Below, piece after piece: positions 1-64,000 of a stretch of DNA of 64,000 nucleotides. The DNA is from Sediminispirochaeta smaragdinae DSM 11293 (GTDB lineage Bacteria > Spirochaetota > Spirochaetia > DSM-16054 > Sediminispirochaetaceae). The stretch lies in the NCBI RefSeq assembly GCF_000143985.1, contig NC_014364.1, positions 3,720,001 to 3,784,000 of the forward strand, written 5' to 3'. Both the position numbers and the translations under genes were made by a program. Numbering within the stretch: position 1 is the first letter of the stretch; each line of letters begins with the position of its first letter. A model generated the notes under the pieces. The model was given only the letters and a program-made list of their open reading frames with translations, was not told the DNA's origin and did not search any database.

Positions 1-41
1 GCTATTCGCCAAAAGCCCTTTGAAAGGTATCTATTTCCCAT
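1..41 (-). CDS. N-terminus of sugar ABC transporter permease (partial)
   Basis: Reading leftward, an ATG at 41 opens a frame (MGNRYLSKGFWRI) that runs off the window edge. An AAGGAG and a GAGGAA lie just upstream of it. It follows the ATPase gene in the same direction. In ribose/galactose-type ABC operons the order binding protein - ATPase - permease is usual, so a permease is expected here. Only about 13 codons are visible, so the family is inferred from context. Confidence 0.5.
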   Translation of the reverse strand, partial: MGNRYLSKGFWRI

Positions 42-111
42 TTCCTCATTACTCCTTGCTCTAAGGTGTCTAAACTGCAAATTGCTTAATATCGGTCAAT
101 TAATCAATAAA

Positions 112-1620
112 CTAACTATTTTCAATACCAGTACATAATTGCATTATTTTTTCTTGAGAAGCCTTTCCAGCTTCAAGAAATCCGGCAACTTTTCCTGAAC
201 TAACAACCATAATTCTATCGCTCATTGCCAAAATCTCAGGCATTTCTGAAGAAATCATAATGATAGCCGTTCCTTTTTTTGCCAGGGCAACAAGTAATCT
301 ATGGATTTCAGCCTTTGCCCCTACATCTATCCCGCGCGTCGGTTCATCAACTATTAATACTTCAGGCTCAGTTAATAGCCATCTCCCGACAAGAACCTTT
401 TGCTGATTTCCACCAGAAAGATTGCGAATTTTCTGATCTATTGAAGAAGCCTTTACTGAAAGCTGGTCTACTATTCTATTTACAGATTCTTCAGCTTTTC
501 GTTGGCTAACAAATAGCGAATGACTATATCGTTGTATTGAAGCAATATAGGTATTAACAGATACGCTTAGAGGCAAAAAGCATCCACTACTCTTTCTATC
601 TTCCGTTAAGAAAGCAAGCTTATTTCTAATTGCACTAAAAGGTGAAGTGATATCAACGGGTTTTCCATGCAAGTATATAGTACCTGATGTCTTTTTCCTT
701 ATACCGAATATCGTTTCCATAATCTCTGATCGTCCTGCACCCATAAGACCAGCAACACCAAGAATTTCCCCTCTCCGCACAGAAAAGTTAATATTCTTAA
801 ATTCATCTTTTCGTGTAAGGTTCTCTATTCGCAGAACATCTTCTCCAATTGGAACAACCTCTTTCGGAAATAAGTCAGACAGTTCTCGTCCAACCATTTG
901 ATGAACAACTTCTGTCGGATTTGTTTCAGAAGTAGCGATTGTCTCAATATGCTTGCCATCACGAAATACCGAAATACTATCAGTAATTGCAAAGATTTCA
1001 TCTAATTTATGAGTTACATAAATGATTGTCTTCTTCTTTAGAACCAACTCTTTAATTATGCAAAATAATTTATTAACATCTTGGTCAGCAATTGCCGAAG
1101 TAGGTTCATCCATAAGTATTAATTCTGCATTATATGAAATAGCTTTTGCAATCTCACACATTTGTTGCTTTGCAACACTCAACTTCTTCATTGGCATATG
1201 AGGATCAATATCCGTAATGCCTAATTTCCTTAGCAACAAATTTGTTTGCTCTACCATTTTCTTTGTATCAAGTATTCTACTTTTTCTATTTACAATCTCT
1301 TTCCCCAAGAAAATATTTTGGGAAACTGTCAAATCAAGTGCAGAACTAAGCTCTTGATGAATCATAGCAATGCCCGACTGCAAAGCGTTATTTGGATTAG
1401 TAAAATTCACTTCATTGCCATTAAAGACAATCTTGCCAGAATCCTGACGATATAGGCCAAGAATAATTTTCATCAAAGTCGATTTTCCTGCGCCATTTTC
1501 GCCAACAAGCGCATGAACCGTCCCTTTTTCTACTTTTAGATTTACATGATTTAAGGCTGTGACCCCTGAGAATATTTTTGTTATATCTTGCAGCTCTAAA
1601 ATGTAGCTATCATTCGTCAT
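112..1620 (-). CDS. Sugar ABC transporter ATP-binding protein (RbsA/MglA type)
   Basis: A 502-residue ATPase with two ABC cassettes in tandem, the design of RbsA, MglA and XylG. It powers uptake of a monosaccharide or cyclitol through a membrane permease. The first half has Walker A GENGAGKST and Walker B LILMDEPTSA. The second has the degenerate loop GLMGAGRSE, the signature LSGGNQQK and LIVDEPTRGID. Length fits the family (about 500). The ATG is preceded by AAGGAG. It lies 118 bp after the binding-protein gene and before a permease start. The neighbouring iolN-iolO-uxaE genes suggest inositol or a hexuronate-like sugar as substrate, which is inference. Confidence 0.93.
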   Translation of the reverse strand: MTNDSYILELQDITKIFSGVTALNHVNLKVEKGTVHALVGENGAGKSTLMKIILGLYRQDSGKIVFNGNEVNFTNPNNALQSGIAMIHQELSSALDLTVSQNIFLGKEIVNRKSRILDTKKMVEQTNLLLRKLGITDIDPHMPMKKLSVAKQQMCEIAKAISYNAELILMDEPTSAIADQDVNKLFCIIKELVLKKKTIIYVTHKLDEIFAITDSISVFRDGKHIETIATSETNPTEVVHQMVGRELSDLFPKEVVPIGEDVLRIENLTRKDEFKNINFSVRRGEILGVAGLMGAGRSEIMETIFGIRKKTSGTIYLHGKPVDITSPFSAIRNKLAFLTEDRKSSGCFLPLSVSVNTYIASIQRYSHSLFVSQRKAEESVNRIVDQLSVKASSIDQKIRNLSGGNQQKVLVGRWLLTEPEVLIVDEPTRGIDVGAKAEIHRLLVALAKKGTAIIMISSEMPEILAMSDRIMVVSSGKVAGFLEAGKASQEKIMQLCTGIENS

Positions 1621-1695
1621 TGGAAAAACTCCTTAATAGCAACTCACAATTCCATCAACAGAACATGTCGGCAAAGGACACATGAAACATCAATG

Positions 1696-1718
1696 CGCCC
1701 CCTCTCCAGAAGGGGGCG
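1696..1718 (-). promoter_or_regulatory. Intercistronic hairpin between binding protein and ATPase genes
   Basis: Perfect 8-bp GC-rich arms (CGCCCCCT / AGGGGGCG) around a 7-nt loop. There is no T-run after it on the minus strand. In sugar ABC operons such hairpins often stabilise the abundant binding-protein mRNA and lower downstream expression. That role is inferred here. Confidence 0.6.
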
Positions 1719-1738
1719 GAAGACAATTACTATTGTAT

Positions 1739-2686
1739 TTATTTATTGTAAATTGCCAAATACTCATCGACATTTGCAGGCATAACCAATTTGTCAGAAA
1801 TCACAGAATTCTCAGCCTTCCCAGTTTTAATGAGCTCCATTGCCGTTTCAAGTGACTTTACGGCTAATGCTTTTGCATCAGCGTACATAGTGATATCAAG
1901 TCTTCCCTCTTTCATAAATGCAAGACCATTCGGAGTTGCATCAATGCCCGCCACTATATATTGATCTCTAACGCCAGCAGCCTCTAACGCAAGAACTGCA
2001 CCTATTGCCATTTCATCATTGCTGGCAACAACAGCATCTATTTCAATACCAGCCTGGAGCCAATTTTCCATAATTGACATTCCCTGATCACGTTGCCAAT
2101 TTCCAATTTCTTCGGCAACTATGCTTATATTGGGGTAATTACCAAGCACTTTTTTGTTCCCTTCGATTCGCTGTTGAGCAATTAGTGTCCCAGGTTCCCC
2201 AACCATTAGAGCAACATTGCCTTTACCCCCTAAAGCCTCTGCAACGGCCTGCATTTGATCGATACCAGTTCTGACAGAATCTTGGGCCACTACAGCATCC
2301 GCCTCAGCAATGGCTTGCTGAACAGCAATATAGGGAATACCTGCAGCCTTTGCCTCTTTTGCCATAGCAACGGTTGCTTCAACTTCAACAGGTTTTACGC
2401 AAATGGCATCATAGCCTTGGCTTATCCAGGTTTCTACAATACCCAACTGTGTATTTACATCCGTTTGCCCGTTCCCCAAAGCCACAGTAACCCCAGAATT
2501 TTCTTTGTCCCATTCTTTGACAGCATCCATAACAAAAGTCACCCAAAGATCATTAAAATCATTAACAGTAAATCCAATCATAATGCTATCTTTACCAGAT
2601 TTCTGAGTAGCTTCCTGTTGGCCATTCGCAAACCCTAACTGCGCTACTACAATAACAACAAGAAAAACAATTAGCATCTTTTTCAT
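1739..2686 (-). CDS. Periplasmic sugar-binding protein (RbsB-like)
   Basis: Substrate-binding component of a sugar ABC importer, PBP1/LacI-like fold (Peripla_BP_4). I start it at ATG 2686 because AGGAGG lies 8 bases upstream. The open frame extends 26 codons further but has no comparable ribosome site. The product is 315 residues. It begins with MKKM and a hydrophobic segment ending near ANGQQE, a plausible type I signal peptide. Family-like stretches include IGFTVNDFNDLWVTFV, a core near GNGQTDVNTQLGIVE, and AIGAVLALEAAGV near the C-terminus. It is followed by the ATPase gene. The ligand is not readable from sequence; inositol is a context-based guess. Confidence 0.92.
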   Translation of the reverse strand: MKKMLIVFLVVIVVAQLGFANGQQEATQKSGKDSIMIGFTVNDFNDLWVTFVMDAVKEWDKENSGVTVALGNGQTDVNTQLGIVETWISQGYDAICVKPVEVEATVAMAKEAKAAGIPYIAVQQAIAEADAVVAQDSVRTGIDQMQAVAEALGGKGNVALMVGEPGTLIAQQRIEGNKKVLGNYPNISIVAEEIGNWQRDQGMSIMENWLQAGIEIDAVVASNDEMAIGAVLALEAAGVRDQYIVAGIDATPNGLAFMKEGRLDITMYADAKALAVKSLETAMELIKTGKAENSVISDKLVMPANVDEYLAIYNK

Positions 2687-3486
2687 TCCAAAATCCTCCT
2701 TAAAACACTTCCTCGTAATGAGGTTATTTTCCATGGGGGGGGTCACCCCCTTATGGGCAAACAATAAGGTCTTAATTGTAAGTAACTCTGCAAACTTGAT
2801 AAAAAGCAGACAGAATTCTGATCTCTACACTAATGGTAGAAATTAAAGTAGTTCGTAATTCTTTAAACCTCCCTTCTTACTTCTTATTTTTACGTAATTT
2901 CGACTCTTATTTTTTGATTGTAATTTTATAACCAGAAATAATTCCCACTATCAGTTACTGTTTCTATACAATATTCTTATTAAGCTAGATCACCCTTTCT
3001 CACGGCACAGGATCAAAAAATGCAACTACCTCCAACCAATTACTCTTAAATATATGTTAAGGATAACATATATTCTTTATCTGTCAATTGTTTTTTACAT
3101 CTTCATTAAACTCTATTAAATAAAAATCAGAAACTTATTATAAGTCTCATGGCTTACAAGGATATAAAATAATTCCTTTACTTGTATAATTAATAATATT
3201 TTTTTCTTAATTATTTATACTTATTGATTTTCAGAAAACACATCAAAGCAACACTCCTATCATCTTAAATTATTTCTAACGGATAATTTCTAAAATAATC
3301 TTCGATTCTCAATAGACTATTTCTCATTCTTTTAAGAATTGCAAATATGCCATAAAACATCACCTCTTGAAAGAGGAATTTTTCAAATTTTTCTTGTACC
3401 AATTGCTATACAAGAAACATCATCCTTTCTATTATGGAGTAGCTAATATTTTTTATAAACGTAAGATACTGATTAATATCTATTCT
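2687..3486. other. AT-rich 800-bp gap between uxaE and the binding-protein gene
   Basis: No convincing gene. It holds a G5/C5 hairpin (about 2735-2751) just before the binding-protein leader, a promoter with an 11-bp dyad (3049-3087, listed separately), and two small hairpins nearer uxaE. One is CCTCTT/AAGAGG at 3363-3376. The other has 9-bp arms at 3390-3398 and 3409-3417 and may end the uxaE transcript. Base composition is clearly more AT-rich than in most of the window. Confidence 0.6.
3049..3087 (-). promoter_or_regulatory. Promoter with 11-bp dyad operator upstream of the sugar ABC operon
   Basis: On the minus strand TTGACA (3082-3087) is followed after 16 bases by TATCCT. The -10 lies in the spacer and arm of a perfect inverted repeat: AATATATGTTA (3049-3059) and TAACATATATT (3064-3074), 4-nt centre. 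This looks like a repressor site on a promoter for the binding protein and ATPase, about 370 bp upstream of the start codon. The regulator is unknown. Confidence 0.55.
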
Positions 3487-5040
3487 TTATCCTCCATTCA
3501 GTTTTTTCAAATGTCGTTCCATATTTTCCCGCTCATACCTATCCAGCATATCAAGATTTTCAAATATTGTTGTGAAGAAGTCAAACCGAAGCTGTAGGTC
3601 ATTTAATATACCGCCGTATGATATGTGCAATAATTGTCGCGAATCATCATGATCCAAATAAGCAACAAGTTGGCCATCTGTGATCTCTGACAGTGGAGGA
3701 ATTTTTTCTAATTGGCAAGTAACATGATAATACCCAGATGCGGTATCAAAAAAACATAAAGCTTTTTTATGAATCTTTCGGTATAGCGCTGGATCCGTTG
3801 TTGCAACAACTCGTAAAGCCTCCAGCCAACTTGTCCCCGATGTTTTCACATGCAGTTTCATCCGAGTCACATCTCCAATGATTCTGAAAACTGAATATTT
3901 ATCGCTTCCGGAATGAACAGAAATTTTGTAAAAGCCAAAATAGTCAGCAATAGCAACATGCTGCACGAATTGTTTTCGAAATTCGTTTATATTACCCAGG
4001 TAATCAATCCCCTTTTGAAATTCTCCAATAAACCTGGGAGCAAGAGAAGTAAAGCGCACATTCAGTGCCGATAGACAAGTTGCCACAAAAAGATGGTGAA
4101 AAGGCAACGTCGGAGTCGTCGTTTCATCTATGCTGATCTCAAGATCGTAATCGTGCCCCCTTCGATCCTGAAGATGATCATCGACTATCTTCGTATAACG
4201 GATTGCCTCAAGATAGATCAATGTGCACCTTTCTATCTCTGTTTGGGAGGGAACGTACTGTTCACCCTTAATCTCCCATTTCTTTCCCAGAAAAAGATCG
4301 ATGACAAAATTACGATCATCAAGAGACAATTTAGCAAATGATCTAACTATCTCATCATCAGACCATTTGAATACAGCAGGATGTAGATGATCGGAAAGAT
4401 CAAGGGTTATCATCGGCATCTCGGCATCCAGGGCAAGATTAATATCCTCGATGGTTTTTAGATGATCACCATCAGCACCATAGCCACGCTCAAATCCTTC
4501 CTGAAAAACCTGAAAGCTTACCTCAGCAATAATATCACGATAATTTCGTTTTGTAAGATTAAGTTCACGAATCGATTGTTGAGCCAGAACCGGATATACC
4601 TCGCCATATGCGCTGATGGCTTGAATATGGCCGGCAGTCGCCAAGCCAATCCTATCTCCACACCCGAATGTCGTTTTTTTTGCGCGAAGGGAGATGGGCT
4701 TTGTAAAGGGAAAAAGACGGTGGAGCACTTTTGTGTTTTCCCAATTAATGGGAACAATCTGATAATATATGTTTTTATAAGATCTAATCACGCCAATAAA
4801 TTGGGGTTCGATTACCTTGTCAGAAAGAAGCACCAAAAATTTTTCACTGCGTCGGACATCAAGACAAATAAAAAAAAGGGTTCGCTCCAAAACTTTTTCA
4901 CTTCCTAAAATATGAATATCGTTCAGAGCTTCCGACTTATCTTTTATGCATAAAAATAATGCTTGCCTTTCCCGAAAATCTTTCTTGAAAAAACTCTTTA
5001 TTCCAACATCAAAAAAAAGGCTTAATAATGTCTCTATCAT
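3487..5040 (-). CDS. uxaE: Tagaturonate/fructuronate epimerase (UxaE family)
   Basis: 517 residues matching the UxaE family, which interconverts D-tagaturonate and D-fructuronate at C3/C4 with a divalent metal. Recognisable family stretches are FGCGDRIGLATAGH near residue 125, GYGADGDHLKT near 190, the mid-protein SIDETTTPT, SVHSGSDKYSVF near 375 and HVKTSGTSWLEAL near 400. Histidines and acids in these motifs are the likely metal ligands. In Thermotoga the enzyme feeds tagaturonate, from galacturonate or inositol, into the fructuronate-mannonate-KDG branch. Here it lies 34 bp after iolO and shares its direction, so I read iolN-iolO-uxaE as one transcript delivering tagaturonate. Confidence 0.88.
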   Translation of the reverse strand: MIETLLSLFFDVGIKSFFKKDFRERQALFLCIKDKSEALNDIHILGSEKVLERTLFFICLDVRRSEKFLVLLSDKVIEPQFIGVIRSYKNIYYQIVPINWENTKVLHRLFPFTKPISLRAKKTTFGCGDRIGLATAGHIQAISAYGEVYPVLAQQSIRELNLTKRNYRDIIAEVSFQVFQEGFERGYGADGDHLKTIEDINLALDAEMPMITLDLSDHLHPAVFKWSDDEIVRSFAKLSLDDRNFVIDLFLGKKWEIKGEQYVPSQTEIERCTLIYLEAIRYTKIVDDHLQDRRGHDYDLEISIDETTTPTLPFHHLFVATCLSALNVRFTSLAPRFIGEFQKGIDYLGNINEFRKQFVQHVAIADYFGFYKISVHSGSDKYSVFRIIGDVTRMKLHVKTSGTSWLEALRVVATTDPALYRKIHKKALCFFDTASGYYHVTCQLEKIPPLSEITDGQLVAYLDHDDSRQLLHISYGGILNDLQLRFDFFTTIFENLDMLDRYERENMERHLKKLNGG

Positions 5041-5074
5041 AATCCTACCATGTTTCTATCATCACATGATGTAT

Positions 5075-5887
5075 TTACTCGGCAAACAAGCCTCGCAAAT
5101 AGTTGATACCCTTTTTAGCACTCAACTCCGCATCGGAATCCGGCATGTGCTCTCCCGATATGAAACCTGTGTAACCTGTGGAGTAGAGACTTTCCAGAAT
5201 GGAATGAAAATCCAAATGTCCGGCTCCGGGATATAATCTATTGGAATCGGCATAATGGAAATGAAATATTCTATCCCCGGCCAAACGAATACTTTCTTCG
5301 ATATTCGGTTCCTCAATATTCATGTGGAACGTATCGAGAAGCATACCTAAATTATCTGCACCTACACTCTCGATAAAGGCTAATCCTTCTCGCACCGAAT
5401 GTAAGCTGTTCACTTCGAATCGGTTTATCGGTTCAAACGCGATTTCTACCGCTGATTTCCTGGCAGCAGCACAGCAGATAGAAAACGCTTCTTTCATCCA
5501 CTTGATCGCTGTTTCATGGCGTATCGTTTCGGGATAGATACCGCGTAACAAACCGATAATTATGACTGCACCACATCTCTCGGCAAAGGGGATATGAGAG
5601 AGCGTCCGCTCTATGGCTTGCTCTCTCACTTTTTCATCGGGATCAGTGTATGATAGACCTTCCTCACCCCATGCTTGCCCAGTACCGATTGCCGGGATGC
5701 TTAGTCCACACTGTACTGCCAGATCAAGAATTTTGCTCTGATCAATGCATGCAGGATCACGTATGGCCAATTCAACACCGTCAAAACCCAGATCACGGAT
5801 TGTCTTTATATTTTTTTCCAGGTTACCTTTAAAACTTACCGCAGAAAATTTAGCTGGATTTGTAGACAGACAAATTGATATTTTCAC
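5075..5887 (-). CDS. iolO: 5-keto-L-gluconate epimerase-like TIM-barrel protein (IolO type)
   Basis: 270-residue sugar phosphate isomerase/epimerase (AP endonuclease 2 family TIM barrel). I start it at GTG 5887, which has GAGAGGGA a few bases upstream; the frame extends 12 codons further without a good site. Metal-binding and active-site stretches visible are GFDGVELAIRDP, EPINRFEVN, LLDTFHMNIEE, FHYADSNR and GYTGFISGEHMP, with the E-D-H-E pattern of the family. In Thermotoga the similar IolO turns 5-keto-L-gluconate into D-tagaturonate. The assignment rests on size, fold and neighbours (iolN before, uxaE after). Alternatives are a D-tagatose/D-psicose 3-epimerase or hydroxypyruvate isomerase. 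Confidence 0.75.
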   Translation of the reverse strand: MKISICLSTNPAKFSAVSFKGNLEKNIKTIRDLGFDGVELAIRDPACIDQSKILDLAVQCGLSIPAIGTGQAWGEEGLSYTDPDEKVREQAIERTLSHIPFAERCGAVIIIGLLRGIYPETIRHETAIKWMKEAFSICCAAARKSAVEIAFEPINRFEVNSLHSVREGLAFIESVGADNLGMLLDTFHMNIEEPNIEESIRLAGDRIFHFHYADSNRLYPGAGHLDFHSILESLYSTGYTGFISGEHMPDSDAELSAKKGINYLRGLFAE

Positions 5888-5932
5888 AGCAATCCCTCTC
5901 GATTGATCAGAGCGCAATAACACAATGGGCTG

Positions 5933-7051
5933 TTAGTGTTTGACAAAGGGGCCGATGGCAGGCAGTTCGTATACGGACTTCCAGCCTTCAGACCACGGTT
6001 CCTGCAAGAAAGGTGCAAGCTCATCAGGATCACGCAACGAAATTTTCTCCGTCGGGGGTAACGTTCCCGCAGGGAAGGCGTCCAGGATATCATTAACCAT
6101 CATGGTCAAATATTTAAGGATAGCTGCGATGGGGCGTTTTGCTTTGTAGGGATCGGCTTTGCTGGGGAACCCAACAACACCTTCCGGTGTAGCGGCGCGT
6201 TCGATGGCACTATGCCCCTCCCCCTCCGACCAGCGATGAGGTCTTCTATAGGGATCAACAGAAAGATCAAAATGGCCGTCCGGTAAAAAACCCTCACCTA
6301 CTGCATCCCGCACATATTTCATGTTAACCATTTCTTTGAACAGCAACAGGGCCGTAGAGGTCTCGGCCTCGGCCGCATGGATAAAATTCGTTTCCATGCT
6401 GTCTTTTTTATCAGTACAAAAAAAGAACTCGCGAACCGCTCTATGCCAGTCAATAACCTGTACAATCGCAGGCAACTGAAAACGTTTCATAAACTCCTGT
6501 ATGGCATCTACCAGATTCCAAAGATGACCATGATTGTTTACGAGAATGATCTTTCGGTATCCGTCGTTCCACAGCCCAAGCATGGTGTAGATCACCATCT
6601 CCCTTACAATTTCTCCCGGAATGATGATCGTCCCCGGCATCCCCAGATGGTGATAAGGATGGCCACCATAGTTTATAGGAGGAAGCGCCAGATTCACTTC
6701 ACGCCCCTGTTTCGCCGTATAGCGTCTTACGCCCTCACAAATCTGGGTAACCATAAAGGTATCAAGACCGGTATTGTTGTGATCGCCATGGCATTCAGAG
6801 CAGCCAATAGGAACGAGGACCACATCATTTTTTTTGCGTTTGGCAACGGCTTCCGCTCGCGGGGTATTTTGAATATATGTTCCAGCCTTTCCCAGTTCCG
6901 GTTCAGAGGGGATACCATACGCTTCCAAGACGGCATCAATCTCTTTGTCGGAGGCATCGAACAACTCCTTTTTCATCCTACCGACTCCGGTATCTTCAAA
7001 AACGATTTCAGGATAATCGGTTGTAAGCCATTTCTTCTCTTTTGCCTTCAT
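5933..7051 (-). CDS. iolN: Creatininase-fold hydrolase, probable 3-dehydro-scyllo-inosose hydrolase (IolN)
   Basis: 372 residues, longer than ordinary creatininases (about 250) and in the range of IolN. IolN opens the diketo-inositol ring to give 5-keto-L-gluconate in the Thermotoga inositol route. Creatininase metal motifs are present: PIGCSECHGDHNNTGLDTF near residue 82, a glycine/histidine stretch NYGGHPYHHLGMPGT, VNNHGHLWN, and a conserved acid block HAAEAETS. AAGGAG precedes the ATG. It is first in the iolN-iolO-uxaE transcript and divergent from a FadR-type regulator. The order hydrolase, epimerase, tagaturonate epimerase supports the call. The inositol dehydrogenases are not in this window. 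Confidence 0.75.
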   Translation of the reverse strand: MKAKEKKWLTTDYPEIVFEDTGVGRMKKELFDASDKEIDAVLEAYGIPSEPELGKAGTYIQNTPRAEAVAKRKKNDVVLVPIGCSECHGDHNNTGLDTFMVTQICEGVRRYTAKQGREVNLALPPINYGGHPYHHLGMPGTIIIPGEIVREMVIYTMLGLWNDGYRKIILVNNHGHLWNLVDAIQEFMKRFQLPAIVQVIDWHRAVREFFFCTDKKDSMETNFIHAAEAETSTALLLFKEMVNMKYVRDAVGEGFLPDGHFDLSVDPYRRPHRWSEGEGHSAIERAATPEGVVGFPSKADPYKAKRPIAAILKYLTMMVNDILDAFPAGTLPPTEKISLRDPDELAPFLQEPWSEGWKSVYELPAIGPFVKH

Positions 7052-7081
7052 GCTTTGAGAACTCCTTAGTTTTATTTAGCT

Positions 7082-7151
7082 TTACTATACTATCATCCAA
7101 TGGTCTGATGATAGTATAGTAAGATTATATATCGACTTGACGATCTGTCAA
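7082..7151 (-). promoter_or_regulatory. iolN promoter with 16-bp perfect dyad operator
   Basis: Minus-strand promoter TTGACA (7146-7151), 16-base spacer, TATAAT (7124-7129). Directly downstream is a perfect 16-bp inverted repeat, arms 7082-7097 and 7107-7122 (TTACTATACTATCATC and its complement), with a 9-base centre that contains TGGTCTGAT, similar to GntR/FadR half-sites. The dyad covers the expected transcription start, so binding should block iolN-iolO-uxaE. The FadR-type protein encoded just to the right is the obvious candidate binder. Confidence 0.75.
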
Positions 7152-7281
7152 GAAAAATTATAGAAATAATCAAATCCTCTGGGATAGCGTCGTATGATCT
7201 GATAATATAATGAATAAAGAATCAACAATAATGGCAAATGAGGATGTCCTTATTTACAATAGGAAGCAAAGGGAAGAATAT

Positions 7282-8010
7282 ATGGATAATGTGAAGCCTG
7301 TAAAACAAAAAACTGTAGTGTTCCAGGTAATTGAACAGCTAAAGCAGATGATTGCTACTGGGCGTCTGAAGCCAAATGAAAAGGTTCCAAACGAATATGA
7401 ATTGGCAGAAATGTTCGGGGTCGGCCGATCTTCGATACGGGAAGCCTTAAAGATATTCCAGTATCTTGGTGTTGTCGAACTGAGGAATCCCAAAGGAACG
7501 TTTATTTGTGAGAATTCAAATATATCGTCGGAATCGCTTCTTTGGTCGATGTTATTAGGAAAAAAGGATTTTACCGACCTTGTGGAGCTTCGGCTCGTAT
7601 TGGAGCACCAAGGGCTCTGGTACCTTATGGATCATTATAAGACAAACAAGCATCTTCTTACCTCAACAATTGATAAGTTAAACCAAGAAGTAAAAAACAT
7701 GGACAAGGCAATAAAAAGCAGCGACATACAGAAACGAATCGAGGCCGATTACAATTTTCATGGACACATTATTGAAGTCTGTAATAATAACATCTTTAAC
7801 AACCTCTATCGAACAATGAAATTGTTTATGTATGAAGAAATAAACACGGCGCAACGGGGCTTGGAGGATACAACATCAGTCATACAAAACCACATCGATC
7901 TTATAGAATCCATCGAGAAAGGGGATTTTTATCGGGCAACAGAAAAGTTTAGAAAGCATATTAAAGATATCGATTCTCTGTTGGATGCCGGTCTAAAACA
8001 TGAACATTGA
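7282..8010 (+). CDS. FadR-subfamily GntR transcriptional regulator
   Basis: DNA-binding regulator of about 242 residues. The N-terminal winged helix contains IATGRLKPNEKVPNEYELAEMFGVGRSSIREALKIFQYLGVVELRNPKGTF in pieces. The C-terminal FCD domain has conserved LVELRLVLEHQG, ADYNFHGHIIE and HIDLIESIEKGDF, with histidines that bind a metal and ligand in this family. I start at ATG 7282, which has GGGAAG upstream and gives a typical length. The frame also allows ATG 7210, but with no ribosome site. It is divergent from iolN, with a dyad between them, so it probably represses the catabolic genes until a sugar acid or inositol intermediate appears. Confidence 0.88.
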   Translation: MDNVKPVKQKTVVFQVIEQLKQMIATGRLKPNEKVPNEYELAEMFGVGRSSIREALKIFQYLGVVELRNPKGTFICENSNISSESLLWSMLLGKKDFTDLVELRLVLEHQGLWYLMDHYKTNKHLLTSTIDKLNQEVKNMDKAIKSSDIQKRIEADYNFHGHIIEVCNNNIFNNLYRTMKLFMYEEINTAQRGLEDTTSVIQNHIDLIESIEKGDFYRATEKFRKHIKDIDSLLDAGLKHEH

Positions 8011-8060
8011 TATATGTATTTACACTTTTTTTCTCATCAAAAAGTAGTATATTAGCCCTA

Positions 8061-10163
8061 ATGGAGTTATCAACCGATAAGAAACAGCGGACCATAGAAC
8101 CGGGGCATCCCCTGCCCCTCGGGGCCTACATTACGGGGCGGGGAGCACAGTTCAGCATTTTCTCACGTAATGCCACGGCGGTCTGCCTTTTGCTCTTCGA
8201 CAAGGCTAATGACACAAACCCTTCGGAAACATATCAGCTTGATCCGAAACAAAACAAGACCGGGGACATCTGGCATATCCATATACATGGGCTAAAAACA
8301 GGTCAATTCTACCTTTTTCAGATCGACGGCCCTTTTGAGCCTGCAGCGGGCCATCGCTTTGATCCGGCGGCCCTGATCATAGATCCGTATGCAAAGGCAA
8401 TTGCACAAGAAAGGCCGTGGGTCGAGTGGCGGCGGGAGTTGACGCCCAAATGCGTGGTGGTGAACGACTATTTTGATTGGCAGGGAGATAAACCTCTCAA
8501 CTATCCATTGCGTGACTGCATCATCTATGAGGCACATGTTGGAGGATTGACCCGTCATCGTTCTGCATCATCCGCCGCTCCCGGCAGCTACAAGGCTGTT
8601 ATCGAAAAGATTCCCTATTTCAAAGAACTGGGAATCACCAGCATAGAATTCCTTCCGGTCCATGAGTTCAACCCGCGGGAGTTTTCCCGGTACAATCCCG
8701 TCAACGGAGCTTTGCTGACAAACTACTGGGGCTACAGCACCGTAGGTTTCTTCGCCCCGGCCTGCGGTTACTCATCTTCCGGCTGCGAGGGGGATCAGGT
8801 TCATGAGTTCAAGGAGATGGTGCGGGAGCTGCACAAGGCGGGGATAGAAGTGGTCCTCGACATTGTTTTCAATCATACAGCCGAAGGCAATAACGAGGGA
8901 CCAACCTTCTCCTTTCGGGGACTGGACAATAGTATCTACTACATCCTCACCCCGGACCGCAAGGGCTATATGAACTACTCGGGCTGTGGAAATACCATGA
9001 ATTGCAACCACCCTATTGTCCGATCGTTGATTCTCGACTGCCTCCACTACTGGGTCATGGAGATGCATGTGGACGGTTTCCGTTTCGATCTGGGGTCGAT
9101 CCTCGGCAGGGACGGTAGCGGAAAACTCCTCGAAAACCCTCCCATCATAGAACGGATAGCAGAGGACCCGGTGCTTAGAGACACCAAGATCATTGCAGAG
9201 GCATGGGATGCCGCAGGGACCTACCAGGTCGGAAGTTTTCCCGGCGGACGGTGGGCGGAGTGGAACGATCGTTTTCGGGACGATGTCCGCCGCTTCTGGC
9301 TCGACGAGCCCGGCATGATCGCCGCCCTGGCCATGCGCTTCTCAGGGAGTTCGGATCTGTACAGGAAAACAGGGAGAAAACCCTTCCACAGCATCAACTT
9401 CATCACTTCCCACGACGGTTTTACCCTGAATGATCTGGTCAGCTACAATACAAAACATAATGAGATGAACGGAGAAGAAAATCGGGACGGTAACAATGCA
9501 AACCTCTCCTTTAATCACGGCATAGAGGGACCGAGCGACGACCCGAAGATCGAATCGGATCGAAATCGCACGGCAAAGAACTTCCTTGCAACCCTTCTCC
9601 TTGCAACGGGAACACCAATGCTGCTGGGGGGAGATGAGTTTCGACGAACGCAACAGGGCAACAACAATGCCTACTGCCAGGATAATGAAATTTCCTGGTT
9701 CGACTGGGAACTTCTGCAACGCCATGGGGATGTATTCAGATTTTGTAAGGAGCTGATCAAATTCCGTCGACGACACCCCGCATTTAAACGCTTCGACTTT
9801 TTCTCGGGCAAGGATATCAGCAGCAATGGACTCATGGATATTTCCTGGTATAACGAAAGGTGCAAGGCGGTAAACTGGAATAGAAAAGAAAACCGTCTGG
9901 CTATCCTTATCGACGGGAGCAAGGCCGAAACCCAGGCAGACAAGGACGACAACGATTTTTACCTCATGTTCAACGCAACAGGTGAGGACACCCATTTTAC
10001 CCTGGCCCCACCCCCATCGTGCAAGATATGGCGCCGAAAAATCGACACCGCCGAGGACGTCGACATCCTCGAAATGGGAACAAGTCTACTTCTCAGCGAC
10101 CAAGGCAGCTATATGGTAAAGGCACGCTCCGTCGTGGTCCTTGTATCCGATCCAACAGAGTGA
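8061..10163 (+). CDS. glgX: Glycogen debranching enzyme (GlgX, isoamylase type)
   Basis: 700-residue GH13 enzyme that hydrolyses alpha-1,6 branches of glycogen or limit dextrin in the cytoplasm. It has an N-terminal CBM48/isoamylase domain (PLGAYITGRGAQFSIFSRNA) and then the (beta/alpha)8 barrel. Conserved regions are VVLDIVFNHTAEGN, the nucleophile region VDGFRFDLGSIL, the acid/base IIAEAWD, and NFITSHDGFTLNDLVSY. GGDEFRRTQQGNNNAYCQDNE in pieces is typical of GlgX. The start at 8061 drops an 18-codon extension that would overlap the regulator's stop. The upstream ribosome site is weak. No other glycogen genes are adjacent. Confidence 0.93.
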   Translation: MELSTDKKQRTIEPGHPLPLGAYITGRGAQFSIFSRNATAVCLLLFDKANDTNPSETYQLDPKQNKTGDIWHIHIHGLKTGQFYLFQIDGPFEPAAGHRFDPAALIIDPYAKAIAQERPWVEWRRELTPKCVVVNDYFDWQGDKPLNYPLRDCIIYEAHVGGLTRHRSASSAAPGSYKAVIEKIPYFKELGITSIEFLPVHEFNPREFSRYNPVNGALLTNYWGYSTVGFFAPACGYSSSGCEGDQVHEFKEMVRELHKAGIEVVLDIVFNHTAEGNNEGPTFSFRGLDNSIYYILTPDRKGYMNYSGCGNTMNCNHPIVRSLILDCLHYWVMEMHVDGFRFDLGSILGRDGSGKLLENPPIIERIAEDPVLRDTKIIAEAWDAAGTYQVGSFPGGRWAEWNDRFRDDVRRFWLDEPGMIAALAMRFSGSSDLYRKTGRKPFHSINFITSHDGFTLNDLVSYNTKHNEMNGEENRDGNNANLSFNHGIEGPSDDPKIESDRNRTAKNFLATLLLATGTPMLLGGDEFRRTQQGNNNAYCQDNEISWFDWELLQRHGDVFRFCKELIKFRRRHPAFKRFDFFSGKDISSNGLMDISWYNERCKAVNWNRKENRLAILIDGSKAETQADKDDNDFYLMFNATGEDTHFTLAPPPSCKIWRRKIDTAEDVDILEMGTSLLLSDQGSYMVKARSVVVLVSDPTE

Positions 10164-10298
10164 CGGCTACGACTCCCGTCTGGCTGCATCAAGATCGTCA
10201 TAGAGCTCAAAAACCCGATAACCATCAGTATCGGTGTTAAATTGCACATTCCGTCCTGAAAAAGGGCGATGGCGATTTATAATAGTAGTTACGCTTCC

Positions 10299-10622
10299 TT
10301 ATCGCAAATTTCTCTTTATCAATATATCTTCGATATTCCTTCTTCCATCTATTAAAGCCAATATCAGCACTTTCTTCCCTTCCATCCTGTACATCAATCG
10401 CCAGGGACGTATTATCATCTCACGATATTTTACTATATTTTCATTTTGTAATTCAGGGATTATTCTTCCCTGTTCGGAACATAATTCCAATTTTCCTGCT
10501 GTTTCCTTGATTCTTTCATATTGCTTTATTGCTGTAGGTACAGAATCAAAAGAAATATACTCGATTATCTCATTCAAATCCTTTAAAACTGGTTCTGTCC
10601 AAATCACTTCTTGCTTATTCAT
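10299..10622 (-). CDS. ParE/RelE-superfamily toxin
   Basis: 107-residue small basic protein of the plasmid-stabilisation (ParE/RelE) fold. Visible marks are WTEPVLKDLNEIIEYI at the N-terminus, an internal helix with AIKQYERI, then VKYREMIIRPWRLMYRMEGKKVLI and the C-terminal DGRRNIEDIL, the family's usual ending. It lies 2 bp downstream of the Phd/YefM-like antitoxin gene, a common operon layout. Whether it acts on mRNA at the ribosome or on gyrase cannot be told from sequence. Confidence 0.85.
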   Translation of the reverse strand: MNKQEVIWTEPVLKDLNEIIEYISFDSVPTAIKQYERIKETAGKLELCSEQGRIIPELQNENIVKYREMIIRPWRLMYRMEGKKVLILALIDGRRNIEDILIKRNLR

Positions 10623-10624
10623 TT

Positions 10625-10912
10625 CTATTCTTTTTCTTTCATTTTATTCAGCTTATTCTCCATCATGTCGAAAACGTCCTTTTGACTATAAACTTTTCCA
10701 TCTTCAGCAGCTTTTTCCCCATCAGCAAGGATTTTCAATATTCCAAGGCTATTCCGCATATCCTGGTATGATTCGGTATCTAAAAGAACGGCTTTTGCTT
10801 CTCCGTTTTGAGTTATCACAATCGGATTGTGAGTATCATTAACTCGTTTCAGCATATCAGCAGCATTTGTCTTTATATACGATATTGGTTTGATATCTTC
10901 TTTCAAATTCAT
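10625..10912 (-). CDS. Phd/YefM-family antitoxin
   Basis: 95 residues. The N-terminal part (ISYIKTNAADMLKRVNDTHNPIVITQNGEAKAVLLDTESYQDM in pieces) is the Phd/YefM DNA-binding fold, with the typical phrase PIVITQNGEAKAVL. The C-terminal third is charged and probably wraps the toxin. It precedes the ParE/RelE toxin gene by 2 bp and should autoregulate the pair through the dyad upstream. Confidence 0.88.
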   Translation of the reverse strand: MNLKEDIKPISYIKTNAADMLKRVNDTHNPIVITQNGEAKAVLLDTESYQDMRNSLGILKILADGEKAAEDGKVYSQKDVFDMMENKLNKMKEKE

Positions 10913-10925
10913 AACACACTCCTAA

Positions 10926-10961
10926 GTGCATATATTGCACCATATTTAGACTATCTGTCAA
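10926..10961 (-). promoter_or_regulatory. Promoter/operator of the toxin-antitoxin operon
   Basis: Minus-strand TTGACA at 10956-10961 faces the antitoxin gene. A short dyad, GTGCA (10926-10930) and TGCAC (10936-10940) with TATAT between, covers the likely -10 area, about 14 bp before the antitoxin ATG. The position suits Phd-type autorepression. Confidence 0.45.
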
Positions 10962-11066
10962 CCTTGAATTAATTCATACTATTCCTCCGGCGCTTTATAT
11001 ACGGCGGCATGGTCACTGGCAGAACGCATATAGACGTTGTACACTCCCCGCGCCCGATATGACGCT

Positions 11067-11095
11067 TTGACCCTCCCCCCTTTCTTTTATATACT
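11067..11095 (+). promoter_or_regulatory. Promoter of the fluoride-riboswitch operon
   Basis: TTGACC at 11067-11072, 17-base spacer, TATACT at 11090-11095. The expected start near 11102 lies immediately before the riboswitch aptamer. Confidence 0.75.
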
Positions 11096-11101
11096 TTTTT
11101 A

Positions 11102-11168
11102 CCAAGGCAATGGAGTTTGCTGGGTTATACGAATCCCGAATTGCCCCGGTTGTTGACTCCCTAGGTTT
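11102..11168 (+). promoter_or_regulatory. Fluoride riboswitch (crcB motif)
   Basis: The first stem-loop GGCA-ATGGAGTT-TGCT (11106-11121) matches the known form GGCG-AUGGAGUU-CGCC with a covarying closing pair (A-U for G-C). Further on, TTGACTCCCTA (11153-11163) corresponds to the conserved GAUGACUCCUA end. Its ACTCC can pair with GGAGT of the first loop to form the pseudoknot. A variable hairpin (GGGTT..AATCCC) and an AATTGCC segment lie between. It sits between a strong promoter and crcB, the standard target. A GAGGAGGGG ribosome site follows, so control of translation or early transcription are both possible. Confidence 0.75.
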
Positions 11169-11198
11169 TGCCGAGGAGGGGCTGTTACGAGTGATGTA

Positions 11199-11558
11199 AT
11201 GTGGGTACTGGTGGGAGGAGGCCTTGGTGCCGCCAGCCGATATCTCATCTCCCTGACCGCCGGTCGGCTGTTTGGAGACACCTTTGCATGGGGTACCATG
11301 ACGGTAAACCTGGTCGGCTGCTTTTTTATCGGTTTTATCGTGGGACTGGCCGACCGTACGATGCTTCCCAGAGTGTTGAAGGTCGTTCTTGTAACCGGCT
11401 TTCTCGGAGGCTTCACAACCTTCTCCTCTTTCTCTCTCGAATCCGTACGTATGTTTCTTGCCGGATCTTTCGGACGAGGAATGGCGAATCTTGCTGTAAA
11501 TGTGGTGGTAGGTCTGGTGCTTACCTTGGCAGGTCTTGTTACGGCAAGCCGCATATAG
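11199..11558 (+). CDS. crcB: Fluoride ion channel CrcB/FluC
   Basis: 119-residue inner-membrane protein with four hydrophobic helices, which exports toxic fluoride as a dual-topology dimer. Signature stretches are VGGGLGAASRYLIS at the N-terminus, GTMTVNLVGCFFIGF, and the fluoride-lining TGFLGGFTTFSSFSLE. Upstream in-frame codons offer no alternative start. GAGGAGGGG lies about 16 bases before the ATG, rather far. A fluoride riboswitch precedes it and a DUF190/CBS gene follows within 11 bp. Confidence 0.95.
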   Translation: MWVLVGGGLGAASRYLISLTAGRLFGDTFAWGTMTVNLVGCFFIGFIVGLADRTMLPRVLKVVLVTGFLGGFTTFSSFSLESVRMFLAGSFGRGMANLAVNVVVGLVLTLAGLVTASRI

Positions 11559-11568
11559 GGGGGAGAAG

Positions 11569-12810
11569 ATGATCCAGTATCGGTCGATCAAAGTCTACAC
11601 AAGAGAGAGGGCCCGCTATAAAGGAAAGGAACTTTCCTCCGCAATTGTTTCGTATATCCGCTCACTGAAAATATCGGCACGCTGCATGGTGTTCCGGGGT
11701 AGCGAAGGATGCTATGAAAACGGTGAGATTGTAACCAACAAGCTGGTGGCGCTCTCAAACGATATGCCCATCATGGTTGAGATTCTTCTGCCGATAGCTG
11801 AATCTCAGCCGGTTATTGAAAAGCTCACCTCGATGGTGGATGACGGCATCATCAGCACATCCCCCGCCGAGATAGCCTTGTTCAGGACCCCTTCGAGCCT
11901 CATTCCTCCTCATCTCCTTGTCCGGGATGTCATGACCGAACAGCCGGTCACCGCACATCCCGATTGGTCGGTTCGGGAGACAATCCAGCGCCTCGTTGAT
12001 GAGCATCTGAAAGCACTCCCGGTTACCGACAAACAGGGTAACGTGGTGGGCATGGTGACCCAGGGGGATCTTATGAAGCACGGAGGAATGCCGATCCGCC
12101 TTGGTCTGCTTTCCACCCTGCCGAAAGAGGAGCGCAGTACGTGGATGGAAAAAAGCAACAATCGAAATCTATCCGAGATCATGACACCGCATCCGCAAAC
12201 CATCAATGCAGATCAAAAGGTTTCCGAAGCCCTGCATCTTATGGTCCGCAAAGCCCTGAAGCGTTTGCCGGTCGTCGACGGGAATGGAAAACTCTGCGGG
12301 ATTCTGGCAAGAATCGATCTGCTGCGCCTTCTCTCATCCAAGGTACAAACCGCCCACGAGACCTCAGGTCCATCGACCGGCGGCAATCAGCTTCAACTGG
12401 TACGTGATGTCGTCCTACGCGACAGACTTGCCCTTCCGTCCCATATGCCGCTAAGAGAAGCCATAGACATATTGGCGCAAAAGGCGGCACAGCGCGCCGC
12501 CGTAATCGATACCGACAAGCATCTTGTCGGCCTTGTCACCGATTCGATCCTCATGAGGGTCATCGACAAAAAGACATCGACCATCCTTCCGCTTCGGCGC
12601 TTTGCCGCACGCCGTGCCGAATCGTTACAGCTCTCTCAAGTAATGAAACGAGAGGTCGTACGGGTGACCGAGGAGACTTCCGTCGACGAAGCAATCAGGC
12701 TCATGACGGAGCAGGGCCTCAAGAGGATTCCGGTGGTCGATGCAGAGGGGAAATTCTGCGGAATGATTCGCCGCGATTCCATTTTGATCGCCCTTTCCCG
12801 GTCGATATAG
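11569..12810 (+). CDS. DUF190 protein with four CBS domains
   Basis: 413 residues. The first about 105 match DUF190, a small PII-like fold often encoded beside crcB (YRSIKVYTRERARYKGKEL, with SAIVSYIRSL and ILLPIAE). Then come four CBS motifs in two Bateman pairs, roughly at 114-170, 190-245, 268-325 and 350-410. Each has the pattern of a DVMT-like start and PVVD/PVTD plus LCGI/VGMV turns. CBS pairs usually bind adenine nucleotides. The start is at ATG 11569 behind GGGGGGAG. Its place in the fluoride operon suggests a sensor or regulator of fluoride or ion homeostasis, which is inference. Confidence 0.88.
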   Translation: MIQYRSIKVYTRERARYKGKELSSAIVSYIRSLKISARCMVFRGSEGCYENGEIVTNKLVALSNDMPIMVEILLPIAESQPVIEKLTSMVDDGIISTSPAEIALFRTPSSLIPPHLLVRDVMTEQPVTAHPDWSVRETIQRLVDEHLKALPVTDKQGNVVGMVTQGDLMKHGGMPIRLGLLSTLPKEERSTWMEKSNNRNLSEIMTPHPQTINADQKVSEALHLMVRKALKRLPVVDGNGKLCGILARIDLLRLLSSKVQTAHETSGPSTGGNQLQLVRDVVLRDRLALPSHMPLREAIDILAQKAAQRAAVIDTDKHLVGLVTDSILMRVIDKKTSTILPLRRFAARRAESLQLSQVMKREVVRVTEETSVDEAIRLMTEQGLKRIPVVDAEGKFCGMIRRDSILIALSRSI

Positions 12811-12854
12811 GGATTTTGTTTGATTTCCCCCCCGATTCATTTTGACTGCAGAAC

Positions 12855-13940
12855 TCAATACCGCACCTCTATCCCCATTTCCTTTAGAAATCGTGTAGCG
12901 GTGGAAACCGTATTACGATATTCCAGGTGGTCTCGGTAATCCAAGGCTTGATGCATGTACCAGCTTCCCTTATATGGGGGCTCTCTTGTGATATGGATGC
13001 CTCCGATCTCATTGCCTCCCCCTGCCGCAACCCAAAGGGGGATATCGTCATAACTCCATCCGGCAGCAGGGCCGATACGGATATCCCGCAAGACCAGACG
13101 CATCACGGCTATGATTCGCGCACCTTCCATAGCCGAGCAGCGTGGATGCTCCGTCATGGGGATACCAGTAAAGGGGAAAAACCGACTAACATAGACACTC
13201 TTCAGGTTCGGGTACTGTCGAATAAAGAACATAAAATCAACATAATCTTCATAGCGACTTTTCGTCACCTTTCCCCCGTTGACAATGGCACAATCGTCTT
13301 TGCAATCCGTACATCCGACTCCGGCCAACAATCCGCTTCCCAGTTCGAGACCTGCTTCACAGACCATCCGGCAAAGCTTTTCCTTTTCCTCGAAGCTGTC
13401 TCCCGGTTTCACCTCGTCAAAAAGCTTTCGGTTGATCGTTTCGAAGGAAGCACCGATGCGTGTCACCCCCAGGTTTTTCAGCTCAATAATAGACTCCATG
13501 GACAATGCGGCCCCGCAATTGACGGTAATGGTGGAATCCGCATCTGCCTCGCGGCGGATTGTCTCTACGATTTCAACCATCTCTCTTCCGTCGCTGCCTA
13601 AAGTGGTTCCTGCACTCAGATGATAGTCACGAACGCCATGTTCCTTGAGATAGCGGGCAGCCCGCAAGATCTCTTCCATCGATAGAGGCTCTTTCGGTTG
13701 CGTCCAGTAAGGACAGTACAGGCACAGCGGCTGAAGATTACAGGTAAGCACACTGGCAATACCTCCCGTCCACCGAAAGGTTGTACCAAGGAGCTTATTT
13801 CGTACCAGGCTGGCTGTCTTAAAGAGTTCCTGGGCGGCAGAAAATTCTTCGCTTTCGCGGAACAAAAGAAGAGCTTCGTCTCTATCGATAGCCTGTTCCG
13901 CGGCCTTTTCCAACACATCGGAAAAACGTCTATCTTCCAT
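12855..13940 (-). CDS. Radical SAM protein with CX5CX2C motif (BioB/HydE/HmdB-like)
   Basis: 361-residue radical SAM enzyme with BioB-like domain layout. The cluster-binding cysteines are C67, C73 and C76 (TCNLQPLCLYCPYW), so CX5CX2C rather than the canonical CX3CX2C. That spacing was described for HmdB, involved in the FeGP cofactor of Hmd hydrogenase. Further on are YHLSAGTTLGSDG (SAM-contact region) and a second cysteine group, CTDCKDDC, near residue 215, which could bind another cluster. It is 3 bp after the binding lipoprotein gene, in a cluster with a DUF364 protein and a molybdate/tungstate-type transporter. That makes a role in a metal or organometallic cofactor plausible. The reaction is unknown, and biotin synthase is unlikely. 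Confidence 0.8.
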   Translation of the reverse strand: MEDRRFSDVLEKAAEQAIDRDEALLLFRESEEFSAAQELFKTASLVRNKLLGTTFRWTGGIASVLTCNLQPLCLYCPYWTQPKEPLSMEEILRAARYLKEHGVRDYHLSAGTTLGSDGREMVEIVETIRREADADSTITVNCGAALSMESIIELKNLGVTRIGASFETINRKLFDEVKPGDSFEEKEKLCRMVCEAGLELGSGLLAGVGCTDCKDDCAIVNGGKVTKSRYEDYVDFMFFIRQYPNLKSVYVSRFFPFTGIPMTEHPRCSAMEGARIIAVMRLVLRDIRIGPAAGWSYDDIPLWVAAGGGNEIGGIHITREPPYKGSWYMHQALDYRDHLEYRNTVSTATRFLKEMGIEVRY

Positions 13941-13943
13941 AAT

Positions 13944-15017
13944 CTACTGCTCCTGAAGGATTTCCTCGCTGGTCAGCGAGTCGTTTCGATAGAAGAGGGA
14001 ATAAAAGCTTTTACACTCGTTCACCACATCAAAACCAACGGTATCCGGATAGAGGGTCTCGGCCACCCATCCCAGGCTCATTAAGGACATGATCCCGTCA
14101 AGTGCCGCATATGCAGGAGAGGCATAGACCCGTTGGCTTTTTACCGCGGAGACCTGGGCCCATTGCGGATTGGAAAGAATAGCCTCACGTGTATCCGCTG
14201 TCTTGGTAATAATTACCTGCGGGTCCCAAAGCAGTACCTGTTCGAGGGAAATGGCAACGTGCTCATCGGTTGCTTTCATGCTGCTGCCATCATCCGTCGT
14301 TGCATAGTCGATGCCACCGGCAAGGGTGATAATGGAGGACATGACCGTTGCCCTGCCTACTGTCGAAAGAGGCCCGTCGTGGCTGGCATAGTAGACCCTC
14401 AAACGTTGTTCATTCGGAACAAGGGCTACCTCTTCGGTAATCTTTGCAATGATGTTGTGCCAGTAATCCGCAAGCGTATTTCCGCGCTCTGTATTTCCCA
14501 AAAGATCACCCATGAACCTGAAAGAAGCCTCGTAATCCTGTAGCGTATCCTTCGATATGGCGACGACGGGAATATTCACCTGTTTCTGGAGATCCTCCAA
14601 CTTGGGATCCTTGGTCATGGAAACGATAACATCGGGCCGGAGAGACAATAATTGCTCGGGATCAACGGCATCAAAAAAGACCGGCACCTCCGGTTTCTCC
14701 ATCAGCCTTTTGATTTCAGCATCGGGGAACGGCATTCTTCCTCCCTTAAGGTTCATGGTAAAAACCCGAGAGCGGGAAGCCATTTTGTCGGGATCGAGCG
14801 CCCACACCATATAGTCGGGAATGGGATGTAAACAGACAACCGTGTTGATTTCCGTTGGGAGGGAAACCGTACGATCAGCAAGGTCGCTTATCGTCCGACG
14901 TTCCATTTGCACAGCCGTAGATGCATCGTCTGTTTTTCCGGAACAAGCGAAACACAACAGCATCACAAGAGATGCTGCCGACAGAACAAGAGCGCATGAA
15001 AATCTTTTTCCAGTCAC
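13944..15017 (-). CDS. Siderophore/cobalamin-type ABC substrate-binding lipoprotein
   Basis: 357 residues of the FepB/BtuF class (Peripla_BP_2). The N-terminus is a lipoprotein-like signal with a cysteine at 25 (LLCFACSGK). The lipobox is loose, as is common in spirochaetes. Family stretches include PTEINTVVCLHPIPDYMVWAL in pieces, LLSLRPDVIVSMT, FMGDLLGNTERG, and WDPQVIITK. The start is GTG 15017 behind AAAGGAG. A dedicated promoter and a 38-bp dyad lie upstream, and the radical SAM gene follows at once. No FecCD-type permease is beside it, so it may deliver to a distant permease or act as a sensor. The ligand (iron chelate, corrinoid or another metal complex) is unknown. Confidence 0.85.
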   Translation of the reverse strand: MTGKRFSCALVLSAASLVMLLCFACSGKTDDASTAVQMERRTISDLADRTVSLPTEINTVVCLHPIPDYMVWALDPDKMASRSRVFTMNLKGGRMPFPDAEIKRLMEKPEVPVFFDAVDPEQLLSLRPDVIVSMTKDPKLEDLQKQVNIPVVAISKDTLQDYEASFRFMGDLLGNTERGNTLADYWHNIIAKITEEVALVPNEQRLRVYYASHDGPLSTVGRATVMSSIITLAGGIDYATTDDGSSMKATDEHVAISLEQVLLWDPQVIITKTADTREAILSNPQWAQVSAVKSQRVYASPAYAALDGIMSLMSLGWVAETLYPDTVGFDVVNECKSFYSLFYRNDSLTSEEILQEQ

Positions 15018-15029
15018 TGAGAGTTCTCC

Positions 15030-15082
15030 TTTTAGCCATTATATATATGTATATATAATGGCTAAAAGTCGGAATCTGTCAA
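15030..15082 (-). promoter_or_regulatory. Promoter with 38-bp dyad before the binding lipoprotein/radical SAM genes
   Basis: A perfect 18-bp inverted repeat, arms 15030-15047 and 15050-15067 with TG between; each arm reads TTTTAGCCATTATATATA. Minus-strand TTGACA lies at 15077-15082 and an AT-rich -10 (ATTATA/TTATAT, 17-18 spacing) falls inside the dyad. The dyad ends at the GGAG ribosome site of the lipoprotein gene. No T-run follows, so an operator fits better than a terminator. The inner TTATATA...TATATAA resembles ModE-type sites, but that is only a resemblance. Confidence 0.7.
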
Positions 15083-15112
15083 TATGACTACCAAAACAGA
15101 TGAGAAACGTGT

Positions 15113-15871
15113 CTACATGGAGCAGAAACACCAGCGTTTCAGGCCGAAAAGTTCGGCGGTCCCTGCTATAGTGGTACCAAAGAAGACGACAGGTCTCGCA
15201 AGATCCAAAAATCGTACGATCGAACCGTTTGCAAGGGTACTTCCGGTGCACAGGATGAAATCAGCCCATTCAATCACCCTTTCAAAGTCGTCGCTACCAT
15301 CTTCGATCGTTACCCCGTGACGGACGCTTCCGATATTGGCGGGATTAAGATCAAGGACCCGCAGTCGGCATACGGGTGAGAGGTGTTCAAGAAGAGCAGG
15401 CTGGAAGCCTATAAGGGCCACCCGATCATCGGCGTGAAAGGCTTTGATCCGCTGAGCAAATTCATCACCACAGCGCTCGGGGCCGTCGTCTTTGCAGTGG
15501 ACCGTCCCCTCTGTCCGACCAAGGCTGCGCATCACCGCATTGAGAGAGGCGATAAAAAGCCCCCGGGCATGAGAATCCCCGGTAAGATCGAGATCCAGAA
15601 CATCCTCAAGGGTTCCTTCAAAGCTCGAAGGGGAATCGGTAAATGCCTGCCCGTATGCGTTACGGTACTGGGCCTGGAGAAGGATCTCTTTTCCCGTAAG
15701 AATCGGGAAATCCTTCCTGCGGGTTCTGCCGATCGCTTCATCCGGACTCAAGCCCCGGGCCGTGATCCGTACAGGATCCCTGGCGATCCCCTCGGATTCA
15801 ACCAGAGAGCTGAAACGTTCCTGCAATTTGTGATAAAAGGTTTCAATATCCCTATCTGTTATTGTTCCCAC
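15113..15871 (-). CDS. DUF4213/DUF364 domain protein (putative heavy-metal chelation)
   Basis: 252 residues. The N-terminal part, to about 110, fits DUF4213 (enolase-N-like). The rest fits DUF364, a Rossmann-like domain annotated as putative heavy-metal chelation. The phrase TVHCKDDGPERCGDEFA near residue 122 is characteristic, with two cysteines. VALIGFQPALLEHL and LDLNPANIG follow, then DFILCTGSTLANGS. The start is GTG 15871 with GGAGG upstream. It is 18 bp after the permease gene. Proteins of this family often lie near metal ABC transporters. Its activity is not known. Confidence 0.82.
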   Translation of the reverse strand: MGTITDRDIETFYHKLQERFSSLVESEGIARDPVRITARGLSPDEAIGRTRRKDFPILTGKEILLQAQYRNAYGQAFTDSPSSFEGTLEDVLDLDLTGDSHARGLFIASLNAVMRSLGRTEGTVHCKDDGPERCGDEFAQRIKAFHADDRVALIGFQPALLEHLSPVCRLRVLDLNPANIGSVRHGVTIEDGSDDFERVIEWADFILCTGSTLANGSIVRFLDLARPVVFFGTTIAGTAELFGLKRWCFCSM

Positions 15872-15889
15872 TGTCGGCCTCCTCCAGGG

Positions 15890-16582
15890 CTACTCCCACG
15901 AGCGCATCCTGGTTATTTTTGTAACGATCAATGAAATAATACCAAGCATTCCCGCAAGAACAAAGGCCCGGTTAAAATCCCCAACAAAAACCGAATTATA
16001 CACCTCGAGGGCGATGGTATTTGTGCGCCCGATGATATTCCCCCCAAGCATCAGGGTGATGCCGACATCCCCGAGGCTCCGGGCAATACCGAGGAAGAGC
16101 CCCGTTACGATTCCGCGGCGAAGGAGGGGAAGCACAACACGAAAAAAGGTGGTGCGTTTTGACTTTCCAAGCATATAGGCGGCTTCAATGTATCCTTCGA
16201 TCTCATTCCGAACCGCAGCCTGGACCGTCTTGACCATAAGAGGGAGCCCGGAAATAAATCCGGCGAAGGCAACGCCCCAAAAACTGAAGACAAGGCTGAT
16301 TCCGGAAACACTCTTTAGAAGAGCGCCAAAAGGACCATTTCTACCGAAGATCACCAGCAGGATAAAGCCGGTTGCTATGGGAGGAAATACAAGGGGAAGG
16401 GAAACCAAAAAATCGAGGATGGCGGCCCCTCCGCCCTTTTTTCGCCCGAGATAATAGCCGAGGGGGATGCCGATAACCGCCAAAGCGGGAACAATGCAAA
16501 GCAGAACCCGAAGGCTTAAGGAGACAGGCAACATCACCCCCGGGACCATAACCGCGTCTAAAAAGGAACGAAGGGTATACAT
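15890..16582 (-). CDS. Molybdate/tungstate-type ABC transporter permease
   Basis: 230-residue inner-membrane protein with about five to six hydrophobic helices. The cytoplasmic EAA loop EAAYMLGKSKRTTFFRVVLPL near residue 135 docks the ATPase. PLVFPPIATGFILL and GDVGITLMLGGNI are typical of ModB/WtpB/TupB permeases. It begins 1 bp after the binding-protein stop and belongs to the leftward ATPase - binding protein - permease - DUF364 transcript. The oxyanion (molybdate, tungstate or other) cannot be fixed from sequence. Confidence 0.88.
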   Translation of the reverse strand: MYTLRSFLDAVMVPGVMLPVSLSLRVLLCIVPALAVIGIPLGYYLGRKKGGGAAILDFLVSLPLVFPPIATGFILLVIFGRNGPFGALLKSVSGISLVFSFWGVAFAGFISGLPLMVKTVQAAVRNEIEGYIEAAYMLGKSKRTTFFRVVLPLLRRGIVTGLFLGIARSLGDVGITLMLGGNIIGRTNTIALEVYNSVFVGDFNRAFVLAGMLGIISLIVTKITRMRSWE

Positions 16583-16583
16583 G

Positions 16584-17312
16584 CTACAGTCCGTGTCGTT
16601 TTACGATCTCCCGGGCCTGCGGCGAATCGAGGAATTCGCCGAAACGAACCGTTGCATCACCGGCAGGGGCGTCCGGCATACTTCTGGCAACGATGTAGAT
16701 GGGGCTGTAATAGCTCTCGGGAACATCAACGTAACCGGCGATCTTCTCTTTAATCGCAAGCACATCGGTCAGATTTATAAAACCGAAGTCGACCTCCCCA
16801 CTGATCAGATAGGCGGAAACCTGGGGTACGGTACCAACCTGTATCAGCTTGTCCGCCACCTTATCCGCAAGGCCGCTATGTTCCAGGTATTCGGTTGCGG
16901 CAATGCCGTAGATAGCCATTTTGGGGTCCGGCAAGGCAATGCGATCGACGTCCGCGGCCGTCAGCCTGCCAAGATCCGCAGGCCCGGCATCCTTTGCGGC
17001 CGCAAGCACCAATCGTCCGTTGCCGACAATGTACTCCTGATCGAAGGGAAGCTTTACCTTATCGAAGAAGCTTTTATCTCCCACCACAAGATCGACCACG
17101 CCGCTTCTCTTCGCCTGGGTGGTGACCTGCCCCATGTTGCCGTAGATGTGTTCGACGGTGATGCCGGTCTTGCTGGTGAACAGCTGGCTCAGATCATCGA
17201 CAAGGGCCCGGTAGCCGGCACCTGCGGCAATCGTCATGCTTTCGGCGCTCACCGAGCCAATCACCGTCACAATCGCCAAGACGATCAGCACAATAGTTTT
17301 TCCACGCTTCAT
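16584..17312 (-). CDS. Molybdate/tungstate-type ABC substrate-binding protein (ModA-like)
   Basis: 242 residues with a signal peptide (MKRGKTIVLIVLAIVTVIGSVSA, then ESMTIAAGAG). I start at ATG 17312 behind AAGGAGAAAG; the open frame continues 50 codons further into the ATPase gene and is not needed. ModA-like features are AAGAGYRALVDDLSQLF, HIYGNMGQVTTQ, DLVVGDKSFFDK and IALPDPKMAIYGIAA, plus the C-terminal VDFGFINLTDV. It is located between the ATPase and permease genes. Confidence 0.86.
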   Translation of the reverse strand: MKRGKTIVLIVLAIVTVIGSVSAESMTIAAGAGYRALVDDLSQLFTSKTGITVEHIYGNMGQVTTQAKRSGVVDLVVGDKSFFDKVKLPFDQEYIVGNGRLVLAAAKDAGPADLGRLTAADVDRIALPDPKMAIYGIAATEYLEHSGLADKVADKLIQVGTVPQVSAYLISGEVDFGFINLTDVLAIKEKIAGYVDVPESYYSPIYIVARSMPDAPAGDATVRFGEFLDSPQAREIVKRHGL

Positions 17313-17325
17313 TTCTTTCTCCTTA

Positions 17326-18030
17326 TTATCGCCGTGCAAAAACGGCGTTGCGTTCCAGGTACTCAAGCTGGCGATCGAGCCAGGCCCTATCCTCCCTCCC
17401 CTCGTTGATGGCAAGGATCCTGTCGGCATAGCGGAGGGCGTTCGAAAGGTCGTGGGTGACATGAATAATCGGTATCTTTCGTTCTCTGCCGACCTTGATA
17501 ATCATCTCCTGAAGGATGATGCGGTTTTCAATATCGAGAGCGGAAAATGGTTCGTCCAAAAGCAGCATATTGGGGGACATGGCAAGGATACGGCAGAGGG
17601 CCGCACGCTGTCGCTCTCCCCCCGAGATCTTATCGGGGCGACGATCGGCAAGATGAGCGATTCCGCTCGCCTCAAGGAGCTCCATGGGATCGGGACCGCC
17701 GTTATGGGCAAAGGCAAGGTTCTCCCGGATCGTCATATGAGGAAAGAGGGTATACTCTTGGGTGACAAGTCCGACCCGACGCCCCTGCGGAGGAAGGTGT
17801 ATGTGCGCCTGCTTATCGAAAAAAACGGTATCGCCAAGTCGAATAAAGCCTTCGCCTGGGCGCATGAAACCGGCAATTATCCGTAACAGTGTTGTTTTAC
17901 CGGCTCCTGATGGTCCGACAACCGCAAGGACCTCGCCCGGTCGACACGAAAAGGATAGTTCCACGGTAAAGCGATCGAGCTTCGTACCGATTTCCATCTC
18001 GAATTCAGGGAACGCTGCTTGTGCTGTCAA
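17326..18030 (-). CDS. Molybdate/tungstate-type ABC transporter ATPase (ModC-like, short)
   Basis: 234-residue ABC ATPase with Walker A GPSGAGKTT, Q-loop VTQEYTLFPHMT, signature ISGGERQRAAL, Walker B LLLDEPFSALD and H-loop HVTHD. The C-terminal TOBE domain of full ModC (about 350 residues) is absent. The start is TTG 18030 with AAGGAG 10 bases upstream. First gene of the leftward cluster, divergent from a MarR gene 143 bp away. Confidence 0.87.
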   Translation of the reverse strand: MTAQAAFPEFEMEIGTKLDRFTVELSFSCRPGEVLAVVGPSGAGKTTLLRIIAGFMRPGEGFIRLGDTVFFDKQAHIHLPPQGRRVGLVTQEYTLFPHMTIRENLAFAHNGGPDPMELLEASGIAHLADRRPDKISGGERQRAALCRILAMSPNMLLLDEPFSALDIENRIILQEMIIKVGRERKIPIIHVTHDLSNALRYADRILAINEGREDRAWLDRQLEYLERNAVFARR

Positions 18031-18108
18031 TATAGAGAAGCTCCTTCACGCTTAGATGATCACTCTATACTACCATTATCCTTCACAACACACAATGGCA
18101 ATGCGACA

Positions 18109-18150
18109 TTGACAAAAAAGTCGGCATACAGTATTTTATTAGCCGGCTAA
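18109..18150 (+). promoter_or_regulatory. Promoter and palindromic operator of the MarR-ABC exporter operon
   Basis: TTGACA (18109-18114), 17-base spacer, TATTTT (18132-18137). The perfect 12-bp palindrome TTAGCCGGCTAA (18139-18150) spans the expected start point. This is the usual place for MarR autorepression. Confidence 0.7.
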
Positions 18151-18173
18151 GTATTCATAAGGATGCGATCGAT

Positions 18174-18608
18174 ATGAACAAGGAACTATTACTTTTCACC
18201 TTCCTCTCCGTAGCAAAAGAGCTACATAAGCAAGCCTTCGGCCTTGTGGAGGAGATCGGTGTGCATCACGGTCAGCCGCGTTTGGTTAATCTCTTGAGAG
18301 AAAAGGACGGACGGTCCCTTAGTGAAATAGCAGGCCTCCTCCATTCAGAAACGGCGACCATATCCAAGATGGTCAAACGGATGGAACATGCAGGCTATCT
18401 TGTTCGGCGCAGCGATCCGAACGATAACCGGGTGACCAGAATTTTTCTCTCGGCTTCGGGGCGTGCTTTGGGAGATAAGATCGACGAGCTGCATCAGAAG
18501 ATGAATGATCTGCTCTGCGCCCCCCTTAGCAATGAGGAAGAGAGAACCTTGCACACTATCCTGAAAAAAATTCAGGCTGCAATCCAAGAAAACGAGAAAC
18601 AATCATGA
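18174..18608 (+). CDS. MarR-family transcriptional regulator
   Basis: 144 residues, winged-helix MarR protein. SLSEIAGLLHSETATISKMVKRMEHAGYLVRRSDPNDNRVTRIFL in pieces gives the recognition helix and wing, with the typical D-x-R wing motif. Its stop overlaps the start of an ABC exporter gene by 4 bp (ATGA). It probably represses its own operon through the palindrome at 18139-18150 and is relieved by a compound the exporter removes. Confidence 0.92.
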   Translation: MNKELLLFTFLSVAKELHKQAFGLVEEIGVHHGQPRLVNLLREKDGRSLSEIAGLLHSETATISKMVKRMEHAGYLVRRSDPNDNRVTRIFLSASGRALGDKIDELHQKMNDLLCAPLSNEEERTLHTILKKIQAAIQENEKQS

Positions 18609-20350
18609 ATTCATTCAAGCGTATTCTGAAATTCATGCGGCCCTACCTCCCCTTTGCCATTCTCGGGCCGCTTTTAATGCTCCTGGAGGTGGCCATGGAC
18701 CTCATCCAGCCCAGGTTGATGGAGAAAATCGTCGATATCGGTCTTGCCAATTTCGACTACCACTACATCCTGAAGACGGGTTTGATGATGGCGGCTGCGG
18801 CCGTGGTAGGGGTCCTGGGAGGGGCAGGATGCTCCTTTTTTTCCACGCTTGCAGGAGTGGGCATGGGTACCGATCTGAGAAGCAGGCTCTATAGTCATAT
18901 TCAGAGGCTTTCCACCTCCGATATCGATCGGCTGAGTACCGGCAGTCTGGTAACCCGCCTGACAAACGATATCATCCAGATTCAGGAAATCTCGATTATG
19001 ATGCTTAGGATTCTTGTCAGGGCGCCGCTTCAGATCATCGGAAGCCTCATCATGGCAATACTCATCAGCCCGCGCCTTTCGCTCATCCTCGTACTCCTCA
19101 TTCCCCTGTTGTTGCTGTCGATCACGATAATCATGCGTCGATCCTTTCCCCTTTTTACCCAGGTACAAGAACGGATAGACGGAATCAACACGGTCACCCA
19201 GGAGGCGCTCAGCGGCGTTCGGGTCATAAAGGCCTTTGCCAGGGAAGAGTTTGAGACGGAGCGCTTCGCCAAGGCAAACGGCACATTGGTAAAGACGATG
19301 GAAAAAGCGGCTACCATGATCGCCTGGATACATCCCGTCATGATCCTTTTGCTCAACGGAGGCATTGCACTGGCTCTCTACTTCGGCGGGACCCTCAATA
19401 CCCAGGGGCCCCTCACCACGGGAGAGCTTATGGCCTTCCTTAATTATCTTATGCAGCTTTTGATGTCTCTCATGATGGTCAGTATGGTCCTTATTCGTTT
19501 TTCCCGAGGAGAGGCTTCGGCAAAGAGAATCATGGAAGTCTTCGACACACATCCCAATCTTCGAAACCCGGCAGAGCCGAAACACCTTTCTGATCCACAG
19601 GGAGAAATCCTCTTCGACAAGGTCTCCTTCAATTACGGAAAGAACGAAGAGGAACGAGATATCCTCGATAGCATCAGCTTCACCCTACAGGCCGGACGTA
19701 CCACCGGTATCATCGGGACTACCGGCTCGGGGAAGTCGACCTTGGTCCATCTGCTGACGAGACTCTACGATGTTGCTTCGGGAAGGATACTCCTGGACGG
19801 GGTCGATATCCGGGAGCTCAACCAGGAGGATCTCCGCACTCTCATCACCGTGGTACCCCAGCAGGCAATGCTTTTTTCCGGTACGATCCGTGAAAACATC
19901 ACCTTCGGAAAGCCGGAGGCCACCGACAGTCAAATCCTCGAAGCGGCAGAGGTTGCACAGATACGAGACTTTATCGATAAAAATGCAGAGGGACTGGACA
20001 CCGTGCTGCAGCAGCGGGGAGTCAATCTTTCAGGGGGACAGAAACAGCGCCTTTGCATCGCACGGGCCCTGCTCCCCTCCCCTCCTGTTCTGATTCTCGA
20101 CGATAGTACCAGTGCCCTTGATGCAAAAACCGCATACCGTCTGCAGCAGGCCCTTTGCGAAAAGCGGAGCAGAATGACCACCATTATCATTGCCCAGCGT
20201 ATCGCGTCGATCAGGGAAGCGGACTCGATCATCGTCCTTGACGACGGTGCAGTCGTCGATATGGCGCCTCACGAGGTGTTGCTGCAACGCTGCGGGCTTT
20301 ACCGCGATATTGTACGGTCCCAGGAAGGAGAGGGGGTGCTCCATGTCTAA
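18605..20350 (+). CDS. Heterodimeric ABC exporter subunit with degenerate ATP site
   Basis: 581 residues: six membrane helices (ABC_membrane) and then an ATPase domain from about 340. Walker A is GTTGSGKST and the signature LSGGQKQR. The Walker B is followed by Asp (LILDDSTSALD) where catalytic Glu is expected, and the switch His is Gln (IIAQRIASI). This is the pattern of the non-catalytic half in TM287/288-, LmrCD- or BmrCD-like exporters. It overlaps the partner gene by 8 bp. Likely job: drug or lipid efflux under MarR control. Confidence 0.92.
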   Translation: MNSFKRILKFMRPYLPFAILGPLLMLLEVAMDLIQPRLMEKIVDIGLANFDYHYILKTGLMMAAAAVVGVLGGAGCSFFSTLAGVGMGTDLRSRLYSHIQRLSTSDIDRLSTGSLVTRLTNDIIQIQEISIMMLRILVRAPLQIIGSLIMAILISPRLSLILVLLIPLLLLSITIIMRRSFPLFTQVQERIDGINTVTQEALSGVRVIKAFAREEFETERFAKANGTLVKTMEKAATMIAWIHPVMILLLNGGIALALYFGGTLNTQGPLTTGELMAFLNYLMQLLMSLMMVSMVLIRFSRGEASAKRIMEVFDTHPNLRNPAEPKHLSDPQGEILFDKVSFNYGKNEEERDILDSISFTLQAGRTTGIIGTTGSGKSTLVHLLTRLYDVASGRILLDGVDIRELNQEDLRTLITVVPQQAMLFSGTIRENITFGKPEATDSQILEAAEVAQIRDFIDKNAEGLDTVLQQRGVNLSGGQKQRLCIARALLPSPPVLILDDSTSALDAKTAYRLQQALCEKRSRMTTIIIAQRIASIREADSIIVLDDGAVVDMAPHEVLLQRCGLYRDIVRSQEGEGVLHV

Positions 20351-22184
20351 GCCCAAAACCACGGCACCAGGGGTTACCGCCCTACCCGGCCGGGGAGTCG
20401 GTCATGGTTCCGCAGGTATGTTCAAAACAGAGAAAGCAGAGGTGAAAAACAGTCGTAAAACCATCCGGCGCTTCTGGGACTATATGAAAGCGTACAAAAT
20501 ACGGCTGCTCTTTGTCGTTTTCCTGGTCCTCGTTGCTTCCCTCCAGCAAATGCTGACACCATGGCTGATCAGCATTGCCATCGATCGTTACATCCTTCCC
20601 GGTGACCTTTCAGGGCTGTTGCGAATCGTCCTTATCATGGGAGGCCTAATCGCCATCGTTGCCGCAGCGGGCTGGCTTCAACAATATATGATGATCAGAA
20701 TCAGCCAGGATACCTTGGGAACGCTTCGCCGGCAGCTCTTTTCTCACCTCCAGCGTCTCGATTTGAAATATTACGACAGCCACACCCACGGCGAACTCAT
20801 GAGCCGATTTACCAATGATATCGAGAATATCAGCAACGCCATGTCACAGGTGGTTACGCAGTTTCTTTCCAGTGTTATCGCCATTCTCGGCGTGCTTGTG
20901 ATGATGTTCATCCTCAATCCCCCCCTTGCCTTCGTCACCCTTGCGACCGTTCCTTTGATCTTTGTGGTGACGAAAGTAATTGGAAAAAGGACAAGGGAAA
21001 GCTTCAAACAGCAGCAACGCCTTTTGGGTACTATCAACGGACATATAGAAGAAAGCATCACAGGAACGACGATCATACGCCTCTTCAGGAGGGAGGCTGC
21101 GGAAGAGAAGACCCTTGATTCGATGAACCGTGAGCTGAAACACGCAAGTACCAAGGCCCAGGTCCTGGCGGGACTCATGGGGCCGCTGATGAACCTTACC
21201 AATAATATCCGATACGCCGTCGTTGCCGCGGCAGGGGGTGTCTTCGGTATCATGGGGATTGCGAGCGTCGGAACCATAGCAGCATTTCTCAATTATACAC
21301 GGCAATTCGGTCGCCCCATAAGCCAGATCGCCCAGCTCTACAACTCGATTCTCTCGGCCCTCGCCGGAGCCGAAAGGGTATTCGAGGTTCTTGATCAGCG
21401 CCCGGAAATCTTCTCCCCCGACAATGGAGCGGCGCCGTCCGCCTTACGTGGTGAGGTCACATTCCGGCATGTAAACTTTTGCTACGTGCAAGGAAAGCCT
21501 ATACTAAAGGATATCAACCTGCACGCTGCACCGGGTAGTAATATAGCACTGGTGGGACCCACGGGAGCGGGAAAGACAACGATTATCAACCTCCTCACCC
21601 GGTTTTACGACATAGGCAGCGGAGAAATTCTCATCGATGGAAAAGCTATTGGAGAATATGATCTTACCGCTCTGCGCAGAAATCTCGGCCTTGTTCTTCA
21701 GGACACATTTCTCTTCAGGGGAACGGTGATGGATAATATCCGCTACGGTAATATGGAGGCCGACGATGATGCGGTATATGCAGCAGCCCGCTCCTCCAGG
21801 GCCCATCATTTCATTCGCCATCTGCCGGAAGCCTACCAAACCATGCTTTCCGAAGAGGGAGGAAACCTCAGCCAGGGGCAGCGGCAGCTGATATCCATCG
21901 CCCGGGCCCTCCTTGCAAACCCTTCGATCCTTATCCTTGACGAAGCAACCAGCAGTGTCGATTCCCGCACCGAATTCCTTATACAGGAAGGTATGTCGGA
22001 ACTCATGAAGGGGCGGACCTCGTTTGTCATTGCCCACCGACTTTCCACCATTCGCGGGGCCGATATGATCCTGGTGCTGAAGGAAGGAACCATTGTCGAA
22101 CGGGGAAATCATCAAGAGCTGCTAAAGCAAAACGGCTTTTATGCCGGTCTCCATGCTACTCATTTTGAAACGGAACTGCGATAA
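20343..22184 (+). CDS. Heterodimeric ABC exporter subunit with catalytic Walker B
   Basis: 613 residues. It starts at ATG 20343 inside the end of the partner gene, with GGAGAGGG upstream. An extra N-terminal stretch of about 45 residues precedes the first membrane helix, typical of the larger partner. The ATPase domain has GPTGAGKTT, signature LSQGQRQL, catalytic LILDEATSSVD and the switch histidine (IAHRLSTI). Together with the preceding subunit it should form one functional pump with one active and one degenerate ATP site. Confidence 0.93.
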   Translation: MSKPKTTAPGVTALPGRGVGHGSAGMFKTEKAEVKNSRKTIRRFWDYMKAYKIRLLFVVFLVLVASLQQMLTPWLISIAIDRYILPGDLSGLLRIVLIMGGLIAIVAAAGWLQQYMMIRISQDTLGTLRRQLFSHLQRLDLKYYDSHTHGELMSRFTNDIENISNAMSQVVTQFLSSVIAILGVLVMMFILNPPLAFVTLATVPLIFVVTKVIGKRTRESFKQQQRLLGTINGHIEESITGTTIIRLFRREAAEEKTLDSMNRELKHASTKAQVLAGLMGPLMNLTNNIRYAVVAAAGGVFGIMGIASVGTIAAFLNYTRQFGRPISQIAQLYNSILSALAGAERVFEVLDQRPEIFSPDNGAAPSALRGEVTFRHVNFCYVQGKPILKDINLHAAPGSNIALVGPTGAGKTTIINLLTRFYDIGSGEILIDGKAIGEYDLTALRRNLGLVLQDTFLFRGTVMDNIRYGNMEADDDAVYAAARSSRAHHFIRHLPEAYQTMLSEEGGNLSQGQRQLISIARALLANPSILILDEATSSVDSRTEFLIQEGMSELMKGRTSFVIAHRLSTIRGADMILVLKEGTIVERGNHQELLKQNGFYAGLHATHFETELR

Positions 22185-22432
22185 AACAACAAAAATGCAT
22201 TATGTTTTTATTATATGCTCATAAACCGTGTCGGGAAGGAGCCCTTTACAGAAAGAGGTAAACACGATAAGCACAAAAGGAGAAAACTGGGAAAAGAGAT
22301 CATTTAGTAGCCAATGATAACTGAAAGTAGTATCATACATAGGGGTGTGCAATCTTTCTTTTTTGTAATTTCGTTATCCCCTCACGATATTCCTTCCCCG
22401 CAACGTAAAGCTGCGCAGCATGGATCTGAGAA

Positions 22433-23572
22433 ATGAACTGTGACCTTTGCCCGATTGCTGTCGCAACCTTCGATCAAGATATCAGGCTACTTCACGCCAA
22501 TGCTTCGTTCCGAACCTTGTTTGGAGTGAAGGATACCGATATCATCGTTGGCCTGCCAATCTCATATTTCCTTCCGGATCTCCGCGACAACGAGGCAATC
22601 ATAGAAGCTATCAGGAGAACCGGTACCTTCACAAATTTATCCCATAGTTTCCGTCGCAAAAAGAGGAAACGACGCAAAGAGTTGATTACTGTGGCGGTCC
22701 AGTTTTTTTCAAGGGACAAGGAAAGCGTTTCAGCATCCTTTATGGAAGTTGGCATACCGCTCTTCAGTAAAGAGCTGGCGGAATTCACCTTTGCCAATTC
22801 TTCTCACTGGATAGCGGAGACAGATGAAAAAGGGGTTTACACCTTTACATCCGAACACGTTCACTATCTGTTGGGAAAGAGTCCTAATTATTTCATAGGA
22901 AAGAAAATAGATGATACGATACTGCCTGAAGACCGGCCAAAAGTCAGAACGATTCTAAAAAAACATCAAAATGAGGAAACAATAGAGAGTCATTATCTCA
23001 AGCGGATGTTCGGTGCCGACGGAGAGATAAAAATCATGGCCACCACCGTGGTCTCTCTTTTCGACCGGAAAGGTACATTGAGAGGATTGCGGGAAATCAG
23101 CAAGGATATAACGGCATCCTATCGAAAGAACAAAAAGATCAAGGCCATGGAGCAGAAGATTTCCGATTTGCAGGCGGCAGTCAGGATCATCCTCAGTGAA
23201 GAGTTCAGGCAGAAGGCAATACCTCCGAAAAACATCTCTCCGCTCATGCTTGTCGTTAACGCAGTCCTTCTTAATATAGAACACGACCCGGAGGAAATCC
23301 GAAACAAGAAAATAGCCTATCTAAAGGAGTTCTTCGCAAACCCCACGCACCTGCTTAACGATAGGCTCACGAGTCTGACGAGCAGAGAACTCCAGATAGC
23401 AGGACTGATTCGCGACGGCTACACATCAAAAGAGATCGCTTCCATTATGCATATGTCTTCGCGTACCGTCGAAAATTACCGCCAGTCAATCAGGAAAAAA
23501 CTTGGTATCATCCACTCTTCCGTTAGCCTAAAGGAGACTTTGGAACAAATTTTCTCGGAAAACGCTACGTAA
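22433..23572 (+). CDS. PAS-domain LuxR-type transcriptional regulator
   Basis: 379 residues. It has two PAS-like segments (about 8-115 and 120-235, the second with SSHWIAETDEKGVYTFTSEHV in pieces and a PAC-like ending), a short coiled linker, and a C-terminal LuxR/GerE helix-turn-helix (LTSRELQIAGLIRDGYTSKEIA, SSRTVENYRQSIRKKLGI). There is no receiver domain or DNA-contacting kinase. It probably senses a small ligand or redox state through PAS and controls nearby genes. The ribosome site is weak. It stands alone upstream of the chemoreceptor genes. Confidence 0.85.
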   Translation: MNCDLCPIAVATFDQDIRLLHANASFRTLFGVKDTDIIVGLPISYFLPDLRDNEAIIEAIRRTGTFTNLSHSFRRKKRKRRKELITVAVQFFSRDKESVSASFMEVGIPLFSKELAEFTFANSSHWIAETDEKGVYTFTSEHVHYLLGKSPNYFIGKKIDDTILPEDRPKVRTILKKHQNEETIESHYLKRMFGADGEIKIMATTVVSLFDRKGTLRGLREISKDITASYRKNKKIKAMEQKISDLQAAVRIILSEEFRQKAIPPKNISPLMLVVNAVLLNIEHDPEEIRNKKIAYLKEFFANPTHLLNDRLTSLTSRELQIAGLIRDGYTSKEIASIMHMSSRTVENYRQSIRKKLGIIHSSVSLKETLEQIFSENAT

Positions 23573-23692
23573 AAATTACCCTTACCAAAGTACTCTTAGC
23601 GTATACCGTTCAATTGCAAACCATATACTCCCAGTCTACAATTTTTGTAACTATCCGAAGGTATACTTTATCTCTTTTGCCAGGGAGGGCAT

Positions 23693-25648
23693 ATGTTCAA
23701 AAACATGAAGATAGGGACAAAGCTTGTCTCCATAAGCTTTGTCATTCTCGTACTGTCTCTCGGGGCGGTGGGCTACGTATCCATAAGCAAAGCAAGGGAC
23801 GGGTTGCTCAATCTGGAATACGAGCAAATGAACTATCGTCTTGCGGAATTATCCGAAGCCATCGAGAACATCCTTACAACAGAACAAAAGGTTGTTATCG
23901 GTATCGGAACCAGTGCACAGATAAAGGACTGGGCCGCGACAAAAAGCAACGAAGCGATGGTCGTATTAAGTCGATATCTTCGGGAAATTGTAGACGACCA
24001 TGATCTTGGCGGAAATTATCAATCGCTCTTTGTGACGGACGAAAAGGGAACTGCAGTGGCCTCCTCCGATGACGACGCCATTGGTCTCCAGCTGAGGGAA
24101 AGAGATTATTTCAAGAAGGCAAAGGAGGGTTCCGCTGCCTTTGGCCAGGTCATAGAGAATGTAATGACAAACGCTCCGGTCATACCCATTAGCGTTCCTC
24201 TCTACACAGATGGAGAGTTCAGGGGTGCTCTGGTTGCATTGGTAGACCTGTCGGTGTTGAAAGAGATGACGCTGGATGCCAAGATAGGTGAGACCGGATA
24301 CGCCTTTATAACAGACTCCGAAGGAGTTATCATTGCCCATCCCGAGGAGAGCATCGTTTTTTCGACAAATGTGAGGGAACTTGCCGGCATGGAGCAAATC
24401 GCCGGAGAAATGGCGAACGGCGAAAGCGGCATCGATGAGTATTCTTTCGAAGGCGAGACAAAAACCGCCGGTTTTACTCCCATCAAACTTACCAATTGGT
24501 CCATAGCCCTGACCTTATCGAACGAGGAATTTCTCGCTCCGGTAGCCACCGTTACAAGGGCGATCATCATCATTGCGGCAGTCTCCTTGCTTATCGCCTT
24601 CTTCGCCTTTTTCTTCTTTTCCCGAAGCCTCACCAAACCGATCAACCAGGGGGTCGGCTTTGCCGATCAGATTGCAAGCGGCCAACTCGACGCACAATTG
24701 CATAATCGAAACAATGACGAGATAGGCAGGCTTGTAGGGGCCTTAACAAAGATGAAGGAGAATCTGATTCATACCATCTCGCAGGTCAAGCTATCCACAT
24801 CGCAAGTATCTACGGGAAGTCAGCAGCTCAGCAGTACAGCCGAGCAACTTTCTCAAGGGGCCACGGAACAGGCCGCATCGGTAGAGGAGGTTTCCTCCTC
24901 TATGGAGGAGATGAGCGCAAACATCAGTCAGAATGCCGATAATGCGATGCAGACGGAAAAGATTGCAATCCAGGCCGCATCGGATGCGGAAGCGAGCGGG
25001 AATGCCGTTATGGAGGCGGTAAACGCCCTCAACCAGATTGCCGAAAAAATCACCATTATCGAAGAGATAGCGCGGCAGACAAACATGCTTTCGCTAAACG
25101 CTTCCATCGAAGCCGCAAGGGCGGGAGAGCACGGAAAGGGATTTGCCGTGGTCGCCGCAGAGGTAGGAAAACTTGCGGCAAGGAGCAAGAGTGCCGCCGG
25201 GGAAATAGGGAACCTCTCGACATCTTCGGTCGCGGTCGCCGACAAGGCACAGCAAATGCTGACAAAACTGGTACCCAATATTCATAAGACGGCCGAATTG
25301 GTCCAGGAGATCAGCGCGGCCAGCAGGGAACAGAGTAAGGGTGCGGAACAGATCAATGTGGCGATCAGTCAACTCGATGAGGTTATTCAGCAAAATGCCT
25401 CGGCTTCCGAAGAGATGGCATCGGTTGCCACCGAACTGAACAACCAGGCCCAGGAGCTGCAGAGGGCGATAGACTACTTTGTCATTGACGAACGTGAAAA
25501 TACGAAGCGGGAGTACCCGATAGCAGTGGAGGCCCCCCGACAGGTCCCCAAACAGGCAATCAAGCACATAACGCGAAAAAATCCGGAAATGGAGACCGCC
25601 ATCACACTTTCATCCAAGATCGATTCAGATGACTTTGAGCAGTTTTAA
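23693..25648 (+). CDS. Methyl-accepting chemotaxis protein with periplasmic Cache domain
   Basis: 651 residues. It has a membrane helix near 8-30 and a periplasmic double-Cache region to about 280 ([19 protein letters not shown] is typical). A second helix near 285-305 and a HAMP domain follow, then a long signalling coiled coil. The conserved tip reads [22 protein letters not shown] in pieces, with [13 protein letters not shown]. It receives an external small molecule, often an amino or carboxylic acid for this domain, and passes the signal through CheW to CheA. GGGAGGG precedes the ATG, and cheW follows after 12 bp. Confidence 0.94.
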
Positions 25649-25660
25649 AAGGAGTGGAAT

Positions 25661-26188
25661 ATGAGTGAAGAACCTATCACCAGAACCTTTCTTACCTTCT
25701 CTCTGGCAGATGAGTCGTATGCAATCGATATTCACTGGGTGAGGGAGGTCCTTGCCTACCAAAAGGTGACACGGGTCCCCAGGGCGCCTGATATTCTTTC
25801 GGGAGTTATCAATATCCGGGGGAAAGTGATCCCTGTTATCGACCTAAGGCAAAACCTCCGGTTAGGCGAAAGTAAAACTCCCGGACAAAGTACATCGATC
25901 ATTGTGCTTGAGATTAATCTCGAGGAAACCCTTTCCATGGGGATTATTGTAGACGATGTTCATGAGGTCATCGAAATTGAGAATGCCCAGATCCAGTCGA
26001 CACAAAACATCCGCAACTTTCAGGACACAATGGTGGTCAAGGAGATAGCAAAGGAAGATGATAATCTCATTATGATTCTCGATCTTGAAGGCTTACTCGA
26101 CCGCGATAGTCTCACCGTCATTGCCGGTTATGAAAATGAAAGCCATAGGGAATCCGGCCATTTAACGGGAAGCACCGCATCGGTATAA
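25661..26188 (+). CDS. cheW: Chemotaxis coupling protein CheW
   Basis: 175-residue SH3-like adaptor that links receptors to CheA. Family marks are FLTFSLADESYAIDIHWVREVL, VTRVPRAPDILSGVINIRGKVIPVIDLR in pieces, and a late GIIVDDVHEV. It is cotranscribed with the chemoreceptor 12 bp upstream (AAAGGAG site). It probably serves that receptor specifically, since no other che genes are present. Confidence 0.93.
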   Translation: MSEEPITRTFLTFSLADESYAIDIHWVREVLAYQKVTRVPRAPDILSGVINIRGKVIPVIDLRQNLRLGESKTPGQSTSIIVLEINLEETLSMGIIVDDVHEVIEIENAQIQSTQNIRNFQDTMVVKEIAKEDDNLIMILDLEGLLDRDSLTVIAGYENESHRESGHLTGSTASV

Positions 26189-26206
26189 AAGCGGATACCT
26201 ACGTTC

Positions 26207-27355
26207 TCATTCGCCGGGGAGCAGGCTGCCGATCTTCATGATCCGGGCAACCCGCTCTCCGGTCTCAACGAGTAATTCACGGCTTCGAGCCATTGCCTCC
26301 GTGAGTGGCATCGCCTTATTTACCGTGCTGATGACGGCATCGATACCAACATCGTACACCGCTTCGAAACCTTCACCGATGTCTCCGACCACTGCGACAA
26401 CCGGGATGGGCCCACTCTTCTTGCTCCATGAGGCAACACCGGCGGGGACCTTTCCGAAAACGGTCTGCCGGTCGAGCTTTCCTTCACCGGTAAGGACAAG
26501 ATCGGCATCTTTAACCAGTTCATCGAAACGCAAGATGGAGAGCACCGCATCGATACCTGTTTGGAGTTCCGCATCAAGAAAGCCGACTAAGCCGCCGCCG
26601 AGTCCTCCCGCCGCTCCGCTACCGGGAAGTTCCGCAATAGAGGGGCCAAGGTCCCGCTCGATGATCTCGGCACAGTGTGCCAATGCTGCATCAAGCTCTT
26701 TCACCATCGCTTCGGTGGCTCCCTTTTGCGGACCATAGGTTCTCGAGGCCCCTTTGGGACCGCAAAGAGGATTATTGACATCGCAGGCAACGGTAACCTG
26801 AAGATCGGCAATACGGGGATCCGCCTTCGAGGCGTCGATGCGGTCGAGGGCGGAGAGAGCTCCCCCTCCAAAGGGAAGTTCCTTCCCTGCTTTGTCTAAA
26901 AACGAAAAACCAAGGGCCTGGGCCATGCCGACCCCACAGTCGTTTGTCGCACTTCCTCCGATTCCGATGAAAAGTTCACGACATCCGGCATCAAGAGCAG
27001 CCTTAATGACCTCTCCTGTCCCATAGGTGGTGCTTAACATCGGGTTTCGCTCCTGTTCGTCTACAAGGGGAAGTCCCGATGCCTCCGCCATTTCTATTAC
27101 CGCCCGACCGCCAGGAAGTAAACCGAATCGGGCATCCACGTTCTTTCCAAGAGGACCGGTAACCCTTATCGTCTTCATCGTCCCCGATGTAACCTCGAGA
27201 ACCGCTTCGATAGTGCCCTCTCCCCCGTCGGCAATCGGCACGATATGGTAATCAGCCCTTGGGTAGATCCTTTTCATTCCCGAGACAATGGCCTCACACA
27301 CCCTTCGGGAACTGTTACTACCCTTGAACGAATCGGTCGCAACGACAACTTTCAT
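26207..27355 (-). CDS. Glycerate kinase (GarK/GlxK family)
   Basis: 382 residues of glycerate kinase type 1 (Gly_kinase), which makes 2- or 3-phosphoglycerate from D-glycerate. The N-terminal KVVVATDSFKGSNSSRRVCEAI and IADGGEGTIEAVL, then GGSATNDCGVGMAQALGF and VLTGEGKLDRQTVFGK, are signature stretches. It converges with cheW and follows an MBL-fold gene by 17 bp in the same direction. Confidence 0.93.
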   Translation of the reverse strand: MKVVVATDSFKGSNSSRRVCEAIVSGMKRIYPRADYHIVPIADGGEGTIEAVLEVTSGTMKTIRVTGPLGKNVDARFGLLPGGRAVIEMAEASGLPLVDEQERNPMLSTTYGTGEVIKAALDAGCRELFIGIGGSATNDCGVGMAQALGFSFLDKAGKELPFGGGALSALDRIDASKADPRIADLQVTVACDVNNPLCGPKGASRTYGPQKGATEAMVKELDAALAHCAEIIERDLGPSIAELPGSGAAGGLGGGLVGFLDAELQTGIDAVLSILRFDELVKDADLVLTGEGKLDRQTVFGKVPAGVASWSKKSGPIPVVAVVGDIGEGFEAVYDVGIDAVISTVNKAMPLTEAMARSRELLVETGERVARIMKIGSLLPGE

Positions 27356-27372
27356 ACGCGCTCCTTATTCTA

Positions 27373-28224
27373 TTATCTATCGACGGTAAAAACGGTTCCG
27401 GTTTTGTTTGAAAAAAAGCCCTTACATGTTTTTGAAAAAAGGAGTTCCGCCTTCTCGCCGGTGCAGTGACACAGGCCAAGGGAGGAGATGGAAGCATCAC
27501 ACAGGTATTCACGTACGGCATCAAGGTGCTCATCGTCCGCTTCCACCAAATGGGCTCCGCCCAAGACGGCAAAAAGAGGGAGAGAGAAATATTGCTTCAC
27601 AGCATCAAGCATGTTGCACATTCCGGGATGGGAACAGCCGAGCAAGACCACTAAACCCGAGCCGGTTTCGATAACAAGCAGGATCTCGTCGGAAAAGGTA
27701 TCGGCCTTCATCCTGCCGTCGAGCTCAAGGGCAAAACGTTCGGGAATCTTCTCTTCTGCATGGATACGAGGGAAACGGCTCACGGCATGGATTCCCGGCA
27801 CGATTTCCGTAACAGCCCTGTCGATGACAGTATGCGAGATATCGTGCTGCCGAATATATTCGGGACCAAAATCACAACCGAGAAACCGGGGGACCTGCTG
27901 CCGGACATCGTATTTCGCGTGGAAAAACCCCGCGCCTGTCCAGAGGTGAAATGAATTGGTCAGTGTACAAAGAGAGCGAAAACCTCCGGCATGGTCATAG
28001 TGACCGTGGCTTAAAAGCACATGGTCAAGCTTCCGCACATTTATCCGCAAGGCGTCGGCATTGTCAAGAAACAGACCGGATTGTCCGGTATCAAAAAGCA
28101 GCGTTCTTCCCTGATACTCTATATAAAAGGAGAGCCCGTGCTCATGTCGTAATTCCTTCCGAACACCTTCCCTGTCTTCCACTAATGTCGTTATCCGTAA
28201 TGCCATCATCTGTATTGTCTGCAT
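27373..28224 (-). CDS. MBL-fold metallohydrolase
   Basis: About 283 residues of the metallo-beta-lactamase fold. The Zn ligands are in LLSHGHYDHAGG, GCSHPGMCNML (third-ligand region) and the late GGAHLVEADDE, with a final HCTGEKA. It resembles proteins annotated as dihydropterin-aminobenzene phosphate synthase-like MBL hydrolases. The substrate is unknown. The start is uncertain: ATG 28224, 28209 or 28206 are all possible and none has a clear ribosome site. A promoter-like TTGACG lies at about 28237-28242, right after the asd terminator. It is upstream of glycerate kinase in one operon. Confidence 0.82.
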   Translation of the reverse strand: MQTIQMMALRITTLVEDREGVRKELRHEHGLSFYIEYQGRTLLFDTGQSGLFLDNADALRINVRKLDHVLLSHGHYDHAGGFRSLCTLTNSFHLWTGAGFFHAKYDVRQQVPRFLGCDFGPEYIRQHDISHTVIDRAVTEIVPGIHAVSRFPRIHAEEKIPERFALELDGRMKADTFSDEILLVIETGSGLVVLLGCSHPGMCNMLDAVKQYFSLPLFAVLGGAHLVEADDEHLDAVREYLCDASISSLGLCHCTGEKAELLFSKTCKGFFSNKTGTVFTVDR

Positions 28225-28253
28225 AATTATTTTTGACGTCAAGCCATGGCAAT

Positions 28254-28281
28254 AAAAAAGGCCTGCGGATTACCGCAGGCC
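28254..28281 (-). terminator. Rho-independent terminator of asd
   Basis: Perfect 9-bp stem GGCCTGCGG/CCGCAGGCC (28260-28281) with a 4-nt loop. On the minus strand it is followed by TTTTTT. It lies 23 bp past the asd stop. Confidence 0.92.
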
Positions 28282-28303
28282 GATGACGGACGTTCGTATC
28301 ACA

Positions 28304-29437
28304 CTATTTCGAGCAAACGACATCCCGCATTCCGTCCGTTGAAAGGGCATATGCACGACGCTTTAGTTCCTCAGTGTTATAATCCTCGGCGGGATTATCG
28401 CCGAACAGTCCCAGGCGAAACATGGTTTCGGCATTCAAGACGGCCGCGCCGGCAGCCCCCCTTACGGTATTGTGTCCCATGATGACCATACGGTAGTCGA
28501 GTACATTGCAGGGACGAAGGCGGCCTACAACGGTAGCCATTCCCTTTTCAAGCCATACATCCCGGGAAGGCTGAGGCCTGTCGGCATCATCCATCATAAG
28601 GATCGGATGGTCGGGAGCAGAGGGCAATTTGAGCTCCTGGGGCAGTCCTCGAAAACCGGCCATGACGCTTCGAAGCTCCTCAAGACTCGCCTTCTTCTTA
28701 AGAGAAAACGAGACAGTCTCGGTATGGCCGTCCACCACAGGAACCCGGTTACATTGCGCGCTGACCACAAAGTCCGCATCAACAACCTTCCCATCCGCCA
28801 GGGTGCCGAGAATCTTTTGCGATTCGATCTCCATCTTTTCCTCTTCCCCTCCGATGTAGGGGATGATATTACCGAGGATATCATACGATGCGACACCGGG
28901 ATAACCGGCACCCGAGATGGCTTGCATGGTGGTAACCTGAACCGCCTCCACGCCAAAGGTCTCGTGAAGAGGGGCAAGGGCCATGGCCAGAAACATCGTT
29001 GAGCAGTTCGAATTGGTAATGATGGCACCGTCCCATTTCTGACCGGCAATAAGGCTCAGATGATCGGGATTAATCTCAGGAATGACCAGAGGGACATCCT
29101 CTTCCATCCGGTGATTTTTCGAATTGCTGATAACGACATGTCCGAGCCTGGCATACCGCTCTTCGGCAGCTCCGGCAACAGAGGAATCAAGCCCTGAAAA
29201 AAGTACGGGACTATCCAGTGTATCTTCAAGGCTTTTAACCTGCATATCGGCAATATACCCCGGAATCGGAGTGTTCTGTTTCCACGCACACGCATCGACA
29301 TACCGCTTTCCTGCCGAACGCTCCGAAGCAACAAGTTCGGCAACCTCAAAATAGGGGTGATCGGTCAGCAGGGTGATAAACTTCTGCCCCACAGTTCCGG
29401 TAGCTCCAAGGATTGCAACCCTCATTTTGCTGTTCAT
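28304..29437 (-). CDS. asd: Aspartate-semialdehyde dehydrogenase (archaeal/fungal type)
   Basis: 377 residues; converts aspartyl phosphate to aspartate semialdehyde with NADPH for lysine, threonine and methionine synthesis. The Rossmann start is RVAILGATGTVGQKFI. The active-site cysteine is in ITNSNCSTMFLA, with GAGYPGV afterwards and the late HNTVRGAAGAAV. It is of the archaeal/yeast-like subclass rather than the E. coli one. GGAGGTGG precedes the ATG. A 20-bp palindrome lies upstream and a strong terminator downstream, so it is monocistronic. Confidence 0.94.
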   Translation of the reverse strand: MNSKMRVAILGATGTVGQKFITLLTDHPYFEVAELVASERSAGKRYVDACAWKQNTPIPGYIADMQVKSLEDTLDSPVLFSGLDSSVAGAAEERYARLGHVVISNSKNHRMEEDVPLVIPEINPDHLSLIAGQKWDGAIITNSNCSTMFLAMALAPLHETFGVEAVQVTTMQAISGAGYPGVASYDILGNIIPYIGGEEEKMEIESQKILGTLADGKVVDADFVVSAQCNRVPVVDGHTETVSFSLKKKASLEELRSVMAGFRGLPQELKLPSAPDHPILMMDDADRPQPSRDVWLEKGMATVVGRLRPCNVLDYRMVIMGHNTVRGAAGAAVLNAETMFRLGLFGDNPAEDYNTEELKRRAYALSTDGMRDVVCSK

Positions 29438-29456
29438 GATCCACCTCCAAAGGGGA

Positions 29457-29476
29457 TTTGTTATTATAATAACAAA
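29457..29476 (-). promoter_or_regulatory. 20-bp perfect palindrome in the asd leader
   Basis: TTTGTTATTATAATAACAAA is fully self-complementary and lies 19 bp before the asd start codon. A TATAGT-like -10 is just upstream on the minus strand, so the site would overlap the transcription start. It probably binds a dimeric repressor whose identity is unknown. Confidence 0.55.
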
Positions 29477-29554
29477 GTGTTACTATATGCTCGTAATGTT
29501 ATGATAAGGGGAGATTTGTGTCAAGTAGCCTGAATCATTAATTGAAACAATATA

Positions 29555-29686
29555 TAGTGTCCGGAATCGTGGTGATTCCTTTACCTTTAAGCCCATGCAT
29601 AAGAAGGCAGATAGCCAATCATCCACCGTAAGGACGTGGGAATGCACCTGCCCCACAGCTCCCTCCCACCACGATTTCGGACAGTA
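29555..29686. mobile_element. MITE-like element, copy A (132 bp, TA ends)
   Basis: The left end TAGTGTCCGGAATCGTGGTG and the right end, read inward, TACTGTCCGAAATCGTGGTG match at 18 of 20 positions. No coding capacity. TA at both outer edges fits TA-targeting transposases (IS630/Tc1-mariner type). It ends 3 bp from the stop codon of the CPBP gene. Copy B (54002-54150) shares the ends. Confidence 0.7.
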
Positions 29687-29688
29687 GT

Positions 29689-30435
29689 TTAAAAAAACGC
29701 AGCAGAGATCAGAAAAATCGCCACCCCATGGGTAACGCAGGAAGGAAGAACACCATACCGGCTACCGACTATCCCGGCAATCACCCCCTCCCACAGAACA
29801 AAAAGGAGCAGGGGTAAGGAAAGCCCCGATCCGGTCAAAGAAAGAGGCAAATACGAGAAGGCAAAAAGGATACCGGAACTCACACCGGCAAGCAGGGATG
29901 ATTGATGATCTTTCAGAAAGGCAAGGAGATAACCACGGAATAAGCCCTCTTCGATGAAGGCCAGCGACAGCGACAGACATAAAAGAGGAAGAGCCATGTC
30001 TACACGGAATTCGGGCCCAATGGCCTCTGTGCCTCCTTTCGCCTGGAGGAAAAGCAGGGGAGCAGCCACACAGAATCCAGCCAAAAGGCCTACAAAAATC
30101 CCCGCACCCCGGTCGTTTGAGAAAAAACGACAACGATCACGGTTCTCCCTATCGAAGGCAAGGAACACAAGCATCGCCGCGAAAAAGAGCAGCGAAAGCA
30201 ATACAAGTAACAAGGCATCATCGGTAAACAGGAAGCGAAGGACGCCGCCCTCGGTCGAAGGAAACCAAAAACCAAGGCTTGCCATGACATCACGGCAGAC
30301 AACAAATCCGACTATATAAAGAACCACTCGGCCAAAAGCCGGCGGCCTGGAAAAAGCAAGGGAGAGCAGGAGCAGGAGAAAGGCAGGCCATATTCTTCCG
30401 AGGTATTCCACAAAAAGGTGAAAAGAATTCATCAT
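29689..30435 (-). CDS. CPBP-family intramembrane protease
   Basis: 248-residue integral membrane protein with about seven to eight hydrophobic helices. The abortive-infection/CAAX protease motif EEGLFRGYLLAFL (EExxxR) near residue 170 and later glutamate/histidine-bearing helices (LLFVLWEGVIAGIVG, CVTHGVAIFL) give the glutamic-type active site. I start at the double ATG 30435/30432; the frame extends 20 codons but into the divergent promoter. The function in this clade is open (bacteriocin immunity, prenyl-protein or membrane processing). Confidence 0.83.
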   Translation of the reverse strand: MMNSFHLFVEYLGRIWPAFLLLLLSLAFSRPPAFGRVVLYIVGFVVCRDVMASLGFWFPSTEGGVLRFLFTDDALLLVLLSLLFFAAMLVFLAFDRENRDRCRFFSNDRGAGIFVGLLAGFCVAAPLLFLQAKGGTEAIGPEFRVDMALPLLCLSLSLAFIEEGLFRGYLLAFLKDHQSSLLAGVSSGILFAFSYLPLSLTGSGLSLPLLLFVLWEGVIAGIVGSRYGVLPSCVTHGVAIFLISAAFF

Positions 30436-30462
30436 AATTTTGATAATATTATTTTTCTGCCT

Positions 30463-30519
30463 TTGACAGAAGAGCCCTTCTGTTATATTATTCAATTAAA
30501 CAATTGCTTAATTGTTCAA
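30463..30519 (+). promoter_or_regulatory. Promoter/operator of the ArsR-Zn ATPase operon
   Basis: TTGACA (30463-30468), 17-base spacer, TATTAT (30486-30491). Directly after is an inverted repeat TTAAACAATT (30496-30505) and AATTGTTCAA (30510-30519), 9 of 10 matching, which covers the start point. This suits binding of an ArsR/SmtB-type repressor. Confidence 0.78.
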
Positions 30520-30540
30520 CTATTTAATAAGGAGTCTGAT

Positions 30541-30909
30541 ATGACCGGATGTTCCGGAGAGCGAACAGATATATGCGACCAATACTGCCCAACCTGCCCT
30601 GAACGAGCAGAGTTCCTTCGGGAAAAGCTGCTGGATGTGGCGGGGCTATCCGAACTTTTTAAGGTTTTGGGCGATGAAACCCGGACACGGATCATCTATC
30701 TTCTTTCAATAAACGAACTATGCGTTTGCGATCTGTCCGATCTGCTGGAAATGAGCCTGCCCGCGGTGAGTCACCACCTTCGCCTTTTAAAGACCATGCG
30801 TCTTGTTCGGTATCGACGAGATGGAAAGCAGGTATTTTATCGCCTCGACGATGAACATGTCGAGCAGCTCATAAAGGTTGCACGCGATCACTTTGCAGAG
30901 GAGCGCTGA
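30541..30909 (+). CDS. ArsR/SmtB-family metal-sensing repressor
   Basis: 122 residues. It starts at ATG 30541 behind AAGGAG. The N-terminus carries cysteines (CDQYCPTCPE), and the third helix has ELCVCDLSDLL, the paired-cysteine metal site (alpha-3 type) of CadC/SmtB/ArsR proteins. The recognition helix is LEMSLPAVSHHLRLLKTMRLV. It is followed 7 bp on by a Zn/Cd/Pb-type P-type ATPase, so it most likely senses Cd, Pb or Zn and derepresses the pump. Confidence 0.92.
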   Translation: MTGCSGERTDICDQYCPTCPERAEFLREKLLDVAGLSELFKVLGDETRTRIIYLLSINELCVCDLSDLLEMSLPAVSHHLRLLKTMRLVRYRRDGKQVFYRLDDEHVEQLIKVARDHFAEER

Positions 30910-30916
30910 TACATCC

Positions 30917-32923
30917 ATGGAGAAAATCAAACACATACACCCCCACCCCGCCGCAGATGCCGGTTGTCCTACCGGAAGCTGTCCCCACTGTTCCGGACAT
31001 GATCACAGTTTTGAAGAGGCTTCCCCAAAGGCGGAGGCAATACGGCTGACTATCTCCCTTATTTTCTTCGCCCTAGGGATCATATTTCGAAGCAAGCTTC
31101 AGGCAAGCCCCTACCGTATCGGTGAATATGTAATCTTTCTTATCCCATACCTTACCGTAGGGTACGGGGTCATTCTGTCGGCACTGCGAAACCTTATCAA
31201 CGGTAAGCTTTTCGACGAGAATTTTCTCATGACCGTTGCAACCTTCGGGGCTATCGCCTTGGGAGAAATGCCGGAAGCGGCGGCAGTCATGCTATTCTAC
31301 ACCATCGGCGAGATGTTTCAGGAGAGAGCGGCCTCTTCCGCCAGGCGCTCCATTCAAGCCCTTACCGATATTCGTCCCGACACAACCTATCTTGTATCCG
31401 ACAGCCAGGGGTCAGATCCGAGGAAAACCGATCCTCTTTTGGTGGAGCCGGGTTCGCTGGTTCTTGTACGGCCGGGGGAAAGGGTCCCCCTTGACGGCAT
31501 CATTGTATCGGGGAATTCTTTTTTCGATACCTCGGCACTGACCGGTGAATCGGTTCCGGTCAGAGTGGAGCCCGGCAGCCAGGCACTTGCCGGTTCGGTA
31601 AACGGACAGGGCTTGCTTATCATAGAAACCACCGCCCGCTACGGAGATTCATCCCTGGCCAGGATCATCAAGCTCGTAGAGGAGGCTGCCGAGCGTAAGG
31701 CCCCGACCGAACGCTTTATAACCCGCTTTGCAAGGGTCTACACACCTGCCGTGGTAGGAGCTGCATTGCTCATAGCCCTCCTTCCTCCCCTTTTGCTCGC
31801 CGATGCCTCCTTTGCAGAGTGGATTCGCAGGGCCCTTATCCTGCTGGTCGTATCATGCCCCTGTGCTCTGGTTATATCGATACCCCTAGGGTATTTCGGA
31901 GGAATAGGAGGCGCCTCTGCCGCAGGTATCCTGATCAAGGGAGCCAACTATCTGGAAACCCTGGCGGAACTTGATACCGTTGTATTTGATAAGACAGGGA
32001 CCCTCACCGAAGGGGTATTCGAGGTATCCGGCGTCTATCCAGAGAAGGGATACAGCAGGGAAGAGCTTCTTGGCCTGGCAGCCTTTGCGGAATCCCATTC
32101 AAATCACCCGATTGCGGGAGCAATCCGCAGGGCAGCGGAAACCATTCCTTCGGAATTTCGTATCGATGCCTCACTCAACACGTTTGAAGAGATAGCGGGA
32201 AAAGGAGTCAGGGCCGAGTGGTTGGGAAAGCCCCTCCTGGCGGGTAATCAGACGTTGCTGAGGGAAAACAATATTCCTTCGCCTCCCCCCGTGGAGAAGG
32301 ACAAGGGTGAGGCCGCAAGCAGCGTACTCATCGCCTACGGAGAAAACTATATAGGAACGATAGCCGTAAGCGACAGGATCCGCGAAGATGCCGCAGGGCT
32401 TGTCACTGCGCTCCACGGTAAAGGGATACGCCACACCGTTATGCTTACCGGCGACAGCGAAACAGGGGCAAAGGCTGTCGCAGAAAAACTGGGTTTGGAT
32501 AGCTATTACGCAAAGCTTCTTCCTGATGAGAAACTCTCGAAGCTTGAAGAGATTATGGCCTCTCCCCGGACTTACAAGCGCACCGCTTTCGTAGGCGACG
32601 GCATCAACGACGCTCCGGTCCTCAGCAGAGCGGATGTGGGAATCGCCATGGGCGGGATAGGCTCCGATGCAGCCATCGAAGCGGCGGATGTTGTTCTCAT
32701 GGATGATAAGCCGTCGAATCTTGCAACAGCAATTACCGGAGCAAAGCGAACGAGAGGGGTTGTGCTTCAGAATATCATCTTCTCGCTCGGCATCAAAGGA
32801 CTTGTCATCCTGCTGGGAATCTTCGGCCTTGCGTCCATGTGGATGGCGATTTTTGCCGACGTCGGTGTGGCGCTCCTTGCCATTCTTAACTCAACCAGGG
32901 TTTTGAAGATGTTCAAAGCGTAA
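30917..32923 (+). CDS. Zinc/cadmium/lead-type P1B ATPase efflux pump
   Basis: 668-residue P-type ATPase. The N-terminus lacks a ferredoxin-like HMA domain and instead has a His/Cys-rich tail (HIHPHPAAD, CPTGSCPHCSGHDHS). Core motifs are LTGES, the membrane metal site SCPCAL near residue 313, phosphorylation DKTGTLTEG near 357, SHSNHPIAG, and GDGINDAPVL. The last helices contain a lysine and DVGVALLA, the K/DxG pattern of Zn/Cd/Pb pumps (P1B-2). It starts at ATG 30917, downstream of the ArsR gene. Confidence 0.93.
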   Translation: MEKIKHIHPHPAADAGCPTGSCPHCSGHDHSFEEASPKAEAIRLTISLIFFALGIIFRSKLQASPYRIGEYVIFLIPYLTVGYGVILSALRNLINGKLFDENFLMTVATFGAIALGEMPEAAAVMLFYTIGEMFQERAASSARRSIQALTDIRPDTTYLVSDSQGSDPRKTDPLLVEPGSLVLVRPGERVPLDGIIVSGNSFFDTSALTGESVPVRVEPGSQALAGSVNGQGLLIIETTARYGDSSLARIIKLVEEAAERKAPTERFITRFARVYTPAVVGAALLIALLPPLLLADASFAEWIRRALILLVVSCPCALVISIPLGYFGGIGGASAAGILIKGANYLETLAELDTVVFDKTGTLTEGVFEVSGVYPEKGYSREELLGLAAFAESHSNHPIAGAIRRAAETIPSEFRIDASLNTFEEIAGKGVRAEWLGKPLLAGNQTLLRENNIPSPPPVEKDKGEAASSVLIAYGENYIGTIAVSDRIREDAAGLVTALHGKGIRHTVMLTGDSETGAKAVAEKLGLDSYYAKLLPDEKLSKLEEIMASPRTYKRTAFVGDGINDAPVLSRADVGIAMGGIGSDAAIEAADVVLMDDKPSNLATAITGAKRTRGVVLQNIIFSLGIKGLVILLGIFGLASMWMAIFADVGVALLAILNSTRVLKMFKA

Positions 32924-32973
32924 ATGATTACCTCTTAGCCCGGTTCTATGATAGAATGCGGGCGAGGTTGTGC

Positions 32974-33963
32974 ATGAAACCACAGAAACAGGGGGGAAAG
33001 GTGCTTCCGTCCCTCTTGATTGCCTTCCTTGCCCTCGCAGTAATAGGAATGTTCGCGGTCCATTGTGCGAGCTTGAAGAAAGAGGCAAGGACGCTGGTTC
33101 GGCTGGATACCCTTCGAGGCCTGACACAGCGGATTATCCATCTGGAGCTTTCCGGCAAGAATACCTTGCCTCTTATCGGCCAAGCGGATCTGATATTTGC
33201 CTCCGCTCCGGAGTCGGCCAGAAACGAGTGGGAAGGGCTGAAAGCGGATCTCCGCCGTTACCATACAGCAACGCAAATGGAGCAAGCTTTGATAGCGACT
33301 TCCATTACGCAATCGGGAGAACTGATCTGGCAGGAATTGGATCCCGACCGGATTCCCGGCAGCTCAATCTTGCAGGATCGGCAGGAATGGTACTGGGCGA
33401 TAGTGGCGGCTGTGGGAACGGCGGCTATCCTCTTCCTGGTTCTTTTTTCACGGCATTTCACACCTTCGCAGAATTACCGCCAGCCTTTGAGAGACGAACA
33501 AACAGGATGTTACAGCCGTAACTATTTCTATACGAAGCTTCAAAGCGAGATTACCAGGGCCGAGCGCTATGGGCTTCCGCTTTCGCTTATCATCTTTGAT
33601 ATCGATCACTTCAGGCAGTTGAACGAAGCATACGGCCGGACGATCGGTGACGGCCTTTTAAAGCGTTTGGCCAATCTTGTCGCCTCGCTGCTTCGTGACA
33701 GCGATATCTTCGGCCGCACGGGAGGCGAGGAGTTTGCCGTCGTGGTCCCGCACACGGACGAAAACTCAACAGCCGTACTTGCGGAAAAACTCAGAGGCGC
33801 GATAGAAGGCTTTCCTTTCGATCTTCCGATGAAGGTCACCTGTAGTTTTGGTATCACATCGTTCAAAAAGGGAGAGAGTTGGCAAGATTTCTTCTCACGG
33901 GCCGATGAGGGGCTCCTCCTTGCAAAACAAGAGGGGCGCAACAGAGTCTCCATAGCAGTATAA
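32974..33963 (+). CDS. Membrane-anchored diguanylate cyclase (GGDEF)
   Basis: About 329 residues. A membrane helix lies near 12-32, an extracytoplasmic stretch of some 100 residues with no domain I recognise follows, then a second helix near 145-165 and a GGDEF domain. The domain has DEQTGCYSRNYF at its start, IIFDIDHFRQLNE, and an intact signature GRTGGEEFAVV near 250, so it should make cyclic di-GMP. An inhibitory RxxD just before the signature (RDSD) is compatible with product feedback. The start ATG 32974 is preferred over 32956; both are weak. Confidence 0.88.
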   Translation: MKPQKQGGKVLPSLLIAFLALAVIGMFAVHCASLKKEARTLVRLDTLRGLTQRIIHLELSGKNTLPLIGQADLIFASAPESARNEWEGLKADLRRYHTATQMEQALIATSITQSGELIWQELDPDRIPGSSILQDRQEWYWAIVAAVGTAAILFLVLFSRHFTPSQNYRQPLRDEQTGCYSRNYFYTKLQSEITRAERYGLPLSLIIFDIDHFRQLNEAYGRTIGDGLLKRLANLVASLLRDSDIFGRTGGEEFAVVVPHTDENSTAVLAEKLRGAIEGFPFDLPMKVTCSFGITSFKKGESWQDFFSRADEGLLLAKQEGRNRVSIAV

Positions 33964-34009
33964 CCGGCCGTTGAAGCAACCGCGCCTTTTTTTGCGTGTA
34001 GGTTGTGTC

Positions 34010-34693
34010 ATGAAAGTCGAAGAATCACGAATACCGATCATGTCTCTTCCCGCGGAAGAGCGGCCTCGGGAACGGCTTAGCGCCTTCGGGCCGTCGACCC
34101 TCTCCGATAAAGAACTCCTTACCATTATCCTCGGTTCCGGGATCAAGGGAAACGATGTGGGGCACCTTGCCTCGGCCCTGTTGAAGCTACTTGATACCAG
34201 CGATCTGCATTGTACCGTAGACCAAATCAGAACGATACCCGGTATTGGTCGAGCAAAGGCGGCTCTTGTTGCCGCAGCGCTGGAATTCTCACGGAGACGA
34301 TTTGTACCGGCAAAAAATAAAATCACTTCGCCGGCTGATGTTCTCCCACTGGTCCGCCATCTTGCAGACAGGCCTCAGGAGCAATTTCTCGCCCTTTCTC
34401 TCAATGGGGCCCATGAGGTTATCAAGTTGCGGATAATCTCGGTCGGTCTGGTAAATCGGACACTGGTTCATCCCCGTGAAATCTTTGCAGGCTGTGTAAA
34501 AGATAGGGCTGCAGCCCTTATCTGTGCCCACAACCACCCATCAGGGAACCTGCAACCGAGCGCGGAGGACCACGAGGTCACCCGACGCCTCACAGCATCG
34601 GGTGAAATTCTCGGAATCCCCTTAATTGATCATATCATCTTTACACAAGAAGGCTATTATAGCTTCCTCGAGCACGACGGACTGGGCCAATAG
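34010..34693 (+). CDS. radC: RadC-family JAMM-domain protein
   Basis: 227 residues. It has an N-terminal helix-hairpin-helix (IRTIPGIGRAKAALVAAALE) and a C-terminal JAB/MPN metalloprotease-like domain with HNHPSGNLQPSAED near 173, the HxHPSGxxxPSxxD motif with all zinc ligands. ATG 34010 gives the usual length; a TTG 13 codons earlier is possible. Despite the name, a DNA-repair role is not established for the family. Confidence 0.94.
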   Translation: MKVEESRIPIMSLPAEERPRERLSAFGPSTLSDKELLTIILGSGIKGNDVGHLASALLKLLDTSDLHCTVDQIRTIPGIGRAKAALVAAALEFSRRRFVPAKNKITSPADVLPLVRHLADRPQEQFLALSLNGAHEVIKLRIISVGLVNRTLVHPREIFAGCVKDRAAALICAHNHPSGNLQPSAEDHEVTRRLTASGEILGIPLIDHIIFTQEGYYSFLEHDGLGQ

Positions 34694-34723
34694 CAGCCGG
34701 CCCCTGCATCTGTCGTCCTGGCT

Positions 34724-36775
34724 TCAGAATATCAACAAGCCTGCGTGATAGGCAAGGAACCCGGCAACAAAGGAGGAAATGGTGTAGTACAGCGAACAGC
34801 AAAGGGTCCACCGAAGAGACTTTGTTTCCGAGTAGATGGTTGCAACCGTCCCGATACAGGGAATAGAGAAGAAGAAGGCGAATATGAAGGCCAATGCGGA
34901 GGCCGGAGAAATCGAAGAGACAAGGCTTCCCACCAATGCAGCCTGTTCGTAGCCGCCAGTCCCGGCGACAAAGAGGGTGGTGATCGATGCAACCCCTCCG
35001 CTTATTCCATACAATACGGCAAGAACGGAAAGGGAGGCCTCTTTGGCCGCTACCGCAGCCACCAGGGCTATGAAGAGCTTCCAGTCAAGCCCCATCAGTG
35101 AGGAGACGGGATCGAAGAATCTGCCGATCGAGGCGAGGAGGCTATTCTCCATGTTTCCATCCGGTTGATAGGAAAGGGCCCAGACCAGCAGCGAGATCAG
35201 GGCGATGAGGGTGACCGCACGCTTTACGAAGCCTTTGACCTGACTCCATACATAGGACCAAATGGTCCTCCAGTTGGGTCGGTGATAGGGAGGCAGCTCC
35301 ATGATCAATCCTGTGTGCTCTCCCTTGAGAAGAAATTTTCGCAGTAAGGCGGAGCTTCCCGAAAGGTGAAGTAACATGACGGCAAGAAGAGCAAAGATCA
35401 CCAAAGGCATGTTGGTGCCGAAAAAGATTGTGCCCATAAAACTAACGACTCCCCACAGGGCCATACAGGGAACGATGGAGACCATGACCAGAGTCGTCAT
35501 CCTCTGCTGCCAGGAGTCCACAACCCGACAACCGGTAACCCCGGCAATATTGCAGCCGAAACTCATCATGAGCGGCATAAAGGATTTGCCGTGAAGGCCG
35601 ATCTTATTCATCCAGCTGTCGAAAACATACGCAAGACGTGCAAGATAGCCGACATCTTCCATGATGCCGAAAACAAGATAGACGCCGAAGATATAGGCAA
35701 GCATCATAACCGCTATGCCGATTCCGGGGACCAGACCATCGACGAAAAGCGATCCTATCCAGGCGGGAGCGGGAGCAAAAAGTGCCTTCAGCCCCGCAAG
35801 CAAGGGGGGAAGCGCTCCCTGCACCACTCCCATAATCGGTATGGCCACCATCATAGCTGCTGCAAAGGCAATAACCATGATACCGAGAGCGACAAACTTT
35901 CCCCATACAGGATGAGTGGCCGCCCGATCGAAACCTCTTTTTCGAAGGCCCCTTTTTCCATCCGGCGAAATCCCCTTGAGGGAGGCAGAGATGGCTCTCT
36001 GTATTCGGCTATATCGGCCTCCGGCGATTCGGAGGGCCCCATCCGGAATGGTTTCGATGATCGTAATCAGCTGTTTCCACTCACCATCGGATAAAAGCCG
36101 GCGGGTGAGGGCCCTGGCCTCCTGATCACCCTCGATAAGCTTTACAGCAAGCCACTGGAGCGAATAGGGCTCAAGATCCTTTTGGGCCAGAAGCTTAGAT
36201 ATGTTCTCATATGCCACAAGGCAAAGCGTATCATCGGTAAAAGTATCGGGAGGCGGGGGCTCGGAGAGGGCTGTCTCGGCTATGGCATCCATAAGCTCGT
36301 CAAATCCTATTCCCTTTGAAGCAGTCATGGAAACCACGGGGACCCGAAGCTCCGCGGCAAGATGCGAGGTATCGATCTGTTTGCCTTGCCGTTCGGCAAC
36401 ATCCGTCATGTTCAAGGCAAGGACAACGGAAACAGGAAGGAGTCTGATCTCTCCCAAAAGGTAGAGACTCCGTTCGAGCTGGGATGCATCTGCCATCACC
36501 ACGACAACGTCGGGTTCCTCTTTTATGAGAAAGTCCCTTGCAATGGTCTCCTCCAGGGAGTTTGCCGTCAAGCTGTAGGTACCGGGCAAGTCGACGATAT
36601 TGTAGTCACTTCCGTTATGGCGAAAACCTCCGCTCTTCTGTTCCACGGTCTTGCCCGGCCAATTTCCCACATGCTGGCGTGCACCGGTAAGCCGGTTAAA
36701 AACCGTCGACTTTCCCGTATTCGGCTGGCCGGCAAGGGCAATGGTCAGACTTCTCGTTCTCTGAGCCGTATCCAT
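34724..36775 (-). CDS. feoB: Ferrous iron transporter FeoB
   Basis: 683 residues. The N-terminal G domain has GQPNTGKST, the switch region, DLPGTYS and NMTD. A helical GDI-like region follows, then about eight to ten membrane helices with two Gate-type repeats (GCNIAGVTGCRVVDS and later IPCIGTVATIY). It imports Fe2+ across the inner membrane. It begins 1 bp after the feoA stop. It is the last gene of the long TetR-led leftward operon. Confidence 0.95.
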   Translation of the reverse strand: MDTAQRTRSLTIALAGQPNTGKSTVFNRLTGARQHVGNWPGKTVEQKSGGFRHNGSDYNIVDLPGTYSLTANSLEETIARDFLIKEEPDVVVVMADASQLERSLYLLGEIRLLPVSVVLALNMTDVAERQGKQIDTSHLAAELRVPVVSMTASKGIGFDELMDAIAETALSEPPPPDTFTDDTLCLVAYENISKLLAQKDLEPYSLQWLAVKLIEGDQEARALTRRLLSDGEWKQLITIIETIPDGALRIAGGRYSRIQRAISASLKGISPDGKRGLRKRGFDRAATHPVWGKFVALGIMVIAFAAAMMVAIPIMGVVQGALPPLLAGLKALFAPAPAWIGSLFVDGLVPGIGIAVMMLAYIFGVYLVFGIMEDVGYLARLAYVFDSWMNKIGLHGKSFMPLMMSFGCNIAGVTGCRVVDSWQQRMTTLVMVSIVPCMALWGVVSFMGTIFFGTNMPLVIFALLAVMLLHLSGSSALLRKFLLKGEHTGLIMELPPYHRPNWRTIWSYVWSQVKGFVKRAVTLIALISLLVWALSYQPDGNMENSLLASIGRFFDPVSSLMGLDWKLFIALVAAVAAKEASLSVLAVLYGISGGVASITTLFVAGTGGYEQAALVGSLVSSISPASALAFIFAFFFSIPCIGTVATIYSETKSLRWTLCCSLYYTISSFVAGFLAYHAGLLIF

Positions 36776-37003
36776 CTATAGAACCTCTCTAACGGTGATT
36801 TTCGCGGCTTCGCCCCGGCCTAGGGCGACCTCGCTGTCCCGCAACCAAACAAGCACAGGGCCTCTGCCCCGCCTTGAAACCATTGTCACAACCGTATCCG
36901 GGGTGAAGCCGATAGCCGAGACCCGGCTTATAAAGCCATTCCCCCCTTGCAGGCTGTCAATCACGCCACGGCATCCCGCGGATAAGCGATCCAGGGTACA
37001 CAT
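36776..37003 (-). CDS. feoA: Ferrous iron transport accessory protein FeoA
   Basis: 75-residue SH3-like protein that supports FeoB. The pattern FISRVSAIGFTPDTVVTMV and the ending GEAAKITVREVL fit the family. GGAGG precedes the ATG. Its stop touches the feoB start, so the two are translationally coupled. Confidence 0.93.
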   Translation of the reverse strand: MCTLDRLSAGCRGVIDSLQGGNGFISRVSAIGFTPDTVVTMVSRRGRGPVLVWLRDSEVALGRGEAAKITVREVL

Positions 37004-37068
37004 CTTTCAACCTCCATTATCTAACTATCTTTATTAGCCTATGCTACTAAGCGCAAAAAAAAATCTCC

Positions 37069-37374
37069 TTAGCCTTTACCGAGAGCCCCTTGTCCAAGGA
37101 AAGAAAGGCTCCAGATCCTCGGCCCCTGCGTCGCCCCTGCATGTGGCACAGAACGGGGGCAGGCCCCTGATCTGCAGCAGGAGGCGCATGAAACTGCTTC
37201 ACCAGGGGCAGAAAAATTCATCATTTTCAGGTATCCCCGTCGGCATAATTCATCGATAAGGTATGCGGCAAAATCAGCGTCGATCGAAAGGCGATCGGCA
37301 GCATCTTTCACAGAACAGAGTCGCCCCTCGGAAAAGAGAGCCAGGACCTCCAAAAAGAGGTTATTGTCCCGCAT
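37069..37374 (-). CDS. FeoC-like winged-helix protein with cysteine cluster
   Basis: 101 residues. The first 55 form a winged-helix-like unit (LALFSEGRLCSVKDAADRLSIDADFAAYLIDELCRRGYLKMM in pieces). Then comes a CX2CCX4C group (CASCCRSGAC), as in FeoC proteins that may bind an Fe-S cluster. Location between the MATE gene (14-bp overlap) and feoA supports a FeoC-type role in FeoB stability or iron sensing. Similarity is too low for a firm name. Confidence 0.65.
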   Translation of the reverse strand: MRDNNLFLEVLALFSEGRLCSVKDAADRLSIDADFAAYLIDELCRRGYLKMMNFSAPGEAVSCASCCRSGACPRSVPHAGATQGPRIWSLSFLGQGALGKG

Positions 37375-38713
37375 AATGGGGCCTCTTCAGCAGCTTTAGT
37401 TCACTACGCACCAAAATCATCCCGAAAAGAACGACACAGAGATCGCCAAGGGGATAGGAAAGCCACAAGCCGATCTCGCCGAACATATAAGGAAGCAGCA
37501 ATGCCAGTGGAATAAAAAAGAACAGTTGGCGTCCCAGAGTCAGCAACGCACCCTTTCCCGCCTTCCCCAGTGCCATAAAAAGCATGATAAATACGGCAAT
37601 CAGACCGTAAAAAAGAAAGCTGGAGAGAAAAAGCCGAAACTGACGGCTTCCTTCGGCAACGATTTCCCCATCGGTAATGAACCATGAGAGAATGAAGGGA
37701 GCAAAAAGCTGAAAGAAGAGCCATATACCCACAGCAATGGCGGAAGCGACCTTGCCGAAATACCAGAACGCCTCCCTTACCCTATCGAAGCGGCCGGCCC
37801 CATAATTGGCTCCCAGCACGGGCTGCAGACCGTAGGAGATTCCGAAGATCGGGATGTAAAAGAAGCTCATGATCCGAAAGGCGGTACTCATGACGATGTT
37901 ACTGTTTATGCTGTAGGAAGAACTGAGGGAAAGCAGGATGGAGAGCTGAATGGCTACCGCAAGGGACATGATCATCCCGGAGAATCCCACCCTGATGATT
38001 TCGGGCATAAGCGGCCAGTTGATTCGAAAACTCTTCCTGCTAAGATTGATACTGCTTTGTTTCGATCTGAAGTGGGCAAAATCCCCAAGCAGAAAGAGGC
38101 TTTGCCCGATGATGGTAGCAAGGGCGGCCCCCTCCATTCCCATGCCCAAAACCTTGATGAAAATGGGGTCGAGGATGATGTTGGTAATGGTGCCCAAAGC
38201 CATGATTTTCATGGCAGTCTTCATCTGCCCCTCGGCTCGTATCAAAAAATTCAGGGCGGGGCCCACTGCACCGAAGACAAAGCCCAGCGATAAGAGCCTG
38301 AGGTAATCGATTCCAAGACTGAGGATCTCTTCCCTGGCGCCAAGGGCGAACAAAATCCCCGGCGCAAAGGAAAAGGTGATCGCGGTCAGCACAAGCGAGC
38401 AGAGGGCCACAGGCCAGAAGACATTTCCCAAAAGGGCGTCCATGGTTTTCTGGTCTCCAGCTCCCATGGCGCGGGAAAAGAGGGAGGAGGCACCGGTTGC
38501 AAAGAGGCTCAGTATTGCCTGGTTGACAAGAATGACGGCGTAGCCCATGGCAACCGCCGATACCGCAGCCGGCCCAACAAACTGGCCCACAAAGATGCTG
38601 TCCACCAGATTGTAGAGTCCGATAACGATCATTCCCGCCATCCCGGGAAGGGCCAGAGAAACAAAAAGTTTGCCCATGCTTTGATTTAGAAGCATCTCTC
38701 GTTTGTCGTTCAT
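37361..38713 (-). CDS. MATE-family efflux transporter
   Basis: 450 residues, twelve hydrophobic helices, matching MatE twice. It starts with GKLFVSLALPGMAGMIVIGLYNLVDSIFVGQFVGP in pieces, then FNFLIRAEGQ-like and, in the second half, ISYGLQPVLGANYGAGR, a typical MATE phrase. It exchanges Na+ or H+ for cationic compounds. It lies 15 bp after an ABC half-transporter gene and overlaps the FeoC-like gene, so it is part of the iron-associated operon. Confidence 0.93.
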   Translation of the reverse strand: MNDKREMLLNQSMGKLFVSLALPGMAGMIVIGLYNLVDSIFVGQFVGPAAVSAVAMGYAVILVNQAILSLFATGASSLFSRAMGAGDQKTMDALLGNVFWPVALCSLVLTAITFSFAPGILFALGAREEILSLGIDYLRLLSLGFVFGAVGPALNFLIRAEGQMKTAMKIMALGTITNIILDPIFIKVLGMGMEGAALATIIGQSLFLLGDFAHFRSKQSSINLSRKSFRINWPLMPEIIRVGFSGMIMSLAVAIQLSILLSLSSSYSINSNIVMSTAFRIMSFFYIPIFGISYGLQPVLGANYGAGRFDRVREAFWYFGKVASAIAVGIWLFFQLFAPFILSWFITDGEIVAEGSRQFRLFLSSFLFYGLIAVFIMLFMALGKAGKGALLTLGRQLFFFIPLALLLPYMFGEIGLWLSYPLGDLCVVLFGMILVRSELKLLKRPHYAGQ

Positions 38714-38728
38714 CGTTTTCTATCTCCC

Positions 38729-40483
38729 TTATACCGAGGCAGTTTCCAACTGTCCCAGCTTCCAGCCGATTGATTTCTCGCGCATACCGATAAAGTCGGC
38801 GTAAAGGCCGCCCTCCGCCATAAGGCGGTCGTGGGTCCCCTGCTGGATCATCCTGCCGCCCGAAAGCACCCATATCTGATCCGCATTGCGGACCGTTTTC
38901 AGACGATGGGCGATCATGATGACCGTCTTATTCTTTGTCAGCTCCGTCATTGCCGCCTGGAGTTTACTTTCGTTCTCGGGATCGACGTTGGCGGTGGCTT
39001 CGTCGAGAATGATGATAGGAGCATCCTTTAATATGGCCCGGGCGATGGATATTCGCTGCTTTTCCCCACCGGATATGGTGGCTCCGGCCTCACCGACCAC
39101 CGTATCGTAGCCGTCGGGAAGGGCCATGATGAAATCATCGCAACACGCTTTTCGCGCCGCTTCCCGGACCTCCGACATGGTCGCATCCGGATTCCCGAAT
39201 TTTATGTTGTTTGCGATGGTATCGTTAAAAAGGTAGACCCGCTGAAAAACCATACTGAAATTGGCGAGCAGGGTATCGAGGGTATAGTCCTTTATATTTC
39301 TTCCGCCGAGGGTGATGGCCCCCTCATCCACATCCCAGAAACGGGTGATGAGATTGCAGAGGGTTGTTTTTCCTCCGCCGGATGGGCCGACGATGGCAAC
39401 ACTGCTGCCCTGAGGAATCTCAAAGCTTACGTTGTCGATGATCCTCTTTCGATCGTAGGAGAAACTTATCCCCTCTCCCCGGATAGCAAAATCCCGGGGC
39501 ACGATGCTCCTGCCCGCTTCATCCATCAGGGAAATTCCCTTGATCGCTTCGACACGTTTAATGGACAAATCAACGGTCCGCAGCAGGGCGGACATGCTGC
39601 CGGCGGTTTCGAGTTGGCTGTAGATGAGAAAGGCGGAAACAAGCATCATAAGGGTAACGGAAAGCTCCATTGTTCCGTTAAGAAAGAAGAAAATTGCGCC
39701 TGCCACAATTCCCACACTTGCAAGCTTCAGGATAAGAGACTGGAGAAACATGAAAGGGATAAAGGCGAGCTCCAGTCCGATATTTTGCTTCTCACATTCG
39801 GCGATGGCCCGGTCTATGGTTTTGCTGGCCTCTCTTGCAAGGTTAAAGGAACGAACAACGCCGATCCCCTGGACATATTCGAGGACCGCTCCGACAAGAG
39901 CGCTCTGGGCGGCAACACGGGCAGGGCTTATCGCTTCCGCCTTACGCTGCATGAGGAGATTGACCAGGAGGAAAAAGAGGATTCCCACGATGACGATCAG
40001 CCCCATACGCCAGTCAAAGGCCGTTATCATGATGGTGATGACGGCAGCATGAATAAAGCCGTGGATCGTCTTATCGAGGACCCTCGGTGCAATATCCTGG
40101 ATATCCTCCATGGTGCTGGTCACCGTTGCCGTTATGGAACCGAGACTGTTGCTGTTGAAATACCCCATAGGCATGTACTTCATACGATCCCCGATTTCCG
40201 TACGCTTGTCTGCGCAGAGATGGAAACTGCCCCGGGCATCGGCCATGGTGGAGGCATCCTTTGTAACAATCCCGCCGACCATGCTGACGAACATGATCGC
40301 AAAGGAGGTCCAGGCGGTGGAGCTGGTTACCGCATCATTGATAATCGCCATCAACACGATGTAGAGAGCACCGATCTGAAAGGCGTGAAATATCGAATTG
40401 AGAAAGGCATACAGGATTCCAAGTTGCAACCTTTTGCGGTGGTCCCCGGCAAAGGCAAAAAAGTGCTTGATGATGCTAAACAT
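38729..40483 (-). CDS. ABC half-transporter (YbtQ/IrtB-like), second of pair
   Basis: 584 residues: six membrane helices, then an ATPase with GPSGGGKTTL, Q-loop MVFQRVYLF, signature ISGGEKQRISIARA, catalytic LDEATANVDPENE and AHRLKTV. Both halves of this pair keep a full catalytic set. The layout (two exporter-fold genes overlapping by 8 bp under TetR and next to iron genes) resembles YbtPQ/IrtAB, which import siderophores with an exporter-like fold. Export of a metabolite is equally possible. Confidence 0.9.
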   Translation of the reverse strand: MFSIIKHFFAFAGDHRKRLQLGILYAFLNSIFHAFQIGALYIVLMAIINDAVTSSTAWTSFAIMFVSMVGGIVTKDASTMADARGSFHLCADKRTEIGDRMKYMPMGYFNSNSLGSITATVTSTMEDIQDIAPRVLDKTIHGFIHAAVITIMITAFDWRMGLIVIVGILFFLLVNLLMQRKAEAISPARVAAQSALVGAVLEYVQGIGVVRSFNLAREASKTIDRAIAECEKQNIGLELAFIPFMFLQSLILKLASVGIVAGAIFFFLNGTMELSVTLMMLVSAFLIYSQLETAGSMSALLRTVDLSIKRVEAIKGISLMDEAGRSIVPRDFAIRGEGISFSYDRKRIIDNVSFEIPQGSSVAIVGPSGGGKTTLCNLITRFWDVDEGAITLGGRNIKDYTLDTLLANFSMVFQRVYLFNDTIANNIKFGNPDATMSEVREAARKACCDDFIMALPDGYDTVVGEAGATISGGEKQRISIARAILKDAPIIILDEATANVDPENESKLQAAMTELTKNKTVIMIAHRLKTVRNADQIWVLSGGRMIQQGTHDRLMAEGGLYADFIGMREKSIGWKLGQLETASV

Positions 40484-42251
40484 GTGCGGCCTCCTCGTAT
40501 ACGTTGTCCTTTACGTTATCCTTGGCGCTGATATGTGCCTGCCACATGCTCCGGTAAAGGGGGCTTGAGGCAAGGAGCTCTTCATGTCGTCCCCAATCTG
40601 CAACCCGTCCCCGATCGATGACGATAATCTGGTCGGAATCGGTTATGGTGGAGAGTCGGTGAGCAATAACGATAAGGGTCTTTCCCTCCACCAGCTTTGC
40701 GATGGCGGACTGAATCACCGACTCATTTTCCGGGTCGGTATAGGCCGTGGCTTCATCAAGAATGACGATAGGTGCATCTTTCAGCATGGCGCGGGCAATG
40801 GCAATCCGCTGGCGTTCACCGCCGGATAGGTGTCCCCCTGCCCCTCCTGCGACGGTATCGTAGCCGTGTTCGAGGGAGAGGATAAAATCATGACAACCGG
40901 CGGATTGGGCCACCGCCTTTACCGCATCGTCGGAGGCCTTTGGGTTACCCATGCGGATATTCTCCAGGACCGTCTCGTCGAAAAGGTAGGTGTCCTGGGC
41001 GACATAAGCGATCATATCGTTCAGTTGCTCGCTTGGAATATTCTTCACATCTACGCCGCCGATTGAAACGCTCCCGCCGTCAACATCCCAGAATGAGGCT
41101 ATCAGCTTGGCAATGGTGCTTTTCCCGCCGCCGGATGGGCCGACAAGGGCCGTAACACTGAAGGCGGGGATGGATAAGGAGACATTGTGGAGTATCTCTA
41201 TCTTGTCGTAGGAGAACGAAAGATTGTGAAGCTTGATATCAAGGCCCTGGGGCTTTGCCGGTACCCGGGGTCTGATAAGCTCCTTTTCATCCAGCAGCGA
41301 TCCGATATCTCCCATGATAGTCCCGATCTTTGCGATATCGTCTGTGTAGTAGAGAGCCGAAAGCAAGGGAGCGACGATACCAAGGGCAAGGATCATCACG
41401 GTAATAAAGACCGGGGCGGAAAGGCTTCCGTTCATGTAAAAAACACAGCCCAGCGGCAGGACACCGATCAGGACAGAGGGCCAGATACCGATTCCCATGG
41501 CAAAGTAGATCTGGACCTCCTTCATCCAGGAAAGGCCGTACTCCGCATTCTCCCTAACAGCCTTGGAAAACTTGGCATAAGAGCTTGCCGACTGGCCGAA
41601 GGCCTTGATGACCTCTATGCCGTTGATATACTCCACGGCTGTGGCATTCATGTGCTTACTGACCCCGACATACTTCCCGAACTTTGTCTCATAATCCTTC
41701 ATCATCCCCATGTAGCAGAGGGCTCCGATCGGCAGGGTTATCAGGGAGATCAACGCCATACGCCAGTCGAGAACAAAAAGGTAACAGACAATGCAAAGAG
41801 GAATCAGCAGATTTGATGTCATCTCCGGAAGAACATGGGCCAGGGCCGGTTCGATACTGTCGACCTTTTCCACCATGCTGTTTTTTATCTTTCCCGAGGG
41901 GGTATTGAGTACATACCCCATGGGGACCCTTGTAAGTTTCTCGGCGATTCTGTACCGAAGCTCCGAAATCACGGCAAAGGTCGCCTTGTGAGACAAGGTC
42001 GTGGAAATACTGTGGAATAACGACTTCGCAAGATATCCTAAAGCGGCGACGGCGCACCAGGAAAGGTAAAAAGCGAAGCTCCTTTGCCCCTCGATCAGTT
42101 TGATGATGATGTGCGAGACGGCGATGTAGGGGACCATGGTTCCCGCCACCCCAAGTATCGCAAAGACGACCGAGGCAATGTAGCTTCCTCTATGACCGGC
42201 CGCCAACTCCTTTAAGCGGGAAAACCCGCTTTGCATCTGTTTTTCTCCCAT
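40476..42251 (-). CDS. ABC half-transporter (YbtP/IrtA-like), first of pair
   Basis: 591 residues when started at ATG 42251, which has AGGAG 12 bases upstream; the frame extends 21 codons into the TetR gene. Membrane domain, then ATPase with GPSGGGKSTIAKL, VAQDTYLFDE, LSGGERQRIAIARA, VILDEATAYTDPENE and AHRLSTI. It pairs with the next gene and follows a TetR regulator, so expression is likely induced by its substrate or by metal status. Confidence 0.9.
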   Translation of the reverse strand: MGEKQMQSGFSRLKELAAGHRGSYIASVVFAILGVAGTMVPYIAVSHIIIKLIEGQRSFAFYLSWCAVAALGYLAKSLFHSISTTLSHKATFAVISELRYRIAEKLTRVPMGYVLNTPSGKIKNSMVEKVDSIEPALAHVLPEMTSNLLIPLCIVCYLFVLDWRMALISLITLPIGALCYMGMMKDYETKFGKYVGVSKHMNATAVEYINGIEVIKAFGQSASSYAKFSKAVRENAEYGLSWMKEVQIYFAMGIGIWPSVLIGVLPLGCVFYMNGSLSAPVFITVMILALGIVAPLLSALYYTDDIAKIGTIMGDIGSLLDEKELIRPRVPAKPQGLDIKLHNLSFSYDKIEILHNVSLSIPAFSVTALVGPSGGGKSTIAKLIASFWDVDGGSVSIGGVDVKNIPSEQLNDMIAYVAQDTYLFDETVLENIRMGNPKASDDAVKAVAQSAGCHDFILSLEHGYDTVAGGAGGHLSGGERQRIAIARAMLKDAPIVILDEATAYTDPENESVIQSAIAKLVEGKTLIVIAHRLSTITDSDQIIVIDRGRVADWGRHEELLASSPLYRSMWQAHISAKDNVKDNVYEEAAHV

Positions 42252-42289
42252 ATCGTATGCTTCTCCTGTGGTAAAACGTATAAAAGCCT

Positions 42290-42907
42290 CTATAAGCCAA
42301 GCAATCGGTCCCAACCCGCTTCATAAAACTCCATGAGGCAGGCTACATACTCCTTGGCTTTTTCCTTATTCATGTCGTGAACAACGATCTCAAAAAAACC
42401 CGAGAAAAGTGCACTCGCCAGAATATGGATGAGTTCGTCATCCATGGGACGCACCTTCTTTCCCATCTCTTCCATGATTTCGAAAAAGTTATAGGAGGAG
42501 CGTACCTCGATCTCCACCATCTGCTCGATGAATGCCGCATATCGGGTGCCGGTAGAACAGCAGACGACAAGCTTAAAGGCATCGTAATATTCGTAGATAT
42601 GGTCGATCATCCATTCGAGGCACGCTTCCGAAATCTCATGCATGACGCTCAATTGTTGCTGCGGGGAACGTGAAGCAAATTCGTCTTGTACACGCCTGTA
42701 CTCGCCCAGAAGCATTTGGACCGGTTCGGCAACGAGGGCATTAAAAAGGGCCTCTTTGTTTTCATAATAGAGATAGATGGCTCCGGTCGTGACACCCGCA
42801 TTTTTTGCTATGGTCCGCAGAGAAGCATGCACAAAGCCCTTTTCCAAAAACTCTTCCTTGCCGGAAACCAGAATTCTCTGCCGTGTAACGGTATCATCCT
42901 GTTTCAT
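42290..42907 (-). CDS. TetR-family transcriptional regulator
   Basis: 205 residues. The N-terminal helix-turn-helix reads RQRILVSGKEEFLEKGFVHASLRTIAKNAGVTTGAIYLYYENKEALF in pieces, a clear TetR domain. The C-terminal ligand domain is variable. It is the first gene of a seven-gene operon ending in feoB and probably represses it through the dyad just upstream. Confidence 0.93.
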   Translation of the reverse strand: MKQDDTVTRQRILVSGKEEFLEKGFVHASLRTIAKNAGVTTGAIYLYYENKEALFNALVAEPVQMLLGEYRRVQDEFASRSPQQQLSVMHEISEACLEWMIDHIYEYYDAFKLVVCCSTGTRYAAFIEQMVEIEVRSSYNFFEIMEEMGKKVRPMDDELIHILASALFSGFFEIVVHDMNKEKAKEYVACLMEFYEAGWDRLLGL

Positions 42908-42922
42908 TAGCGCCCTCTCAAC

Positions 42923-42973
42923 ATAACAGTGTTATTTCACGCTGTTTATATCACTCCCCATAAATAGTGTCAA
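42923..42973 (-). promoter_or_regulatory. Promoter/operator of the TetR-ABC-MATE-Feo operon
   Basis: Minus strand: TTGACA (42968-42973), 17-base spacer, TATAAA (42945-42950). Just downstream is the dyad ATAACA-G-TGTTAT (42923-42935), 16 bp before the TetR start codon. The position over the early transcript suits TetR autorepression. Confidence 0.78.
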
Positions 42974-43160
42974 CTAATTATGATAGCTTAACAGAATTCA
43001 GGTAATCAAGTGTTCTCTCCGTAAGAGGTTCGATGCAAGAGAACATGTGGCAGCAATTGTCAATCATATTTGGGATCATATTCCCCTGGTCGATACCAGG
43101 ATCAAGCGCTATAATACTGTGTTTATTCAACACCCACACCTATAGGAGCTTTTTGGTATT

Positions 43161-44492
43161 ATGGAAGCATTACAGAAAAAATACGGTTTCTGGACGGCTA
43201 CCTCCATGGTAGTAGGAATCGTAATTGGATCGGGGGTCTTTTTTAAGGCAGACGACGTTTTGAAGGCATCGGGAGGAAGACTTCCGATTGCACTGCTGGC
43301 CTGGTTGATAGGCGGTACGATCATGGTCGTTACCAGCTATGTCTTTTCGAAGATGGCGACTCGGATCGAGAAGGTCAACGGCGTTGTCGATTACTTTGAG
43401 GCCGCTTACGGGAAAAAGGCCGGCTACCTGGTTGCCTGGTTCATGACCTTTATCTATTATCCAACCCTCGTCTCTGTCCTTGCCTGGGTCTCGGCAAACT
43501 ATACGGTAGGGCTGCTCGGTTTGCCCCAGCTGCTGTGGCCCCTTTCCGCCGTCTATCTGGTTCTCTTTTTCCTGTTGAACATTTTTTCTCCTGTCCTTGC
43601 AGGCAAGTGGCAGGTTTCGGCAACCATCATCAAATTAATTCCCCTTGGACTGGTGGCAATCGTGGGAATCATCGGCGGGCTTGTTACGGGGCAGACTATC
43701 CAGAGCTTTACCGTTAGCGCTCAGAACATTTCGGGAGGAGGGCTTGCCGTAGCAACCCTTGCGACGGCCTTCGCCTATGAGGGCTGGATCATCGCTACAT
43801 CCATCAATGCCGAGCTTAAAGATGCAAAAAAGAATCTTCCAAAGGCCCTTGTAGTGGGGGCTTCGGTCGTAGTTCTTGTTTACATGCTTTACTACCTCGG
43901 CATCAGCGGCTTTCTTTCCAACGATCAGGTTATGGCAGCCGGTGACGCAGCTCCGGTCCAGGTAATTTCACTGGTATTCGGTCGTCTCGGAGGAACTCTG
44001 CTGACCGTGTTTGTCGTCATCTCCTGCTTAGGTACCCTCAACGGCTTGGTAATGGGTTCGGTACGGGGGATGTTTTCCATTGCGAGCAGGGACCTCGGCC
44101 CGACACCCCATATCTTCAAGAAGGTCAGCGAAAAACGCGACAGCATGGTTAACTCCGGCATTGCAGGTCTGGTCCTCTCTGCCATCTGGCTGATGGTATG
44201 GTACGGTAATTTTCACAACTGGTGGGGCGGGTTCATGGACATCTCAGAACTGCCTATCGCCTTCCTTTACGTGATCTACCTTGCGATCTATTTTTGGATG
44301 ATGAAAACCTTTACTGACCTTCCTTTCGGAAGCAGGGTCATAGCCCCGCTCCTTGCCGCCGCAGGATCTCTCTATATTATTTTCGGGGCGGTGCAAAAAG
44401 ATATGTTCTTTCAGTTTTTTATCATCACTCTGATCGTCGTTGCGGCAAGCGTTCCTTTCCTCGTTAGGAAAAAGTACAGTCTGCCGGCATAG
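43161..44492 (+). CDS. APC-superfamily amino acid permease
   Basis: 443 residues with about twelve hydrophobic helices. The first helix has the substrate-binding GIVIGSGVFFKAD motif. FAYEGWIIATSINAELKDAKKNLPKALVVG in pieces is typical of the LAT/SteT-like exchanger branch. GGAGC lies upstream. It is followed 11 bp on by a LuxR-type regulator, which may govern it. The substrate amino acid is not readable. Confidence 0.9.
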   Translation: MEALQKKYGFWTATSMVVGIVIGSGVFFKADDVLKASGGRLPIALLAWLIGGTIMVVTSYVFSKMATRIEKVNGVVDYFEAAYGKKAGYLVAWFMTFIYYPTLVSVLAWVSANYTVGLLGLPQLLWPLSAVYLVLFFLLNIFSPVLAGKWQVSATIIKLIPLGLVAIVGIIGGLVTGQTIQSFTVSAQNISGGGLAVATLATAFAYEGWIIATSINAELKDAKKNLPKALVVGASVVVLVYMLYYLGISGFLSNDQVMAAGDAAPVQVISLVFGRLGGTLLTVFVVISCLGTLNGLVMGSVRGMFSIASRDLGPTPHIFKKVSEKRDSMVNSGIAGLVLSAIWLMVWYGNFHNWWGGFMDISELPIAFLYVIYLAIYFWMMKTFTDLPFGSRVIAPLLAAAGSLYIIFGAVQKDMFFQFFIITLIVVAASVPFLVRKKYSLPA

Positions 44493-44503
44493 AGATTCCT
44501 CGG

Positions 44504-45286
44504 ATGTCCATGAGGGAAGCACTGCGGGAAAGAGAAAAAGAGCTCGATAGTCTCTATCGCATAGCTCATCTCCTGGCCGGATACAGGGGAAGCGAAACAA
44601 CGCTTCTTGCCGAATCGGGGACGATTCTGCGCTCTGCGATGAGTCGTCCCGATAACTGCAAGGTAGAATGTTCGATTCGTACCATCGGAGACCAGCCGCA
44701 AAAAGAGCAAAATCTTCTCTTTTCCGCATCTGCTTCCCTCTCCGAGGTTGAAGAGCTTTTTCTTGTTCTTACCGCAACCGCAGGGGAGATGGATCTCCTA
44801 GAACGTGAAAAATCACTCTTGTCCTCGGCGGTAAAATTGATCGCCGAGGCTCTTTGTCGTCTCCGCCTTGAGGCGAAAATCAACGCAAAGAATCAGGCCC
44901 TTGCGGAATTAATCGAACACCTTCGCAACTCGGAACAGGAGCAGGGAAAGGCTATACGCCGGCACCTGTATACCGCTATTTTTCCGATGCTGGAAAGGGT
45001 GCGGGCCCTTCTCGACGAAGATGATAAACGGAAACTTGATCTCGTAGCTTCCGGGCTGGAAGCCATATGCAAACCCTCAAGCCTGCCGAACATGGTCTCG
45101 ATGCCTCTTACCCCAAGGGAGCTGGAAATTTGCAATATGGTACGATCGGGCCTTACCAGCAAAACCATCGCGGATTCCCTCAATATCTGCACCGAAACCG
45201 TGGAACGCCATCGCTGTTCAATCCGCAAAAAAATCGGTATTGCCGGAAGCGGTGAAAATCTTCAGCACTACCTCCTTACCCTGTAG
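44504..45286 (+). CDS. LuxR-type transcriptional regulator
   Basis: 260 residues. The N-terminal half looks GAF/PAS-like (DSLYRIAHLLAGYRGSETTLL in pieces) without a motif I can name, then a coiled stretch, then a LuxR helix-turn-helix (LTPRELEICNMVRSGLTSKTIA, CTETVERHRCSIRKKIGI). The C-terminus is close in plan to the regulator at 22433-23572. It is cotranscribed with the amino acid permease upstream. Confidence 0.83.
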   Translation: MSMREALREREKELDSLYRIAHLLAGYRGSETTLLAESGTILRSAMSRPDNCKVECSIRTIGDQPQKEQNLLFSASASLSEVEELFLVLTATAGEMDLLEREKSLLSSAVKLIAEALCRLRLEAKINAKNQALAELIEHLRNSEQEQGKAIRRHLYTAIFPMLERVRALLDEDDKRKLDLVASGLEAICKPSSLPNMVSMPLTPRELEICNMVRSGLTSKTIADSLNICTETVERHRCSIRKKIGIAGSGENLQHYLLTL

Positions 45287-45374
45287 AAAACATGTAGATT
45301 CGATGGATGGTTAATGTCGATATCCCCCTCCTCGCGGAAAGGCTATAGTTACTATCCTATCGGAGGTTACAGGT

Positions 45375-45770
45375 ATGACAGAAAAACGTATCGTACTTTC
45401 ACGCCGTGAATACGAAAAACTGTGGAACATAATAGAAGCGATGAGAAGTTCCAACAGGCTGAGAGAACCCTATTTGCGCCATCTGTATGATGAACTGCAG
45501 GCTGCCGTGGTTTTGGATGAGGGGGTCCTGCCCGCCGGGACCGTTACGCTCTATGCAGAAGTGGCGTATACGAACCTTTCGACAGGTTCAAGGCATCAGG
45601 CTTCGATCGTCTTCCCTGCAGACCAGAATCACGATGAAAAGCGCTATTCGATCTTTACCCCCCTCGGAGCAGCGCTCATCGGGGAGTCGGAACACAACAG
45701 AACCATCTGTTATGCCCCGGCAGGGGATATCCCCCTACGCATAGACGCCATTACCCCTCCTGTACACTGA
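45375..45770 (+). CDS. GreA/GreB C-terminal domain protein (Rnk-like)
   Basis: 131 residues. An N-terminal helix pair (LSRREYEKLWNIIEAM) is followed by an FKBP-like GreA/GreB C-terminal domain with ending SIFTPLGAALIGESEHNRT in pieces; PLGAALIG is characteristic. Rnk-type proteins bind RNA polymerase but lack the acidic tip needed for transcript cleavage. GGAGG precedes the ATG. A gene of unknown function follows 24 bp downstream. Confidence 0.85.
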   Translation: MTEKRIVLSRREYEKLWNIIEAMRSSNRLREPYLRHLYDELQAAVVLDEGVLPAGTVTLYAEVAYTNLSTGSRHQASIVFPADQNHDEKRYSIFTPLGAALIGESEHNRTICYAPAGDIPLRIDAITPPVH

Positions 45771-45794
45771 ACGTGATACGACAAGCAGCAAACC

Positions 45795-46781
45795 ATGGAA
45801 ACCATTGAGATATTCAGCGCGCATGAACGCCGTCTTCTGCGAAATATCGAAGAAAACATGCAGGGCCGTTCCCCGGCCCTGTCGGCCCTTGTGGAACAGC
45901 GTAAACAGGACCTTTGGCAGCTTGCGGGTATCATAGAACGTTCACCATCGCTCACCGGCGACTTAGGCATAAGCGGAGAAGTACGAACCCGGGGCTCGCT
46001 GACAAGACGCCTGTGCGACAGAGGGCTTTTGCAGGTTACCAACTTGCCCACAAAGGCCGTTCTCGGCTATGGATTCACCGTCACAAAGCTCCATTTCTTC
46101 GGATTGCTGAGAAAGATCGGCCGAAAAACCGGTCTTCCCTTCCAAGAACTCCAGGAACTCGATGAGATCTACAGCATGATACTCTTTACCCTCATGGCCG
46201 AAGAACTCTACAAACAGATGCTTTCAAAGGAGAGAGCCGATAGGCCATGGATCCCGCATATTGCCAAGGAACTTCTATCACTCTGGGAATACCGTTTTGA
46301 GGCAAAAACAGTCGATTTTGCGCTGTTTCTCAGAGACCTTTGGGTTGCCCGGCAGCATATTGTACCGGCACTGGGGACCCTGCAGGGGACGGTGGAACTG
46401 CTCCGTCTCAGCATGCGGCTTCCCCTATTTTGGGGGAATTTTATTGAAAGCCTGCATACCGATCCCTCAATACTTCCGGCATTGGAAGAATTCCTCTTTA
46501 ATCTCAGCCACGAAGAGATCACGCTTCTGCGAAGCGTCATGAAGGAAAAGAAACTTACGGCCATCGACCGGAAACAAGCAAGGGAGCTCCTCGGGAAAGA
46601 GGAAGAGCAGGAGCATGAACTTCCGGCCCTTCAATTGTACAGGAGCTTCCTCCAACGTCAGCAACTCACTCAGCTTCGAAGATGCCGCAACACGGACGGC
46701 CCCAGACGAAGCATCGAAGAATATCTGCTTATCTACCTCAAAACCCGGAAACCGCTCCCTCAGTCGAAAAGCGACAACTGA
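45795..46781 (+). CDS. Protein of unknown function (328 aa)
   Basis: I do not recognise a family. It is soluble, mostly helical and charged, with no signal peptide, no membrane segment and no clear catalytic motif. There is a leucine-rich middle (LHFFGLLRKIGRKTGLPFQELQELDEI in pieces) and a basic C-terminus with RRCRNTDGPRRS. It is probably cotranscribed with the Rnk-like gene. Its 3' end overlaps the convergent EndoQ-UvrD gene by 22 bp. Confidence 0.75.
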   Translation: METIEIFSAHERRLLRNIEENMQGRSPALSALVEQRKQDLWQLAGIIERSPSLTGDLGISGEVRTRGSLTRRLCDRGLLQVTNLPTKAVLGYGFTVTKLHFFGLLRKIGRKTGLPFQELQELDEIYSMILFTLMAEELYKQMLSKERADRPWIPHIAKELLSLWEYRFEAKTVDFALFLRDLWVARQHIVPALGTLQGTVELLRLSMRLPLFWGNFIESLHTDPSILPALEEFLFNLSHEEITLLRSVMKEKKLTAIDRKQARELLGKEEEQEHELPALQLYRSFLQRQQLTQLRRCRNTDGPRRSIEEYLLIYLKTRKPLPQSKSDN

Positions 46782-49700
46782 TCATCATCTGCCGTATCTT
46801 TCCGATGGGCAGCTGCCTCCCGGCGATCGAAGAGTGCCTCTTCTATCGCGGTAAGGAAAGGGCTTTCCTTTTGCACCACCGTTTTGCCGAAAATGGTCCT
46901 CTTGGCGGCGTAGGAGAGCAATAGTTCCTGCCTTGCCCGGGTCATTGCAACGTATAAGAGCCGTCGCTCCTCTTCCACATCCTCCGACTTTTCACCGACC
47001 AGGGTGCAGGGGATGATCGAATCCTCACAACCGGGAATGAAAACAAGATCAAACTCAAGCCCCTTTGCGGCGTGGATGGTCATGATACTTACCGCCTGGA
47101 ACCGAGCGTCGTAACGGTCGCTGCCGGAGGCCAGGTGCGATGCCTCCACAAAGGCCTTTGCATCCCCTCCTGGTGCCCAATAGCGGGTAAGTTCATTCTC
47201 GACCTCTTCAATATCCACCTTTTCCTCAAGCAGATTCGAATCGGAAAAGCATTCAAGGGCAGCCCGAAGCGTTGAAGGTGGTTCGGCAGCCCCTGTAGCC
47301 GCTCGACTGATACGTTCAATATCGCTTGAAAAAAGGGTAGCACGCTCTCCATAAGCAAGAAACCTGATCCAGTTCAGGAACGTACGATAAGGTTCTCCGG
47401 AAAAAAGAGAATCGGTTCGTATCGTCCGGAAAGGGATACGGTGATCGGTAAAGGCCTTTTCAAGGATGGGCATCTGCATCGAGGTACGGCATAAAACGGC
47501 AATATCCGACAGAGCAATCTCACCATCGCTACCCGCCCCGGCAACACCGCTATCGAGGGAAAAGAAGCCCATACCGCCGCTGCGTTCTTCAATATCCCGG
47601 GCAATCTGTTCGGCCTCGGAGGCGGCGGTCGCCGTCTTTCTGACAGCAATCTTAACACCCGGCCGGGGACCGGCAAGGAGCGGAGCCCCCCCTCCAAGCA
47701 GCTGAGAAGAAGCCTTGAGAACCGTATCGGGGCAGCGATAGCTTCTGGAAAGAGAAAAAAGCTTCGCCGCGGAAAAATCGACGGCAAAGCGGCGGATAAA
47801 CTCGGGAGAGCCTCCCCTGAAGCCGTATATGGACTGGTTCGGATCTCCCACGGCGCAAAATTCTGCCCCCTTCGTCAGGATTCGAAGCAGTTCATACTGG
47901 ACGGGATTGATGTCCTGATATTCGTCAACAATGATGTGACGGAACCCCTCTCTCACCGAATCCATGATATCGGGATGCGCTTCGAAAAGTCGAAGCGGCA
48001 AGTAAAGAAGATCATCGTAATCGAGGCAGTTATGGCGCTGAAGCAACCCCTGATACAAGTGAAAGCCAGCGAAATCATCGCTCGACACTTCCGGTTCAGG
48101 GAGTATTCCGTTCTTTACCCTCGATATATAGCCGATAAGATTTTTTCGTTCCCGGATGGAAAGATCACTCTTTGATTTCAGAAGGGCCATTTTCTCTTCA
48201 TCATCGATGATAAGGAAATCGCCTTCGCGCTCCAAAAGGGCGAGGTGCGGCTTTACAATGGCAAGTCCCAGGCTGTGGAAGGTGAAAACCCTCACTCCAT
48301 CGGCTTCGGAAAGGGAAGAATTCACGGTGATTCCCGCGGACCGCAGCCTGTCCGCCACTTCTCCTGCAGCCTTGTTTGCAAATGTGACGGCGACAATAGA
48401 TGAAGGAACGACTCCTCCATGAATAAGCCGGGTAACCTTTTCAATGAGGGTACGGGTTTTTCCGGTCCCCGGACCGGCAATGATAAGACTCGGGCCGCCG
48501 CAATAATCGGCGGCAGCTTGCTGCTGGAGATTCAGTCCTTCTGACAAAGAAGATGACGAAGATGATTTTGCCTGAGCATGTGGAAGGTTGTGGGTTTCCG
48601 GGTCTGCTGCCTCCATCGTCATCTTTTTCTCCTCCTGAAAAGCAGCGAGGTCAAATTCGATCAGGCCCAGCGTGTCGGGCGGGGATGGAGCCTCACGCTT
48701 TCCGAAAAGGGAGAGGGCGTCTCCTTCTACAGGAGGCTTTTCTCCAGGATTCCAGATTTTGATCCTGCCATACTCCCCATCGAAGCCGGGAAGAGCAAGG
48801 ACCTGGCGCTGCCGCATCCTTTCCACTGCCTCGGCAAGATCCGGTCCCGCAAGGGTTCGGATTTCTTCGATCTCCTTATACAGCAAGATATCGAGCTCCG
48901 AGCCGAGGTGGTTCAGACAATCGACGTAACGCCGGCCGACCTTTTTCGAGCCTGGCCCTAGCCCTTCCAGCTCGGCAATAACCTCCTTTAGCGGAATCAG
49001 GGAGTAAAAGGGATCGCGGTTGGGACGATTAAGGGGCTCCTTGCGATCGGCAAGCTGGGCAACGCGATTAAGTACCCCGACGGTGACGGGACGCCCACAG
49101 ACCGGGCATCGGCCGCCATGGTGGAGCGTCTGGAGGGGATCCCAGGAAACACCGCACTTGCGGTGGCCATCGAAATGATACTTTCCCTCCTGGGGAAAGA
49201 ACTCTATCGTCCCACGAAAGCCGGCTTTTCCCCCTCCCCTCATGGCTTCGATGATCTCGTCATAGGAGAGGCCGGTATCAAAGAGGTTTGCCTCTCTTCC
49301 CAGTTTCTCCGGAGAATGGGCATCGGAATTGCTGATGAGGGTGTATTCATCCAAAAAAGAGCAGCTCCAGTTCATGGGAGGATCGGAGGAGAGTCCGGTT
49401 TCCACGGCAGAAATGTGATCGGAAAGGTCCCGATAACAGGCTCTGATGGAATCAAAGCCCGACTTAGATCCCAGAGCGGAGAACCAGGGGGTCCAGATAT
49501 GAGCCGGGACAAAGAAAATGCGATCATTGGCTTCCAGACAAAGCTCCAGCAGATCCCGGGAATCGAGACCGAGAATGGGGCGTCCGTCGGAACGAATATT
49601 CCCGCCGAGCCGCTCAATCTTTTCCTGAATACGCTCCACCGTCGGAACATCGGGGGCAAAGATTACGTTATGGACCTTTCGTACCCTGTCATCATACTTG

Positions 49701-50008
49701 TAAATTGAGCTGATCTCTGCGGTAAGGAGAAAGCGACAGGAAGCAGCCTCACCTTCCGCACCGGAAAGAACCAGCCCGGCCTCTTCTCCTCCAAGGCGGT
49801 ATTCGTTTTTCAACCTGAAGAGGCCTGGTTCGGCAGGTTCAAGCTTCTCTTTCAACTCGGCAACCCAACCCGGATGGGTAAAATCGCCGGTACCGACAAC
49901 CGAAATTCCCTTGATTCTGCCCCAAAGATCGAGGTTTTCGGGGTTGAGCTGCCGGCTGGTGGCCCTTGAATAGGATGAGTGTATATGAAAATCACCAATA
50001 AAGCGCAT
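46760..50008 (-). CDS. EndoQ-like PHP nuclease fused to UvrD/PcrA helicase
   Basis: 1082 residues, two enzymes in one chain. Residues 1 to about 420 match the TIGR00375/endonuclease Q family: PHP metal motif FIGDFHIHSSYSRATS, GTGDFTHPGW, HIWTPWFSALGSKSGF, SNSDAHSPEKLGREAN, and a zinc finger with C near 286 and CPVC near 300. Residues about 485-1082 form a complete SF1A helicase: GPGTGKT, VTFANKAAGEV, VDEYQDINPVQ, GDPNQSIYGFRG, SRSYRCP, TIHAAKGLEFD and LLYVAMTRARQ. EndoQ nicks DNA 5' of deaminated bases, and fusion suggests nick-and-unwind repair of uracil or hypoxanthine. No frameshift separates the halves. Confidence 0.92.
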   Translation of the reverse strand: MRFIGDFHIHSSYSRATSRQLNPENLDLWGRIKGISVVGTGDFTHPGWVAELKEKLEPAEPGLFRLKNEYRLGGEEAGLVLSGAEGEAASCRFLLTAEISSIYKYDDRVRKVHNVIFAPDVPTVERIQEKIERLGGNIRSDGRPILGLDSRDLLELCLEANDRIFFVPAHIWTPWFSALGSKSGFDSIRACYRDLSDHISAVETGLSSDPPMNWSCSFLDEYTLISNSDAHSPEKLGREANLFDTGLSYDEIIEAMRGGGKAGFRGTIEFFPQEGKYHFDGHRKCGVSWDPLQTLHHGGRCPVCGRPVTVGVLNRVAQLADRKEPLNRPNRDPFYSLIPLKEVIAELEGLGPGSKKVGRRYVDCLNHLGSELDILLYKEIEEIRTLAGPDLAEAVERMRQRQVLALPGFDGEYGRIKIWNPGEKPPVEGDALSLFGKREAPSPPDTLGLIEFDLAAFQEEKKMTMEAADPETHNLPHAQAKSSSSSSLSEGLNLQQQAAADYCGGPSLIIAGPGTGKTRTLIEKVTRLIHGGVVPSSIVAVTFANKAAGEVADRLRSAGITVNSSLSEADGVRVFTFHSLGLAIVKPHLALLEREGDFLIIDDEEKMALLKSKSDLSIRERKNLIGYISRVKNGILPEPEVSSDDFAGFHLYQGLLQRHNCLDYDDLLYLPLRLFEAHPDIMDSVREGFRHIIVDEYQDINPVQYELLRILTKGAEFCAVGDPNQSIYGFRGGSPEFIRRFAVDFSAAKLFSLSRSYRCPDTVLKASSQLLGGGAPLLAGPRPGVKIAVRKTATAASEAEQIARDIEERSGGMGFFSLDSGVAGAGSDGEIALSDIAVLCRTSMQMPILEKAFTDHRIPFRTIRTDSLFSGEPYRTFLNWIRFLAYGERATLFSSDIERISRAATGAAEPPSTLRAALECFSDSNLLEEKVDIEEVENELTRYWAPGGDAKAFVEASHLASGSDRYDARFQAVSIMTIHAAKGLEFDLVFIPGCEDSIIPCTLVGEKSEDVEEERRLLYVAMTRARQELLLSYAAKRTIFGKTVVQKESPFLTAIEEALFDRREAAAHRKDTADDDQLSLFD

Positions 50009-50105
50009 GGTACAAGCTTATCCCTTTTCGACCTTTTTACAAAGAGCACGGATGTGAGCTCCAACCGCTATGAAGTAAGGAGAATTCAAGCTATCATCTT
50101 CCGCG

Positions 50106-51164
50106 ATGCACATCACAAGAATACCTACATTGTTCCAATGGATCTTACTATTTTTTCCCTCGGCCCTCACAGCAATTGCAATAACGGCCCTTCATCTGCC
50201 GGCAGGCTGGCTCCTCGGCCCGATGATGGTGGGAATCATCATGGCAATCATAGGGCTACGGCTTACGATACCCAAATTCTGCTCCCAGCTGTCGCAAGCC
50301 CTCATGGGATGTCTTATTGCCCAGAGCTTAACGCGACAGATTATCAGAGAGCTGGGACGACAGTGGCCACTCTTCGTAATCGTCATCCTCTGCGTCATGG
50401 GCCTGAGCTGGGGGCTCGGCTTAATCCTGGCACGCCTGCATGTCATCCCTGCTAAAGAGGCAATCTGGGGATCGTCTCCGGGAGCTGCCGGAGCAATGGT
50501 GATTATGGCACGGGCCTTTGACGCCGATGACCGCCTGGTTGCGCTCATGCAGTATACCAGAGTCGTATTGGTCGTTCTCGCAGCATCGATTGTCACATCA
50601 ATATGGCTTGGTGGAGGCGGAGAACCGAAAGGCGGCCTATTCGACGGTTGGGCCCAGTTTCCTGATAGAACAGGACTTGTATCGCTCCTCCTTCTTGCAG
50701 GCATCGGGGTAGTTTTCGGTTATACGCGCATTCCCGCGGCTTCGATGCTGGTGCCGATGTTTCTGGGCGTAGTGGTCAACGTAGGAGGAGGGGTCACGAT
50801 AACAATGCCCCAGCCTCTTGCGGTATTCAGCTATCTGATTATCGGATGGGAGGTAGGTCTACGTTTCGACCGGGAAATTCTGACCTCCTCCCTCCGCGTG
50901 CTCCCACGAATCTTCATAAGCAACCTGCTATTGATCCTTTTGTGCGGAGGCCTTGGTTTCGCCGTAAGCCATCTCTTCAATATCGATCCCGTGTCTGCCT
51001 ACCTGGCAAGCAGCCCGGGAGGCGCCAATACCATTGCGATCATTGCCATGACCACCCCTGTCGATGTTCCCTTTATCATGGCCTTGCAGGTATGCAGAAT
51101 GGTGTCGATTATGCTTCTCGGACCGGTGATCGCACGGGCCCTGGCAAAACGAGTGGAGAGGTAA
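50106..51164 (+). CDS. AbrB-family (PF05145-type) membrane protein
   Basis: 352 residues, about ten hydrophobic helices in two repeats. Each repeat has a P-A-G-W-L-L-G-P-M-like turn (HLPAGWLLGPMMVGI) and a late GSSPGAAGAMVIMARAF or SSPGGANTIAIIAM stretch. These are the marks of the family called AbrB or putative ammonia monooxygenase, which is really a transporter-like membrane protein. No DNA-binding domain is present. The substrate is unknown. Confidence 0.85.
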   Translation: MHITRIPTLFQWILLFFPSALTAIAITALHLPAGWLLGPMMVGIIMAIIGLRLTIPKFCSQLSQALMGCLIAQSLTRQIIRELGRQWPLFVIVILCVMGLSWGLGLILARLHVIPAKEAIWGSSPGAAGAMVIMARAFDADDRLVALMQYTRVVLVVLAASIVTSIWLGGGGEPKGGLFDGWAQFPDRTGLVSLLLLAGIGVVFGYTRIPAASMLVPMFLGVVVNVGGGVTITMPQPLAVFSYLIIGWEVGLRFDREILTSSLRVLPRIFISNLLLILLCGGLGFAVSHLFNIDPVSAYLASSPGGANTIAIIAMTTPVDVPFIMALQVCRMVSIMLLGPVIARALAKRVER

Positions 51165-51192
51165 TATCATCCTCCGCTTTTTGGAGATCCTA

Positions 51193-51214
51193 TAGTGTCA
51201 GGAATATTGGTGAT
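51193..51214 (+). repeat. Single end of the MITE-like repeat (degenerate)
   Basis: TAGTGTCAGGAATATTGGTG differs at four positions from the common end TAGTGTTCGGAATCCTGGTG. No matching right end is visible before the next gene, so it is a relic. It lies in the gap between two convergent genes. Confidence 0.5.
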
Positions 51215-51237
51215 AGTGCCTGCATCCAAATCAAGGC

Positions 51238-51624
51238 TTAGGCTATCCGATCAGCCCCCGAGTACACCTCATCAACCGTAAGATAAAAGGCGGCTTTCGG
51301 CGTAAGTTGCGGATGCTTTACATGTACCCATTTCACAACAGAGTCATACCGCTCGCCTTCGGTCACGCATTCCGCCGTACATTTTATCTGATAGGATTTC
51401 ATGGTATCGGGATCGAGCACGGTCACACTCATGCGAGGGTTGGTATCGAGGTTCTGCCTTGTTTTATTAAACTTATTATCGGCAACGACAAGCATATCAT
51501 CGCCGGCCGCCTTCACGTATGTTACATAGATCAGGTTGGGGATGCCGTCGGAACTTGCAGTAGCGATGCATGTAGGTTTCGTCTTTTCAATCGCAGTCAG
51601 TACTTCCTGTGTAAGTTTAGCCAT
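51238..51624 (-). CDS. Pyridoxamine 5'-phosphate oxidase-like flavin-binding protein
   Basis: 128 residues of the split-barrel FMN-binding fold: TCIATASSDGIPNLIYVTYV, VADNKFNKTRQNLDTNPRMSVTV in pieces. Start ATG 51624 has TTGGAG 7 bases upstream. Short relatives bind FMN, F420 or heme, and the reaction here is unknown. It lies near the riboflavin operon, but a terminator separates them. Confidence 0.85.
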   Translation of the reverse strand: MAKLTQEVLTAIEKTKPTCIATASSDGIPNLIYVTYVKAAGDDMLVVADNKFNKTRQNLDTNPRMSVTVLDPDTMKSYQIKCTAECVTEGERYDSVVKWVHVKHPQLTPKAAFYLTVDEVYSGADRIA

Positions 51625-51764
51625 GATATAACTCCAAAGTTTTTGTATGGAAACCAAGCAAAGAGGATAATGGTTCCTTTCATATAGTACCAGGCTCTTC
51701 GCGCTTCTTCAATGAACAGGCCGCTAAAATAGCAGAATCCTTTTGCATTGTTTTCGAGGAAGGA

Positions 51765-51799
51765 ACAAGAAAGAAGCTGCGGGGCCGAATCCCCGCAGC
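51765..51799 (-). terminator. Terminator of the riboflavin operon
   Basis: Perfect 9-bp stem GCTGCGGGG/CCCCGCAGC (51776-51799) with a 6-nt loop, 11 bp past the ribH stop. On the minus strand it is followed by a T-rich but interrupted run (TTCTTTCTT). Confidence 0.8.
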
Positions 51800-51809
51800 A
51801 AATCAGCAA

Positions 51810-52277
51810 CTACAGAGCTGATACTTCTTTTATCACATTCGCCATCTCTATGGCCGAAACCGCTGCATTGAATCCATGGTTCCCGGCCTTTGTCCCTGCC
51901 CGTTCAAGAGCCTGCTCAATGCTCTCGGTGGTAAGTACGCCGAAGATCACCGGAACCCCGGTCTCCATGGAAACCTTCGCAATCCCCTTCGCGGTCTCGG
52001 CGGCGACAAGATCGTAGTGTGTGGTAGCACCCCTTATCACCGCACCAAGACAGATAACCGTGTCGAACCTGCCGCTTGCAGCAAGTTTTGAAGCGACAAG
52101 AGGAATCTCAAAGGCCCCGGGAACCCATACGGATATTATTTCGTTTTCGTCGGCACCATGCCTGACAAGAGCATCTCTTGCTCCCTTTTCAAGCTGATCG
52201 GTAATCAGCGAATTGAATCTGCCTAAAACCAGAGCGATCTTAAGATCAGTTGCGTTTAAAGAAGAAGATATCGTCAT
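51810..52277 (-). CDS. ribH: 6,7-dimethyl-8-ribityllumazine synthase
   Basis: 155 residues. It condenses the ribityl-aminouracil with dihydroxybutanone phosphate. Family marks are [37 protein letters not shown] with the catalytic histidine, and [21 protein letters not shown] in pieces. It overlaps ribB by 4 bp and is last in the riboflavin operon. Confidence 0.96.
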
Positions 52278-52933
52278 GCTTTTACTCCTTTTACAATTTC
52301 ATGCTTTACCCCGTCGTATCCGTTTGACGGCTGTAAGAGATATGCCTTTAGTTCGGCAATCGACAATATTCCGAGGCCATGCTTTTCGGCGAAGGACCGA
52401 AGCTCGGCTCCTGAAGCCATATCGTCCGTGCGGTCGCTACAGACCTCACAGATTGCCGCTGCCTCGACGGCCCCGCAAAGCCGGGCCAAAGCCACCGCTG
52501 CCTCGGTATGTCCCTCCCGTTCAAACAGGCCCGCTTCCTTCGCTAGGATCGGAAAGATATGTCCGGGTCGTCCAAAATCGGAAGGACGACTCTCTTCCGA
52601 TGCCAAAAGTTTAATTGTTTCGGTTCTGTCGGAGACAGAAATTCCGGTCCCACCGTTTGCCGCATCGACAGACAGGGTAAAAGCCGTCCCGTGAAGGCTG
52701 GTGTTCGCCTCGGTCATGGGCTTGAGCTCCAGGCGCCGAGCAATGCCCTGGCTGATTGCCATACATATCAAGCCCCTGGCATGACGTGTCATAAAATCGA
52801 CATGCCTGGTCTCGATCCTATCGGCAAGGACAACGATGTCCCCCTCGTTTTCACGTCTATGGTCATCCGTAACTATGATCATTTCCCCGGCTGCCAGCCT
52901 TCTGACAGCATCATTTACATTAATTATATTCAT
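52274..52933 (-). CDS. ribB: 3,4-dihydroxy-2-butanone 4-phosphate synthase
   Basis: 219 residues, monofunctional: no GTP cyclohydrolase II domain follows. The active-site loop is [16 protein letters not shown], followed by [49 protein letters not shown] in pieces. It makes the four-carbon unit used by RibH. It is located 1 bp after the riboflavin synthase gene. The GTP cyclohydrolase II and RibD steps must be encoded elsewhere. Confidence 0.95.
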
Positions 52934-53560
52934 CTAATACCCCCATGCTTCCAATCTGTCTTTACTCAAAACCGGAGCAGTTTCCAATCCGCGAAGAAGG
53001 AGATCACCCTCAATATTGAGAAGGTCCCCGGCTTTTCTGTACTTCAGTGTCGTCGACTCCCAGGTTTCTGGAATGATATTTACTTCAAACCTGTCGGCAC
53101 GGCATAGCGAAACGGTCAAACTGATTCCGTCGATCCCAACCGACCCCTCACCGATGATTCCGGTCCCAGGACCTGTGGGAGCCTCAACACATAAAATTCT
53201 GGTTCTTCCTTTGCTGCGCAGGGAAAGGAGCCTTCCCCTATTCTGAACATGGCCTTGAAGGATGTGTCCCCCAAGGGGATCCCCCGCCCTTAGTGCAGGC
53301 TCGAGGTTGACATTCTGGTTCGGCTTCAACATTCCTATCGTAGATTTCTGCATCGTTGACACCACGGCCTCGGCTTCGAAACCTGAACCGGAAAGGGCAT
53401 AGACCGTCTGGCACACACCATTCACCGCAATAGAAGCGCCTGGTTCGAGCAGCGTGACGATGCCGGGGCAATCCACCCGGTACCTCAGACCCGAACCGCC
53501 CGCGCCGATCCTCACACACCATGTGACGGTACCGATTTCCCGAATCAATCCCGTAAACAC
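52934..53560 (-). CDS. ribE: Riboflavin synthase alpha chain
   Basis: 208 residues with the two-fold lumazine-binding repeat. It begins MFTGLIREIGTV, has SIAVNGVCQTV with the catalytic cysteine, GGHILQGHVQNRG, and in the second repeat SVGIDGISLTV and NIIPETWESTTL. The start is GTG 53560 with GGAGGGAGG upstream. First gene of the operon, about 130 bp past the leader terminator of the FMN riboswitch. Confidence 0.95.
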   Translation of the reverse strand: MFTGLIREIGTVTWCVRIGAGGSGLRYRVDCPGIVTLLEPGASIAVNGVCQTVYALSGSGFEAEAVVSTMQKSTIGMLKPNQNVNLEPALRAGDPLGGHILQGHVQNRGRLLSLRSKGRTRILCVEAPTGPGTGIIGEGSVGIDGISLTVSLCRADRFEVNIIPETWESTTLKYRKAGDLLNIEGDLLLRGLETAPVLSKDRLEAWGY

Positions 53561-53693
53561 ACGTGGGCCTCCCTCCTTTCGATTCCATATGCAGGTACCG
53601 TCCCGTAAATACAGGTTCGGAAGGGCAGAGCTTTCCCTGTCGGTTCAAAAGCTCCCGGCATGAACTGTTTGTGAAATACGTTGCCTTCAGGCA

Positions 53694-53720
53694 TAAAAAA
53701 ACTCCTTCGGACAAGGAGTT
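53694..53720 (-). terminator. Riboswitch-controlled leader terminator
   Basis: Minus strand: AACTCCTT / AAGGAGTT stem (53700-53720) with a 5-nt loop, followed by six or more T. Placed about 75 bp after the FMN aptamer and before ribE, it is the off-state terminator. Confidence 0.9.
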
Positions 53721-53796
53721 TCGGGTACGAACAAACAAGCCGTCTGTTCTAAAAAAGGATCTGGTATCAGTGAGCGGGAAAGGAACTTCCCAACTC

Positions 53797-53928
53797 AGAT
53801 TTTCTCCCATCCGGACTATAACCGTTGGCACCGGAATCTAACCGGTTCAGTTCCTCAAACGAGGAAGTCGCGGGCTTTACCGCCAGTAAGGAATTGCCGT
53901 AGTACGGCTCACCTTGCCCCGAAAATCA
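53797..53928 (-). promoter_or_regulatory. FMN riboswitch (RFN element)
   Basis: Minus-strand RNA has the conserved RFN segments in order: CGGGGCAAGGTGA, ACTGGCGGTAAAGCCCGCGA, GATTCCGGTGCC, and TATAGTCCGGATGGGAGA. The closing stem P1 pairs GATTTTC with GAAAATC at the two ends. It binds FMN and stops the riboflavin operon at the downstream terminator. Confidence 0.97.
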
Positions 53929-54001
53929 AGTTGTCCAATAATTAATATAGATATGTTGTATACCCGTGCAGGAGATCTGTCAACGGCCTGTTATCTTTTT
54001 C

Positions 54002-54150
54002 TACTGTTCGGAATCCTGGTGATTGAAGAAGCTCAATTTCTTTTCCTGCAGTCAACTACAAGCCAAACTATGAGGAAAAGCATGCACCAGCCTAAAACCA
54101 AGTGTTTTACCAGCAAAACGGCATAAAAACCACCAGGATTCCGAACACTA
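54002..54150. mobile_element. MITE-like element, copy B (149 bp, TA ends)
   Basis: Left end TACTGTTCGGAATCCTGGTG and right end (read inward) TAGTGTTCGGAATCCTGGTG match at 19 of 20 positions. The internal sequence has no gene. TA lies at both outer edges. It sits between the riboflavin leader and the sufB-like gene, ending 20 bp from the sufB stop. Confidence 0.75.
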
Positions 54151-54170
54151 CGTTTATCTTACATCAAATG

Positions 54171-55307
54171 TTACTCTCCATGACCCGCAAGCTCGGCAAT
54201 CTCGGAAATCCTTCTGTCCAGCTCGGGACCGAGGCCGTGAATATCTGCGTCAAGAAAGCCTCGAACGATCATCGAAATGGCTTCCCGTTCTTCCAGCCCG
54301 TGGGCCATCAAGTATTGTACCTGCTGGGGGGCGATCTTTCCTATGCTCGCCTCATGGCTCATATGCGCCTCTTCATGATGAGAGCGCAAACCGGGAATGG
54401 ATTCGATATAACCATCTGATCCAGGGGTAATCAGCATCCCAGCACAATCCACATGGGCATGACATTCGGCATTCCCTATGAGTAAGCCCTTTTGGATGAT
54501 CTTTCCCCCCGTACAGACTGCACGATGGGCGATCTCTGCGCTAGTGCCCTCCGCATTGAGATAGACATCTCCCCCTAAGGTAATCATGGAAGCCTCGGAG
54601 CCAAGAACGATGCTGAAATATTTCGCTGATGCCCCCGCTCCTTTCAAATATGTCACGGGATTGGATTCCATGATCCCCGCAGGGCGAAGTGATATATAGT
54701 TGCTCACATAACTTCCGCCGGTGTCCACAATGGTCGCGGAATGAGGCATCACCCGAACATCCGGGCTCCAGCTATGAATCATGGTATTGGTCAGCTTGGC
54801 ATGTTTGCCGACGTATGTCTCACTCACCGCGATGTGCTCGCCCCCCTTCATGAAGGGATTTGACACACAACCGGTGATGAGCTCAAGCTCGGCATCCTCT
54901 TCAAGGATCACCACATTATGAAGCAGCTGCCTGCCAAGAGATCCGGTCATATAGAGGGCAGCCTGCGACGGAAGTTTGGCCTTCTCTCCCTCCTTGACTC
55001 TGAGAAAATAGCCGAGCGGTTTCTCAGAGAAGGCCTTGTTTTGGGAAAGGGGACTCGTTTCCTCGGGAATCAGCCCCCAATAGTACCTTTCCCGCAGCCA
55101 GTCGTAGGTTTCCAGTGCATCGGCTATCGGCAGGAGCTCAATTCCATCCACGTAGGAATATGAACAGACAGGAGAAGCGTCCTTCAACACAAATGTCCCG
55201 GACCTATTTTCTTCTGCACTTGTCACGGCAACTTCCGAAAGAGCTTCTCTGTCTTCAGGTTCAAGGGCCTGAAGCTTTCCTGCGATTCTATTATGAGATG
55301 CTTTCAT
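54171..55307 (-). CDS. sufB: SufB/SufD-family Fe-S scaffold protein (minimal SUF)
   Basis: 378 residues, shorter than E. coli SufB (about 495). It starts at ATG 55307 behind GGAGTG, overlapping sufC by 17 bp. The beta-helix core and the C-terminal RSHHEEAHMSHEASIGKIAPQQVQYLMAHGLEEREA in pieces are typical (the H-E-A-x-I-G-K-I motif). HVDCAGMLITPGS lies near 315. It builds Fe-S clusters with SufC. Only one SufB/D gene is present, and no SufS or SufU. Confidence 0.92.
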   Translation of the reverse strand: MKASHNRIAGKLQALEPEDREALSEVAVTSAEENRSGTFVLKDASPVCSYSYVDGIELLPIADALETYDWLRERYYWGLIPEETSPLSQNKAFSEKPLGYFLRVKEGEKAKLPSQAALYMTGSLGRQLLHNVVILEEDAELELITGCVSNPFMKGGEHIAVSETYVGKHAKLTNTMIHSWSPDVRVMPHSATIVDTGGSYVSNYISLRPAGIMESNPVTYLKGAGASAKYFSIVLGSEASMITLGGDVYLNAEGTSAEIAHRAVCTGGKIIQKGLLIGNAECHAHVDCAGMLITPGSDGYIESIPGLRSHHEEAHMSHEASIGKIAPQQVQYLMAHGLEEREAISMIVRGFLDADIHGLGPELDRRISEIAELAGHGE

Positions 55308-56043
55308 GTCTTTTACACTCCACACAGGATCCAAATCCCGATGTAACGATCTTGTTCATAATGATCTGCGGATTTCCGGAGCAGATAAGCTCCCCACCAA
55401 GCATCACGTGGGTTTTATCCACATGAATATACTCTGCCATTCGGTTCGAGTGGGTTATGATCAATCCGGTTCTGCGCTTTGCAGGAATGTCACGCATCGG
55501 TGAGAACAAGGTGTTTATCATTGAACTCAGAAGCTCCAGACCATCGATATCAACACCCGAATCAGGTTCATCAAGCATTGCAAAAAGAGGCTGCCTGCTT
55601 ATGAGAAGAAGGATTTCCGATTTCTTTATTTCCCCGCCTGAGAGGCCTTCATTGATATTGCGGTTCAGAAAAGAGTCCATATTCGTCGATTTAATCAAAC
55701 TATCTATCTCATTTCTCCTTTCCGGATGATCCGCCAAGAGGTAATCAAGCAGCATTTTCAGTTTGACCCCGTCTATTGAAGGGGGCCGCTGTTCGGCCAT
55801 ACCGATACCGAGGCGCGCCCGGTCCGTTATATCAAGCTCGGCCAAATCTTTTCCCATCATGGAGATGCTGCCACCGACAATTTCATATTGGGGATAGCCG
55901 GTAATGGTCATCATCAGGGAAGTTTTCCCACTTCCGTTTGGCCCCAGTAATAGATGGACCTCACCTTCCGGTATATCAAGATTAACGTCGTGGAGAACCT
56001 GTTTCCCCTCGACTTCGACCGTCAGGTTGTTGATATTAATCAT
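55291..56043 (-). CDS. sufC: SufC-type ATPase (minimal SUF)
   Basis: 250-residue ABC ATPase without membrane partner. Walker A is GPNGSGKTSL. The SufC-specific phrase is NINEGLSGGEIKKSEILLL, and the Walker B is AMLDEPDSGVDIDGL. The C-terminus carries CVEC, which I have not seen as a SufC hallmark. It energises the SufB scaffold. 35 bp downstream of a MarR gene. Confidence 0.93.
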   Translation of the reverse strand: MININNLTVEVEGKQVLHDVNLDIPEGEVHLLLGPNGSGKTSLMMTITGYPQYEIVGGSISMMGKDLAELDITDRARLGIGMAEQRPPSIDGVKLKMLLDYLLADHPERRNEIDSLIKSTNMDSFLNRNINEGLSGGEIKKSEILLLISRQPLFAMLDEPDSGVDIDGLELLSSMINTLFSPMRDIPAKRRTGLIITHSNRMAEYIHVDKTHVMLGGELICSGNPQIIMNKIVTSGFGSCVECKRHESIS

Positions 56044-56078
56044 ATATCCCCCTATATAATCAGGATGAACAGGAGAAA

Positions 56079-56516
56079 CTACACATGCTTCCCCATCATT
56101 TTGTCGAACTTCTCTACAAAGGATCCTATGACTTCCAGTTCATGCGTATTTAAATCTTCCAGAAAGGTGAAGAATTCGCCGTCATGCCGCCGATGGTACT
56201 CTTCGTGGCCGTGATAGGCTGTAAGCCCCTTATCGGTAAGAGAAACCAGTATCCTGGTGTTGTTGCTTTCGTCCGGGTACTTTCTCACTAACCCTTTTTT
56301 TTCAAGCCGCTTCAGAATCTGCGAAGCAGCCCCCCTTGTAACCCCAAATTTCCTTGCGATCTCCGACACATGCAAAGACGCATAATCACCGAGAAGCTTT
56401 ATAACATGAATCTCGCTACGGTATATTTCAATATCCGTATCAAATCGCTGGGAACACTTGCTGGTAGCGGCAATTTTTTCTACAAGACACATGAAATCTT
56501 CAATCAGTATATCCAT
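56079..56516 (-). CDS. MarR-family regulator of the suf genes
   Basis: 145 residues. HVSEIARKFGVTRGAASQILKRLEKKGLVRKYPDESNNTRILVSLT in pieces is a MarR winged helix. Two N-terminal cysteines (C10, C21) could sense redox or bind a cluster, which is speculation. First gene of the sufC-sufB operon, so likely its regulator in place of IscR/SufR. Confidence 0.9.
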   Translation of the reverse strand: MDILIEDFMCLVEKIAATSKCSQRFDTDIEIYRSEIHVIKLLGDYASLHVSEIARKFGVTRGAASQILKRLEKKGLVRKYPDESNNTRILVSLTDKGLTAYHGHEEYHRRHDGEFFTFLEDLNTHELEVIGSFVEKFDKMMGKHV

Positions 56517-56548
56517 AGTAGCCTTCTTTAACTAACTTAACCAAGACT

Positions 56549-56577
56549 AATGTATAGCCACTATACATACTTGTCAA
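56549..56577 (-). promoter_or_regulatory. Promoter/operator of the MarR-sufC-sufB operon
   Basis: Minus-strand TTGACA (56572-56577), 17-base spacer, TACATT (56549-56554). The dyad TGTATAG-CCA-CTATACA (56551-56567) fills the spacer and the -10. Confidence 0.7.
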
Positions 56578-56734
56578 GCATCCGCTACCCCACAAAAAAA
56601 GTATAAAGAACACGTAAATCCGTAAACAGCGGAATTGACTACTAATTTAGTATATATTACTCTACAATAGAATCGATAGCCAAAGCTTTTTTTATTACCT
56701 TTAGCTATTAAGAAAGAGAAAGGGAGATTACTAT

Positions 56735-57352
56735 ATGCCGCAAAAAAAGCCGCCAAGAGGAAAAATTGTCAGAAGGCTGGGGGTCAATCTCTTTGGAAAC
56801 CCCAAATACGACAGAATACTCAAGAAAAAGCCCAATGGTCCGGGAAAATCCCCGAAAAACAGGCGAGGAAGGAAGATATCGGATTATGGTATGCAGCTTC
56901 TTGAGAAACAGAAAGTCCGATACTGTTACGGCCTCTCCGAAAAACAATTCCGTACCACCTTTTTTGAAGCAAAAAGGAAACAGGGCGTCACCGATGAGAT
57001 TTTTATCCAGTTACTCGAATCGCGACTGGATAATAGTATCTATCGTCTCGGCTGGGCCGTATCGAGAGAGCAGGCCAGGCAGATGGTGAGCCACAAGCAC
57101 TTCAAGGTAAACGGACAATCGACGAATATTCCATCGATACGTCTGAAGCCTGGAGATGAAATTGCTGTACGGGATAAGAAAAATATTCAGGCAATCATAC
57201 GAGAAAGAATTGTAAACTCGGGACGGGCAAGAACACCATGGCTCAGTGCCGACAACGACAAGCTGATTGCGACATATGATGCACATCCGTCACTTGAAGC
57301 GGCAAAGCCCGTGGGAGATCTCCAGGCAATTATCGAGTTCTATTCAAAATAA
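56735..57352 (+). CDS. rpsD: 30S ribosomal protein S4
   Basis: 205 residues, S4 N-terminal domain and then the S4 RNA-binding domain: ISDYGMQLLEKQKVRYCYGLSEKQFR in pieces, ESRLDNSIYRLGWAVSREQARQMVSHKHFKVNG in pieces. The N-terminus lacks the Cys pairs of zinc-binding S4. AGGGAG precedes the ATG. It stands alone, not in the usual alpha operon with rpoA and rpsK. Confidence 0.95.
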   Translation: MPQKKPPRGKIVRRLGVNLFGNPKYDRILKKKPNGPGKSPKNRRGRKISDYGMQLLEKQKVRYCYGLSEKQFRTTFFEAKRKQGVTDEIFIQLLESRLDNSIYRLGWAVSREQARQMVSHKHFKVNGQSTNIPSIRLKPGDEIAVRDKKNIQAIIRERIVNSGRARTPWLSADNDKLIATYDAHPSLEAAKPVGDLQAIIEFYSK

Positions 57353-57355
57353 GTG

Positions 57356-57377
57356 TAGTGTTCCGAATCCTGGTGAT
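57356..57377 (+). repeat. Single end of the MITE-like repeat
   Basis: TAGTGTTCCGAATCCTGGTG differs at one position from the family end. It begins 3 bp after the rpsD stop codon. I see no matching right end before the aldolase gene, so this may be a truncated copy. Confidence 0.55.
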
Positions 57378-57480
57378 ACTCATACCGTTTTTCCGGTGAA
57401 ATCCCTTGCTTATACAAACAAGAGGCATTACCTTCAAACTGAAGGGTATCAATCATTGCAATTTTTATGAGGGGTATTAG

Positions 57481-58368
57481 ATGAATAAAAAACAGTTGGA
57501 AGTCATGAAAAACGGCAAGGGATTTATCGCCGCCCTTGATCAAAGTGGAGGGAGCACCCCCAAGGCTTTGGCTGCCTACGGAATAGAAAGCAATGAGTAT
57601 TCATCGGAAGCACAAATGTTCGATCTGGTACATCAAATGCGTACGCGTATAATAAAAAGCCCGGCCTTCACAAAAGACCATATTCTGGGTGCCATTCTTT
57701 TCGAACGGACAATGGATAGTCTTGTCGATGATATGTATACGGCCGATTTTCTCTGGGACAGAAAGGGTATAGTGCCCTTTCTAAAGGTCGACAAGGGACT
57801 TGCAGAGTTGCAGGACGGCGTCCAGGTCATGAAACCGATTCCCAATCTCGATGATGTCTTGTCTCGGGCTGTAAAGCGAAATATCTTCGGTACAAAAATG
57901 CGTTCGGTAATAAAGGAAGCTAACGAGACGGGAATAAAACGGATCGTCGATCAGCAGTTTGAGATTGGAATGAAGATAGTCGGCTACGGGCTTGTCCCGA
58001 TTCTTGAGCCTGAGGTGGATATCCACTGTCCCGAAAAAAAACGCTGCGAACAGATCATGCGGGAAGAAATTATTTCTCGTTTGCGGCAAATAGATGAAAC
58101 GGTACGCCTGATGTTCAAGCTTACCATTCCGGATGAAAACAACTTTTATGCTCCATTAATGCATGATCCCCGTGTTGTCCGGGTCGTCGCACTGTCTGGC
58201 GGGTATACCCGGAATGAGGCCAACAATAAGCTGGCCCAGAATTCCGGTTTAATTGCAAGTTTCTCCCGGGCATTAGCCGAGGGATTGTCTGCCCGGCAAA
58301 GTGATCAGGAATTTGATACGGTCCTCGGAAGCTCCATAGCGTCTATCTACGAGGCTTCTATAGCATAA
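57481..58368 (+). CDS. fda: Class I fructose-bisphosphate aldolase
   Basis: 295 residues, single-domain Schiff-base aldolase like the staphylococcal enzyme: [22 protein letters not shown] in pieces at the start, [48 protein letters not shown] and [11 protein letters not shown]. The Schiff-base lysine is expected in the FKLTIP segment. It cleaves fructose 1,6-bisphosphate in glycolysis without a metal. GAGGGG lies upstream. A strong terminator follows. Confidence 0.94.
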
Positions 58369-58372
58369 GAGA

Positions 58373-58414
58373 AAAGGGGCCTTTTGCATATTTGCCTTTG
58401 CAACAGGCCCCTTT
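58373..58414. terminator. Bidirectional terminator between fda and the ABC pair
   Basis: 10-bp perfect stem AAAGGGGCCT (58373-58382) / AGGCCCCTTT (58405-58414) with a 22-nt loop that can itself form a TGCA-rich stem. A/T at both flanks lets it serve the plus-strand aldolase and the minus-strand ABC gene. Confidence 0.8.
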
Positions 58415-58436
58415 ATCAATCCATCACTAAACGTTG

Positions 58437-60170
58437 TTAATTATTCTGATATTGTGCTTTTACCATTGATGAAAAAATCCCCTGCTGCTTCTCCAATTCC
58501 CACGGTGCGCCTGTTTCGGCTATCGATCCATTTTTGATAACAACAATCTTGTCTGCCCCGGAAACGGTCCTCATGCGATGGGCGATAATCAAAACCGTCT
58601 TGTTTTTTATAAGTTCGCTCAGCGCACTCTGAATTTTGCTCTCATTCTCCGCATCCAGTGATGCCGTGGCCTCGTCCAGCAGGATAATCGGCGCATCTTT
58701 TAGCATGGCCCGGGCTATGGATATGCGCTGTCGTTCGCCTCCGGACAATTTTTCCCCGTTTTCTCCGATCAAGGTGGCATATCCTTGCGGAAGCCTGCGG
58801 ACAAAGTCGTCGCATTGAGCCAAGTGTGCAGCCTGTAAGATTTCTTTATCACTAGCCTCTTTTTTCCCAAGGCGTATATTATCCATGACACTTGCATTAA
58901 ACAGGGTCACATCCTGAAAGACGATTGAAAAATTCTCCAGGAGGGTTTCGGGGTCAATGAGGGAAATATCTTCTCCACCCAGGGTTATGCGACCATTGTT
59001 AATATCCCAGAAGCGCGCAGACAGCTTGGCAACGGTACTTTTCCCGCCGCCGGATGGACCGACAAGCGCCGTTACCTCGCCCTGCTTTGCGGTAAAGGAG
59101 ACATGTTTCAAGGTCTGCATATCATCCTGGTAAGAAAAGTCGACATTACTGAATTCGATATCATAATTCTTCGGCTGGAATTCGGTACGACCTTCCTGCC
59201 GTGGCATATGGTCCATCTCTTTCATGCGGTCTATACGCACGTTGAGATATATCAGTGCCGCAAAATTGTTCAAGGCCTCCATAATCGGGTTATAGATCCG
59301 TGCCGCAACAACAAGAAAAACGAGATAGGTAAATATACTTATCGTCCCGGTTGATACGAGATAAGCACCGGCCAGTATGACGCTGGGAAGGCCAAGCTTC
59401 AATATCGCATACGAAACATTGATAAGGGCGCCGGTCAAAAGCTCTGATTTTATCAATGTTTCTTCGTAATTGTCCAATTCCCCATTAATGATAAGAGAAC
59501 GAGCCTCCTCCCTGTTATAGGATTTTATCTCATGGATGGCGTCCAGCCCCTCCTGAATACTATCGGAGATACCTCTCTTCAAGTTATACAGCAGCACATG
59601 CGATCTGCTTTGGAATTTTCTCGACAGATAAAAAACCAAGGCGGCAACAGGGACCACCCAGAATACGGCAAGAGCGAGCTGCCAGTTGTAAAGAAACAGC
59701 ATCACCCCCATAATGATTATGGTGACAATTGCGGCATAGAGCTGAGGAACGGTATGAGAAAAAAGCTGCTCTATCTGTGTGGCATCTTCCATTATGGTAG
59801 AACTTAGATCGGCGACATCCTTTTTTCCGAAAAAGGCCAGAGGTAATTTCCGCAGGGTTTCCGCCAGGCTGATTCGCCGACGAGCGCTTTCTTCATAGAT
59901 TCTGGTGTAGGCCGAATCGTATTGGAAATAGGTAATGATAAGCATCACCAAAAACAATATGAAGGCCATAACAACATAAGAGAGGATGCTGCTGCCCCGG
60001 CTACCTGAAGCATGTAAAAGAACGCCTAGGTATTCATCCAAGAATTTAAACCCAAGGACCACCGGGAACATAAAGCTGAGATCCATTACAATGGTCCAGA
60101 TAATGGCGCCGCGAAGATCTTTTGCGCCCTTCTCGGACATCGCGTATGTCTTCTGAAAAAACCTGATCAT
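58437..60170 (-). CDS. ABC half-transporter (YbtQ/IrtB-like), second of pair
   Basis: 577 residues: six membrane helices (no signal peptide) then ATPase with GPSGGGKSTVAKL, VFQDVTLFN, LSGGERQRISIARA, LLDEATASLDAENE and AHRMRTV. It begins 1 bp after the partner's stop, behind AGGAGAATAAT. It closely resembles, in motif wording, the pair at 38.7-42.3 kb. Function: transport of an unknown compound, divergent from a MarR operon. Confidence 0.9.
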   Translation of the reverse strand: MIRFFQKTYAMSEKGAKDLRGAIIWTIVMDLSFMFPVVLGFKFLDEYLGVLLHASGSRGSSILSYVVMAFILFLVMLIITYFQYDSAYTRIYEESARRRISLAETLRKLPLAFFGKKDVADLSSTIMEDATQIEQLFSHTVPQLYAAIVTIIIMGVMLFLYNWQLALAVFWVVPVAALVFYLSRKFQSRSHVLLYNLKRGISDSIQEGLDAIHEIKSYNREEARSLIINGELDNYEETLIKSELLTGALINVSYAILKLGLPSVILAGAYLVSTGTISIFTYLVFLVVAARIYNPIMEALNNFAALIYLNVRIDRMKEMDHMPRQEGRTEFQPKNYDIEFSNVDFSYQDDMQTLKHVSFTAKQGEVTALVGPSGGGKSTVAKLSARFWDINNGRITLGGEDISLIDPETLLENFSIVFQDVTLFNASVMDNIRLGKKEASDKEILQAAHLAQCDDFVRRLPQGYATLIGENGEKLSGGERQRISIARAMLKDAPIILLDEATASLDAENESKIQSALSELIKNKTVLIIAHRMRTVSGADKIVVIKNGSIAETGAPWELEKQQGIFSSMVKAQYQNN

Positions 60171-60171
60171 A

Positions 60172-61971
60172 TTATTCTCCTATACCCACAGTCTCTTTGG
60201 CCGCGATTTTCCAGGCAACGGACCTTTGATATTCATCCCACATGGTCTTATAGATCCCGCCGTTATCCAGCAGCTGTTGGTGAGTGCCTTCCTCCGCGAT
60301 CCTTCCGCGCTCAATCACCAGAATCCGGTCGACATGTTGTACGGTGGTAAGCCGATGGGCAATCATCAGTGTCGTCTTTCCCCGGCTAAGCTCTTTCAGA
60401 GCCTTCTGGATGAGGTGCTCGTTTTCCGGATCTGCAAAAGCAGTGGCTTCATCCAAAAGCACGATGGGGGCATCTTTGACTATGGCTCTGGCAAGGGCGA
60501 TCCGCTGCTGTTCTCCGCCCGATAGATAGGTTCCTTTGGAACCGATTACCGTGTCCAGTCCATCCGGAAGTTTGTCAATTATTTCCCTCGACTGTGAGGA
60601 ATCGATGGCCTGGGAAATGGTATCGTCATCAACATTCTTCTTTCCAAAAACGATATTTTCCCGTAAAGGACCTTTAAACAGTCGCGTGGTTTGAAAAACA
60701 AAGGAGATCGTATCCATCAGTTCTTTCCTGGGGATATCCTTGACATTTATCCCTCCGACCAGAATTTCCCCCTCATCCACATCCCAGAAACGCGCAGCCA
60801 GCCGGGCAATGGTTGTTTTGCCTCCTCCCGATGCGCCGACTAAAGCAATTGTTTCGCCTTCGTGTAACGTAAAGCTGACACCATCAAGGGCGGGCTGATC
60901 ACTGCCTTCGTAGGAAAATACAACATCCTTGAATTCCAGGCGGTGATTCATAATTTCTTTTGTGATTTCGCTATACCCAAGGCCCGGATACTGTAAAAGC
61001 TTATCCAGTCTGTCGATGGCTTGTTCCGCGATCATTGCATTCTGCTGAAAATACATGGAACGCATCAAAAGCAGGGTAAAGATAGGAGAAATCAACATGT
61101 AAAAGACGAAATCGGCCAGCACGAGAGGGATCTCGGCTCCCCTTCCGATTAATAGGATTGCAATGGGAATTAAAAAGAAGCCGGCGGATTCCATAATCGC
61201 GGTATAAAACGACATGGGCCTTCGCCAGAGCAGTGTATAGGCATGCACCATCTCCTTATATCGGATAATGCTGTCGTGAAAACGCTTAAATGAAAAAATA
61301 CTTTGTCCGAAGGTTTTCACAACCGGAATACCGCGGATATATTCCACGGATTCCGAGCTCATCTCCTCCAGAGAATCGAAATACTTCTTTTGGAACGTTT
61401 TTCCCTGAGAGCTCATCATGAATTTCATGGTGATGAATCCCAGGATAATGGGAAAAAGGGACGCAAGCCCCATCCTCCAGTCCACGACAAACAGCAGCAC
61501 CAAAAGGATTATGGGAGAGATGATACTGCCCGCCATATCCGGAAGCTGATGCGCCAAAAAGGTGTGTGTCGTACCGGCCCCGTCGTTTACGATCTTTCGG
61601 ATTTTTCCGCTGGAGTGCTTATCGAAAAAGCCCAGCGGCATCGACAGGATCTTTTGCATGCCGATCTTCTGCATACCTACCTCCACCCGAAAGGCAGCAA
61701 GGTGGGAGCTCATAAGCGCACAGAAGTAAAAGACAACACCGCCCAAGGCACAGGCAAACGCTACCCATGCATAGAAGCCAACACGGGTCATGTCAATCGC
61801 CGAAGGGTTTGAGAGGATATTGCGTGTTATGTACCATACCAGCACAAAAGGCAGGATATTGAGTATTGCGGAAATTCCCGATAATACCAAAGCCAAAGGC
61901 AAAAGCGCTTTCTTTTTACCCATATAAGGTAAAAACCGCTGTAAGACAAATTCTTTTTTCTTTTCAGGCAT
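60172..61971 (-). CDS. ABC half-transporter (YbtP/IrtA-like), first of pair
   Basis: 599 residues when started at ATG 61971, 9 bases after AGGAGG. Membrane domain, then ATPase with GASGGGKTTIARL, FVFQTTRLF, LSGGEQQRIALARA, VLLDEATAFADPENE and AHRLTTV. First gene of a two-gene leftward operon, divergent from marR with shared operators in the 284-bp gap. Confidence 0.9.
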   Translation of the reverse strand: MPEKKKEFVLQRFLPYMGKKKALLPLALVLSGISAILNILPFVLVWYITRNILSNPSAIDMTRVGFYAWVAFACALGGVVFYFCALMSSHLAAFRVEVGMQKIGMQKILSMPLGFFDKHSSGKIRKIVNDGAGTTHTFLAHQLPDMAGSIISPIILLVLLFVVDWRMGLASLFPIILGFITMKFMMSSQGKTFQKKYFDSLEEMSSESVEYIRGIPVVKTFGQSIFSFKRFHDSIIRYKEMVHAYTLLWRRPMSFYTAIMESAGFFLIPIAILLIGRGAEIPLVLADFVFYMLISPIFTLLLMRSMYFQQNAMIAEQAIDRLDKLLQYPGLGYSEITKEIMNHRLEFKDVVFSYEGSDQPALDGVSFTLHEGETIALVGASGGGKTTIARLAARFWDVDEGEILVGGINVKDIPRKELMDTISFVFQTTRLFKGPLRENIVFGKKNVDDDTISQAIDSSQSREIIDKLPDGLDTVIGSKGTYLSGGEQQRIALARAIVKDAPIVLLDEATAFADPENEHLIQKALKELSRGKTTLMIAHRLTTVQHVDRILVIERGRIAEEGTHQQLLDNGGIYKTMWDEYQRSVAWKIAAKETVGIGE

Positions 61972-62169
61972 CGTACCTGACCTCCTGATCAACTATTTTT
62001 TCCGATGTATCCCTCTTCCCAAAGATAGATCGTTGCAAATCGCCAACATTGACGTTTCCTCTACATGAAGCTTAACGGCATAATACGCCAATCCTAATAT
62101 AATTTGTTTAACCTAATTTTAAATCAAATTCAATACCTTGATTCCCCAATTGGTACGAACTTGTTAAAA

Positions 62170-62236
62170 CAATATGTTTTAGTAACTAAAACATATTGAC
62201 AGCAACAGTGAAAGTGATAATACTTTAGTTACTAAA
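62170..62236. promoter_or_regulatory. Two MarR-type operators and a promoter in the divergent gap
   Basis: Site 1 is a 29-bp dyad (arms 62170-62183 and 62185-62198) with core TTTTAGTAACTAAAA. Site 2 (62224-62236) is TTTAGT-T-ACTAAA. Both share the core TTTAGTnACTAAA. The plus-strand TTGACA (62196-62201) overlaps site 1 and a TAATAC/AATACT -10 sits just before site 2. A repressor on both sites would shut the marR promoter and could also affect the leftward ABC genes. Confidence 0.8.
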
Positions 62237-62255
62237 ATAAATATGGGATTATTGT

Positions 62256-62720
62256 ATGGAAGAAAGCTCGAGGATAATGCGGCAAGCGGCAAAGATACAG
62301 AGTCGAATCAACTCCAATGATAAAAAGCCTCGTCCTTTCGGAACAAGTCAATTACTGCATCAGTCGGAAATCCACTTTATCGATGCCATAGAACAGGGAG
62401 AAGGGATAAACGCATCCCGATTATCACAAAAGCTGGGGATCACAAACGGTGCGGTTACACAAATTGCAGACAAACTCGTAAAGAAGAAGCTCATTCGTAA
62501 GTACAAAAAAGAGAGCAACAAAAAAGAAGTATATCTGAAATTAACGGAAGAAGGAGAAATTGCCTTCGACAACCATAGGATATTTCATAAAGAGCTACAT
62601 GACAAAATAGTCGAATACCTCGACGGCCTAAACAAAGAACAAACGGAGGCTATACGCGGGCTCATGGACGTCATCGAGCACTATCTACCAGATCTATCAA
62701 AGGAGGGACAACAGACATGA
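62256..62720 (+). CDS. MarR-family transcriptional regulator
   Basis: 154 residues. EGINASRLSQKLGITNGAVTQIADKLVKKKLIRKYKKESNKKEVYLKLT in pieces is a MarR winged helix. It overlaps the next gene by 4 bp (ATGA). It likely binds the TTTAGTnACTAAA sites just upstream and controls both divergent operons. Confidence 0.92.
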   Translation: MEESSRIMRQAAKIQSRINSNDKKPRPFGTSQLLHQSEIHFIDAIEQGEGINASRLSQKLGITNGAVTQIADKLVKKKLIRKYKKESNKKEVYLKLTEEGEIAFDNHRIFHKELHDKIVEYLDGLNKEQTEAIRGLMDVIEHYLPDLSKEGQQT

Positions 62721-63595
62721 ATGTTTCCATACTGGTATTCAGCCCGTCAGGGCATACCCTAAAGGTCGCCAAAAACATTGAAAAAGCTTTCAAGGAAAAA
62801 GACAACACCGTCAGACTCATCAACATAACAGGCAAACCAGAGTTTCTCTATGGGGAGCATATCAAAGAGGCCCTTGAGAAAGCGCTTGGCGAATATGATC
62901 TCCTCTGCATAGGAGGTCCGCTGTATGCCGGCCATGTTGAACATACGATTTTGCAGACAATCGGGGCCCTGCCTGTTCCCGACGAGCAGCATTCGAAGCT
63001 TGCGGTACCCTTTGTAAGCTATGGAGGTGTACACAGCAGCGTCGCCCTTGAAGAAATGGGGAAGAAACTAAGAAAGAAAGGGTACAAATCAATACTCGGA
63101 ATCAAGATAGCCGCAAAGCACACCCTTACGTCAACGTATGCCAATGTGATCTATGAGGACAAGCCAGGCCCGGAAGAAGAAAAGCTCATAGCCGAAGCCG
63201 TGGAACACGTTATTTCTATTATTCACACTAAAGGGAAAGATGCTGAAAACCAGTCCAAAGCATTCAAATACGCCCCGCCCAAAGAGCGGTTTTTGTTTAA
63301 AATCTTCAGTCAGGAAAAACTCCATAGAAACTTTAAGCAAGTGCGTATCGATGCTGCGAAATGCATCAAGTGCAAGAAATGTATATCGGCCTGTCCTGTC
63401 GATATGTTCACATATGCAGATGGCGAAATTGTCATGCATCGGGACAACAGTAGCTGCATACTCTGTGCGGAATGCTTTCATACCTGTCCCGCAGGTGCCA
63501 TTGAACATCCCTACATAGAAATGGGAAGGAAACGGCTCAACGATGGATTTGCAAAGCTGGAAGAACCTGCATCCGCCCTGTATGGAGGCAGATGA
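62717..63595 (+). CDS. EFR1-type flavodoxin-ferredoxin fusion
   Basis: 292 residues. The N-terminal flavodoxin-like domain has the phosphate loop FSPSGHTLKVA and LLCIGGPLYAGHVEH. The C-terminal part has two [4Fe-4S] motifs, CIKCKKCISACP and CILCAECFHTCP, near 218 and 250. It is a single-chain electron carrier that passes electrons between FMN and iron-sulfur clusters. It is coupled to marR and to an NAD(P)-binding gene (stop and start share TGATG), so all three may serve one redox or detoxification task. Confidence 0.9.
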   Translation: MNVSILVFSPSGHTLKVAKNIEKAFKEKDNTVRLINITGKPEFLYGEHIKEALEKALGEYDLLCIGGPLYAGHVEHTILQTIGALPVPDEQHSKLAVPFVSYGGVHSSVALEEMGKKLRKKGYKSILGIKIAAKHTLTSTYANVIYEDKPGPEEEKLIAEAVEHVISIIHTKGKDAENQSKAFKYAPPKERFLFKIFSQEKLHRNFKQVRIDAAKCIKCKKCISACPVDMFTYADGEIVMHRDNSSCILCAECFHTCPAGAIEHPYIEMGRKRLNDGFAKLEEPASALYGGR

Positions 63596-64000
63596 TGAAA
63601 CTACTGATATTCGGTGCAACCGGCGGCACGGGCCATGAGATTATGACACAGGCCCTTGAACAGAACCATATTGTAACGGCGTTTGTACGCAATCCCGATA
63701 AAGTAAAACTGGCACACAGCAATCTCAGGATTGTGCAGGGAGACATTCTTGATTACAAGTCGGTCATACCGGCAGTCGAAGGGCAGGAGGTCATCCTTTC
63801 GGCTCTCGGAATAAGAATCCTGAAAAAGAATACCATTATTTCGGACGGAACGAAAAACATTCTCCGTGTTGCAGAAGATACAGGAGTCAAACGGTTCATC
63901 TGCATGTCGGCGATAGGAATAGGGGAAAGCAAGGCCCAGCAAAATAGGCTGGGCCCGCTCTATAACCGGTTTATGATCCCTTTTCTGCTCAGGAATATGT
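63595..64000 (+). CDS. NAD(P)-binding Rossmann protein (NmrA-like), 3' truncated by window
   Basis: The first 135 residues are visible: MKLLIFGATGGTGHEIMTQAL gives the GxxGxxG dinucleotide motif, followed by VRNPDKVKL, VQGDILDYKSVIPAVEGQEVIL in pieces and RFICMSAIGIGES, the atypical short-chain dehydrogenase pattern (NAD(P)H-binding family). The start ATG overlaps the end of the EFR1 gene. It runs off the right edge. Confidence 0.88.
   Translation, partial: MKLLIFGATGGTGHEIMTQALEQNHIVTAFVRNPDKVKLAHSNLRIVQGDILDYKSVIPAVEGQEVILSALGIRILKKNTIISDGTKNILRVAEDTGVKRFICMSAIGIGESKAQQNRLGPLYNRFMIPFLLRNM

Follow-up and report, generated by a model that had tools for sequence, protein, structure and literature searches.

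We identified an exact ModE-type box in the one longer intergenic break of a leftward gene cluster in Sediminispirochaeta smaragdinae, where it overlaps a promoter-like site ahead of a binding lipoprotein gene and a radical SAM gene of the HcgA/HmdB type. This regulated break is our main result. As judged from sequence, membership of the operon in a ModE-type regulon is strongly supported, and the two-gene unit, shared with some methanogenic archaea behind a molybdenum-type switch, points to an undescribed acquisition or handling of molybdenum or tungsten.

The cluster lies in a window (the whole stretch of DNA analysed) of 64,000 nt and comprises modC-like, modA-like, modB-like, DUF364, lipoprotein and radical SAM genes, separated in that order by 13, 1, 18, 95 and 3 bp (Table 1). 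These coordinates confirm six packed leftward genes with one longer break, as previously described from the sequence. Pfam matches of the ModC-like protein were of ATPase type only, with no TOBE domain reported, and the ATG start of the modA-like gene is preceded by a ribosome binding site.

Table 1. Coordinates of genes and regulatory features within the window.
Feature	Position	Strand	Evidence
HcgA/HmdB-like radical SAM protein, 361 aa, CX5CX2C (C67, C73, C76)	12855..13940	-	PF04055 56.5 bits; TIGR03957 150 bits
Binding lipoprotein, MolA/siderophore class (Peripla_BP_2), 357 aa, putative lipobox cysteine 22	13944..15017	-	PF01497 76 bits
ModE-type box CCATTATAT-N8-ATATAATGG inside 40-bp inverted repeat 15029..15068	about 15036-15061		Exact match
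Sigma-70-like promoter: TTGACA, 16 bp, CATTAT	15055..15082	-	10/12 matches, consensus match only
DUF364 protein (PF04016), 252 aa	15113..15871	-	44 bits
ModB-like permease	15890..16582	-	TIGR02141 172.5 bits, cutoff 182.6
ModA-like binding protein	16584..17312	-	TIGR01256 81.9 bits, above cutoff 62.5
ModC-like ATPase, 234 aa, short	17326..18030	-	TIGR02142 179.9 bits, below cutoff 285
Candidate ModE-type box, weak (3 mismatches), lying 44 bp ahead of modC	18074..18097		About 1.5 such sites expected per 64 kb by chance

The 95-bp break, which the earlier note had already called regulated, is AT-rich (32.6% GC) and holds an inverted repeat with 19-bp arms and a 2-bp centre, within which the perfect box CATTATAT-N8-ATATAATG overlaps the promoter-like site of the lipoprotein and radical SAM genes. 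The box overlaps the second promoter hexamer, and alternative second hexamers follow CATTAT within a TATATA run. Exact boxes were absent from shuffles of the window (0 matches), and the pattern was exact at the Escherichia coli modA operator, used as a control. An Rfam gathering scan found no RNA element in the leaders. Ahead of the modCAB genes of the window the sole candidate was the three-mismatch site, which is at chance level and suggestive only, and we rejected it.

Across the genome, the box was found at two exact sites, one site with a single mismatch and two convincing sites with two mismatches; these genome-wide statistics rest on a reversed-pattern control, which gave 3 sites against 7 at up to 3 mismatches. 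In addition to the lipoprotein-radical SAM pair, the boxed genes include a canonical modABC near nif (box 102 bp before modA), a methyltransferase-DUF364-lipoprotein(PBP2)-FecCD-FecE operon and a lipoprotein(PBP2)-MoeA operon. The operator geometry (CRTTATRT-N8-AYATAAYG) and the modABC targets are shared with the ModE regulons of E. coli and the Methanosarcinales, and a candidate ModE-type HTH gene lies at about position 1070690 of the genome. The putative regulator differs in being HTH-only (118 aa) and below the TIGR00637 cutoff (64.8 against 98.5 bits); a stretch of 66 residues aligns with E. coli ModE at 33% identity. In the literature searched, we found no HcgA-like radical SAM operon among ModE targets, and no description of this operon in searches on HmdB, DUF364 and ModE combinations.

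For the radical SAM protein, the HmdB model TIGR03957 was the nearest family model, covering residues 19-290, and its score was under half the equivalog cutoff of 320.9 bits, with a member from an hcg cluster reaching 519.5 bits. The CX5CX2C motif noted previously is present, and C67-x5-C73-x2-C76 was invariant in all 34 collected relatives, true HcgA/HmdB proteins included. The nearest solved folds to its AF2 model (pLDDT 86.8) were HydE and PylB, and the protein has a BioB/HydE-type fold in common with HcgA/HmdB. Identity as a true BioB or HydE, named in advance as a refuting case, was rejected both on scores (65 and 42 bits, where the cutoffs are 225 and 255) and on motif, the spacing being CX5CX2C and not CX3CX2C. 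A true HcgA/HmdB role in the use of the FeGP cofactor, whose pyridinol precursor is formed by the CX5CX2C protein HcgA (PMC10100467), would account for the family model and the identical motif spacing; true HmdB identity was rejected on score and context. Hmd (PF03201) was found neither in this genome nor in four archaeal hosts in a search with a positive control, no hcg genes were found among the neighbouring genes, and the gene instead has a lipoprotein partner and a ModE-type operator. In the tree, box-bearing radical SAM proteins without hcg partners formed one clade (100/99 support) separate from hcg-cluster sequences. Barring an Hmd that escaped recognition, this role is refuted for the spirochaete, and we consider it extremely improbable.

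The closest relatives found of the window protein were four Methanosarcinaceae proteins (61-63% identical), at four loci returned by a scan of the genome collection with exact peptide seeds; none were found in 295 other Spirochaetota genomes, on plasmids or in viral contigs. The CTDCKDDC group (C210, C213, C217), earlier proposed as a second cluster site, belongs to a 15-residue insertion missing in all four, and is modelled as disordered, mostly at pLDDT below 50 (residues 212-221 and 223-225). We therefore rejected it as an auxiliary cluster site.

In the Methanosarcinaceae the pair is arranged as lipoprotein-radical SAM-FecCD-FecE, and the same lipoprotein/radical SAM operon has a ModE-type box upstream in five archaeal genomes. 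In the archaeal orthologues this box reads CATTATGT-N8-ACATAAC[G/A]. A cousin radical SAM gene (locus L037, 36-37% identical) has an exact box, and no exact box occurred in 10 shuffles of 275 kb. In these genomes the same pattern precedes modABC, vnf/anf-type nitrogenase genes, FmdE-FwdA (fmd-type) and PBP2-FecCD operons. Conservation of the neighbourhood, set as a check in the earlier note, was thus found for the lipoprotein-radical SAM pair, which is kept in some methanogens. The description of the lipoprotein as lacking a permease applies to the spirochaete operon only, whereas in methanogens FecCD and FecE come after the pair. The box is not exclusive to the radical SAM clade without hcg partners, because it also lies near one true hcg cluster (L101). 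More distant family members without a box, in Archaeoglobus-like loci and beside NifH/NifDK-like and CobN genes (L036), may serve another ligand.

Operons of radical SAM, PBP2, FecCD and FecE genes recur in other archaea, and in archaeal operons under box control a second radical SAM family has a PBP2 C-lobe, which ties chemistry of the radical SAM kind to this same class of ligands. Both this fusion and the repeated placement of radical SAM genes beside binding proteins and importers would suit salvage, in which the enzyme, instead of making a ligand, opens or remodels an organic complex of molybdenum, tungsten or another metal imported through the lipoprotein and FecCD, so as to free the metal or convert a cofactor of foreign origin. 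Importers without obvious export genes also fit, but the nearest characterised relative, HcgA, is biosynthetic, and we regard salvage as a somewhat improbable alternative.

The lipoprotein has a binding fold of class III and is related in this to HI_1472, with siderophore binders scoring similarly; it is 47-49% identical to the partner lipoproteins of Methanosarcina and Methanolobus. Transporters of the Peripla_BP_2 and FecCD families mostly handle siderophores, heme or B12. This general pattern, and distant relatives adjoining tetrapyrrole-type (CobN, L036) and CbiM/CbiQ-type (L090) genes, would agree with ordinary iron-siderophore or corrinoid uptake genes lying beside modABC by chance, the box being coincidental or serving another regulator. 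We consider this quite unlikely, given the shuffles of 275 kb without an exact box, the presence of the same box ahead of modABC in each of the two domains as well as at modA of E. coli, and its conservation ahead of orthologues in another domain. Solved relatives of the lipoprotein include 4pag, 4ovk and HI_1472; the last, which is among the closest, is MolA, a binder of molybdate and tungstate (PMC4031551). With the type II molybdate/tungstate importer MolBC-A (HI1470-1472) the system shares the Peripla_BP_2 class and, in archaea, the continuation into FecCD-FecE; it differs in that the spirochaete operon has no permease or ATPase and an extra radical SAM gene, and the lipoprotein is about 23% identical to MolA.

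The window DUF364 protein is divergent, scoring 44 bits where three further copies in the genome reach 112-148 bits; of its earlier assignment as DUF4213/DUF364, only the second half stands (PF04016 above cutoff), DUF4213 not being detected. Co-occurrence with the radical SAM gene was weak, in this window and one archaeal locus (L089). At another place in the spirochaete genome, DUF364 recurs with a PBP2-FecCD importer behind the same box. DUF364 likewise stands beside modABC-like genes in the Dhaf4260 family of Mo/W/V transporters (PMC2954201), from which the window differs in that DUF364 has no consistent link to the radical SAM gene.

The absence of hydrogenase and nitrogenase genes holds for nitrogenase within the window but not for the genome, where nifH, nifI1/I2, nifDKEN and nifB-type genes lie near 3.21-3.22 Mb and Hmd was not found. 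The presence of nif, together with boxes before nitrogenase, fmd-type and PBP2-MoeA genes, is compatible with intracellular maturation, in which the radical SAM protein would modify the cofactor of a Mo/W enzyme, be it a pterin or of the nitrogenase type, or aid an alternative enzyme in molybdenum shortage, the lipoprotein only supplying metal. In all six box-bearing genomes, however, the operon has the lipoprotein and no visible Mo/W enzyme or maturation gene, and we judge maturation unlikely.

The earlier proposal of a metal-linked, HmdB-related radical SAM protein wired to importers is therefore upheld in outline, without its auxiliary cluster and with no support for an organometallic product. 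The evidence narrows the probable metal to molybdenum or tungsten, because the operator is shared with molybdenum-type operons. We tentatively favour a Mo/W-responsive operon whose HcgA paralogue would make or remodel a small organic ligand, with a type II importer handling that ligand; the chemistry of enzyme and ligand is inferred. A ModE-type regulator would probably repress the operon when metal is sufficient. Under shortage, the lipoprotein would capture molybdate, tungstate or a chelate of the metal, for import by a FecCD-type permease. In methanogens this permease is encoded in the same operon, and in the spirochaete a different FecCD-FecE operon under box control perhaps supplies it. 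The radical SAM enzyme, by analogy with HcgA as maker of a pyridinol ligand, may make a small aromatic N/O-donor ligand to capture, buffer or deliver the metal. Tailoring of that ligand may fall to methyltransferase and DUF364 proteins from the regulon at large. Against this favoured reading stand the equal closeness of the binding protein to siderophore binders and MolA, the box-less distant members, the box near the L101 cluster and the lack of a permease in the spirochaete pair.

A bolder form, possible though on the unlikely side, is that HcgA-family radical SAM proteins build an undescribed Mo/W ligand (pyridinol-like or other) in molybdenum shortage under ModE control, which is recovered by MolA/FecCD-type importers, as an anaerobic molybdophore or Mo-ligand system spread by gene transfer between bacterial and archaeal hosts. 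HcgA paralogues in the molybdenum regulon of two domains, beside metal-binding lipoproteins, point to new organic metal chemistry, for which the ModE box, a soluble enzyme, the lipoprotein and culturable hosts offer direct handles. They suggest an anaerobic route to the acquisition of molybdenum or tungsten, a process that can be limiting for both nitrogen fixation and methanogenesis.

The six leftward genes proposed in the earlier note are real (see table), and lie in a host genome assembled as a single 4.65-Mb contig. There is almost no space between neighbours among the modC-, modA- and modB-like and DUF364 genes; an AT-rich break of 95 bp (15018-15112) separates the DUF364 gene from the lipoprotein gene, which is spaced 3 bp from the radical SAM gene. 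A ParE/Phd-type toxin-antitoxin pair is encoded close to the locus (10299-10912), and a palindrome, TTAGCCGGCTAA (18139-18150), probably an autoregulatory operator, lies immediately 5' of a MarR-type regulator and two ABC exporter genes.

Coordinates of the six window genes and of archaeal proteins with an AmmeMemoRadiSam-like N-terminus and a C-terminal match to the PBP2 C-lobe (L handles are comparison loci, numbered locally)
Feature	Position	Strand
modC-like gene	17326-18030	leftward
modA-like gene	16584-17312	leftward
modB-like gene	15890-16582	leftward
DUF364 gene	15113-15871	leftward
Lipoprotein gene	13944-15017	leftward
Radical SAM gene	12855-13940	leftward
AmmeMemoRadiSam-like/PBP2 C-lobe protein	L128:827-2596	
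AmmeMemoRadiSam-like/PBP2 C-lobe protein	L129:1917-3689	
AmmeMemoRadiSam-like/PBP2 C-lobe protein	L133:1813-3585	
AmmeMemoRadiSam-like/PBP2 C-lobe protein	L138:1829-3601	
AmmeMemoRadiSam-like/PBP2 C-lobe protein	L140:2970-4874	

The top curated model for the radical SAM protein was HmdB/HcgA (TIGR03957), whose equivalog cutoff is more than twice the 150 bits obtained; the scores against the BioB, PylB and HydE models were far lower. The solved folds closest to its AF2 model are HydE, PylB and BioB, at ~20% identity. The C67-x5-C73-x2-C76 motif had been read correctly, and CX5CX2C is unchanged in all 34 sequences collected, five of which come from true hcg clusters that contain hmd genes (Hmd profile-confirmed for one). 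The CTDCKDDC group (residues 210-217), suggested to be a second cluster site, is present, but lies within an insertion that has no counterpart in any of the four close relatives and is modelled by AF2 mostly at pLDDT < 50. No Hmd was found in the window genome or in four archaeal hosts.

In our tree, in which context groups are named after the neighbourhoods themselves, the hcg-cluster sequences make up one clade and a context-free group another (both 100/100), and the window protein joins Methanosarcinaceae sequences at 100/99, followed by that of the more distant locus L037, again at 100/99. Profile searches of Spirochaetota and Halobacteriota identified the window gene as the only one of its kind found among 296 Spirochaetota genomes; its nearest relatives found are Methanosarcina and Methanolobus proteins (61-63% identical), and members occur in 4/101 sampled Methanosarcinaceae genomes. 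This patchy distribution suggests horizontal transfer, in either direction.

Four Methanosarcinaceae loci share the order lipoprotein, radical SAM, FecCD permease and FecE-type ATPase, the first two genes overlapping by ~4 bp. A search of 393 Halobacteriota genomes identified further operons, of the type radical SAM-PBP2-FecCD-FecE, at L091-L095 and L109 (the latter with a radical SAM gene truncated by the contig end), some accompanied by an O-methyltransferase and a cupin; one Halobacteriota locus contains two DUF364 genes. PBP2 or FecCD genes lie within 6 kb in 15/22 members outside the hcg and context-free clades, versus 0/11 within them, and the other seven are on short contigs or adjoin other transporters or methyltransferases. 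Thus, the pairing of the radical SAM enzyme with a siderophore-class importer is conserved, whereas its association with modABC and DUF364 is specific to the window genome.

Other associations were observed. In one archaeal cluster (L036:3016-16992), the HcgA-like gene is accompanied by about six PBP2 genes in a row, NifH/NifDK-like genes and a gene of CobN type; the cluster resembles a nitrogenase-like or tetrapyrrole system. At L090:4139-10719, CbiM/CbiQ-type ECF transporter genes flank an HcgA-like gene, another importer pairing.

Within the 95-bp break lies an inverted repeat of 40 bp (15029-15068). Its core, CCATTATAT-N8-ATATAATGG, overlaps a sequence resembling a promoter. Across the genome we identified two exact, one 1-mismatch and two convincing 2-mismatch sites for this core. 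One exact site is that in the break and the other lies between mnmE and a methyltransferase-DUF364-PBP2-FecCD-FecE operon, 5' of the latter; the 2-mismatch sites precede a canonical modABC near nif genes (by 102 bp) and a PBP2-MoeA operon. In all four Methanosarcinaceae loci, CATTATGT-N8-ACATAAC[G/A] lies ~280-330 bp 5' of the lipoprotein gene, with a second box farther upstream in two, and L037 has an exact copy 5' of its radical SAM-PBP2 pair; archaeal boxes are far upstream (about 230-330 bp). The same archaeal genomes carry the pattern before modABC, vnf/anf-type nitrogenase genes, FmdE-FwdA and PBP2-FecCD operons, and modABC is under ModE control in Methanosarcinales (PMC9765008). No exact match turned up in ten Markov shuffles of 275 kb. 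The pattern is also an exact match to the modA operator of E. coli, CGTTATATTGTCGCCTACATAACG, although the consensus had been drawn up with this operator in view, and an HTH-only ModE-type protein, under the family cutoff, is encoded at ~1.0707 Mb. Together, these sites, shuffles and the regulator gene make membership of the lipoprotein-radical SAM operon in a ModE-type (Mo/W) regulon well supported and very probable.

Further boxes were noted. The box-to-operon leaders of L011:8160-8622 and L037:3041-3407 are ~85% identical, with far more diverged radical SAM genes; the leader could represent a conserved RNA or a promoter cassette that has been exchanged, and loci L011-L014 gave no Rfam match. 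In a true hcg cluster, an exact box (L101:6177-6200) precedes a DUF4198 gene by ~40-63 bp and a true hcgA by ~890 bp. A one-mismatch box (L050:9212-9237; genome ~2.01421 Mb) is followed by two hairpins and T-runs within ~80 bp and no clear gene for ~400 bp, possibly marking a Mo-regulated small RNA.

We additionally identified a different radical SAM protein (~590-634 residues) in box-controlled PBP2-type operons of four of these archaeal genomes, all of methanogens, and beside vnf-type genes in a fifth. Its segment spanning residues ~375-577 matches the PBP2 binding-protein C-terminal lobe; it is apparently a radical SAM/binding-lobe fusion, which ties radical SAM chemistry to the ligand class of these binding proteins.

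The window lipoprotein is a class III binding protein, placed by sequence and fold comparison near 4pag, 4ovk, 4hn9, MolA (HI_1472) and several iron binders, YiuA among them. The ligands of MolA include both molybdate and tungstate (PMC4031551), making Mo/W binding by the lipoprotein plausible. The product of HcgA is a substituted pyridinol, which serves as an N/O ligand of iron (PMC10100467); the window radical SAM protein is an HcgA paralogue encoded beside a binding lipoprotein. Remodelling of an imported complex by the radical SAM protein (salvage) ranks second and is rather unlikely; cofactor maturation, third, is improbable. Ligand synthesis ranks first, if tentatively: under Mo shortage the HcgA paralogue would be made next to the binding lipoprotein and, by analogy with HcgA, may produce an organic Mo/W ligand.
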